Below, piece after piece: positions 1-64,000 of a stretch of 64,000 bases of DNA (position 1 is the stretch's first letter; every line of letters starts with the position of its first letter). The notes under the pieces were generated by a model that saw only the letters and a list, made by a program, of their open reading frames with translations, was not told the DNA's origin and did no database searches. Source of the stretch: Asterias amurensis (Eukaryota > Echinodermata > Asteroidea > Forcipulatida > Asteriidae); assembly GCF_032118995.1 (NCBI RefSeq), contig NC_092662.1, positions 620,001-684,000 of the forward strand. Direction: 5' to 3'. Position numbers and translations under genes: made by a program.

Positions 1-9
1 TTTAATCTC

Positions 10-36
10 CTTATTATTATTATTATTATTATTTTT
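10..36. repeat. (TTA)n microsatellite
   Basis: An uninterrupted run of TTA units lies at the left edge of the window. TTA runs also form the 3' tails of SINEs elsewhere in the window, so this may be the tail of an element that starts outside. Confidence 0.8.
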
Positions 37-545
37 TAGTAAGGGGTTGGGATCGAGGGGGAGCGGATTATTGTTTTACTCACCTGATCTGAGCAGCCAG
101 CACCATACAGACGGAACAAAACAACACCAACCCCACCATCTTGATCAGTCCATCAGTTCCCAGATTGATACTGGTATCCTATCAGACAATCCACCTGTTT
201 ATAAGGAATCGGACTCTCTAATATCTCCACTCAGAACTCCCCTGGGGGCCGCCAGGGTTGTTGTTTGGCAAAGGCGGATGTACATTTTGATTATGAACTC
301 CAGTGTCTGCCAATCCACTTATGTGTCAAATTACATTAACCTTTCATCTCTATAACCTTTGCTAATGTGAAACAAATGTTCTGACAGATCACTGTTCACA
401 TAGTGTAATATGTTAACTTTATAAAAGGGAAAACCCCCAAACTGGAACAACAGCTGCCAAATCCACCCTGTGAGAACATAAATCAGTAATTGAGTTAAAG
501 GTGTAGTGATACCGCACCACTAGGCCCTGTTTTCTACATGAGCAT

Positions 546-852
546 GCAGTGGACACGTAACAAGTAATGGGGAGCTGTTGTAAACATTGTATAAAACGCC
601 CCCCTCTGAAGTAACGTAAAGTAATTTTCCATGAATTTCGAGACCTCAGAATTAGATTTTGAATCTCGAAATCGAGCATCTGAAACCACACAACTTCGTG
701 TGACAAGAGTGTTTTTCCTTCCATTATTATCTCGCCACTTCGACGACCAATTGAGCTCAAATTTTCACAGGTTTGTTATTTTATGCATAAGTTGAGATAC
801 ACGGAGTGAGAAGTATCGTCTTTGACAATTACCGAAGGTGAACACCTTCGCA
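546..852 (-). mobile_element. Fragment of a TTAA-type non-autonomous element (family A)
   Basis: This is a diverged copy of the repeat seen most completely at 33757-34165, in the opposite orientation. Shared landmarks are the block 'acaagtaatggggagctgtt', the 'gacctcagaattagatttt' block, the 'ttttcacaggtttgttatttt' block and a 'gacaattaccgaaggtg' end. It has no coding capacity; the open frame on its minus strand is only the repeat body. The ends are not clean and the boundaries are approximate. Confidence 0.65.
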
Positions 853-1106
853 CAGCACCGCCTCTTGAATAAAACACGGAGAAGCAAGAACAACTGCACT
901 TGACCTTGCTTTCTGAGAAATCTGCGCCCAAGAAAAATGCGTGTGGTTTTTTGTTTTTGTTTGTTTGCAGGACTCGGGGAAAGTACTGAATATCAAGTGC
1001 TTACACATCGGTGTATGGGTAAAACCATGGAGGAAGAAAATTAGTAAAACCTAATGCCCGTTTTTTGTTTTTACAGAGCTTGATTGGGTCAGTACATATG
1101 GTAATG
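853..1106. other. Intergenic stretch, nothing recognised
   Basis: Low-complexity T-rich tracts are present, but I see no convincing exon, tRNA or repeat end. Confidence 0.5.
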
Positions 1107-1279
1107 TAAGACTTATTTCCCTCTAAATTCCCACTAAATTCAGTACGGGGGCCGGAATGTAATGCATGTATAATGGCTCAGGAATGTGGTTGATCAACAC
1201 TAAATGGACCACCCGTTGGGAAAATTGTAAAACAGACACGTGGTGCATTTAGTGGGAATTTAGTGGGAAATAAGTCTTA
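1107..1279. mobile_element. Short inverted-repeat element (MITE-like)
   Basis: The first ~33 bases (starting taagacttatttccc) are the reverse complement of the last ~33 (ending gggaaataagtctta), with one or two differences. They enclose ~107 bp of unique sequence. There is no open frame. The target-site duplication is not clear, so the superfamily is not assigned. Confidence 0.75.
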
Positions 1280-1645
1280 TACAGTAAAAACAAAATGAAT
1301 ACTCTTTATTCCCGATGCAAAACATCAAAACACTATTATTTCCCGTACTTTGGAGAAAGGTCGCAAAGCTTCGAAGGTCAACAAGAAGGATTTAAAAAGG
1401 GTCGAAGCGTCACGCCACAGATTACTTATGGATTATTTTATATATTTAGCAATAGAAAACTCTATAAATAATTAAGATATATTTTGTATATTGTCGTGCA
1501 ATGCAACCTCTATTAATAATACATTTTATTAAGTTTGGTGCGGTTTCACACACAAAGGGTGTGAACGATTTGAGATGTTATTAAGTGCCACGCTTTATCA
1601 CTTAAAACGCTGATCAAAACGGGAGAAAGTGGGAACATAGTGAGC

Positions 1646-1767
1646 ATGGCAGGCGAAGCACTGTACACTCTAGGCGCACTCATTCTTCTTACTTAGGCAG
1701 TCGGTTTCTTACAAGTTGTAAACAGTGAATCCTGCAGCGTGATGATGTCGGTGGATGCTGGCCAAGA
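1646..1767 (+). pseudogene. Broken copy of the lectin first exon
   Basis: This stretch is a near-identical duplicate of the first ~122 coding bases of the intact lectin exon at 3519-3723, from the ATG through the signal peptide to the codons for Asp-Ala-Gly-Gln. Codon 17 is TAG (1694-1696) where the intact copy has TTG, so the frame stops inside the signal peptide. At 1767 homology ends abruptly and the sequence passes into a TTAA-family repeat fragment. The splice donor and the lectin-domain exon are absent. It is best read as a duplicated exon disabled by a nonsense change and truncated, possibly by insertion. Confidence 0.85.
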
Positions 1768-1974
1768 AAGCACTCAAATTCGTTCAACAAGGGCGTTTTT
1801 TCTGTCATAATTTTCTCGCAACTCTGCTGATGACCATTTGAGCTCACATTTTCACAGGCTTGTTATTTGATGCTTATGTTGGGATACACCAACTGTGAAG
1901 ACCAGTCTTTGACAATTACCAAAGGTGTAGACTGGTCTTTGACAATTACCAAAGGTGTATCTTCCCTTTAAGGG
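1768..1974 (-). mobile_element. TTAA family A fragment with a duplicated end
   Basis: The body shows the family blocks 'acaagggcgttttttctgtc', 'gagctcacattttcacaggc' and 'gacaattaccaaaggtgta'. The terminal ~30 bases (gactggtctttgacaattac and following) occur twice in tandem at ~1900-1960. The fragment ends at TTTAA near 1970. Its left edge is exactly where the broken lectin exon loses homology. Confidence 0.7.
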
Positions 1975-2466
1975 AATCAGAAACTTCTTCATCAAGGTAA
2001 TTTACTTATTAAGATAATAGCATTCGAGGTTATCACCATGGTTGTCATCAACGATTTAAATGGATATAAACATGGGCACAACATCACTAAAAAAATGTAT
2101 TACACCACCTTTTCCAATTGATGTAGTGCCTCTACAATAATGGTACACAAAAGACTGTAATGAATTGGTCTACAAAATAAGTCCCTTGGGGCCAGCATAT
2201 GGCATAATTCTATAGAGATATGGCATAATTCTATAGCAGAAAAGATCGCCTTCTGCTGGGCAAAAGTAAGCAGCAAATACACCAGTCACGAGTAGCGCAA
2301 AAGCTATGTGCCAATATCATTTCATAGAACTGCTGTAATTGTAGAGACAATGTTTACTCCCAAATTGTTGACTAGTCTTACTTTGAGTAGGACTATTCAT
2401 TGTCCCAGTCTTGTTTAATCGACCTAAGTTCCCCGTCTTGCGCCTTCGGCGCTCCATAATCTTCAG
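1975..2466. other. Intergenic stretch with a short local duplication
   Basis: The only structure seen is a tandem duplication of 'atatggcataattctatag' at about 2197-2236. No exon is recognised; the short minus-strand open frame here has no family features I know. Confidence 0.45.
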
Positions 2467-2683
2467 CTATAGACCGTATTGAATAACCTCGTTTTTTTGG
2501 TATGAAAGTCGCCATCTTGTAGGGCAAACCATGCGCGTCCAAACGCGTACACCAATGAAGCACGCAGCACCCATCATTCCGGTTTGATTTCTACCACGGC
2601 ACATGCACGCACGCACACGCGCACTGACGCCATCTTGGAGGGAGATAGTTGAACGGTGACGTCATATGCAATACGGTCTACTA
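2467..2683. mobile_element. Inverted-repeat element carrying CRE and YY1-like motifs
   Basis: The terminal inverted repeats are TAGACCGTATTG (2470-2481) and CAATACGGTCTA (2669-2680). They are flanked by CTA on both sides (2467-2469 and 2681-2683), consistent with a 3-bp target duplication as in PIF/Harbinger-type elements. Inside are TGACGTCA (2657-2664), a perfect CRE/ATF palindrome, and CGCCATCTTG twice (near 2507 and 2628), the complement of the YY1-type core AAGATGGCG. A relative with the same TGACGTCA-then-TIR end sits at 47945-48119. It is non-coding. Confidence 0.7.
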
Positions 2684-3012
2684 CAGACCATCCTTTGTTG
2701 ATAAACAAACTGCGCTGGTTGGCGTGGTGGGCGGCCATATTTTTATTTTGAGCAAAACATTCAATCGTGTTAGCATTCTTCAGACCACATTTTAAAAAAA
2801 ATTGCATAAATATCTCCCATGATTATTTGCTTTGTTTCCATTAAATTCAACACTGTTTTGTAATGTTGTTTGACATTGTTAGCAACCAATGTGACCGGGA
2901 GTGTTTTTGTTTGCATTTACATCGCACCTTGGTTGGCAGCAACTCTGGGGCTGCAACGTTGCGATATAGAAATACATCAAACATTAACTTGTTGATGGAA
3001 ATACATCAAGCA

Positions 3013-3403
3013 TTAAAGGAACACGTTGCCTTGGATCGGACGAGTTGGTCTATAAAAAGCGTTTGAAACCGTTTGTTATGAAATGTATATGGTTAGAAAG
3101 ATGTTTTAAAAGTAGAATATAATGATCCACACAAGTATCTCTCAAAATGGCACGGTTTTCTTTTTACGTCGCGAACTATCACGGTCGGCCATTTATGGGG
3201 GTCAAAATTTTGACTCCCATAAATGGCCGACCGTGTTTTTGGACGAGGTAAAAAGAAAACCACGCAATTTCGAGGCATATTTGTGTAGATCATTGTATTC
3301 TACTTTTACATCATCTTTCTAACCATGTGCATTTTATAATAAACGGTCAAAAAACGCTTTTCAAAGACCAACTCGACCGATCCAAGGCAACGTGTTCCTT
3401 TAA
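3013..3403. mobile_element. TTAA-flanked foldback MITE (family B)
   Basis: TTAA occurs at both ends (3013-3016 and 3400-3403). Directly inside are the perfect repeats AGGAACACGTTGCC and GGCAACGTGTTCCT, and imperfect complementarity continues across almost the whole 391 bp to a centre near 3205. This is a full-length hairpin. TTAA target sites with this layout are typical of piggyBac-related MITEs. The two similar open frames on opposite strands here are mirror images of one another through the palindrome and are not genes. Confidence 0.85.
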
Positions 3404-3518
3404 TTTGTTGATGGATTGTTCACGAAGACCATATCAATGTGTTGAAAGGGTATAGTCATCGCTGTATCGCTTTCATTTATCAACTGTTTAATTAGTTTAT
3501 CGACATGGCGGTGTGAGC

Positions 3519-4889
3519 ATGGCAGGCGAAGCAATGTACACCGTAGGCGCACTCATTCTTCTTACTTTGGCAGTCGGTTTCTTACAAGTTGTAAACAGTG
3601 AATCCTGCAGTGTGATGATGTCGGTGGATGCTGGCCAAGATGGTCTACTCAGACAGCAAACAATGTCGGCCTTTAGAGCAACTTGCCGTAAAGACAAGAA
3701 GAATAAACCAACGGCAGTCACTAGTAAGTAAAACATAAAAGCCCCTTTCACACGAAAGCAATTTTAACAAGGGTCTCAAGGATCCCTATTTATTGAGCAC
3801 AGCTACGGGTCCCGAATTCAATTCATTTAGTGATTGTTTCTTTCTCAAAAACTACGTTACTTCAGAGGTAGCGGTTTCTCAAAATGTTTTATACTATCAA
3901 CAACTCTTGCTCGTTACCAAAATAAATTGTTATATATTTTTACAATTATTTTAACTAATTACAAATAGTGCCTTTAACTGTGGCTCTTTGTTTGTCCGAC
4001 GGGTTGTTTAGTTGATTAGGCCTGTTGCACTCTCTTATTAAAGAGGCCCATTGTCATTATAATTTATTAAGCACAATTGTCCTGTTAAATTACATTTGCA
4101 TATTGTGCAACAACGGAGGTGGGTCAATTTTTATTATAATTATGTTTCGCGCATTATTAGCTGGAAACCACTCTATAGTCTTTACATCGAAAGTGAAAAC
4201 AAAATAGTGAAAATAAAGAACCAAACGGTGAAAACAAAACAAAAGAAAAAACGGCAGTTCATAAAGTACCTTTTCTCACGCCATTTACTTCACACTGGCG
4301 GGTCTATTATATACTTTGTGAGTTTTTGTATGGTGCAAAAGAACGGAGCTCTAAGATGGTTCAACGATATAACCTGAGCCCCCCACCCCCTTCAGTGACC
4401 GTCATGGGTTCTTTGAGGATTTTTTATGGGAGGCTTTAATGCATAGCGGCGCACGAAGGAAGCACTGAGATGGTTCATAACCTACTGAGCCCCCCCCCCC
4501 CCCCCCCCCTTCACCGTTTGGGTTTTGACGGTAAACAACATCAAGTTTAGACCATTGTACCAACAAAACTCCGTTTTGTTTTAAATGCAGTTCAAAAGCT
4601 TGAATGTGAGAAAGATAACTTCGCTATCAACTGTGGAGACGATGAGATGATCAGTGTAAAGTGGGCCCTCTACGGTTTCGATGCTGACAGTAACCATCGT
4701 TGTTTCATCAACTCGGGCCACTGTGCAGGAAATGATGAAGCTACGTCGCTTGATAAAGTGAAGACCGAATGTCAGGGGATACAACAATGTACTTTCATCC
4801 CAAGTAATGGGTGGTATGGATCAGACCCATGTGGAAACGTTGGGAAGTACCTCAACGTAACTTATGTCTGCCTGCATGACAGTGCGTGA
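3519..4889 (+). CDS. Secreted SUEL/rhamnose-binding-type lectin, single domain
   Basis: Exons are 3519-3723 and 4591-4889, joined through gtaagt and a tgcag acceptor, giving 167 aa. Residues 1-27 are a signal peptide (hydrophobic core GALILLTLAVGFL). A short linker follows, then one SUEL/D-galactose-rhamnose-binding lectin domain (about residues 72-163). It has the family's eight cysteines at 74, 83, 106, 113, 129, 135, 149 and 162 and the C-terminal DPC...KYL...YVC signature (147-162). The sugar-contact motif YGR of classical members is YGF here (96-98), so sugar preference may differ or binding may be weak. In known relatives (sea urchin egg lectin, fish RBLs) the protein is extracellular and binds galactose or rhamnose. 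I started at 3519 because upstream codons give no ATG and the signal peptide begins here. A disabled copy of exon 1 lies 1.9 kb upstream. Confidence 0.88.
3828..3977 (+). mobile_element. TTAA family A fragment inside the lectin intron
   Basis: It holds the family's right-hand part ('aaactacgttacttcagagg', 'tgttttatactatcaacaac', 'agtgccttTAA'), ending at TTAA 3974-3977. The left part is truncated. Confidence 0.65.
4490..4509. repeat. Poly-C tract in the lectin intron
   Basis: An uninterrupted run of about 20 C, about 80 bases before the lectin exon 2 acceptor. Its exact length is likely to be polymorphic or uncertain. Confidence 0.85.
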
Positions 4890-5007
4890 ATAACCATCTC
4901 CTCCCACATCGGTAGTGATGATTTTGTCCAATTTGTCTCACTGATGTTTGGCTTTTGATAAATAGCCTGGTTATTATCTGACGTCACACTTCCACGCGTG
5001 AGATCCG

Positions 5008-5266
5008 CTGTTGAGCTAGTCTTGGCCCAAGACGATGGTGCTTGATTCTGGATAGTGTACTACGCGCGGTTGAATCGCCAAAGCGCGCCCGCCACGGTAT
5101 GATTTAGTTACGTGGACGGCTTGAAATCTAGCAGAGTGTAGTCTAGATTTCAAGCCGTCCACGTAACTAAATCATACCGTGGCGGGCGCGCTTTGGCGAT
5201 TCAACCGCGCGTAGTACACTATCCAGAATCAAGCACCATCGTCTTGGGCCAAGACTACTGTTGAGC
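5008..5266. mobile_element. Perfect palindromic element with 9-bp target-site duplication
   Basis: Two perfect 115-base arms (5017-5131 and 5143-5257) are reverse complements separated by an 11-base spacer (5132-5142). CTGTTGAGC stands immediately outside both ends (5008-5016 and 5258-5266). A 9-bp direct repeat abutting the ends of a palindrome is the mark of a transposition event. 9-bp duplications are usual for Mutator-like elements, and some other superfamilies make 8-9 bp ones. The outer ends read TAGTCTTGGCCCAAGAC. The element has no open frame and must be mobilised in trans. It sits inside another repeat, a relative of which (with no palindrome in it) is near 22955-23060. Confidence 0.88.
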
Positions 5267-6275
5267 CCACGTCCATAACCACCTTTGACCTCGCATCATT
5301 CATTGCTTTCATGGTTTTGGAGATTCGCAGCTAAATCCGACGTAGTCCTTACATGTGTAAAATCAATACACGTATAATATAGACAAAGGGCCAGTCTACA
5401 CGGCAATATTAACATGGGCTGAATTAAGTTGATTCGGGAAGACCGCAATGCTGCGAACCTGCACCATTTAATGGGGGTGCACCATCACATGCAAAATATC
5501 ATGTGACAAACTGATAACCATATGTATGCCCTCAAATTCTTTTGAATTATAATGTTTTGGAGATCAGGATCATGCAGTTTAAATAGCTATGAAGCCCATG
5601 GCAAGTTGCCAACGGGGTTCTGTGTTTCATCTGACACTCTGTTGGTACAAAACATTGTAAGAAGCGGCTCCCCTCTAAAAAGTAGTTTCGTTAGAAAATA
5701 TTTGAATTGATTTCGAGACATCTGGCTTTGTTACCCAAGTAAGTTTATGATAATTAGAGATCACTGTAAAAAATATTTTAAAATATATTAAAAAAATAAA
5801 TAAAAAAACGTAGAAATGACTGTCTTTTTACGTGGCACTCTAGCTTTTTTGTTCTTTTCTTTTTAACAGTGTAGGCCAAACCTCCCTCGGGCTCGCACTA
5901 TTTCCCCCCGAGGCTTTGCGTTAAATTTTTCATGCTGGTGGCTCCAACCATGCATGGAGAATTTCTTTACAAATGAGGAGTATTAATTTTTGTAAGCCGC
6001 CTGGTCGTGCAACCTTTAGGAAAATAAAAGTGCTTCATTGTTTGCCTCCTTTACAAAGGTTTTGTTTTTCTGCTCATAAATTACGTCATTTCTGTTAATA
6101 TAACTAATGACAAAATGATCTGGGTTTTTTTTTGTCAGTCGCGGCATACATCATGAGCCTTCATGAAATTAATTTAATTGCTTCTTGCTTTTCACGATGG
6201 GAACAATTCTTGTTGTCTTTCACTATAGGCAACTCATAAATAATTATGTTCGGCCCTTGGTGGTCCAGTCTTGTT
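5267..6275. other. Intergenic stretch with degenerate repeat pieces
   Basis: Around 5641-5710 there is a weak resemblance to TTAA family A ('ggtacaaaacattgtaagaagcggctcccctct'-like order, diverged). Otherwise I see no exon or RNA gene. Confidence 0.4.
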
Positions 6276-6621
6276 TTAAAGGCGCAGGACACTATTGGTA
6301 ATTACTCAAAATAATTAATAGCACAAAACCTTACTTGGTAACGAGTAATGGGAGCTGTTGATAAGATAAAACATTGTGAGAAACAGCTCCCTCTGAAGTA
6401 GCGTAGTTTTCAACGAATTTGATTTCAAGACCTCAGATTTAGAATCTGAGGTCTCGCCGAAAAAGCATCTGAGTGAAAGCACACAACTTCATGTGACAAG
6501 GGCGTTCTTTCATGATTATCTCGCAACTGACTTCGACGACCACGAGCTCAAATGTTCACAGGTTTGTTATTTTGCATATGTTGAGATACAGCAAGTGAGA
6601 AGAAGTGTCCAATGTCTTTCA
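6276..6621 (-). mobile_element. TTAA family A element, nearly complete
   Basis: It starts at TTAA (6276-6279) followed by AGGCGCAGGACACTATTGG, the family's terminal repeat. It runs through the shared blocks (gagctgttgataagataaaa, the self-complementary gacctcagatttagaatctgaggtc, tgttcacaggtttgttattt) to a decayed right end near 6621. Confidence 0.75.
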
Positions 6622-8202
6622 GATAGCTGAGCATGCGGGGCCCCGCATCGCAGAAGAAACGCCACGCCCCTCTTGTACCAGCACAAACCCAAAGGCTATG
6701 TAGGAATTGAAACTCGGATTCTGCACATTCCCTTTCTCGCCTGGGTAAAATAAATACACCACACTGCCGACCGCATTGTTCCCATTGTGGATGATTATGA
6801 TCGACCTCACGTATAATAGCGCATTACAAAAGGTTTATTATTGGGGGTGGGGAACTTAACACCATAAACAAGAGCATGTCTTTGCGTACAAGGTTGTACA
6901 TGTATACAGTTTGCATTGTACACTGTGTACAATAATGTGCAGTGCATCTAGTGCATGCAGCAGTACAGTGCGATGATCCTGACATAAAACCAACACTTTT
7001 ACCGTTAAACCAGAATTGTTAAACTATTCAGCGGTAAGTTATTAATGTGATTACATATTGAGGTTGCGATTGAGCGTTCAAGATAGATATATCCAAGCAA
7101 GTTTGAGGTAAAAAATAATGGATGATCATGATTGATGATAATTTTATTAGGCCCTACTACTACTAGTAAGTATCATACGTTATCGACCCTCATATGTTTT
7201 CGGTCCCCAACTTTGATTCCCGTTTACCGCGTAATTGTGCAAGCTGCACCGGTGACAGAAGCTATGCAGTTTACTCACGGTCTGTATTTTCATCAGGCTG
7301 AGAATAAAGTTTCCTGTCGTTGGTTATGCTCAAACATTTATAAAATGATTGATTTTTGGTACTAATCACTAGTGCATTATTATGCCAACATTCAAATGAG
7401 TCAAAGAAACATCATCCAACCTCGAAAGTTCAAAGCAAAATTACTATCTGCTAGATTGAGTTTCATTCTGCTTTAGTCACTAGATGGATCACGTGAGGTG
7501 GTTACTATTTGGGATTCTATGGTGTGCAAATGTGGGGAAAATATTAAAATATTTTAAGTGAAAATTACAACAATTTTTTGTTGTTGATTCACTGCATACT
7601 GTAATAAATTCCGATCAGCGTAATAAATATTAAGTCTACAATAAAGAGAAAATATCATAGATTGGTTTCTTATCTCCTGAAACCAAACATTACTGGTCTG
7701 AAATGGGGGAAAAAGGATTGATGAAGTGTGAGTGCATCAGGGAGGGGTGGGGTGTTTTACTTTCATGCCTTATGATATCTCTGGATTTTAATATAGTAGC
7801 CATAATGCCTTAGGACAAAAATGTAATTAAATTTGTAAAGTTTTAATTGAATAATATTTTTTATTTATTTTGCACGCCATACTAGCTTCTGAATATTCAA
7901 TAAAATACCAACCAATGAAAGGTGTGAAAACATATGACGTTGCTCCAATGTCGTGCATGCATAAGCACTGTTAATGGCAGACTGTCTCTCGCAATGTAAA
8001 ACCAAAACTTTAAAAATTTCAACACACCATGAAGTGAAATGGTTATTGTTAAAAAATTGGATAGATGATTTGAAAAAAAAAAATTAGTTTTTGATTGTGA
8101 ACAATTTTCCTGTTATCCTACTGAAAACACATGACACCAGGATAGTACTATTCTAAAAATGTCGTCTGCTATTTTTGATATTCATTTGTTGTTACGTTAC
8201 TT
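6622..8202. other. Intergenic stretch, nothing recognised
   Basis: AT-rich sequence with short open frames only. No splice-consistent coding block or RNA gene was found on either strand. Confidence 0.45.
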
Positions 8203-8233
8203 CCCTAACCCTAACCCTAAACCTAACCCTAAC
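8203..8233 (-). repeat. Interstitial telomeric tract (CCCTAA)n
   Basis: About five tandem CCCTAA units (one with CCTAAA) lie far from any visible chromosome end. TTAGGG/CCCTAA is the telomere repeat of most animals, echinoderms included. The tract is short and nearly perfect. Confidence 0.85.
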
Positions 8234-8544
8234 ATAATTAAGTTTTTAACATTGCATGCAGCAGGCATAGCTAGCTATAGCTAGCCACATAAATCGGTCC
8301 AATCCACTCTGTATCCTTGGCCCCAGCACCACTGATATCAAAATCTTACGCTTCCTTGAAAAAACCGTCTGCAACGTTCTGCATCCTGAAACTTACCGAT
8401 CTAATGCTTCAGAAGTTGCAGATAGCCCTACACTTAGAATTGTTCAAATGACAAATAGGAATCACAGATTTTGAGTAAAAATCAAGTGAATTTTGAGTGT
8501 GAATTTTCTCAACTACAGCTCTTTTACCGCTAATGCCGATATGC

Positions 8545-8745
8545 CGACTGTCCCCGACCGTGCGGTATTTTTTTCCCAGGACAAACGTGTAGAATTATCT
8601 GCACGTGTTTGTCCTGGAAAGAAAAGGTATCCAATTCGCGCTTCGTGTACAAATATACGGCCACGCGTCTGGGAACTATTCTTCGTAGTTCCCAGACCCG
8701 TGTCTTTATGTTTGTACACAAATCACGGATTGGGGAACCATTCTT
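8545..8745. repeat. Block of adjacent hairpins
   Basis: Two strong stem-loops sit side by side. The first (about 8578-8617) pairs caggacaaacgtg with cacgtgtttgtcctg. The second (about 8647-8721) has an outer stem from gtgtacaaatata and tatgtttgtacac and an inner stem from tgggaact/agttccca. The loop word attcttcgta recurs at 8670-8690 and near 8740. The similar peptides on the two strands are products of this symmetry, not genes. It is probably a foldback relic. Confidence 0.65.
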
Positions 8746-9689
8746 CGTAATCATGACATCATCGGTCATCTAAGACTGATAATCTCAAAATTTCAAAAAA
8801 AAGGAATCTAGCGCCCTACCCCCAGTCACTGGGTCTAGGGCTCCCTTGGCCTTAGCCCCTTAACAATAACGATGATCAATTGCTACAATTAAAAACCAAA
8901 ATTAAAAGTAAACAATCAGTTCACCAGAGCATGGATATTTATGCAAGCGTTGGATGCAAGTAAGCATCCTCGTACGCTGGTTCCAACACCTCAAAACACC
9001 GCATTTGTGTTGCACATAGAGGACCACACGATTTCAATGGTACCTGCCATTTCCATCCCCTCGCACGACGCCATTGCTCTGTAACAAATGTGCCGAACCA
9101 CGCTTCGACTTATGTTCTTCTGGGTTTTTTCCATTAACTTCTCTTTCACAGCGCACAGTGGTAATACTAATATTTAAGCTTTGGGAAACCATTTTTGTAT
9201 ATTTGCACTGTTTGTATTTTCTTGTGGCAATATAAGTATCAATTATGATCAATGATTGACCTTCTTCAGTTGACCTTTCACAATTAAGCAGTGTTGAATT
9301 TCTGTTCAACAAGCACCAGGAAAGGTGTATCAATGCCAGATCAGACTCAAGTGTAAACATGACGGGGATTAGCCTGATCACGGCCTGATTCAGCTCACTG
9401 GATCTGATTCACCTTGCCGGATCAAGTGTAAACGTGGTGCAAGTGAACATCGGAGAGTTCTACACATGAAATACAATCATTTGTTGTTGGTAATTGCACA
9501 TTTAATCCTGGTGACCCTGAAACAGCAGTGAGGAGACTGGTGATCAATGGGTGCTGTCATCTGCACTTTAGGGGCAGACAAAGAAATTACACTTAATTAC
9601 ATGTGAAGGATGTGCACATTCAAAGATTGTAATTCAAGATTAATGTAGTGTAAAATTCTATTGTTGATCAGCGCACTACTTCAAGGCCT
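8746..9689. other. Intergenic stretch, nothing recognised
   Basis: A 115-codon minus-strand open frame lies at 9034-9381. It has no family features I recognise, no plausible splice context and no codon bias, so I do not call it a gene. Confidence 0.4.
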
Positions 9690-10020
9690 ACTCTTATTCT
9701 GAGTCCCTTGCAGGTTTTGAAATGGTGCATTTTCTGCACACTCTTGTGACCTGAAATTTTCTTTTATTCTGCTTACATGTATGTTTGAACTTGTTCTGCA
9801 ACTTGGCAGTTTTAAACTCTGTCTGCTCCCGGCCCCTGGTAGGATTAAACTTGTTCTGCACGTTGGCACTAAGATTTAAAGGTTTTTTTCTGCACCCTTT
9901 GGAGATTTGAACTTGTTTAAATGCAAGCAGGCCTACATTCTGGCAGATTTAAACTTGTTTTACAACCAAGGCAGGTTTTAACTTATTCATCTCCCAGGCA
10001 GAATAATATTATTACAGGCA
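9690..10020. repeat. Degenerate tandem repeat
   Basis: Variants of 'ttgaacttgttctgca' and 'ttggcagttttaaac' recur roughly every 50-60 bases (for example around 9784, 9847, 9906 and 9950), suggesting an old decayed minisatellite. The unit and boundaries are approximate. Confidence 0.4.
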
Positions 10021-10535
10021 CTTCTCAAGTAAGCTTTTAGATAGCATTGCACTATTTTTCAGGGGGTGGGTATGTTTTAAAGTATGACTCTACTTTTAAG
10101 TTTTTTTTTTAAAGAAGTACATCAGGCCAGACAAACTTTTAGATAAGTCCAAATCGAAATCAGAAACGGTAAATATGTTTTTATTAAAAGCCATTGTTAA
10201 AAGGCATATTTTTGGAACACTATCATTATTATGTTTGAACTTAAGCCATTACATAAACAAAACTGTTGATGACAGACATAAATAATCCCCTAGATAAATA
10301 CAACTTTGTGCGACTTTTGTTGTACAGTCCTTGATACAAACGACTGGTCATGTTTGTTGAGAACCTCATCTCATAGTTTGTCCTTGGATGGGATATATTT
10401 TAAAAGAAATGCATGTGCAGTGACATGGTTTGTACTAACAATTTTATTTTCAAGGTTTTGTGTACATTTGCAATAGGGCTTAGGAAGGGTTTAATCTGGT
10501 GTGAGCTACATATTTTGTCTCCTTGTTTCCCATCA

Positions 10536-10606
10536 AAGTTTCCCACTACAAAGTTGCCCTCTGCAAAGTCACCATCTGCAAAACCACCATCTGCAAAACC
10601 ACGAGA
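10536..10606. repeat. 15-bp short tandem repeat, about 4-5 copies
   Basis: The unit is close to 'tctgcaaaaccacca', with earlier units more diverged. Because 15 is a multiple of three, both strands stay open across it (minus strand: a five-residue FADGG-like repeat). That explains the short open frames here; I do not regard them as coding. Confidence 0.6.
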
Positions 10607-13600
10607 GTGAAAATTCTTAAAAACCTTTAACCAGTTAGTAATTAAACTAAAATAAATAGAAATCCTGAAGTATTGAAAATGCAATTACTCTTCTGATGCA
10701 TTCCGGATTGTGGATTGCCCTTGAAGAAAATAGCCCTTGTACTGAAATAAATTGTCCTCACTGTTTTCCAAGAGTCAAGACAGCAATGTGAACTAAATTG
10801 GCACTGTACATTTAGGCGGGGTTGTTCCTCTGATGGTAACATATTGATCAGGCAGAATCTTTAGTGAGTAGTGTTGTAATAAATTAAATTAGGCAAAGTG
10901 TCCTAATATTAACTGCATGCAGGTTTGACTGACTGTTTATCACAATCAGCACAATCAGCATGCTTAGCCATAGATATATGTCAAAAGGTAAATTAAGGCC
11001 AATTGAAAAAGAAATTATGTTTCTCTTTTTTCTAAATGAGAGGAGGGTTATAAGAAGAACATATCGATCTACCCCATACTCTTTTTTTTATTTTTTATTA
11101 TCGCATTCATTATAGACTGGTTTAAAATGAAAACTATAAAATTTGATTTGGCTTTTTTGTTGGCCAAAAGATGACATGAAACAAGTTATATTTTTGACAT
11201 GGCTTCTTTCTATTTACATATGAAAAGTGGAACTTTAGACATTAGACAATGAGCTGATAACAGTCAATGTTAGCTTGACAAGGAGACTAAGGGTACACTT
11301 TGCGCTTCAGAGACCAGCACTACTGACACATCAGGGGTGAGTATATCTGGGTTTATTTCATTAACAAAAATTTTTATTTAAATGGCTTCATGCACCCTGA
11401 AAGGCGAAAGACTACCTCTTTTTTCCAGGCACACAAAGTACACTTTTTTTCCCAGTAACGGCAAGAACAGAGACCTTGTAAGCTAACAACAAAATATGAG
11501 AGAGCTAAATAAAAGCCCGATTTAGAGATATTTACGCGCACTAACAAAAAGCAATTAAAAAAACCATGGAACAATTCCTCCATGGATAAAGGTCCAGTTC
11601 ACAAGCAATGATGAACACTGTGCTTTGCATGCTTTTGGAAATAAATAGAGATTCTGGAGCTCGGATATTTAACGATGCATCGAGTTCCAGAGTTTGGGAC
11701 CAGATTGTGAAATTGCATATTTACCATAGACTGTGTTTCCTTGTGTAAGGGACAGTCAGAAGAAGTTTCTATGGCATTGTTTTAAAAAGAAAAAGAGAAA
11801 ATCAGCTGAAAAGTTGAACGCTGTCTTTCCCGAAGGTTTTTTTAATGGCCCTCTTGTTTTCCTCCCTCCTGAAACACAATTTTATTTACTGGCTCCCCTC
11901 ATACCATTATTTTATTGTTGTAAAAATGTGTCAAAGTTTTTAGAGTTTAAAAACTTGGTGTCAAATTGCCATTTACATATATGTAAAATGACAGATGAAA
12001 CATGACGTCTGACTTTAAGACAGGGTTTCCAAAAGACACCCAGAGTCCCCTCTGCCTCACATCACACTACATGCACTATGATTATTGATTGAAGTTGTCC
12101 TTAGCTTGTCTACTATTTACTTAAATACTTAAAGCTCTGGTACCATGATCATTCATATCCAAGAGTTTGGCATTACACTGATGTCTCGGGGTGTCTGGTG
12201 TGTTTTGTTGTTTGGTGAATCCCTAAAAGATTTAATCCTACCATGTATGTATGTATTACCAACTCTGGCTGGTAAAATGGGATGGGTTTTCAAACAACAA
12301 GTTAGGTGACAGTACACACTTTCATTTCATCTCATTCATTTCATTTATTCTGGTTGTGAAGCCAAGGACTCTCAGAAAAGTTAACTTAATCACTGTATTA
12401 GCCGAAAACCCTTTTTAGTGTTAAAAGACAAAGAAGGAAGTTTCAGTTTTAGATGTGGGAGGGAAAACCCCAAAGATGTATTCCAGGGAAAACTCTCGCA
12501 GGCAACCCCAAGCGAGATTTGTGGTACTTGGGTCCCTTGGATTGGAGGTGAGAAATGGTACCACTATGCAACACTGACCACATTGAATCGGCTGTTTGCA
12601 AATGTGATTGATCTGAGCTATCTTTGGAAATGAACTCAGCAGTGTATTTCAAATCCTGGATTAAGTTGAAGACTTTATTCCCACTGAGTGAGGGATTTGA
12701 GTTTAAACGGCTCTGTCATACAAAAGCTGAGTCTGTAATCTTTGGTACATGTTCTAAATTTTCTCTCCAGATAAGGAGAGCAAAAGTTCATTACAAATTG
12801 GTCACCCTTGAAGTAGCGCTCTATTGCACCTAAACGTTTGTACCAAAGTCTGTCTGTGCAATGGTATGACTCACCAACAAATCCTTTTTGTCAAAAGTTT
12901 GTTTCAAAAGATTTGACTTTGCGGTCCAGCGACCCAATTGCTTTTCAAATTCACAAGTTTAAAACTGGGTTTTTTATCTTTAGTAAGTTTCTGGTGCATG
13001 GCGAAAAGGGATCTAGTAAGCTTGATAATATCTCTTTTTGAATGTCAGGAAAATTGGAATTTATCCTGTAGTACTGACCTGGGTTTGTAGCCGGTGGAAA
13101 GGGTAAATTCACAGGTACGGGACTATAAGGCTGATAGTGCAGTTTGTATGAATTTCATTAAATTGCCTTTGAATTGTTTTGGAGTGCTTTGTAAGTTGAG
13201 TATATTAATCAAGTTCAAGAGTTGTCTCAATTATGTATAATTATTGGCAAAAAGAAACATTCAGTTTTAAAGGAAAAACATTTTTGGATTTTGATTTGTT
13301 AAGAAGTATAAACAGTTTCCACTGCACAACCTTTTGATTGTTGCGAGAATGAAATTGCAATTGATGACCTCATATCCTTGAACTGACAAATTGTCTGTCT
13401 GGAATATCTATCTTGAAACATCCATCAAATATGACAAATCTTTTTCTACATATTCGTTGGTAAAGCATTGGTGAATCGTCAAGAAAACTGTCATTATTTT
13501 TATTTATTTTTGTATAATTTTTTTTTTATTTTTTTTTTTTTATATCTGTCCCACTGTCATTCATAGATTAAAAGGTTTTCTGGGTGGCCTTTTCATTTAC

Positions 13601-14041
13601 CAACCTTTGCATGGCTGGTTTTGCCCAAAGAAACCCTAAAGCTATTTGAACAGTGACAGTCCTGCATAGATGGATTTTGTTGTAGTAGTGAAAGAGCTAT
13701 TGTTAGACTTCCGTTTAACCCATGTGCTATTTTTTGCCTCGCTGGTTGGCGAAGCCACCGAGGGGACAAACTGTTTTCGATAAGTCCTACCGTGCTTGTG
13801 GGTATCAAGTGCTAACTCAAGATAAACTTGGCATATCAACTCCAAGCTTGCAGCAATCCTTGAACTTTATGTGGAAACCTTAGAGAGGGCACCAAAGCAA
13901 AAGTACAGGGCACCATAGCAATTGCTATGGGTGCAGTGGGTTATTTCAATACAGATTGTTTATTGACTTGACAGAAGACTAATCAATTGTGATATCTCTC
14001 TTCTCCTCATCTAAGACAAAATATCTTGATACATTCTCAAG
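10607..14041. other. Long intergenic stretch upstream of the oxidase gene
   Basis: A piece near 11640-11705 (ctggagctcggat ... gagttccagagtttgggacc) resembles the 'attccagagcttggg' block at about 62010 and is probably the same degenerate SINE-like repeat. The rest shows no exon I can support. A non-coding first exon and the promoter of the downstream oxidase gene could lie here but cannot be placed by eye. Confidence 0.4.
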
Positions 14042-22123
<8,082 letters not shown>

Positions 22124-22179
22124 TGACCCTTCATCCCCACCTAACAACAACGTATTATGCTCATTAAAAGTATTACTTC

Positions 22180-22391
22180 TTAAAGACACTGTACACTACT
22201 GGTAATTGTTAATTCTGAGGTCTCAAAATCAAATCCATGGAAAATTATTTCTTTCTCAAAGATGTTACTTCAGAGGGAGTCGTTTTATACAATGTTTTAT
22301 TCTACCAAGAGCTCCCCAGTACTCATTACTAAGTAAGGTTTTATGCTAATAATTATTTTGAGTAATTACCAAAAGTGTCCAGTGCCTTTAA
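22180..22391 (+). mobile_element. TTAA family A, internally deleted 212-bp copy
   Basis: Clean TTAA is present at both ends (22180-22183 and 22388-22391). The ends read AGACACTGTACACTACTGG and CCAAAAGTGTCCAGTGCCT, imperfect terminal inverted repeats. It lies 57 bases after the oxidase stop codon, so it may be in that gene's 3' UTR. Confidence 0.8.
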
Positions 22392-23860
22392 TTAAAGCCA
22401 ATGATGTAAGGTAAGTTAACAGTGCAGTACTTGGTTGTTTTAGGGGTTTTTTTCTTGTTATTTTTCATCATGGTCTTTCACAAAAAAATCATCAGAGTGA
22501 CAAATCAGGTTATGTGGCAAGTATACAAGTTATTGTCAAAATGGCAATCTGCACAAGAATGTGTGGGTGTAAGTGGGTGCAATCAATAAAGAAGTCTGTT
22601 ACGCGTTATACAAGGAACCTATGCCTAGGTTTTCTCCTTGTAAACAAAAGGAATAACAAAGTTAAATTTTCACCTATGCATTTCATGTTTCATAAAAGTA
22701 AATATTTTGCCAGATTAATTATAAATTATAAAAACAATCCTTGCCTGTTTTTTTGCTATTATAAAAGAAATTATCCTAATTATTTTTTAGGCACAACTGG
22801 TGACTTGCCAATTTATTTTCGATTTTAAATGATTCTATTATATTACACCATGTTGTAGTAAAGACTCTATTGCAATCAGAAAAACATACTATGGGTAAAA
22901 GTTAAGATTCGAGGGGGAGGATGTAGGAAAAAGACAAGAGGTGGCCAGGCAATAGCCTGAACATCTGACGTCACACTTCGAGGCTCGTGAATAACGCCAG
23001 ACACCTGCCTCGTGACCGGCGTATATATTCACCTTTGACCTACCGTCAGTTCACATAGAGTTACGCAGTCAAATTCTATTGCGGACGTGACAGCAGTGAC
23101 TGTTTGGGCATCTATGTCACTGCACGTTTACCAAATGATATCATTCTATCCAATGGGAATCATTGGATCTAGCGGCAGTGACCTGTCTTTATCCTTGCAG
23201 ATAAAGACAGGGGCCCAGTCTAGCCGAGCTAAAGACAGTGACTACCTGATGTAGTTGCTGCCAACAATTGCCCCTTATTTCCAAGACTGGACTTGTTTTG
23301 AGTATTGGTTCTTGTAAGGTCCAGGCTGGAATGAGAATAGCAGGACAAACCTGATATGTGGGCATGTGTGTGTGTGTGTGTGTGTGAGCGTGTCTACCCG
23401 TTGCGTCTGAGGACTTTTAGAGATTTGAATGTTTGACAGAGTGAGGACATCCTCGCTTCCTCTCATGGTCAAAACCAATTGTGAGGTCACTAAAACAAAC
23501 CAAGTCCAAACAGTTGGAGTAGTCCTCCATTAGCCGGATTCACAAACATGATTGTGTTTGTGAGTATTTTCTATTTTTTTATCAACGCAATAAAATTATT
23601 CCTTTGAACAACTCTGCTGCATTCATACTAAATTTATAATGTTTGCTAATTTTTTCAATGTCTGCATTAATTTGTGTAATATTAATTAATAAGTTATGCC
23701 TTTTATATCTCCGATTATAATGAACCTTTCACACGAAATATGCAAATTTGATATTGCGCGTGCGCACTGACGCTATTGGTGGCTCAAAAAAGTGAACACA
23801 GCGCCTTTTTGAATGGGGCTGATGGTGGCATGATGCATACTTGATTGTACGTCTGCCTAT
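22392..23860. other. Intergenic stretch with one dispersed repeat
   Basis: At about 22955-23060 'gcctgaacatctgacgtcac' and 'acctttgacct' match the sequence that hosts the palindrome at 5008-5266. A (TG)n run lies at 23365-23386. No gene is recognised. Confidence 0.5.
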
Positions 23861-24189
23861 GAGCGCACAAGCCTATGAGCGCACAATGCTTTAAGCCAAT
23901 GCTGGCCAACCAATAGTGGGTACCTTTGCGTGAATTTAATTTGCACATTTTCACCGAAAGGCTAGATTTCTAATTATGAAAATTTTTTAATTTATGAATG
24001 CATGTTTTAATGCAGTGTACAAGCTTGAGCGCACAAGCCTATGAGCGCACAATGCTTTAAGCCAATGCTGGCCAACCAATAGTGGGTACCTTTGCGTGAA
24101 TTGAATTTGCACATTTTCACCGAAAGGCTAGATTTCTAATTATGAAAATTTTTTAATTTATGAATGCATGTTTGAATGCAGTGTACAAC
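23861..24189. repeat. 166-bp tandem duplication
   Basis: Two nearly identical copies begin at 23861 and 24027 ('gagcgcacaagcctatgagc ...') and end with 'tgaatgcatgtt' and 'gcagtgtacaa'. Only a few substitutions separate them, so the duplication is recent. Confidence 0.9.
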
Positions 24190-24660
24190 AGTGGTAATTG
24201 TCAAAGACTACTACTGGCTTTGAGTATGTGACCAATTAACATGGGTCTTAAACTCGCACACATTTAGGCTCGCTTGGTAAATTAGATTTATAAGAAAATG
24301 GTGAAAACTCCCTTTATGTTTTGACTGTAGAGCATTGAGGTTTGGTATAGCAATATTAAAACAATTTTTTTCAAAATGATTGATTAATGTTTTAAATTTT
24401 GCACATTCTGTGCACCCATCCTTTAAATTTAAATATAAATGCATAAAATTTATTTCAATATGTATATATAGATAATTATTTCTGTTATTGTCAGACGTGT
24501 CCACAGTGGGATGATGGAACTTTGTTTTATGGTACTCATTTTATATTCTACAAAAAGAAACGTTTTATTATGAAAATAAATAATTTACAGTGAATCATAA
24601 AAGGAAGTTGTTCTCATGCATTTGTATTTATTTGGTTAATATATTTGTTATACTATCTGG
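24190..24660. other. Intergenic stretch, nothing recognised
   Basis: AT-rich sequence without recognisable exon, RNA gene or repeat end. Confidence 0.4.
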
Positions 24661-25100
24661 GCCACATTGTAGTCAAACCTCCTGTTGTAATTTTGATGAA
24701 AGTGCTGTACTTACCCCCTTGTGATTTCTGTTTAGTTTTTGGCCCAAATTTGATAAAATGCTTGCACCTTGTTATTTCTTTTTAGTTTTGGGCCCAAATT
24801 GGATAAAAGTGCTGGCCTTACTTGCGTTTTACCAGTTTTTGGGCTCAAATTGGATACAAACCACGTCTCTGTATGAAGGAATTATCTTTTAATTTTATTA
24901 CACGAAGTTCGTAATATTCAACTGACATGATGATTTAATGAAGGTCTGTCTCTCTCACGTGTTTATGGTTTGTTGTTTCAATTAAATTCGAAAATCGCGG
25001 TTTGAGTGTAAAGAAAATTACATCATGATAAGGAATGAGAAAACAAGGCTTACCCCTTGTAATTTCAGTCCAAATGACATGGATAGTCTATATAAAGGAG
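24661..25100. repeat. Degenerate repeats outside the left arm
   Basis: 'ttttggcccaaatttgataaaa' variants recur at about 24736, 24787 and 24837, each near 'acttacccccttgtgatt'-like text. The reverse complement of the same words appears just outside the right arm (about 30880-30920), so similarity between the two flanks extends, decayed, beyond the arms. Confidence 0.55.
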
Positions 25101-25735
25101 TTACCCCCTTGTGATTTTAGACCAAACGACATTGGTCATCAAAAGGTATGAGCAGTCGAGGCTTACCACCATCTAAATTACATGACGAACCAAAACCTGC
25201 ATCGGTTATAGCTTGCCCCTGTAGCTACACGCTTAACGAATTGGCTGAGAGCAACGAGATCCGAGTTCAACTCCCGCTGCTGTCTCTTTTTCTATTTTGC
25301 TTTGACGTAGTGAGTGAATAATATAAGTAGTTTTAAAAACCAGCTCAATCACCAGCGGGCACTGTGGCGACACGGTGTACTGGATAGTTCCATTGTGCGT
25401 GCAATCCAGAGCTGGGACACCGGTTCGAATCCTACCCGTACCAAGAGGGACATGACTTTTACTGCTTGCACCAGTAATGGATTGGGGTCCGTCATGTCTA
25501 TCCCCAAATTAGGTGTGGATGATTTACCGTGTGGGAGAGTAAAGGAGGGACCGGGACTGGCAAGTCCCTTAAGGGTTCTAATGGGTGATCACCACGCTGG
25601 TTTCGGCCAGACTTTGAGTCCCCTGAAAGCCTGGTCGTCACTCTGACTAACTCTTTGCACAAATTTTCTTTAACTGTATTTCACTTATACCAAAATATTT
25701 TTAACCAAGCCTTATAGACATTTCCAAGCAAAATC
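25101..25735 (+). repeat. Left arm of a ~635-bp inverted repeat
   Basis: This is the reverse complement of 30247-30882 with only scattered differences. For example, the translation of about 80 codons from 'gcaatccagagctgggacac' to 'gcctggtcgtcact' is identical in both arms. It carries two tRNA-like pol III B-box words, gagttcaactccc (near 25263) and ggttcgaatcc (25423-25433), the latter after a possible anticodon-stem pair ctgga/tccag. The 110-codon open frame inside is not supported as a gene. Confidence 0.9.
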
Positions 25736-28700
25736 TGACAAGTTCACGAGGCTATTTGCCTTGTAAACTTTTTCAGGCAAATTTTGACAAGGTTACAAGG
25801 CTTAAAAAAATTCAAATTCAAATTTTGCTTGAAAAAATCTACAAGGCTATAGCCTTGTGATCTTGTCAAATTTTGCTTGAAAAAATCTACAAGGCTATAG
25901 CCTTGTGATCTTGTCAAATTTTGCTTGAAAAAAATCTACAAGGCTATAGCCTTGTGATCTTGTCAAATTTTGCTTGAAAAAATCTACAAGGCTATAGCCT
26001 TGTGATCTTGTCAAATTTTGCTTGAAAAAATCTACAAGGCTATAGCCTTGTGATCTTGTCAAATTTTGCTTGAAAAAATCTACAAGGCATAGCCTTGTGA
26101 TATTGTCAAGTTTTTCTTGAAAAAATCTACAAGGCTAATTTTGCTTGAAAAAGTCTATAAGGCTATAAGCCTGGTGATTTTGTCAAATTTTGCTTGAAAA
26201 AAATCTACAAGGCTATAGCCTTGTGATCTTGTCAAATTTTGCTTTAAAAAATCTACAAGGCTATAGCCTGGTGATTTTGTCAAATTTTGCTTGAAAAAAA
26301 TCTACAAGGCTATAGCCTTGTGATTTTGTCAAATTATGCTTGAACAAATCTACAAGGCTATAGCCTTGTGATTTTGTCAAATTTTGCTTGAAAAAATCTA
26401 CAAGGCTATAGCCTTGTGATCTTGTCAAATTTTGCTTGAAAAAATCTACAAGGCTATAGCCTTGTGATCTTGTCAAATTTTGCTTGAAAAAATCTACAAG
26501 GCTATATGCCTTGTGATCTTGTCAAATTTTGCTTGAAAAAATCTACAAGGCTATAGCCTTGTGATCTTGTCAAATTGTGCTTGAAAAAATCTACAAGGCA
26601 TAGCCTTGTGATATTGTCAAGTTTTTCTTGAAAATATCTACAAGGCTAATTTTGCTTGAAAAAGTCTATAAGGCTATAGCCTAGTGATTTTGTCAAACTT
26701 TGCTTGAAAAAATCTACAAGGCTATAGCCTTGTGATATTGTCAAGTTTTTCTTGAACAAATCTACAAGGCTAATTTTGCTTGAAAAAATCTACAAGGCTA
26801 TAGCCTAGTGATTTTGTCAAACTTTGCTTGAAAAAATCTACAAGGCTATAGCCTTGTGATATTGTCAAGTTTTTCTTGAACAAATCTACAAGGCTAATTT
26901 TGCTTGAAAAAATCTACAAGGCTATAGCCTTCTAGCTATAGTCAAATTTTGCTTGAAAAAAATCTACAAGGCTATATCCTTGTGATTTTGTCAAATTATG
27001 CTTGAACAAATCTACAAGGCTATAGCCTTGTGATCTTGTCAAATTTTGCTTGAAAAAATCTACAAGGCTACAGCCTTGTGATCTTGTCAAATTTTGCTTG
27101 AACAAATCTACAAGGCTATAGCCTTGTGATTTTGTCAAATTATGCTTGAACAAATCTACAAGGCTATAGCCTTGTGATATTGTCAAGTTTTGCTTGAACA
27201 AATCTACAAGGCTAATTTTGCTTGAAAAAATCTACAAGGCTATAGCCTTGTAGATTTTGTCAAATTATGCTTGAACAAATCTACAAGGCTATAGCCTTGT
27301 GATTTTGTCAAATTATGCTTGAACAAATCTACAAGGCTATAGCCTTGTGATCTTGTCAAATTTTGCTTGAAAAATCTACAAGGCTATAGCCTTGTGATCT
27401 TGTCAAATTTTGCTTGAAAAAATCTACAAGGCTATAGCCTTGTGATTTTGTCAAATTTTGCTTGAAAAAATCTACAAGGCTATATGCCTTGTGATCTTGT
27501 CAAATTTTGCTTGAAAAAATCTACAAGGCTATATAGCCTTGTGATCTTGTCAAATTTTGCTTGAAAAAATCTACAAGGCTATAGCCTAGTGATTTTGTCA
27601 AACTTTGCTTGAAAAAATCTACAAGGCTATAGCCTTGTGATATTGTCAAGTTTTTCTTGAACAAATCTACAAGGCGAATTTTGCTTTAAAAAATCTACAA
27701 GGCTATAGCCTTCTAGCTATAGTCAAATTTTGCTTGAAAAAAATCTACAAGGCTATATATAGCCTTGTGATTTTGTCAAATTATGCTTGAAAAAATCTAC
27801 AAGGCTACAGCCTTGTGATCTTGTCAAATTTTGCTTGAAAAAATCTACAAGGCTATAGCCTTGTGATCTTGTCAAATTTTGCTTGAAAAAATCTACAAGG
27901 CTATAGCCTTGTGATTTTGTCAAATTTTGCTTGAAAAATCTACAAGGCTATAGCCTTGTGATCTTGTCAAATTTTGCTTGAAAAAATCTACAAGGCTATA
28001 GCCTTGTGATTTTGTCAAATTTTGCTTGAAAAAATCTACAAGGCTAATTTTGCTTGAAAAAGTCTACAAGGCTGAAGCCTTGTGATTTTGTCAAATTTTG
28101 CTTGAAAAAATCTACAAGGCTCATATAGCCTTGTGATTTTGTCAAATTTTGCTTGAAAAAATCCACAAGGCTATAGCCTAGTGATATTGTCAAGTTTTTC
28201 TTGAAAAAACCTACAAGGCTAATTTTGCTTGAAAAAATCTACAAGGCTATAGCCTTGTGATTTTGTCAAATTATGCTTGAAAAAATCTACAAGGCCTTGT
28301 GATCTTGTCAAATTTTGCTTGAAAAAATCTACAAGGCATAGCCTTGTGATATTGTCAAGTTTTTCTTGAAAAAACCTACAAGGCTAATTTTGCTTGAAAA
28401 AGTCTATAAGGCTATAGCCTGGTGATTTTGTCAAATTTTGCTTGAAAAAAATCTACAAGGCTATAGCCTTGTGATCTTGTCAAATTTTGCTTTAAAAAAT
28501 CTACAAGGCTATAGCCTTGTGATTTTGTCAAATTTTGCTTGAAAAAATCTACAAGGCTTATATAGCCTTGTGATATTGTCAAACTTTGCTTGAAAAAATG
28601 TACAAGGCTATAGCCTTGTGATATTGTCGGTTTTTCTTGAAAAAATCTACAAGGCTATAATATTGTCAAATTTTGCTTGAAAAAATCTACAAGGCTTGTG

Positions 28701-30246
28701 ATATTGTCAAGTTTTTCTTTAAAAAATCTACAAGGCTAATTTTGCTTGAAAAATCTACAAGGCCTTGTAGATTTTGTCAAATTTTGTTTGAAAAAATCTT
28801 CAAGGCTATAGCCTTGTGATTTTGTCAAATTTTGCTTGAAAAAATCTACAAGGCTATAGCCTTGTGGTCTTGTCAAATTTTGCTTGAAAAAATCTACAAG
28901 GCTATAGCCTAGTGATTTTGTCAAACTTTGCTTGAAAAAATCTACAAGGCTTATAGCCTTGTGATTTTGTCAAATTATGCTTGAACAAATCTACAAGGCT
29001 ATAGCCTTGTGATCTTGTCAAATTTTGCTTGAAAAAATCTACAAGGCTATAGCCTTGTGATTTTGTCAAATTTTGCTTGAAAAAAATCTACAAGGCTATA
29101 GCCTTGTGATATTGCCAAGTTTTTCTTGAAAAAATCTACAAGGCTAATTTTGCTTGAAAAATCTACAAGGCTATAGCCTTGTAGATTTTGTCAAATTATG
29201 CTTGAACAAATCTACAAGGCTATAGCCTAGTGATATTGTCAAGTTTTTCTTGAACAAATCTACAAGGCTAATTTTGCTTGAAAAAATCTACAAGGCTATA
29301 GCCTTCTAGCTATAGTCAAATTTTGCTTGAAAAAAATCTACAAGGCTATAGCCTTGTGATTTTGTCAAATTTTGCTTGAAAAAATCTACAAGGCTTATAT
29401 AGCCTTGTGATATTGTCAAATTTTGCTTGAAAAAATCCACAAGGCTATAGCCTTGTGATCTTGTCAAATTTTGCTTGAAAAAAATCTACAAGGCTATAGC
29501 CTTGTGATCTTGTCAAATTTTGCTTGAAAGAATTAATTTACAAGGCTATAGCCTTGTGATTAGGTCAAATTTTGCTTGAAAAATCTACAAGGCTATAGCC
29601 TTGTGATCTTGTCAAATTTTGCTTGAAAAAGTCTACAAGGCCTTGTGATCTTGTCAAATTTTGCTTGAAAAAATATACAAGGCCTTGTGATATTGTCAAA
29701 TTTTGCTTGAAAAAATCTACAAGGCTATAGCTTTGTAATATTGTCAAATTTTGCTTGAAAAAACCTACAAGGCTTATATAGCCTTGTGATTTTGTCAAAT
29801 TGTGCTTGAAAAAATCTACAAGGCTATAGCCTTGTGATCTTGTCAAATTGTGCTTGAAAAAGTCTACAAGGCCTTGTGATATTGTCAAATTTTGCTTGAA
29901 AAAATCTACAAGGCTATAGCCTTGTGATCTTGTCAACTCTTGCTTGAAAAGTATATTGTCAAATTTTGCTTGAAAAAAACCTACAAGGCCTTGTGATTTT
30001 GTCAAATTTTTGCCGAAAAAGGAACTTGTCCATTTGGGCCTGAAAAAGTCTTGTGATCTTGTCAAATTTTGCTTTAAAAAAATCTACAAGGCCTTGTGAT
30101 CTTGTCAAAGTTTGCTTGAAAAAATCTGCAAGGCAAACAAATTTTGCTTGAAAAATCGACAAAGGCTTGTGGTTTTTTCAAACTTTGCTTGAAAAAATGT
30201 TTAGCCTTGTGATTTTGTCAAATTTTGGCCGAAAAAGGAACTTTTG
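25736..30246. repeat. 48-bp palindromic satellite array, roughly 90 monomers
   Basis: The consensus monomer is 48 bp (ranging from about 46 to 50, with some truncated units). Each contains ACAAGGCTATAGCCTTGT, an 18-bp perfect palindrome, then TGAT(C/T/A)TTGTCAAATTTTGC and TTGAAAAAA. At 27227-27258 the palindrome is 32 bp. The monomer varies at the TGATC/TGATT/TGATA position and in junctions 'ggctaattttgc'. A rare variant 'gccttctagctatagtc' occurs at 26931, 27712 and 29305, spacings of 781 and 1593, suggesting a higher-order unit of ~790 bp. At the left edge (25736-25803) units are in reverse orientation; orientation flips near 25805-25825. The 16-residue repetitive open frames on the minus strand arise because 48 is divisible by three. 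Confidence 0.95.
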
Positions 30247-30882
30247 CTTGGAAAGGTCTATAAGGCTTGGTTAAAAATACTTGGTATAATAGTTGTTAAA
30301 GTTAAATAAAGTTAAAGTAAATTTGTGCAAAGAGTTAGTCAGAGTGACGACCAGGCTTTCAGGGGACTCAAAGTCTGGCCGAAACCAGCGTGGTGATCAC
30401 CCATTAGAACCCTTAAGGGACTTGCCAGTCCCGGTCCCTCCTTTACTCTCCCACACGGTAAATCATCCACACCTAATTTGGGGATAGACATGACGGACCC
30501 CAATCCATTACTGGTGCAAGCAGTAAAAGTCATGTCCCTCTTGGTACGGGTAGGATTCGAACCGGTGTCCCAGCTCTGGATTGCACGCAATTGAACTATC
30601 CAGTACACCGTGTCGCCACAGTGCCCGCTGGTGATTGAGCTGGTTTTTAAAACTACTTATATTATTCACTCACTACGTCAAAGCAAAATAGAAAAAGAGA
30701 CAGCAGCGGGAGTTGAACTCGGATCTCGTTGCTCTCAGCCAATTCGTTAAGCGTGTAGCTACAGGGGTAAGCTATAACCGATGCAGGTTTTGGTTCGTCA
30801 TGTAATTTAGATGGTGGTAAGCCTCGGCTGCTCATACCTTTTGATGACCAATGTCGTTTGGTCTAAAATCACAAGGGGGTAA
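30247..30882 (-). repeat. Right arm of the ~635-bp inverted repeat
   Basis: It mirrors 25101-25735. The innermost words 'ggaaaggtctataaggcttg' and outermost 'acaagggggtaa' match the left arm's inner and outer ends. There are small length differences, e.g. 'ttcaattgcgtgc' here against the left arm's 'ttccattgtgcgtgc' on the other strand. The arms are far more alike than neighbouring satellite monomers are to each other. Confidence 0.9.
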
Positions 30883-31310
30883 GTCCAGAGTTTTTATCAA
30901 ATTTGAGCCAAAAACGTTTTCGGACAAAATTTGACAAGTTCACAGAGACTTTTTTCGGACAAAACAAGTTCACAGGGTCTGGTAGACCTTTTCAAGCATA
31001 ATTGTACAAGTTCACGCCTTGTAGACTTTTTCAAGCAAAATTTGACAAGCTCGAAAAAGTACACAAGCCTATAGCTTTGTGAACTTTTCGCACGAAAAAG
31101 TACACAAGGCCTTAAGTACTGTTAGCTCGAAAAAGTAGCTCTGAACTTTTCCCTAAACAAAACGTACAAGCCTTGTGAACTTTCCCTCAAAAAAGTACAC
31201 GAGGGGCGTTGCGAATTTTTCGCTTGAAAAAGTGTACAGGCCTTGTGAACTCTTCCCTCAAAAAAGTTACAAGGCCTGTACACTTTTCTGGCAAACTTCG
31301 TCAAGAAGGT
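30883..31310. repeat. Degenerate satellite-like units outside the right arm
   Basis: Words such as 'ctttttcaagcaaaatttga' (about 31025-31045), 'agccttgtgaacttt' and 'gaaaaagtacacaagg' are decayed relatives of the 48-bp monomer, here in the reverse orientation to the main array. The repeat field therefore extends outside the arm. Confidence 0.6.
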
Positions 31311-31683
31311 TATTAAATAACTGTTGGAGTCTGGACACCAAAAACACAAAACATTAAATTCATCTATATAAAGATTAATTCCATGTTTTATTTGGAAATG
31401 GAATGTTGGAGTTTACAGCTTTGCTACAAAACATCACAACAAATGTAAAATAATTTCCTCTTCACGCAGAAATTTCATATGAAGAACCAGTTTGAAAAGA
31501 TCTTTGAGGTAAAGTAAAGAAACTTATAATTATTTGGATTTTTAAAGCTCGTGAATTGTACATGATCATCATTTGAGTGCCACTGCCAAAATTAGGATTT
31601 TCTTGTGGTTAGCTAGTTATTATGCTTAAGCAGCTCTAAGAACTTGGCTTTACATTGTTTACTCAGTCCTAAGCATGCACGCA

Positions 31684-31899
31684 TTCTATAGACGATGTGA
31701 CCTATGTTTACATTCAAACCACCCCCTGTTGACAAAACACTGTATACTCGTGTTTCGCCGGGCAAAATGACGCGCAGTCATGGTAAGATTGCATACACTT
31801 TCTAGCTGGCTGCCAAAACACAAAGGTTTTGCCCGACAATATGCATGCGAATCATGTTATGGTTTTCGAGTGACGTAAGAGGTCACATCGTCTATAGAA
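31684..31899. mobile_element. 216-bp element with 20-bp terminal inverted repeats
   Basis: TTCTATAGACGATGTGACCT (31684-31703) and its exact reverse complement (31880-31899) bound ~176 bp of unrelated sequence. There is no coding capacity and the target duplication is not clear. Confidence 0.8.
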
Positions 31900-33192
31900 C
31901 AATAGTTCCAGTCTTGCTGCCACCTAGTGTCCCCAAAAGGCTCCAATTGATTGGGGTTTATACCAGAAACAGAATGTACAGACTCCTTTGCAATATGCGT
32001 CTCACGCAGCTATCCAGACCACCATGTGGGGAGTAATCAGATAAAACACCATAGTCAGAAAAACTATTTCTCTACTTTTGTGTCGGACAAAGAAAGATTA
32101 ACTAGAGCGGGACTTGGGACATGTAACCTCTGGAGTAACAGGCCCACACTTAACTGAGCTATCCAGCCCTACTGTTGGCCGTCTCCAACCGTTTTCAATA
32201 TCTTTGTTAAGGTGCCAGTCAGAAGCTGAACAACCTGAATTCTTCAAAAGATTTCCTCCACAATGAAGCTGGTGTGCAATGACGTTATTGCAAAGGATTC
32301 CTGTACAAGTATTGATACAATATTTTAGTCTATGTACTTCGCCATTCATTGCTGCCATTCATTGTCTATTAACAGTAAATATATACATGTATACACATTA
32401 TTGTACATCAAGTTAACCAACCCAAACTAAAGACTCTTGCTCGATTACAATAGAACTTGGGATAGTCTGGGTTGGTCAACAGTCATAAATACATAGACAC
32501 ATTAATTACACGAACTACTTTAACAAAGGTTCACGTCCAATAATCTCTGAGTGCTTGTAACATGCAGAAGTTAATCTACATTAAGGCAACTTGTTTTCAA
32601 AAAACCAGGAAACTGACTTGGACACAAATGTTTGCTAAATCGCCCTACAAGCTTTTCAGTGAAATAAAAACCCAAGAAAGAAAAGGAAAGCAGAAGAGAA
32701 CCTGCAAGCCTGGGCCACAGTTTCATAAAGACTTGCTAAGCACCCATCAAACGTTGCTTAGCAGAAACAGGTTACCAGCCAAACTACCATCAAACTTACA
32801 TTGTTGCGAGTGGTGCCCCACTAACCCTGTGCTTTGCAAATCTATTTTCTGTATTTTCTGCTTAACAGCTTTAAAATGAAATTGGGCCCTTGTTGTTAAA
32901 ATTTTCCGTTTAGGGGTCTGTCCAGTAAATGTCTTTGCCAAGCAAAAAGTGAGTGGGGTAGCAGTGGTAACCGTGTAAACTTTATGGAATGTTGGCTAGT
33001 AACCTGTTTCTGACAAGCAAGATTTTGTCTGAACTTTGTAAGTTACATGTTTTATAAAATGTTGCCATGGGGTGAGCAGTAGTCGTGGTTTAAATCACGT
33101 AAATTGCAAAAATGGAGTTTGAGTTGTCCGGGTATCAATCTGAATCCCATCAAGATGCTGTGGGTGTTTGTTGTAGGTGTGTCAGAGGCATG
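31900..33192. other. Intergenic repeats downstream of NELFB
   Basis: A tRNA-like SINE relic on the minus strand lies at about 32101-32180 ('taactgagctatccag' with 'gggacttgggacatgtaacc'). An inverted-repeat element lies at about 32708-32890 ('gggccacagtttcataaag' against 'gctttaaaatgaaattgggccc'). No gene is recognised. The NELFB 3' UTR and poly(A) signal should lie just left of 33193, but I did not find an unambiguous signal. Confidence 0.5.
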
Positions 33193-36100
33193 TCAGAGGG
33201 GTGTCCAGAGGGGTGCAGGTGTAGGGACACTCATCAGAGGGGAATCCAGGGGCTCTGGGACTGCTACAGGACTAGGTATGTATGCCTCAATCTTCTTCAA
33301 GACATTACTGTATAGATCTCGAACCTCTTGACTGTGCTGTAAAGAGGAACAAATGAAAACAAAAAGTTAAGCAAGTTTACCGGTGAATCCCGAGGCTTAG
33401 AAGTTCATTCTTTAAGTGGAATCTTAACATCTATGTGAACCAAGGCCAACGCCAAAGGCAAAGGAGGCCAGTAGTGTTCCCGTCTTCCAATAAAAATTTC
33501 ATTCTGCCACCCTGCTTCTGTGCTAGTCCAAGGGGTCCAAGAGGCGATCGATCTGGTCACACCATTTTTTTTCCAGCACGCACTGGTCACTCATAACCCT
33601 TGGCACCAATTTCATAGATTTGCTGCTTAAGCAGACATTATTGCAGAAATAAGCAGAATACCAGTCACAAATTGTACATGAGAATGGTATTGTGGCTGGT
33701 AACCTTATTCTAGTAAGCATAATTCTGTTGTGCCTACATGTAGCTACTTTTCATGCTTAAAGACACTTGACACTTTTGGCAATTGTCAAAGACCAGTCTT
33801 CTCACGTGTATCTCAACATATGCATTAAATAACAAACCTGTGAAAATTTGAGCTCAATTGGTCATCGAAGTTGCGAGATAATAATGAAAGAAAAAACACC
33901 CTTGTCACACGAAGTTGTGTGCTTTCAAATGCTTGATTTCGAGACCCCAAAATCTAATTCTGAGGTCTCAAAATCAAATTTGTGCAAAATTACTTCTTTC
34001 TTGAAAACTATGTTACTTCAGAGGGAGCCGTTTCTCAAAATGTTATATACTGTACTATCAACAGATCCCTATTACTTTTTACCAAGTTAGGTTTTATGCT
34101 AATAACTTTGTTTGAGTAACTACCAATAGTGTCCAGTAATTACCAATAGTGTCCACTGCTTTTAACTTGTGAAATTTCTAAATGTATGCAATTCAGGGTA
34201 ACTTTTAAAAAACATAATAAATTTGAGGGGAATCACGTCAAACTACTTGCATTTTGACCTAAACAAAGCACCCTGAAAATGCTCATAAGTTTTTAACAAG
34301 CCTGCGTGCAGAGAAGTCACTTTTCTGAACTTTTCCTCTCATTCCTACCAGTGGTTAGTGATGGAAGGAATCTATGACCTCATGACCCCACTTCCTTCAG
34401 CTTACCTCTGTTTTGGGCTCCAGTCTGTCCATCAACTTTGACGTCCTCTCTGAAGGCACTTTGTGGAAAACATACTCCAACAGTCGCAACGTGTGTCTAA
34501 GAACATTCTCCTGAATGCCAGATCCAAGGAGAAACTCCTCGAAAATGAGGTTACAAAAATTCACTGAGGAGAAATCCTCTCCCATCAGCGCCAGCTGAGA
34601 CATAAAAGGATGTAAGAAGATATCATCGTAAGACATGTTGCTCTCTGTCTTGGTAATCTTAGGGAGGACCCTGAAGAGGGCATCTTTGTTCCTCTGTCTT
34701 GTGATGTGTAAGATGTAGTAAAGAAGGAGGGTTGAAGCGATGCGGTCCTTACGAGAGGACTTCAGGAGTTGACCGGGGACATCCTTGAGTTTGGGATCAT
34801 CTTCTGTTTCGTGGATACGTCTGTTGATATTACGAATGTAGTCATCAGTCAGCAATGACATAAGACTTGGAAGAAATCTCAAAACAAGGTCATTTTCCTG
34901 TAGAAATGAAACAAAACAAAATTCTATCAAAAATCCAGCGACAGCACAGACAAAAGTAAATTATGATTTCGCAATTTGGTTAACAGTTTACGCTGGTATC
35001 TGCCAAGAATGATAAATATTACCCTTGTCAATGGTTACGTCATTTCATTTAAAACAGCCTTCAACTCACTAGTATCAACAAAACAAAACTAAATAAAATT
35101 TGTTTTCCAAACCACAGCTTAGGGTCCAGCTGCAGGCTCCATTTTGATGTTGAGCTGCTGTGCAAAATGCAAACTGATCCAAAGACGACTGAGCCCAAGC
35201 GGGAGCCCAAACAAATATGTTTAAAACAGAAGATAACAAAATATAAAAATTCAGCTTACCATTTTGGGCTCATGGAAGTGTTGTTTGTCAATCATATCCC
35301 AAGCTCCGAGACCCAACGCCAACATTCTGAGCAACAGCAATAGTACAGCACTTTCCTGGTCAAAACAAACAGCATTATAGACTAATTTAAATATCAAGTA
35401 ATCGATCACAACTGACTGGGAAAAATGTACTAGAGTGGGACTGGACTTGCGACCTCCTGACTAACGTGCCAGCACTATACCAACTCAGTCAATGTTGGGG
35501 GTTCTTTCTTTCTTGCCAGCAAGAAGCCAATGAACCTAACCTGCTGTATAGACTGAAATAGTTTTGAATCCCTCACTCTAAAACCACATTCCTCAGAAGT
35601 GAATTATTTCTATAAATGTTATGCAATATGAACAGGTGCAGTGCTTCTTACCATTCCAAGTAAGTTGTCATGGTAATTGTTTTGTTTAAGCAATTACCAA
35701 AGGTATACCCTTCGTTTTAACGGACAGGATGATGGCCATGTGATAAAGGACAAAGCTGAAAGAGGAATCCTTTTCAATAATATTGCAAGGCCACATCCCT
35801 GCAAAGTCTGTTATTGAAGTTGTTCTAAAACTTGGGCAGTTTCGCCAAGGGTAAATAAAATTGCACGCGCCCCAGCAGTTTTGCATTTGCACGTGTGTCA
35901 ACACTTACCCTAGGTAGTTTTTCGGAGCTCATTAGTTGCTGCATTACTTTGATGCTACTTGTAGCGATGGTGTGAATAGAAAATGGATCACACAAGATCA
36001 TAGACAGGTCACTAAAAAGAATAATTATACAAAACACAATTTAGTAATTATACATAATTAAAACTTCAAATAATAACCCATAGGGGAAACTGACTGGGTA

Positions 36101-37158
36101 TATTTTGTAATGATTTGGGGTTCACAAAGACAAAATTTCTAGTGAATTTTTCTTTGTTCAACCCCAAATAACAATTAGAACTTGACAAAAGAACTTGTCA
36201 TTGGGCGAAAGTTTTGCCCCAAGTCATGGTTTCGAAAAGGGCCATAAAAATGACATTAATAATCTCACCCAAGTACTTGTTCTTGACCTCTCCTCACTCC
36301 GTCCAGGAACCCCTGTAGTTCCCTCGCTCGTTTCTCATCAACAAACTTCTCCCTGATACAGGCATCCAAGCACCACGTAAACTTATGACACGGATCCTCT
36401 GTACATATCTCATGAACCTCCATATCATGTAAGGCCATCAGAAGCTCTGCTCTCAGCGTACAGTAATGGACTGTCCTCGTCCGCAGAAACAATGTCCTTA
36501 AAAACTGCAGCACCATGTCATACAGACGAATGCTCTTTCCGATCATCTGAGCGAGTTTTTGAACCACTTCACCCTGGCGGCGAGTTTTAGGAGTCACTGA
36601 GAAAAACATGTGAGAGTTGATGGTTTCACTTCCAAATAGGATGGCCTCTTTGCTTTTAATATAGTCCGATAATATGGGAGAGACTTCATCCCCATACAGA
36701 GATGGATTCTGCTCCCAGATTTGGCGTTTGACTTCCATCGAAGCGCATTTATAAAGCTCTCTATCCTCTACAACGACAGCTAGGTATTTGGACGGAACTC
36801 TTGGAAGAAGCTTCATGATTTCCATGACGACAGGCTGAACAGATTTAACCCGGATGAGCGGGAAGCATTTAGAGAGCAACTCTTCGATGGTCTTGTAGGA
36901 TTTCTTGTTGCCGACTTCAGAAAGTTGTCTGCATTTATCAATGAGCTGTTGTCGAAGTTCTTCCATGATGGAGCGATGGAATTCATATCTACGAATGTTA
37001 TGAAGGTCTAGTAAGGGTAAGGCTGGTTGGAGGGTTGGTAAGAGGATTCCATTCTCTGCTTGGAAGTCTTCGATGGCCTGTTGGGGATCAGTGCAATTAG
37101 TCAGCGCTTCCCGCAGATGGTCTGGCCCAGCGATACCAATTTCTTCAAATCCAGACAT
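33193..37158 (-). CDS. NELFB: Negative elongation factor subunit B
   Basis: Five exons on the minus strand: 37158-36269, 36011-35909, 35355-35260, 34897-34406, 33336-33193. They join in frame to 574 aa (human protein about 580). The product is the NELF complex subunit that, with NELF-A, -C/D and -E, holds RNA polymerase II in promoter-proximal pausing in the nucleus. Long stretches match the human protein as I remember it, including FLRTLFLRTR, HYCTLRAELLM, PCHKFTWCLDACIREKFVD and ARELQGFLDG in exon 1, DLSMILCDPF in exon 2 and YYILHITRQRNKDALFR in exon 4. The C-terminus keeps the short proline-rich tail (SVPTPAPL). The start at 37158 gives MSGFEEIGIAG, corresponding to the human N-terminus; the upstream in-frame codon is GTG. 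Intron 4 hosts a TTAA element. No key segment is missing. Confidence 0.96.
33757..34165 (+). mobile_element. TTAA family A, most complete copy (409 bp)
   Basis: TTAA stands at both ends (33757-33760 and 34162-34165) with ends AGACACTTGACACTTTTGG and CCAATAGTGTCCACTGCTT. The right end carries a short tandem duplication of 'taccaatagtgtcca'. Internal blocks define the family used to recognise the other copies. It lies in NELFB intron 4 and is non-coding. Confidence 0.85.
35428..35506 (-). mobile_element. tRNA-derived SINE relic in NELFB intron 2
   Basis: On the minus strand a tRNA-like A box ('tgactgagttggtatagtgc') and B-box-like 'gtcgcaagtccagtccc' are visible. The sequence just outside reads 'ccaacatt', as in the copy at 55665-55742. 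Confidence 0.55.
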
Positions 37159-38443
37159 TCTCACTGATGTCAGAGTGATTCCTCAGACAGAGAGTTTCAA
37201 GGATTCTGTACACACAAAAATTATTCAATTATTGTTAAATAACGGCAATGTGAAGACAACGCTTTTAACTGTATTATTTTTTTTAACTGGTCTATATGGG
37301 ATGATGACTCTAAGTAAATCTGAAGTATTCAAGTGTACTAATACTATAGTATACTTGAATAACAACGAAATAAAAAATATTTCTTCAATTGAAGCTAACG
37401 GTAATGCTTACATACAAGTCCATTTGGATAAAAACATTTCAGAATAGATGGATTGCAATACGCCTCATTGACCACCATCGCCAGAACCCGATTACGAAGT
37501 GTCAAATACAGCCCATCAAACCCCAGCACACATCATGTATGCACACCACCGTCGACTGCATTGGAATAGTATGTGTGTCGGAATTACGTTACTTTCCGTA
37601 ATGTCTATTGTAAAAGGTCAATGCATTGTTAGCAAACGGTCTTTTCCTCAACGGTGGGAAACATGGTCAAACAAAGCCTTTACTTCCCGAGTGCTCCTTA
37701 CTAAACCATACAATTATAATTCACAAAATACATACCCAGCGGGTCTCTGTTACTTCAAGAGAATTCCCAGTAACTTCTAGAGCTGTTTGACGCCTCAAAC
37801 CAGAGCAGGACTTGGTTTTGTCAGCCGCAGTGAAATTAGCGACTGCTTTCTCCAAAAATGGCCGCCATGGGCCAATTTGTAAATGCGCATGCGTACTAAT
37901 ACAAAACTCAAAAGCAGTGAAATGTCAAGGGGGCGTTGGGAGTGGGGGGGGGGGGGGGGGGTAAAAGAGAGGTATAGCCTACGGTCAGTGATATTTCTAC
38001 CTCCGTGCCTACGTACTCATCATCCATGTGTACACATTTGTACCATTACCCCAAAATAGTACACTTATATGTTCCTGTAGCAGACCGGGGGAAATGTTTG
38101 AAAAATAAAAAAGAGAGAAAAAATATTTGCGCTATATCATGGAGGTATTTGAGGCCTATAATTTAATCCTAGCCGGATCTGTTCAGACTAATTGTTTTAC
38201 TTCAGCAAGAGCTCTTGATAAATTTTAGTCAAATCTAGTCCCTACTGGATTTTTTCTTTTGAAAAAAACTCACAAAAAGTAGGCTTTTATAGTGTATAAT
38301 TTTGCTCTGCCACCCCGGTGTCCACACCTGAGGGGGAATGAGCAAAGTGGAAGATATGATAACAACAATGTTATCTCCCAAAACCTAAAAGCGCAAATCT
38401 GTTTCAATGATTTGACTTACGTAAACTACTTGACGTTTCATCT
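37159..38443. promoter_or_regulatory. Spacer upstream of NELFB
   Basis: This should contain the NELFB promoter (minus strand), but no TATA box or initiator is clear. 'aaaatggccgccatggg' at about 37855-37871 resembles a YY1-type site on both strands. A 18-G homopolymer lies at 37944-37961. There is no recognisable coding exon. Confidence 0.4.
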
Positions 38444-38516
38444 GCCTCGTTGGCGCAGTTGGCAGCGCGTCAGTCTCATAATCTGAAGGTCGTGAGTTCG
38501 AGCCTCACACGGGGCA
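38444..38516 (+). tRNA. tRNA-Met (CAT), elongator type
   Basis: 73 bases fold as a complete cloverleaf. The acceptor stem pairs GCCTCGT with ACGGGGC (one G-T wobble) and has discriminator A. The anticodon loop is CTCATAA with anticodon CAT, and the T arm contains GAGTTCGAGCCTC. A box (TGGCGCAGTTGG) and B box (GTTCGAGCC) are intact, so it should be transcribed by pol III. There is no intron. The elongator assignment rests on the GCC...-type acceptor stem and is less certain than the isotype. Confidence 0.95.
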
Positions 38517-39120
38517 CTGTTCTTTTACTCTACGGTGGAACTTTCCTTTGAATGAACATTTTTTAGTTGCAAGATGTTTTTCAAATTATGTGACAATGCA
38601 AGTTCTTCTAACTCACTTTTAAACAAAGAAAAAAGGGCATTTTTCATAGTCGTTATACTTCAACGCAATGATTTCGGCCCTCAAGAACAAAAGACCACAT
38701 GAGTTTTAAAGTTTCAGTAAAAGGATTTTTTTTTCCGGTAGAAGCAATCATTTAATTGGACGAGCAGCCGGCGAGCCAAGAAACTCACATCTTGGAGGAA
38801 AACGGAAATTAAATAATTTAGACTATTCTTATCAACCCACCATTTTATGCGATATCGGTGTGATTGATCAAACGTCGAATGAGATTGTAGTGCATTGTAT
38901 TAAAGTTTGATTTGCTATTGTTTTCATTCCTTTTTAAGAGCAAAAAGGTATCATCAGTCGTGTATTGAAAAAAGCACGTTGGAATCGGTACAAAATAAAA
39001 GGCTTGGATTCATAATATATTGAGCCACAAGAGGGCGCTGTTGAAACCGCGCGTGATGTTCAGTTTAATTTTCTTTCCCCACCGCTGCTGCTCATTTTTA
39101 ACTAATCTGTGTCGATAATT
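38517..39120. other. Spacer between the tRNA and mitoguardin
   Basis: A run of T lies downstream of the tRNA (38520s) and may serve pol III termination. The sequence is otherwise unremarkable; the mitoguardin promoter probably lies in the right part. Confidence 0.4.
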
Positions 39121-39157
39121 TAATATCAAGGAGGAAGAAAATTTGAAGAAGTAAAAG
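39121..39157 (+). other. Probable 5' non-coding exon end of mitoguardin
   Basis: A purine-rich stretch ends in AAAAG followed by the strong donor gtaagc at 39158. A matching acceptor (ttttctttag) stands at 39917-39926, 40 bases before the mitoguardin start codon. The 5' boundary is not determined. Confidence 0.45.
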
Positions 39158-39353
39158 GTAAGCCTGAAAAGTGCTATCAATATTTGTGCAAAGTTGTATT
39201 TTTTGTTGAACTTATAGATGGTTTGAGCTTGCTCAGAATCGGAACCATGATAGATTGCTTCATTGACATTTGCACTGCATCTAAATTGTGATAATTTATA
39301 TTTATATCTAACTAAAAAGTATACTATCTAGTAATAATATTACCCCTACTGAT

Positions 39354-39451
39354 TTACTCCTAGAACTATTACTTTATTACTTCGGTTTCGTCCGGCTATC
39401 GTCTCTACGGGAGACGATAGCCGGACGAAACCGAAATAGTTCTAGGAGTAA
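39354..39451. repeat. Hairpin in the mitoguardin 5' intron
   Basis: A perfect 25-bp stem (39381-39405 with 39411-39435) encloses a 5-base loop. An outer 16-bp stem pairs 39354-39369 with 39436-39451, leaving an 11-base bulge (39370-39380) on the left arm only. It is likely a small foldback element. Confidence 0.8.
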
Positions 39452-39966
39452 GTTACCCACACCAGCGGAGTGGCAGTGTCCTACTCTACTTAGTACTTCT
39501 ATCTAGAAACTACATGTATAATTAATAATAATAGTTTAGTTAGATTAGATTTAGAAGTAACCAGTGTCCCAGCCAGTGACCATGGTGGTAGAATTAACTG
39601 TGCCCTGTGGTGTCCAGTGACAATTGCGGTTTCTCGTTGTTTGGTATTCATATAATTGTGAACCTAGAGTAGGAGTCTAGTTGTAACTTGGTTGGGGTAG
39701 TTATTTTAGGGTCATCCAATAAAAAATGAAATTTCAAAATCATTGTTGTTTTTTTTCTCTTTATTTATTTATTAATCAGTCTAACTTTGTACTCTTGTCA
39801 CTCATAATAGAAAACTTAATGTAGAGTCGCAATAATTTGAAAGTGAAACCCTTTGCCCTGGTCCCTGACTGACGTTCTTAAACCTCAAAATTTAACTTTT
39901 TTTCTTCATGTTCTTATTTTCTTTAGATTTAATGCAAATTAACTTGCATCTACACTTCTTCAAGCT

Positions 39967-42900
39967 ATGTCACTTACAACGAAAACTAAGATAGTTATCT
40001 TAGCCGGTGTATCAGCTCTGGCTGGTTTGATTTTGGCCACAAGTTACTTCAAACGTCGCAGACGGGGCCAGAGACAACGATTTCTGTCACCAAGATCAAA
40101 CCTTCCAGTTAGCAGCCATCATGACACACTTCACACAAATGGACGTGAGTGCACAATCTTAAGTCTTTCTTTAAATTTAACTCAGTCTTATTATTCATCC
40201 CTGACTATAAATTGGTTTTAAGCACTCCTCATACCCTTGCTGTTGTTGGTTTTTGTTATTGATGTGGTGGTGTTTGTTTGTTGAGAATTTTATATAGTTT
40301 TGCAAAGAACCTAGAAAACTAGAAGATTGATAGGTGACATTAGCTTGTGTTTAATCTTTTTGTTACTGTGTTTTACTTTCCAGCAGTTCCACAGACAAGT
40401 CGCACGCGGAGAGCCCTCATTAGCCCACAGGTGGAATCACCCAAAGGATTTGCGAGATTATCACGACTTTCCCGCTCCACTTCCCGTAAATCCATCATAT
40501 CAGCCATAGCATCAAGGACCTCCCATGCCTCCATGGTCAACGACAGTCTTAATGGCTCAGTAAATTCACTTCTCAGTGATGCAGCCTCGACTAAATCTGG
40601 CGAGAGGACTCCGACTAATGAACCGATTTCAGTTGAGAGACTTTTCCAGTTAGGTACGAAACTTTTAAGTATTTTGTAAAGCTGACTGACTGACAGTTAG
40701 ATAATGATGTCACTTTTATATTGGAAGAAGCTGACAAGTCCAGAGGTTGTTTGAACTCAAGATATTCTACATGTAACTTTGTCAACATCTTGGTTTTAAT
40801 GGTGTTCCTTTTGTTTAAACTGTACTTGAAGGCTTAACTTGTATTGCTACCCTTGAGTATCTTAGACTGTTGGTTGAAACATTTCTCTCACAGCAAAACA
40901 GGCCCAGTGAAAGTAATTTGTCTTGCAATAGTTTGATTTGTAAATTTCTTGATAATGCCAGTGTTGTCTTGATATCTTTTTGATGAATTTTTATATGATC
41001 TACCTTGATTTTCAGGTATGGAGTCATTTGATAATGCAGTGTCCTTCTGGGAGGACGCGATGGATCTTAGAGTCGTCCAAGACATTGAGGAAGATGGTAA
41101 CTCAGACGAGACAAGTAGGGTGAGTCTGAATGTCAATATTGTGAAAATTCGTTCCATTCTGAGTAAATTTGTCAACTTTCACATTGTACTGAATACTTGA
41201 TGACGTACAAAGGGTAGAACAAAGAACCCGTTCTGTGGAAAGAGCAAAAAGGAAGTTTGTAATCGCTTAGTTATAAAAAAACAACCACCCTTTTCATTCT
41301 CTTTATTTGGATAATCTCTCTCCCGAATGAAGCAACCGTAATAAGATTTTGACAAATTTTCCTCCTTTTTTGCACCAGGAAAGCAGCAAGACAGAGTTGA
41401 CGTACTCCTTGGAGAAACTCTTGACAAGTGTCTACCATCTTCAGGAGGAGTGCGAGGGTGTGGCACTCAGTATGCCTAATCTTGCCTTCACATCCTCCGA
41501 GATGCGAAGCATCGCTGATGAAATCTCAACGTTGAGAGAACAGAGAGAGAGGGATGCGGATGCGTCATCTACAGATTCCTTTGTCTCGGCAACAGAGGTA
41601 AGGATCTTTAAGCAAGACACTTGCCAATTGCTTCGTCCTTTGGATGGGACGTTAAGCCGTTGGTCCCATGTGTTGTGTAACGCATGTAAAAGAACCCAGT
41701 GCACTTATCGAAAAGAGAAGAGGTTTGCCCCGGTTTTCCTGGCTGTGGCTGCTGTATGCGCCGTAGCACTTTGTAAACCCTTATAAGATGCTACATAATT
41801 GGGTCTCAGAATCCATCACTACAATAACCTATCTTTCTGAAAGTTTATATATACTCAGCGCCTTGAGTACCTTATTTGGTAGATTCGTGCGCTATATAAG
41901 ACTTCGATATTATTCTTATTATTTTGAAAAAGAAGCAAAGAGAAGCTGATAGACAGGAGTCTTAAGATTTGTACAATGTGTACTGGAGTGCTGCTGATTG
42001 CTGAGAGACTTCGGGAGAATCTAAGACAAGAGTCAAAAAAGACAAAAATCGAGTAGGATTTGAAATTGTGCATAGTGGGAGTATAAGTAGGGTGAGGTTT
42101 GTGGCTACAAAATCTCTTTTGAGTTATGTTACTTCCGAGAAAAAAAACCTGTGGTTGATGACTTATGGCAAGGGATGCAGGAATGAACAGATGTAAGTGC
42201 TTCCCTGCATCTAACAACTTCAGCATATCTTGGGTATCTTGCCTAATCGTTAAGATTGCTCTCTCTCTCTCTTTAGTTAGAGGAGCTAGAACAAGAGTTG
42301 AGTGCTTCATCGTCAGGGCAGGTTTCTCCGTCTTCATCATCTGCCTCTTTAAGTAGCAAACCAAGACCAAGGAAGAATGAAGTTTATGAGAATTCTCTTC
42401 TTGCAGTCCGGGAAGGTGTTATCGAGTGTAGGAGAATAAGGTATTTTAGATCATTTTGAAACATGAACTATACCCAGCCAACATAGACACAAATCAAAAA
42501 CCATCTTTGAGAGGCATTTTGCAGGTAGTTGTTTTCACTCAATCCAAACAATCACATGGAGGAGGATTTGTGATAGTTCAGATGACAATTTACCAATAAT
42601 AAAGTTTTTATTTGAAGCGACCCTGCAGTAGTAAGCCTTGCAAATCCTAACAGGAAAAAAACAGAAGAGGGAACTAAGAGACTAACTTCAGAACAATGTT
42701 TTATACTATCAACAGCTCTCAAATGCTTGTTACCAAGTCAGTTTTTAAGTTAATATTTGTTTTGAGTATGAAATTTCAAAACGTGTACCTTCCCTGTATT
42801 TAAGACTTTTCTCCTATTGTTTACCGTTAATCTAGATTAGAGAGATTTTCATTATTACAAGTCTGTTTTTTCCCCTTGAAAGGACCAAGATGCTGCGCTG

Positions 42901-45102
42901 TCGTAGCGATGAAGATTTCCTTGCCAAATTGCACTGTATAAGATTAGCAATGACTTTGCTTCTTGAAGACCAGAGCATTGCTGACTGGTTTGTGCTGATG
43001 GGGAAGCAACTAATAGGCGACCTTCTCGTCAAAGCAAACTATGTAAGTTGAGTAAGAATAAATAATCGTACCTATTTCAAAAAAGAAAATGTTCTCTTTA
43101 CCAAAACTTGTGGACACTTAGAAGACTCTTACTTTCCTTTGCTTTGCAGGACACAGAAGAATTTGAAGAAGCATTTGATGAACTAATGAAATACGTCAGG
43201 GATCCACAGAATTTTAAGGAAATTGAGAAGGAACTTAGGGCAAGAAAGGTAAATTTATCTTGAATTATTCTAGGAACAGTTATACTTTACTAAATTGCCA
43301 GTTTGAATGGAGTTTAAAGCCATTGGACCCTTTCGGTACACAGATTTACAAATAATTTACAGGGTTTACTTTTTGAGAAAACAGTAAAACAATATAAATT
43401 CTCGTTGGCGAGAATTACGGATTTATTTTAAACACATGTCATGACACGGCGAAACGCGCGGAAACAAGAGTGGGTTTTCCCGTTATTTTCTCCCGACTCC
43501 GATGACCGATTGAGCCTAAATTTTCACAGGTTTGTTGTTTTATATATAAGTTGTGATACACCAAGTGTGGGACTTGGACAATACTGTTAACCGAAAGTGT
43601 ATAATGGCTTTAAGGAGTAAAATGATTTATAAGGCAACTTTGTCACAAACTTTCTTTACATTTTTGTAGGTTCGCTTCTTGTCCTTCTACGATATTGTCT
43701 TGGATTTCCTTCTCCTGGATGCATTCGATGATCTTGAAGACCCACCGACATCAATCACATGCGTCACACAAAACAGATGGTTATCAAACAGGGTCAAGGA
43801 AACAGTGAGTTACTTCCCCCCTCTCAAAGTTTATACAAAATTAATAGTGTTAGAATGATTTTTTTACACAAAATTGTCATAAGCAGCCACATGAATTGTG
43901 TCTCAGCTTACACTGGACATGAGCTCGAAGGGAATTTTTGTCTTACAACCAAAAAAAAAGATGAGAAAAATTGTCTTTGCTCTGAAGTTCCTTTTAAATA
44001 GTCTCCTTTTAAATATGAAATGTAATTTACAATGCACACAAATGTGAATGGTACCACTGTTAGATGTTTGCAAAGAAGAGTGTTCTGTTTTTTCTCCAGG
44101 CTCTCGTTTGTTTTTGATTATACTTTATGACTTAATTTTATGCAGGCCGTCTCTACAGCAGTGTGGTCTGTCCTAGCAGCTAAACGCAGAATGCTTAAGG
44201 TAAATGCCAAGGGCTTTAATTGGAGTCGGGAAAGTTGGAAACACCAGCAATTATGAAGTGAATCAATTTTAAAGTGATTAATTAAGTAAACAAGGACTGG
44301 CAAGGTTCTGGCACTTGATTCAATGACCAAGACTCAATTTCGTGGCTCTGCTGGGCTTATCACAAAACTCTGCACTTACACAGTGCCCTGTAAAGCACGT
44401 CATTCTGTGAGCTGTACGCACAACATTTTAAAATTGGGCCCGCTTTCAAAACTTGCTGATACCAACTGTCGGAACAGTTTATCAACTGTTTATTTTTTCC
44501 TAATAGAACCCTAAGGGTTTCTTGGCCAAGGTTTATCTGATATCTTACCATGTGACGCCAGCACTAGCGTGGGGCTTCCTTGGCTCAGACCACCATCTTA
44601 AACATCTGATGGAATTCTTCAAGGTAAGCGAGACTCCAGTTGCAGTTTATTTCATTTTGTTAATTGAGATCTTTCATCGAGGAACCATTCCTCGTATTGG
44701 ACATGCTTTTCACTATCTTGGTGCATAGTCACCAGTGATCATTGTCTACATTCTGTGGATGGGATGTCAGACCAGCACAGTATTATAATATTTGCAAATC
44801 AACAAAATTAAAACAAATGGAGAGAGAAGTTAAGAACAATGTTACCTGTTGGTCTACATGTCCAGAATATCCACAAAAGACTTTCAGTGTTTGATGTCCA
44901 AGAACTAACGACCACCCACAGATTCTCTATTGCACATTTCTTACTTTTCCAACTCCTCTTGCAGGATCAAGTGTTGGGCTTCTCACGGGATATGTTTTCG
45001 TTGCGGAAGTGTCGATATTCAAGTTTGGCAGAACTTGGAGATGACATCTTGGCACTGGCTAAACACTACAGCACAATAGCATCACAAAAGCTAAGTTCAT
45101 GA
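39967..45102 (+). CDS. MIGA: Mitoguardin (outer mitochondrial membrane fusion factor)
   Basis: Eleven coding exons: 39967-40144, 40384-40653, 41016-41119, 41379-41597, 42277-42440, 42883-43042, 43150-43248, 43670-43804, 44146-44199, 44507-44623, 44965-45102. They join to 545 aa. Residues 9-28 form one N-terminal membrane helix followed by KRRRRGQRQR, the outer-membrane anchor of the family. A Ser/Thr-rich linker follows, then the conserved C-terminal Miga domain (from about residue 280 on: HCIRLAMTLLLED, VRFLSFYDIVLDFLLLDAF, YHVTPALAWGF). SFVSATE at 251-257 fits a phospho-FFAT motif for binding ER VAP proteins, as in known mitoguardins. Family members promote mitochondrial fusion and ER-mitochondria contacts. 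Exon 2 begins at a CAGCAG tandem acceptor (40381-40386), so isoforms may differ by one residue. Vertebrates have two paralogues (MIGA1/2); which one this matches was not determined. Confidence 0.93.
41604..41935 (+). mobile_element. SINE in mitoguardin intron 4
   Basis: It lacks the tRNA head but has the shared body ('taagcaagacacttgccaat', 'cctttggatgggacgttaag', 'aaagaacccagtgcact', 'gccgtagcactttgtaaacc') and the 3' end 'cagcgccttgagtacc' ... 'gcgctatataagacttcgat' followed by TTA-rich tail. It starts about six bases into the intron, just behind the donor at 41598. Confidence 0.75.
42640..42775 (+). mobile_element. TTAA family A fragment in mitoguardin intron 5
   Basis: Only the block around 'tgttttatactatcaacagc', 'tcttaccaag'-like text and 'gttttgagta' remains. 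It is strongly diverged, with no clean ends. Confidence 0.5.
43314..43612 (-). mobile_element. TTAA-flanked element in mitoguardin intron 7
   Basis: TTAA at 43314-43317 and 43609-43612 bounds ends AGCCATTGGACCCTTTCGGT and ACCGAAAGTGTATAATGGCT, which are imperfect reverse complements. The interior 'ttttcacaggtttgttgttt' links it to family A, but the rest differs, so it is a separate subfamily. Confidence 0.8.
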
Positions 45103-45480
45103 TGAAAGTCAACTGCAATTTTAAAGTTATTTTATCATCGAAAAAATCCCAAGTGGTTCTGCAGCTAGTACGATTCATTATCATTTGTGTCAAGGCTTTC
45201 ATTTTTACTGATAAAGATTTTAACATATATTTTGCATGTTTGTCTATTATAAAAAATACTGTACTTACTTTTCATTTGGTATGGTTTCAAGGCTTTTCCC
45301 AGATTTGCAAAGCTCTGTGGATTGAGTTAAATTCCATTCATTAAGTCATGTTTTTATCAGACATTTTTTATTTCAAACAAAAAGGAATAATGACATACAG
45401 TTGCCAAAATGTTTTTAAAATCACCTTTATTGTCTACAAAAATTCAACATTACACATATCTACCTTAATATTCGCTGGTA

Positions 45481-45486
45481 AATAAA
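45481..45486 (+). terminator. Candidate poly(A) signal of mitoguardin
   Basis: AATAAA lies about 380 bases after the stop codon. No other perfect signal was noticed between them. Confidence 0.5.
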
Positions 45487-45869
45487 ACAATTGAAGAGAT
45501 CATATAAAAAAAGGCTCCGTATGAACTACATTAAAAAGTAAATAAATTGGACATCTATGCAATCAAATTCATTGATAATAATTATATTTGGTGCAATAAT
45601 AATGTAGGCAGTATTTGTAAAGGGAAAGACGTATAAATGTATTTTGAAAACTGAAATACAAGAAAAAGAAGAAAAGGTTCCTATTTGAAGTGAGATTTGA
45701 TCAGACAAAAACAACATTTGGTTGGAAGGCAGTGGATCACTCTCTATTTGTAACACAAAAATAATGGCTTGGGAATTATGTGTCGCTCCATGCCAAAACC
45801 AAGCACTTCTTGCCAAACTTGGTCGATTGCTCACAATTTGAGGTATTGCATGGTGAGGTATCAATATAT
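45487..45869. other. Intergenic, nothing recognised
   Basis: The 121-codon minus-strand open frame here (45526-45891) has no recognisable domain and partly overlaps the inverted-repeat element that follows. Confidence 0.4.
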
Positions 45870-46192
45870 ATTTGGTTTGTGGTAACACCATGTGTGTATC
45901 TACTTGCCAGGTAGAGTTTGTTCTTAGACAACTGTCTTTCTATATTATACTACCGTGGAGTAGAATTATCAGATCGTTACGATCCTATTTGCTTATGTAG
46001 TCGTCCCAGCCAATTTTCTATACCTTCCGCCTAGGTAGTAGATAAAAAGCAGGACAGTTCTTTTCAGAACTGAGAAGTCGCTTGAACAATCCGATAAATC
46101 ATCTCCGCGGTAGTAGAATATAGTCAGACAGTTCTTTAAAGAACTAACTCTACCTGGTAAGTAGACACACACACGGTGTTACCACAAAAACA
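45870..46192. mobile_element. ~320-bp element with long imperfect inverted repeats
   Basis: The left ~90 bases ('ttggtttgtggtaacaccat', 'ctacttgccaggtagagtt', 'actgtctttctatattatac') are complementary to the right ~90 ('aactctacctggtaagtag', 'acacggtgttaccacaa'), with mismatches. There is no open frame. Confidence 0.75.
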
Positions 46193-47944
46193 ATATGTAT
46201 TGCTCACAATTGTTTCATATTGTTGAATGAGCCAGCGTTTCGAGATTGATTTCTTGGTTTTTCGGAGGGAACATTTTCTCAGGATTTTTTTTTTCCGTTC
46301 TGCAACTTCTTGATGATGAATATGTAACTGAAATCCATCTCATTATAATACTTTGTACCTTCACTTTATAGCTCTTTAAAAGCACACTTGGCCATACACA
46401 GAATTCATTTGGTTTGGATGTTGAGTACTGAATCCATTAAAAAACGAGAAGATGGAGTTTGGAGTAAATCAGTAAACAGGGTAATTTTTACGTCTTTGGT
46501 AAAAAAAAACATTACTGTACATTCCATTTGAAAAATATGTGTTGCTACTTTTTGTTCAAACCAATAATAACTATTGAGCGTACACAGCAAAATGCTTAAG
46601 AAAAATACATCTTAATTTAAGAGTTGTTAAAAAACTTACAAAAGAATAAAATATGTAATACTGTCAGGAGTTTGTATAAGCCCTCGATACAAAGTAGTTT
46701 TATAAAAAGGAATTGAAATTCTTTTCAACGAAAGATTAATGCATTTTGGTTTTCTCTTAAAAAAGCTTTGTCTATTAAGGAAAACAAATCACACAAAAAC
46801 AGAAAGTTCCCAGCACACTTCTATAAACTTAAATATTGCTTACTTCTTTAGTAAACAGTCAAAACCGTTCTAGTGTTAGAGGTGTTTTCTTCAGAGTGGA
46901 ATAAAGTGAATGAACAAAACTCAGTTTCTTTGTGTGAACTTCTTTTGTCTATTGAAAAAAATGATAGAGTAGTCGACAGAAAAGAAATATTTCAGCACCT
47001 CTAATTGGCACAGAATCAAAGAATTCCAGCGTCACAAATCAATGTTTTTAAGGATGGCAAGAAAATGAAAGTGACATTTTTAAAAAAAAACAGAGGCGGC
47101 ACAATCATCTCCTGTTGTGATAATTGATCAATTTGTGATGTAATTGCAAAAATATCAGACACTATATGCGTGAGTTTGAAACTGTCCAAATGTACCTCTT
47201 GTAAAGCGCGCTGAGATACCATTTTTTTGCATGAAGCATTTTTGTTCAAATACAACAATTTGGGGGGAAAAAATAAAAATAAAGATAACTTCACTTTGAA
47301 GCCAATGTGGCTAAGGCCAAGGTCAATAAATGTTCAATAAAAGACTTGTAAGTAAGATAACATAAATAAATAAATAATAGTAAACAAGTTTATCTAGAGA
47401 CATTCTCAGAGCTGCTTAGATGACGAACCTGTTGACCAACCTCAACAATGTTTTAAGATACACATGAAAAATTAAAATGCACTTTAATCTTTGAAAAAAA
47501 AAAAAAATTCTCTGAAAGATGGATACTTCCCCCCAAACACTCCCCCGAGCCCTCCCCCCCCCAAAAAACTTTGTTTTCCTGTGACCGTATGGTTGCCGGT
47601 GCTTACCAACTTCATTAACTTCAGTCGAGCATCCCTGCTCATGGAGGTCCAAGTATCAACTCTTTGCAACAGCTGATAGTGAAACAACTCCTTCAAGGAA
47701 GTACGAAGCTGTGACACCAAGTGATGACCATCTTATTCACTCCTTAGCAACACATCAGAGTACTTCCAACATCAACTTCCTCATACTTGTGAATCAGAAT
47801 AAGTTTCCCTTTGTACTTGCTACAAATCTGTCTTCAAATACAGGCACTTACAGTAACAGGTTGCATATAAAAAGGCACATTTTAACAACTTTGAACCTTT
47901 CACTTCTCAGGTCAACCCGGACCAATCCTTATAGTCCTGTGAAC
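46193..47944. other. Intergenic, no gene recognised
   Basis: AT-rich sequence with homopolymer A, T and C tracts (for example around 47497 and 47550) and no supported exon on either strand. Confidence 0.45.
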
Positions 47945-48119
47945 AGACCTTATGCACTTGACGTCTTTAGAATAGGGCGCCCTCTCACAAGGCCAAGGAG
48001 CCTCCTCATTGGCCGACCCTGTGTGCGACACATATAGCGTACAAAATTGTGCATTTCCATAGTTTTCTCATCGTTTAACCTGTAAGATGGCGGCTGAATG
48101 ACGTCAATGCATAAGGTCT
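47945..48119. mobile_element. Inverted-repeat element with CRE and YY1-like motif, next to the SAPCD2 stop
   Basis: 'agaccttatgcacttgacgt' (47945 on) is complementary to 'gacgtcaatgcataaggtct' (48100-48119) with one mismatch. It contains TGACGTCA at 48099-48106 and AAGATGGCGGC near 48087. It ends 11 bases short of the SAPCD2 stop codon, so it probably forms part of that 3' UTR. It is related to 2467-2683. Confidence 0.75.
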
Positions 48120-48130
48120 TTTACCTTTCA

Positions 48131-51100
48131 TCAGATGAAAGTTGTGTTGTTTGCTATCTCACTGATGGGTTTCTTGCCTCTGGATTCAAACAGCTGTCTA
48201 ATGAGGGCTGCCTTGTCTTTTTCCAGCTGGGTTATCAATTCACTTTTCTGTGACACCTCCTATTGAAAAAATAATAGTACTAAATTAAACAAATTGTTTT
48301 CAAAGTTCAAAAGTTATGAGAAGTAACAATAAAACACAAGTGTACAGTTTCTTTTAGAAAGTCTTAAGAATTTATCTTTTGTGAATGACAAACTGAACCC
48401 CCCCCCAAAGTTCATAGTTTGATCTTGAAATGGTTTTCTTGTTACATCATCATCATTTAGCTGAATTAATCTTTAAACAAAAAATGCAAATCTGATTGTT
48501 GTTAGTAGTAAATTTTAATCACAAGATTTTGCACCAAGTTGATTATTTCATCCTGTAAGTTAAAAACAAAAAACAAAAATTACAAAGATTTAGATTACTG
48601 ACTCTAAATCATCCTTTACATCATCAAATGCAAATCTGACCTTGGTAAGTAGTCTATTTTGATCCCGAAGTTTTGCTACAAGTTTGTCGTTTCCACTTCC
48701 ACTGCTAGATGTGCTGCTTGGACGTAGCTTTGTTGGCGCCGATTGTGAGGGCTGAAACTTACTCATAGCGAGGTTCATATGATCTGGAAAGTCCTACGAC
48801 AGGTTTTAAAAAAAAAGGGTTAAGCGAGAAAATGGAACACAATTTCTTAGTAGCTAGCAACAAGAAAGAATTTTGCAAAGGGCGTTGTATAGTACTTTCT
48901 TTACTTCAATGCACAATGATCCTGCCATGTAGCCATAGCTAGTAGCCACCAACTACGACATGCCTTAGTCTTTTTTATGTAACACAAGCCACTCCGCGAA
49001 AACACATACCTATGAAAATTTGGGCTTCATAGTGTATTTTTTTAAGGTTGTTTATACACTGTTCATGAATATGACTTCATTTTACAGATGGAAATATTTC
49101 ACAGAAAAAAAAGGTTCTAATATGAAACTTCATTATCAGTAAGCTTTTAAGCTAAAACAGTGATGTTTTTTGTCTTCATCATACCTGTATAGTATCTTTC
49201 TAAACAAAGTTTAAGCAATTCCTTTTCACTGAGAGGTCATAACCAGCAAAGGTAACACAATCTGTTCCCTCCAAGATTTATGCACCACTTACAAGGTTAA
49301 AAATACAAAGTAAAAACCAACCTTCTCTGGGTTTTCCATTAGATGTGTGAGTTGTTTATTGATCTCAAGAATCCTTGCAACACGATAGGCCAAACGGTCT
49401 TGTTGTCCTGACGATAAGGTGTCCTAAAAGGAAACAAACAAAGATGAAAAACACTTAAACATGAGTAAACAAAATTGCTAATGTTTAGATTCAGCATCCC
49501 AGTTTTGCGTTTCTACTTCATCAATTCAAAGTTATTAATTTGGCATGTACAAGTGTAAATTACAACTTGAAAAAGGGGTGAAATATGTCAAAAGTAAGCT
49601 TGAAGAACAGGGGTTCTGTACTTGTGTACCTAATAATGAACAAAGATACTAAGAACTTTGTCTGAAGTTTATGGTTTTGCTTCAGCCATTGATTGTGGCT
49701 GTGTTGGAAGGATACAAAACCAATACAAGTACATGCGGTAAATAACCTAGCCTTTCCTGAAGACTCAGACTGACAAATATAACTTCAAATTACTAATCTT
49801 ACCTCTCCATGGGTAAACTGTGAGTTCCCAGAGTACCCAGGCTGTCTTTGCCTGACGTAGGCTAGCTGCCTCTGGTACCAGTCTTTTGCTCTATCAGCTA
49901 CCTCTAACCCTTGTAGTAGTACATCTCGCTCCTTCTCTAACTGTTTCATCCGTTTCAACTAAAGAAAAGGTGACAGATACAAGAATGAGAAGATACTCAA
50001 AAATCAATTTGCAGAAACTCAGGCAAATACATTTTGGCATGATTTCAAAACAACTATTTGTTTTCAACTCACTGCTCAGTATGAACAAAGTCAATTTTCA
50101 GATAAAGGCCTGAAGTTTCTCATATATGTGATAGGAGAATCAGTATTCTTATCAGTTAGTGACTTACACTACAACACCTCTTTTCCTTCAATAACTACCA
50201 GGGACACACCCATCCATGAGGTAAAAATACACCTGTCTCCTACTCAATTAATCACTGCAGAACAAATTGTTAAAGATTTCTTAAAACACACATGAACATG
50301 AAATTCAGCTGATGAAATTATCTCAATATTTCAGAGACTGATGATGACAGACAGGATGTTTATGGCTTCACTGCAACCCACGGACAAATAGAAAGTTAAG
50401 ATCACGGTGAAAATTTTAAACACTCAATATTTAAGGGTTTTCAGAACAGATTCATTACAAAGTCCATAAATAATTCGTGCACGGTCTTTTCTGAATGAAA
50501 GAATGTAAAAAGACAGATCTACTTATTTTACTAAAAGTGAAACTTTTCTTAGTATTGTTAGAAATTAGAACTTATTAGATCTAGTATGATTAAATTATGA
50601 CAGGTGTATTAACAGGTCAATATTTTCCCCTTATTTCCCCACTCTTTGGCAATATGCTGAGTCAAGAAGATTGTTGACTTTAAACTGACAAAATATGGTT
50701 TTGATTAACTTTCCCAACAAGTGTGGACTGCATGCTGGTGCACATTGTTTGGATACATAACAAAATGCCAAAGTATTTGCACCACAAACAAACCCCCCTA
50801 CTATTGTGTGACCTCTGGTTTTAAGATTTCACAGAAAACAATGTTATCATAATTAACTTCCAAATGTTTTTAATTTAAACTCTTGTGATAACACTTTCAT
50901 ACTTCGCCTGACTCTTGTTATTACAAAAAGTTAAAAGTGGTTTATAAAAAAGTGTGGATTTGAACATGTGAAGTGGATTAACTCAAAGGTTAAGAATTTC
51001 CTTTTTGATGTGAATTGCTTGGGTCAATTAGGCAAGTGTTCATGCATGAAACCCTGGGGGGTTGGAGGAACAACCTTTGTTGACCTTTCTTGAAAATGTG

Positions 51101-54100
51101 TTCATATAAAAATAAAACATGCATAGCAACATTTCATTGATAATGTACAGCATGAGAAATTGAGTTGAAAAGTAGTTTGAAGAGAAGGGATTATTTTTCT
51201 TGTTGATAAATACACTTTGGCCAAGGTTTGTCATACGATCCCTGTTTAACTTTACAGGAAACAGTTATTGTTTACACAGGTTTGGAGAGGATAGTTATAT
51301 CATATAAAAAATATTGAGAGAAACACACGGAAACGGTAAGATCCACAACAAGTTTAAAACTAAAAATGAAAGTTAATCAAGATTGCTAATTGATGACTAC
51401 ATGAGTTAATGTACTCGATACATTTTGTCAAAAACACGCACAACATTCAACATAATGGAAAGATATCGTCTTAAAACTTCAAAGAAATGCTGTTTAGAAA
51501 ATTATCTCTTTGCATTTGAAACATGCTGGTGTTGATTTTCTCTGTTAACTTAAATCAAGATACCATAGACCAATGAGAGGCATGTTTCTCTTACAAAATG
51601 ACTCACAAAATGTTTTTCTTTCTGATTAGGACGCTTGAACACAGAACCATTCTTGTCGGACAACCATACCTCTGGTGGTTGCCAACATGACTTGGCAACA
51701 TGATTTGGATCAGCAAACAAAAGTTCTTTCATTGTGATAAATTAACTGAGTTGGTTACACACTTTGTGCAGCAGCAGGCTCCACGCATTGTATACCGTAA
51801 ACGCATCCTGATAAAAGGACATTTTAAGAATGAGTCTTTACAGACATGTGAGATGGATTACAAATTTTAGGTTCTCGTGTTTTTACACAGTTCACAAATC
51901 ATGTACCACTTTAAGATCATAGTGTGATTAAATTTCTTGAAACTGTCTTCATATTTCGCTTGTTTGGCTGTGTATAAAAACAGTTTTATGGGCGACCCTT
52001 TCAGGAATTTCCAGCTTTCCCCTGTTTTAAACATCCTGGATTTAATTAACCCAACTTTTTTTGAAGTTTTATCTTCAATATCTTTCCAGTTTAGAGAATG
52101 AAATTCTAATTGTATGGGAAAACATACTTGTTTTGTTTAACGAGCATCATCCGCGCCAAGGTAAATCACAAACAAAAAGAAAAGAATTAAAGGCGTATGT
52201 TATTCCTCCCCAAGTTGAGATTTCCAACAGATACCATTAAAGATCAACCTGAGTTCACAAATCACAAATAAAACCAGTTTATTCAACTTTCTAGATTGCA
52301 CATACAGCTCTGAGAACCAAGCTTTTTAAAAAGTAAAAAAAAACATCCTAAAAAGTTGAAGAACTCTGCTATTAATCTGAAACCTTGCAGATTCAAAGTT
52401 AGGTGTTTTAAATAACCTTTGAATGTTGAATAGAGTGGCAATTTATCCTGATTCAGTTCCCATCTCAGTTTTCATCACCCTGACCCATGAACCCTTTAGG
52501 TTTCATTCCAGTGATTAATCCCAAATCTTCTAACATGTTTTATATTTATACAATTTAACAGCAAAGAACAAATGAGCATTAGGCCAAAAGTAAGATCAGA
52601 TTTCCAAATCAAGCCTGGATTCAATTTGACAAATCTATTTATTCCCAGAATCTGCTGAACTTGCACTTATGCTAACATCAGCGTCAGATTTCTACCACCG
52701 CAAAGACATTCCTCAGCCACCTTAAGAGTTTGTCCAAGTTTAAGTTTCAGGGTAGGTTTCGACCACAAAAATGTGGCTTTTGATCAAGCCCCCCATTAAA
52801 CTTTGCTCTGTGACCAAAGCAAACAAACAGAGAAACTATGCACTTGTTACACCACAGTGTTTTGAATAACTGCATACCAGGGCTATGTGTACCAAGTTTT
52901 AATGTGAATAGTCTATTTCAAGCAGCATGATGTCCCCGATACGGTAACAAATGCAATCTAAATCTTAGCGTAGGATTTATAAAGCGTAGGATCAATATAA
53001 ACCACAATGGAAACTGACTGACTGATTTAAAATCATAATAAAATAAAACATTTATAACAACAACAGGTACTCATACAAATTTAAAATCTACTCTGCCAGT
53101 GAACACATATACATATTCACTAAATTCTTTTGACCACAAATAAAACAATCTTCAAGGACATTTTATAGCACAAGAACTCATTTTAAATATCAAAATAACT
53201 GCCGGGGAAATTATTATGTATTTTAAGGAACAAATTTACTAGAATCTTTTCACCCCTCTGACCCCTCATAAATATTCATCTTTACTCAAAACCCACGCTG
53301 TTCAAGTGCTTACTACACCCAGAGGAAACCAATATGCCAAGAGCAAACCCCTTTCTCTTCCATTTCTATAAGATTACACAAAGCATGAATATCACTACCC
53401 CCAATAATATCCCAGACACCACCCAGACAAAAACACAAAAGGCCCGAGGTGGTTCTACAGTGCTCCTTTTGTCTGACCCCCATTAAACATTAATGGGAAA
53501 CAATACCAAGCCCTATCGATTTCACTCAGGGTGGAAGTTGGCAGCTTTTCGCTGGGAATTGTGTAATCCGATCAGCCACTGCTTGGCTTTCGAGGAGGGT
53601 AAAACACCTCATGTTTGCTGAGGATTCAACTAAAATCAACCCCTTCTGTTAGAATGTGTCTTCCTTTTGCTTCTTAGCACCCACTAGTGTTTGTAGTCTT
53701 GCTTCTTCCAAGTTATGTTGTCTCAAAAAGTTAGTAATAAGTAGTCACGAGGAATGATAGCACCATCTAGCAGCAACAATTTGTTTTTTATGACCTGATG
53801 TATTTGTGACCACAAGACTGAAAGGGGTCTTGGAATAAGACTTTGAATAATTTTGTTTGTGAATACCTAAATCTGTTTGTAAGTTGTAACAGGACCTTAA
53901 ACTAACTGACATATTGTTGCAGCAATAACAAAACATTCTGGAATTCAGTTTTGATTCATTTAAGAAGCAAAGAAGGGATAGACATGTTCGGACATGCTAG
54001 ACAAAAGGGGATCCTATGAAGTAAATTGTCTGTATACACACATGCATCAAGATAATCCAACTTCCTTGTCAATAACACCAGTGTCCGAATCCTCCATCCA

Positions 54101-57100
54101 CCAACCCACTGTCCAGCGTCCACCACCCACAGTCCACTCAGGGAGCAATTCAATGACCCTTGTCCTTGTAGAAAACTGGACACTAGACAGTTAATCAATT
54201 AAACTATTGTGGCAATAGTTTATGATGGGTGTTTGGAAGGCATCCAGAGGAGGATACATCCCACATTGTTAAAAACCTGCTGTATGGATCCATGAGATGA
54301 CAACATCCATTATTGGACAGTCCAGTTGGACATAGTTTTGAGAAAACTTTGTTGAAGGTGAAACAAGAAAATAAGAATTTGCCCTTCCCTCTGTACATAT
54401 TCTTATGATTTGCCCATTGCTGTCATTTGCTTGTTTCAATTTAAAAATTAAGAATTAAAAACTTTGGCTTCTAAGCCTGTTTCTGCTTTACATAGCAAGG
54501 TTTCTGAACATCAATATTTTAGCACAAACAGCTTTTCCTTTAATTTCTACTTGTAGGATTGTTATACTCACATTTTACTAAGCATTTCTTTTACAAATCT
54601 GTATTAAAAGTTATAATGTAAGAGCAAGACTTAGGCTACAAGTAACAAAGTGTTCTAATTTCAAAAAGCACTTTTCGTTTTGGGATTACATGATCACAAT
54701 CGCTGAATAATTCATTATTTCACCTAGTTTATTGTCAATAGTCAACACAGGAAGCAGAATACAGGTCTCTGTGTTGTTGAAGTGATGCTTGTGAGTTTCC
54801 AATATTCATAACATAGACTGGATCCAGGATTGAATTCGCCAAGGTCAGAGTGCCAAACTCATTGACAAATTTGCCAACAAAACACACATGGAAACTTGAT
54901 GCATTCACTTTTGCTTTTGGAATGTGAGTGAAACTCTTAAAAGAGGCAACAAATATTTACCCACTGAATCAAAGATTACTAGATTGGGGAAATGACTTCA
55001 TCCAGTAATTTGCTTATTAGCAAAAGATTTATTCTTAGCATGTTTCACCCTGATTGAGTGACAGCAAATTATGTTTTTTTTAGTCACACAAGAAAAGTAT
55101 GCTTGTTGTTATTAGTTCTTTCAAAACTTCAAATATTCCCTCGCTCCCAAATTACAAATACTCACTCGTTCCAACTTCAAATAATTGTGTGACCAAATAT
55201 TCACTAGATCAAATTAATTAATTACATAGGCCTACATGTTCAAATAAAATCCATAATATTCCAACATTGCCAATAAGTCAATCCCTAAAGTTTTAGCAAC
55301 TAAAACCAGGAACCTCTTTCAAACTATACATCACTGGGTTTTTAATTAATTTTTTTATTTTATAATTTTTGATTCCCATATAAATCTAATTGATTGTGGA
55401 CCTTAGCTAGCTGTCTCGGTGATAAATGGCTATTGTTTGAAAACACATGTTTGTGTAATTCAAACAAAGGAGAAGGTGCAGCTGCTATATTTAGATAGAA
55501 AGTATAATAATTAATAAACCCATATATGAATGATCTGAATGAATGGCTAATAAAATATTAAATAATACAATGGGCAGCTGCTTATGGTAGTATTCCGATT
55601 TTTGAAAGCATTTTCTTGTTACTCAACTAATTTTTTAGCAAAGTTCAAATTACAAGGGGAGAATCTCTGAAGTGGAATTTGAACCTGTGTCTGCTGTATA
55701 GACATAATGACACTCAACCAACTGAGCTATCTAATGTTGGCAGTCTTTGTATTCGCTCAATACATATATTATTTTTTCATGGGTACCAGTTCAACCAAAA
55801 AAAAAACAATTAAATTTTGTTAACCTGGTAGTTTCCCTTGTGATGTATTGCTTGATATAAAAGTTTCCTACAAAGTTAAAATTTACAATAAGTGAAGAAA
55901 ACTGCTATTTTTAAAGAGAATTTCCCAGAAGAAAATTTGTAGAGTATGGCGAGAGGAAAAATAAATGTGAAAACTTACCAAATTATAATCAATACCATTG
56001 GTTACAGTGTGGCGTCTTGGATCATCCCTCTTGGTGCGTTCTTTGGTCTCGGGTCTCGGTTTGGGTGAGTGACCAGGGGAACGTCTCTCAGGATGACTAC
56101 TGCTGCTTTCAACCCTCTTGCCTTCAACTTCAAGAAAGTGAAAGAAAACAATGTAAGCGGTTATTTAAAAAAAAGATCTCAGCTAAATTTAAATTTGTAT
56201 TCTTACATTTGCCTATAATAGATGCTTTCACCGACTAATTGAGTAACTACAGAAATGTCAAATGTACATTGAATTGTACAAGCTACTTAAAATTGCAGAA
56301 GTTTGCAACAGCATTCTCATTTCAGGGGTAAAATAAGAAGAAAACTCAATCCACATAAAAGAGTTTTGCTTTTTAAATGTTCTACATCTTGCCTTTAATA
56401 ACTAAACCTATATTGTGTATTTTAGATTTGAGATTAAATTAACCATTTTAATACATCAGGAATTCTATTTATGAATGCTTTTTAAGAATGATTACTCATA
56501 ATGTTACAATTTGGTTTCTTATTTTTTAATTTGTCCATAATATGTCAGCGCCCTAGAGCATGTCTACATGATTAGGGGCGCTACATTAGTTTGGGTATTA
56601 TTTTTTAAACCTACCAATTCTTGTTTAACAACCATTATTTAATACTGATGAAAGTTAGGGTACTAAAGATTTATAAAGCACAACCTTGCCAATTGTTGAT
56701 AACATAACTCCCTTTTGAACAATGTGAATTTTTAATCTTTGTACCCTCTTTACATCAACTCAAAAACATGTTGGTATGTCAGGAATGGTTTGTATTGTTA
56801 AATAATGAATTTATCTGTTTTGGTAAGATACGGTAGGCTGAATTTCTAATATGGACTTCATACAGTGTACAAACACTCTGCTGCCAAAACGCAACACACC
56901 AATCTAGATTGGGCGCTTGCACACTTCACTACACTGGACTGGAGATTATTTTCATAACCTTGTTAGAAAAACCACAAATGATTTTGTATCTATGCCTGAT
57001 GGCCTTGCTGAATATGAAGTATTTTACTTCACATGGGTGCTTCGGCTACATGACCTTTGAAAAGTACGTATTCTCTTTTTGCTGAAAAGATTTACATGAC

Positions 57101-58742
57101 CCAAAATAATCAACAATTGAACAAAACTCTCTTCTGTCAAACACTCTCCACATGCTCCATGGTTACTTCACTTGAAAACATACACCAAACCTCTTCAAAG
57201 GATTAGGGGATTACAGAATTTAGCGCTAATTGTCAAGGTGTGAATTTAACAGGTTTTAACTGATGATATAGGATTGTAATTTCATAGGGCATTGCCAGTG
57301 CCACCATTCCCTGGACTTGTCATGAATGCATTATTTGAAAGAGATAATTTGATAAAAGGAAACTTCCCTTTCTCATATAAAAGTTGTCACAAAGAAGCCA
57401 TTTCAACAATGAAACAAATTCAATGTGTGGTGGGAAACGTTTAATATTAGTCTTTAATATAAGACCGACGTTAAAAAAGAATGATATTAGCGGCTCAACA
57501 ATGTTGGCCAAGGTGTAGCATGGGTGTAAGGGACTTGTAACAAAAATTGCTAAATTAACACTAATTGTTGATTTTGTTTTGACGTAGGATTAAAACTGTG
57601 TTGTAAAAGTCTTCAATTTTGGTCGAAACGTCAGGCAACTAATTTGGTTTTTCATTTAAAATAATTTTTTGAGCTCTTAGTCTTTGCTGATAAATCCCCA
57701 TAATCTTTGACAACAAAAAAGAAAGTACAATACAGTACAACTGTTTTTAACAGTTTTCACTGAACTGAAAAAGTGAGAACATTTCTGAGAGCCTATTTTA
57801 AATTTAAAGTATTTTTTAAAGTACAATATAATCTTATTCAACAGCCATCTATAATTCAATAATAATAAACATAATAACTATATTGGTTACATTAATTGTT
57901 CATCATGGATTAAAAGAAGGATATCTGATTCAGTAATTTAGCATAATAATATCAAAAAACACTTAAAACATCTTATTACCAGGGGAACTTGGATGAACAT
58001 AAAGCGCCCCTTGACTTTTCCTTTGAGGATGTGACCCCATCCTTCCATGCCCATTCACGGGTGCACTTGCCGGGAGTGGGTGCCTGGGTTGATACCGTTC
58101 ATAGTCCCCGTCACTCCGCCTCGCTGGACGGTGTGAATCCTTCTGAATCCTCGGATGAAACGGGTCATTTGAGTTAATATCACCCGGTGGTGCTGACCTC
58201 CTCTGTGGCTTCGTCTCCCCCTTCACACGATGCTTAGGGTAGAGTTTATCCTCACTATATTTAGCTTTCTGCACCGCGAGTTCCCAGTTCCTTGAGGGGT
58301 CCATGTTGTTACTTGATAGCGACCGTGGCCTGCCGTTCTGCCCACGGGGAAGCTCCGGTACACTCCGTGCCCTCACAGCCATCGGTCGAACCACGTTATT
58401 CGGTCGTACTGTTGCCATATTCGGGTGTCTGTCTTCTCTTCCCTTCCCAACACCCCTTTCATTGTTTAGGGATAGTTTTATTCCACTGCAGAACCGGTCA
58501 AAGCTGAGTTTTCCGTTTTTTGGAGCCGCTTTCCTGAGACCGTTTAGAACGCCGAATGGCAGGCCGCTCGATCCGCCCTCGGAAGCCCATCGTTTCTCGA
58601 TCTCATTCACATGCACCAACCCGCTACCATCTTCGTCTAAAATATCAAACAGCACTTTCAGCGAAGCGACGAAAGCTTTTGGGAACAGGTCATTAGTTTC
58701 CAGCGGCCTCGACGTTTGTTTTAAAATAACTGAGGTAGCCAT
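48131..58742 (-). CDS. SAPCD2: Suppressor APC domain-containing protein 2-like
   Basis: Six exons on the minus strand: 58742-57980, 56127-55979, 49958-49803, 49423-49322, 48793-48641, 48259-48131. They join in frame to 483 aa (human about 394). The N-terminal SAPC domain includes FVASLKVLFDILDEDGSG (25-42), with an apparently canonical EF-hand loop D36-E47. A long basic, Ser/Pro-rich disordered region follows. Then come RRHTVTNGIDYNL and LKRMKQLEKERDVLLQGLE, continuing through KDWYQRQL, corresponding to the conserved central coiled coil. The final coiled coil (QNRLLTKEVSQKSELITQLE, KAALIRQLFE) ends in TTFI, a class I PDZ-ligand-like C-terminus also present in the human protein. Known roles are in planar cell polarity, spindle orientation and APC/beta-catenin biology. 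Exon 2 has two in-frame candidate acceptors six bases apart (56127 or 56121). The start is the ATG at 58742; the codon further upstream in the open frame is GTG. Confidence 0.92.
55665..55742 (-). mobile_element. tRNA-derived SINE relic in SAPCD2 intron 2
   Basis: Minus-strand A box 'tagatagctcagttggttga' and B box 'ggttcaaattcc' are clear, but the arms do not fold into a full tRNA. It belongs to the same family as 60083-60158 and 35428-35506. Confidence 0.7.
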
Positions 58743-60476
58743 TTCGTTCACATTATCATCTGCACCAGTCCACCATCAGACAACCGTCAGCGCGAAATAA
58801 TTCACCAGACTTGGTTGGAAATTTTGTTCTACCCGCCGCACATTCTCACATTGGATTCGTCAGGTGCCTGTGTGCGGTCGTCCGTACACCTGTCACCTGT
58901 TGAAATGCTGACGGTTTCTAAACACCCCAGAAATCCAAAAGCGAAAATCTTATTTCCAGACATAAAATAAGCCTTTTTTTCATTTAATTCTTGATCAAAA
59001 TTACTCCAAATTAATAATTATCTAATTTATTTGAACAAAGGTATTATATGAATATATTTTTTATTGATGATGAATCTAACCGTTTCTATTTCGCCTATTC
59101 TGCAAAGGTGGTTGGTGTTGGGCAAGTGGGGGCGTTTGTTTAGCAACATGTAATGAAAGGATTTTGTCAGTAGACGTACACAAGCGCTTTCCGATCACAA
59201 TGCACACGTACAGTGATTATAGCTAGTGGTCGACTTAAAAGCCACAAAAGATACTAGCTAGTTTGTCAACAAACGCGACCATTGCAATTAAAGGCATGGT
59301 GAAGAGAGCAAATACCAGGAAATACCAATATCAACTCTTGGGGTGAACAAAAGAATAATTTATGACTCGGTCCAGGAGGTCTTGATAAGATATCTTGACA
59401 CAAACACAATGGTCAGTTCAGATGAAGAAATTACAACTTGTTTTAGTAACACCAACAGACGAATAATCAAAGTACCCTGCAACAGTTTGAAACATCAACA
59501 GCCAGCTTTGAAATAAAAAAAATTGAAATAATTTGTTGAACATGATTGTTAGTATAACTGTCCCATTAAACTTGGGTGCCATCATAAATTCTTAAAAAAT
59601 GAAATGAAAAATCAAACTCAACTTCAATACCAACGATTAATGCCAAACAAATGAATTAGTAAAAGTCATACAATATTTGTTTATTGTAAACTTTCCAATA
59701 TCATTTAATAGATACAATTCATAAAATGCAATGACGTTTGTGTTCAAAACATTAAAAATAAAACAATGTGAATTTGTTTTTAATTGAACTGAGAAGCTTT
59801 TGTATGTAGTAATCTATAAATTAAAGCAACTAAAACAAAATTGCTCATTATTACCTGATTAGTTTGAATCAAACAATTACAACCAATTTGGTATAGCACA
59901 GTCCCAATTTCATAAAGCTACTTTAATGCGGACAGTTATTGCAGCTTTAAAAAATTCTGCTAAGCAAACACAAGCAACAAACCAGTCATGAACCTCACAG
60001 TGCGACATGGTATTTTGACTAGTAGGCACAATTGTTTTGTACTGAGTTATTTTGTTAATAATCAGGTTGAACAGAAAATGGAGAAGAGCAGGTTTTGAAA
60101 CTGTGTACTCCGAATCAGCTTGCCGTCGCTCTACCAACTGAGCTATCTAGCCAGGCTACTGTTGGCGGTTTTTATATTTTGGCTACTGGTATATCTTCTT
60201 CTTTTTTTTTGGGGGGGGGGGGGGGGGTGCCAGTTGGTGCCCTTTAACCTGATACTGCCGTGTAGCCAGGTTTATAATACAAGCTAGGAAACAACAGCAG
60301 AGGGATCACCTTAATGGGATGCAACTTTTTCAGGTTTGTTTTGTGCAAAGATCCAAGATCTCAGGGTTGTTGGTTCGAATCCCACACTGAACTCTCCCCA
60401 TATTAATTCAATCAGCAAACAAAATAAAGGTAACCTATCCAAAGCCAAAGATCGCAATTTTTGTTCTTGTTCATAT
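58743..60476. other. Spacer between WDR46 and SAPCD2
   Basis: It holds the SAPCD2 5' UTR and promoter (right of 58742) and the WDR46 3' UTR (left of 60477). A repeat related to 32708-32890 lies near 59903-60010. A tRNA-derived SINE relic is at 60083-60158 on the minus strand, and a 17-G homopolymer at 60211-60227. I could not pick core promoter elements with confidence. Confidence 0.5.
60083..60158 (-). mobile_element. tRNA-derived SINE relic
   Basis: On the minus strand 'tagatagctcagttggtaga' (A box) and 'agtttcaaaacctgc' (decayed B box) give a tRNA-like head. It is preceded by 'agtagcctggc'. The T arm is broken, so it is not a functional tRNA. Confidence 0.65.
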
Positions 60477-63400
60477 TTATTTCTTGAATCGATCCAGAGC
60501 TGATCGATATCCCAGAGATTCCTCTTCCTGCTTATCTTCCACAGCCTTCTTCTTCTTCGTCGCATCTTGTTTCTTGTAACTCTCCTCTCGAAGCGTCTCC
60601 TATTTAACACAAAAAAACAACAACATAAAGTTAGTATTATCAAAACCAGAGTCTCCAAAAAGTCGTCAAACAGCAATCTTTAGCCGTTCCTTCCAAAATG
60701 GCGGCTACGGCTCTGGCTATAGCTAGCTGGAAGGCTGCATCATCATGCGCTGAAGTATAGGCCGTCATGCGCCAACAATTGAACCCAGAGTTAGAGCTGC
60801 CAATTTGGATACCGCATTAGGTGTACAACAAAGATGAAATATTCAGGGGTGAGAACCATTCCTGAAAGAAAGGTCTGACAGTGGGATCCAAAGTTTAGGA
60901 GGTACATGTATGTTGAAATGATGGCATTTAACCTTTTGGTAACACCTTTGGGTAAGTCTTGTAAACCAAAATCTACATGCATGTTGAACTCAAACTCATA
61001 ACATTTGACAGCAAAGGTCATGGGTTCTTAGTTACTCACCCTCTTTTCTTCTTCTTTGTGACCTTGTCTCCTCTGTTCTTTCTTGGAGGCGGAGCTTCGT
61101 CCCTTCTTCTTAAACCGTGGCTCAAACTTTGGTGGTGACTTCAAACCCTATGATAAGAAACGGAAATCAATTTTTTTAAACGTAAAATAATGTTTTACTA
61201 TTGAAACAAAACTAAGTACCTTAAAAAATCAAATGTTTGCTTGAGACAAACTTGGGGGTTTTGTGAGAGAACTTTGACCTTTGTGGTTAATGAGCGGAGA
61301 GGTCAGTTGATTGTTGCCAAGAAGTTAATAAGTGAAGTGCAGAAACAGGAAATGGAGTCCAAATTCCAAATAATAAATTTGAGAAATGAACATTTGTGGC
61401 TAGGTCAGCTTCAATTGGAGTTTTAACGGTCAGTCAACTACTATTCAAAGTTCAACTCGAGAAACAACGAAAGAGTAAAAATCTTACAAAGAGCTCCTGT
61501 CTGTCTTTGTCTCGTTGAGCCATCGTTGCCTTGTCCACATAACCAATGGCGAAGGGGTCAAGGGTTATCATCTCAGGCTGGATCTGAAAGTAGGTCAAGA
61601 TATCAAAGGTCAAGTTCTGACTTCAATAATATGGGAGATTGATATGGGAACTTAAAACCATCAATAAATATTCATGCATTTTGTTACTCGGGTAGTTTTA
61701 TCAACAGTTGACAGATTAAAACAGTGACTTGAGGAGGTTATATAGGATTCTTGTAGGAACAATACCCGGTTAATTAAGATTCTTGTAACGATGAGAACCA
61801 CATTGGCTGTCAAGTGTACTGCCAATTTGAATCGATCAATCAATAAATCATATAGAATTTATAAAGCGTCTAAATCAAAAGGTTGCCCAAAGGCAATGAG
61901 GCACAGAAGAAATAAAAAGTCATTGATGGTAGGCCTCCTGAAACAAGTGGGCTTTCAGAAGTGTCTTAAATATGTATAAGGATGTTGTGTCCCTGACGTG
62001 ATTAAGAAGTTCATTCCAGAGCTTGGGTCAACAAACTAAATCACTTACAAATTTGGTAAAGAGCATGCAAAGATTCAAATAGGATAAAGAACAATTCTGT
62101 TGTTGAAAGATGACAAAATGATAGTAAAAACATTGAAAATGTTGGGAAAAAAAAAAAAACTTGCAAACAAAAAGTTTAGAGAAAGAAAATTAGTTTGATT
62201 GATATTTTACCTTCTCAAGTAGGGATTTGACTTCTGCTTCTCTTCGTTGTGTTTTGGATTGGTACGGATTGGCTTCCAGTGCATCAAAGTTGGGCTCACC
62301 AGCACCTAAAATAATAATGCACATAAAATTCTCAATTTGAAAAAAGGAATTCATCTTTTCAAGTGTAAAAATTTAACATTGAAAGAATGTGAGATAGTAT
62401 TTGGGATATTTCTGCAGTCGTAAAAACCAAAATCAGAATCTACCACGAGTCAGATTTTGTTAGAGTGGGGAAAGTTGTACGACCTGTCCGAAACCAACGG
62501 CTAAGCTTGATCGCTAAATCAACATGTATTGAATTAAAGCAACAAACACCCTTAGCAACAACCACATCTATAACCGAAAGAAACCATTTTTCATACTGCC
62601 CGAGTAAAGAGAGCTTTTAGAATACATTACAAGCATCTTACCTGGAATGAGTAAACTTGAATATCCCTTAGAGTGTGTGACTCCCAAGACGTCTTCATAG
62701 GGGCAGAAGCTTAACCCACTGACTTGAGACCCTAGGGTATGCCTCATGTAAGGTTTATTCTGAGTTTTAACACAGCAGTCTTTGTAAACCTGAAAGGATA
62801 AGAAAAAGTTATATTCTCAAACTCAATACTTATGTAATTAGTAGACGGAGACCAGCTCAATGATAATGTGTTAGAGCCTTGTCACACGAGGCAACTTTAG
62901 CAGGCAACCAATAACAGTGTATGCTACAGGACCACTTTGGTAGCACATTCTTTTCAAACATTGTGTTACCATTCCCAAGAATATTATAAGATCGTTCGAT
63001 TGTGAATGTATTTTCTTCTTAGAGATTGCCTGGAATCGGTTGCCTGTAAATTGCCCAGTGCGACATGGCCTTAGAAATGCAAGGTGACCACAGCACACAT
63101 TAAGTTGGCCCAGATCAGTTTAGAAAAACATCAATACTCTAAACTTTAATGAAAACTACAATATAAATAAAATAACAGTTTGAACACACAAATAACAAGT
63201 GAAAGTTAACTTCCCACAAGAAAAAATAATGTAAGATGTCATTCAAAAATCCTAATAAGACAACGGAGGAATACCTCAACGACGTTGCCAAGCCCAGCAG
63301 CTAAAAGTCCCCTCTGACTAAAGCTCAACTCCCCTGCACCATGAGACACTCTGTAGACTTGTAATGGCTTGAAGGTTCTTACATCAAAGATCTTCAATTG

Positions 63401-63943
63401 ACGGTCAGTGCTTGCTGTAGCCATATACCTGAGAGAATCAACCAAGGATAGCGGAATTCAGTCTTTATTCAGTCCGCTACCAAATTATTCAGATTTGACC
63501 CTCCACATTTAAACAAAATTTTAGAATAATCATCAGAGGCGTTTTTGATGAAACCATGTGCAACTTTCTATGAATTGTGGTGGATCTGGAATCAAATGAA
63601 ATGTGGTTAACAATTTGACATTTCAATCAGTATGCTCTGATTGTCTTTATGAGATCGCTGTACTTTGTTGCTGTTTGCAGTGCAGCACAAAACAACAAGG
63701 TCCAGCTTACTCCTGAAGGCGATCGTGGCACCGTGATTGAAATGTTGGGTTGTTTAACCACCAGTTCTTTTCAGATAGAGAGCTTTGTATGTACTGATCT
63801 CTCCGCGAACCTCATTAGAATACTTAATTTGGCTTAAACTTACAATCCTTTTGAGTCAATCGCAACAGCTCTGATTGCTGATTTATTACAAAGCATTTTG
63901 ACAACAGGCTCTTTAACATTGGGACTCCAGAATGTGACAGTAC
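60477..63943 (-). CDS. WDR46: WD repeat protein 46, C-terminal part (gene continues off the right edge)
   Basis: Seven exons on the minus strand: 63943-63844, 63428-63275, 62789-62642, 62305-62211, 61583-61488, 61147-61040, 60599-60477. They run in frame to TAA at 60477-60479. Visible are the last WD blades ([54 protein letters not shown]) and then the BING4 C-terminal domain ([36 protein letters not shown]). A Lys/Glu-rich tail ([12 protein letters not shown]) follows, ending SALDRFKK, as in WDR46 orthologues from memory. WDR46 (yeast Utp7) is a nucleolar SSU-processome scaffold needed for 18S rRNA maturation. The N-terminal part and start lie beyond base 64000. No break is seen. Confidence 0.95.
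62871..63074. mobile_element. Inverted-repeat element in WDR46 intron
   Basis: 'agagccttgtcacacgaggc' at the left and 'gcccagtgcgacatggcctt' at the right are imperfect reverse complements. 'ggcaac' and 'ggttgcc' continue the pairing inside. A single similar end occurs near 3741 ('gcccctttcacacgaaagc'). Confidence 0.6.
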
Positions 63944-64000
63944 CTTAGAAAACAAAATCAGAAAAAGAAAGTCAGTAGCTGTGTTTAACATGGAAAAGAT

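Follow-up and report, generated by a model that had tools for sequence, protein, structure and literature searches.

The stretch of Asterias amurensis DNA analysed here, referred to throughout as the window, comprises 64,000 nucleotides and lies on contig C15 at positions 620001-684000. It contains exons of NELF-B (COBRA1), mitoguardin-like exons and SAPCD2-like exons, as well as a tRNA-Met gene and, about 3.5 kb from a NELF-B exon, a locus at which two opposed arms enclose an array of a 48-bp satellite (satA). The features of the locus are collected in Table 1. A first-pass annotation, made from the sequence alone, had described two near-identical arms in opposite orientation with about 4.5 kb of satellite between them, and both parts of that description were confirmed. 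The arms are about 590 bp long and 99% alike, falling into two blocks (25097-25395/30588-30886 and 25396-25686/30299-30589) that are each 99% complementary, and a gapped alignment of 634 columns, at 96.5%, carries the similarity out to 25720/30256. Between them, TRF recognizes the array from 25818 to 29950, and degenerate units follow. The annotation also held that an 18-bp palindrome is present in every monomer. There is indeed a strong enrichment of palindromes, those of at least 14 bp occurring at 11 per kb in the array as against 0.19 per kb in the remainder of the window, but a perfect palindrome of at least 18 bp is found in only 45 of the approximately 85 monomers of ordinary length (30-80 bp), and one of at least 14 bp in 49. 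A 166-bp unit occurs twice, at 98%, at 23860-24188, some 0.9 kb beyond the left arm.

Table 1. Features of the arm-satellite locus; positions are those of the window.
Feature	Position	Strand	Remarks
Left arm	25097..25686	+	Inverted-repeat search; degenerate similarity on to 25720
Right arm	30299..30886	-	Inverted-repeat search; degenerate similarity on to 30256
Core, left	25318..25678	+	Only part of the arm common to the second subfamily
Core, right	30307..30665	-	Mirror of the left core; limits from the arm alignment
48-bp satellite (satA)	25818..30236	+	TRF span 25818-29950; degenerate units to about 30236 by reading
satB-like (54-bp satellite) pieces	24710..25145 (24710-24815, 25049-25145)	+	Beyond and spanning the left arm's outer end
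satB-like piece	30838..30938	-	Spanning the right arm's outer end
satA-like units	30979..31108	-	Beyond the right arm; orientation opposite to that of the inner array
B-box-like motif GGTTCGAATCC	25422..25432	+	Invariant 11-mer, 32/32 cores of alignment A3
Same B-box-like motif GGTTCGAATCC, right arm	30553..30563	-	Read in the sequence
Second, upstream B-box-like motif GAGTTCAACTCCC	25263..25275	+	T-runs after it; no ARAGORN or Rfam tRNA call
UUCG-loop hairpin	25597..25610	+	Kept in 32/32 aligned cores, in seven sequence versions

The arms had been taken for unique sequence, which proved wrong: they are repeats found across the genome, with pieces resembling a second, 54-bp satellite (satB) at their outer ends. 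A 27-base pattern from the part of the arm that we call the core, allowing up to three mismatches, gave 145 matches in the genome, and its reversed control gave none; a search with the whole arm, in which 40 of 174 candidates were scored, returned many of them as facing pairs. The 61 closest copies, that is, those of the 145 with no mismatch or one (the other 84 have two or three), are spread over at least 11 contigs. C15 carries 20 of these 61 although it accounts for only 18.1 of the 491.5 Mb in the 23 contigs of the genome. Near-identical satellite monomers are common to three arrays on C15. When neighbours among the 61 closest copies were compared over distances of up to 40 kb, 22 relations were found, of which 19 are convergent, three same-direction and none divergent, a distribution with a probability of 2.5e-9 under random orientation, and in the convergent pairs the two cores are separated by 3.7-30.4 kb. 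The search for arm-satellite-arm structures elsewhere, proposed with the first-pass annotation, was thus positive, the 19 convergent pairs including that of the window. Lone arms and head-to-tail arrangements also occur in the arm family. A second subfamily behaves differently: the 39 listed of its 84 copies form 22 same-direction, two convergent and two divergent neighbour relations, and more same-direction runs lie on C12. Since this subfamily is mostly head-to-tail, it is for the subfamily of the window that the inward-facing rule holds.

Assembly of palindromic satellite is difficult, and the right arm might be supposed to be a misplaced inverted copy. We regard such an artefact as very improbable indeed, because the two arms differ by substitutions and by one 2-bp indel and because 18 further core pairs show the same arrangement. 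The published A. amurensis assembly was built from HiFi reads (PMC10625585), which counts further against an artefact if it is the same genome.

In each of the 13 pairs that were read from arm to arm (the window included), inverted arms are present and satellite lies inside, and two types of satellite are involved. As judged by 9-mer coverage, satA predominates in the interior of 11 of the 13 pairs (37-86%) and satB in that of the two at L036 and L045/L046 (71 and 75%); the corresponding satellite coverage in other DNA of the window is 0.5-0.6%. The interior at L040 includes some other DNA besides satellite. The same polarity is seen at individual arms. In 30 sampled arms, which are the best 30 of the 40 scored from the 174 candidates and hence those closest to the window arm rather than a random set, satellite was present on the inner side in every case, the best satellite class making up 35-85% of the inner 1.4 kb. 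The outer 1.4 kb was at most 25% satellite in 27 of the 30 and 40-43% satellite in three head-to-tail arms on C6. A satB-like piece near the outer end was present in 15 of 26 arms. The single arms at L049 and L050 have satB on their inner side, and no second core was found there in the approximately 9.9 kb read. At L051, a locus of the second subfamily on C3, one core is flanked on either side by the 54-bp satellite; 3' of the other core, satellite takes up only a short part of the 1.1 kb read. One array lacking a core was looked at, a satA array at about 362.3-370.3 kb on C15, the monomers of which are one base from monomers of the window array; its right end was read, and no core was present in the approximately 1.7 kb beyond 370.3 kb. 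Satellite therefore does not need a core.

The core is about 320-360 bp long and does not code for protein. In an alignment of 18 arms from nine elements, identity between elements is 94.5-98.7% in each 40-bp interval from +120 to +440, with gaps counted, and falls to 52% and then 43% in the next two intervals downstream. On the upstream side it is 87% at +80 and 74-79% from 0 to +80, then 63%, and then about 50%. The pattern of conservation is the same in a second alignment (A1) of 26 arms. The second subfamily, as represented by L051, matches the window arm in the core only, at 86%, and stretches of core from C1, C3, C5, C6, C9, C12, C14, C16 and C20 are 87-95% identical to the core of the window. 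The core is followed by a short A/T-rich repeated tail. A coding function was considered for the core and rejected, as there are stops in every frame together with indels that shift the frame. The arm set comprises the 31 arms in which the core match extended over at least 300 aligned bases; alignment A3, used below, contains 30 of 36 cores plus the two of the window, with six right arms omitted and L056 left out because its match was shorter than 300 bases. Three words from the core were found in no paper searched, most subscription journals being outside the coverage, and core words gave no matches in viral contigs. Recent exchange between copies might be invoked to account for the conservation. 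However, the copies are different in the DNA around the core, and within the core they diverge by up to about 13%, so that recent exchange alone is not an easy explanation, and selection on a non-coding module would account for the conserved core better.

How the two arms of a pair came to be so similar can be approached from their relationships. In a tree of the 26 arms, the left and right arm of a pair are sisters with good support in 10 of the 13 cases; the other three lack resolution. At L032, similarity between the arms is 95-100% over the stretch from -420 to about +420, after which they diverge. Exchange limited to the core was considered for L032 and dropped, because the arms of that locus are 95-100% alike across the core. 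The inverted similarity of the compared pairs ends on the inner side between +442 and +580, some of these limits being set by the stretch compared, and on the outer side 63 to 529 bp outside the start of the core; no common sequence was seen at the outer ends of the pairs compared. Taken together, the sister relationships, the case of L032 and the positions of the ends imply that the arms were made, or have been homogenized, locally.

These results bear directly on the suggestion, one of several made in the first-pass annotation, that the structure could be a foldback-like element. In the form that we have weighed, it would be a non-autonomous foldback-type DNA transposon with a satellite-filled middle, mobilized by a transposase coded elsewhere, and its subterminal binding region would correspond to the core. 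Known foldback elements include FB, Galileo and the TU elements of sea urchins. The present family resembles them in having tandem repeats and long arms in inverted orientation, in the dispersal of its copies and in the link between repeat and satellite. The dispersal of the closest copies over many contigs, the inverted arms around a middle of variable length and the satB-like tandem pieces near many outer ends all speak for such an element. Against it, no signal of target-site duplication was found at the 13 pairs, the longest shared word averaging 5.5 as compared with 5.1 in mismatched controls, although it should be noted that the ragged ends make this a weak test that is not decisive. The outer ends are themselves scattered and unconserved, and arms resemble their partner in the same element rather than the arms of other elements; lone arms and a head-to-tail subfamily exist. 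No transposase-like protein was seen among the 15 frames checked against Pfam, from a total of 53 satellite-poor frames of at least 90 amino acids at L031-L051. The family also departs from foldback elements in that its middle is filled with satellite and a conserved non-coding core is present in each arm. We therefore consider a foldback transposon rather unlikely. A further comparison is provided by Tetris of Drosophila virilis, a foldback element that is reported to be linked with satellite DNA (PMC4079207). The sole Pfam match among the 15 frames was a 721-aa frame with leucine-rich-repeat and immunoglobulin domains (L044:3551-5713), which lies beside head-to-tail copies on C6.

Within the core, the 11-mer GGTTCGAATCC is invariant throughout alignment A3. 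It resembles the B-box consensus, and a second motif of this kind, GAGTTCAACTCCC, lies upstream of the core in the left arm. In a 137-bp unit present in three copies (96%) at L049:8292-8706, two B-box-like motifs, GGGTTCAAATCCC and GGGATTCGAACCC, face each other. No tRNA was called by ARAGORN in 26 loci, and the window cores and those of six other loci matched no known RNA family of Rfam 15. When ARAGORN was run on the majority sequence with less stringent thresholds, the tRNA models obtained were poor and overlapped one another, and they were discarded.

There is some evidence that the core may act as an RNA. In all 32 aligned cores the UUCG hairpin retains full pairing on the inward strand, three of its five pairs varying by compatible changes, and this hairpin and a GCGA hairpin are both fully paired in all 31 distinct cores. 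Two long-range pairs are doubly changed between the subfamilies, one from G-C to A-U and the other from A-U to G-C. The energy of the consensus fold is -84.6; the other strand gives -66.3, and shuffled columns give -53.9 (sd 5.1). When ten sequences were folded singly, z ranged from -1.1 to -3.0 on the inward strand and was mostly near 0 on the other, but reached -2.3 there for one of the ten, L037. Other tests were less clear. The four doubly changed pairs are equalled in 76 of 500 shuffles, and the number lies within the range for shuffled columns (mean 2.1, most 5). Doubly changed cells number 19 in two pairs on the minus strand and 18 in four pairs on the plus strand, and many wobble pairs occur on the minus strand under its own consensus fold. 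When folds are taken from single sequences, the inward strand has no advantage in how well pairs are kept. Changed columns are 6 of 172 paired and 33 of 137 unpaired, a contrast that is biased because the consensus fold avoids variable columns and is therefore given no weight here. The UUCG hairpin is the best support for a core that may function as RNA; the global tests of folding are equivocal, and the case is a suggestive one.

A B-box-like motif, a length of about 310 bp and a short A/T-rich repeated tail are also what might be expected of a tRNA-derived SINE that had been captured by satellite arrays and had spread along with them. The motif and the similar length are genuine points of resemblance. 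In SINEs derived from tRNAs, however, neither the conservation upstream of the supposed start nor the paired, convergent orientation would be anticipated, and all 30 sampled copies (the closest relatives of the window arm) adjoin satellite rather than being dispersed. Given, in addition, that neither ARAGORN nor Rfam found a tRNA, we judge this origin decidedly improbable.

The same motifs admit a reading in terms of DNA rather than RNA. In fission yeast, boundaries are formed by the inverted repeats IR-L and IR-R and by tRNA barriers, with B boxes and TFIIIC. By analogy with the mating-type region of that organism, the core might bind TFIIIC or a similar protein and so halt the spread of heterochromatin from the satellite. 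The likeness is that inverted repeats with B boxes, here B-box-like motifs, stand at both edges of a repetitive domain. The two motifs in each arm, the inward-facing cores at both satellite edges and the proximity of a NELF-B exon would fit such a boundary. The differences are that the present family is a multicopy one in an animal and has a much longer conserved core, its approximately 320 bp exceeding what a protein site needs. The keeping of the hairpins and the existence of satellite edges without a core also argue against a boundary, which seems to us an improbable account of the core. A third point of comparison is given by the Cassandra retrotransposons, which carry a Pol III 5S RNA sequence inside their terminal repeats. 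A conserved Pol III-type motif inside the terminal repeats of a multicopy element is common to both; here, in contrast to Cassandra, the repeats are inverted rather than direct, no signs of a retroelement were seen, and the core is unlike 5S (no Rfam match).

The explanation that we prefer, tentatively and at somewhat less than even confidence, is that selection maintains a module at the edges of satellite arrays, and that this module is most probably a transcription unit of Pol III type directed into the satellite. The locus itself is a satellite array that bears one conserved non-coding module at each edge, with both pointing inward, and it is the core of the module that selection would keep. 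Convergent pairs would then transcribe both strands of the satellite. The fold-back shape would follow from the presence of two such units facing each other, and the arms within one element would be kept alike by local inverted duplication or by gene conversion. It is from the features described above that we infer transcription, the polymerase, the role of the module and the mode by which arrays spread. A bolder version, in which the modules are multicopy genes for structured non-coding RNAs at the rims of satellites, drive transcription of both strands and govern the silencing or upkeep of the arrays, with the module as the selected part, is possible but appears unlikely to us. Known composites of repeat and satellite resemble the separate parts of this system, but we know of no named family that features an oriented, conserved non-coding core of this kind, and no paper on satellite DNA in A. 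amurensis was found (again with most subscription journals outside the coverage). Satellite DNA is usually taken to be fast-evolving filler, the edges of which are accidental. In the present case two different satellites share one conserved and oriented edge module at many places, and through this module it may become possible to ask how such arrays originate, what limits them, and by what means they are transcribed and spread. The question of a foldback transposon is open to testing, as assemblies of male and female A. amurensis and 80 resequenced individuals exist.

Finally, several other repeats are present in the window. A pure (AAT)202 run occupies 18394-19000 (607 bases, 100% matches). 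A hairpin at 5017-5257 has 115-bp arms that are 100% complementary and 11 bases apart, and a palindrome at 3068-3347 consists of two 140-bp arms, 84% complementary, with no spacer. A 147-bp inverted repeat pair (657-803/33805-33951, 91%) extends across 33 kb and is probably a dispersed repeat; part of it, 33806-33884, pairs also with 43483-43561.
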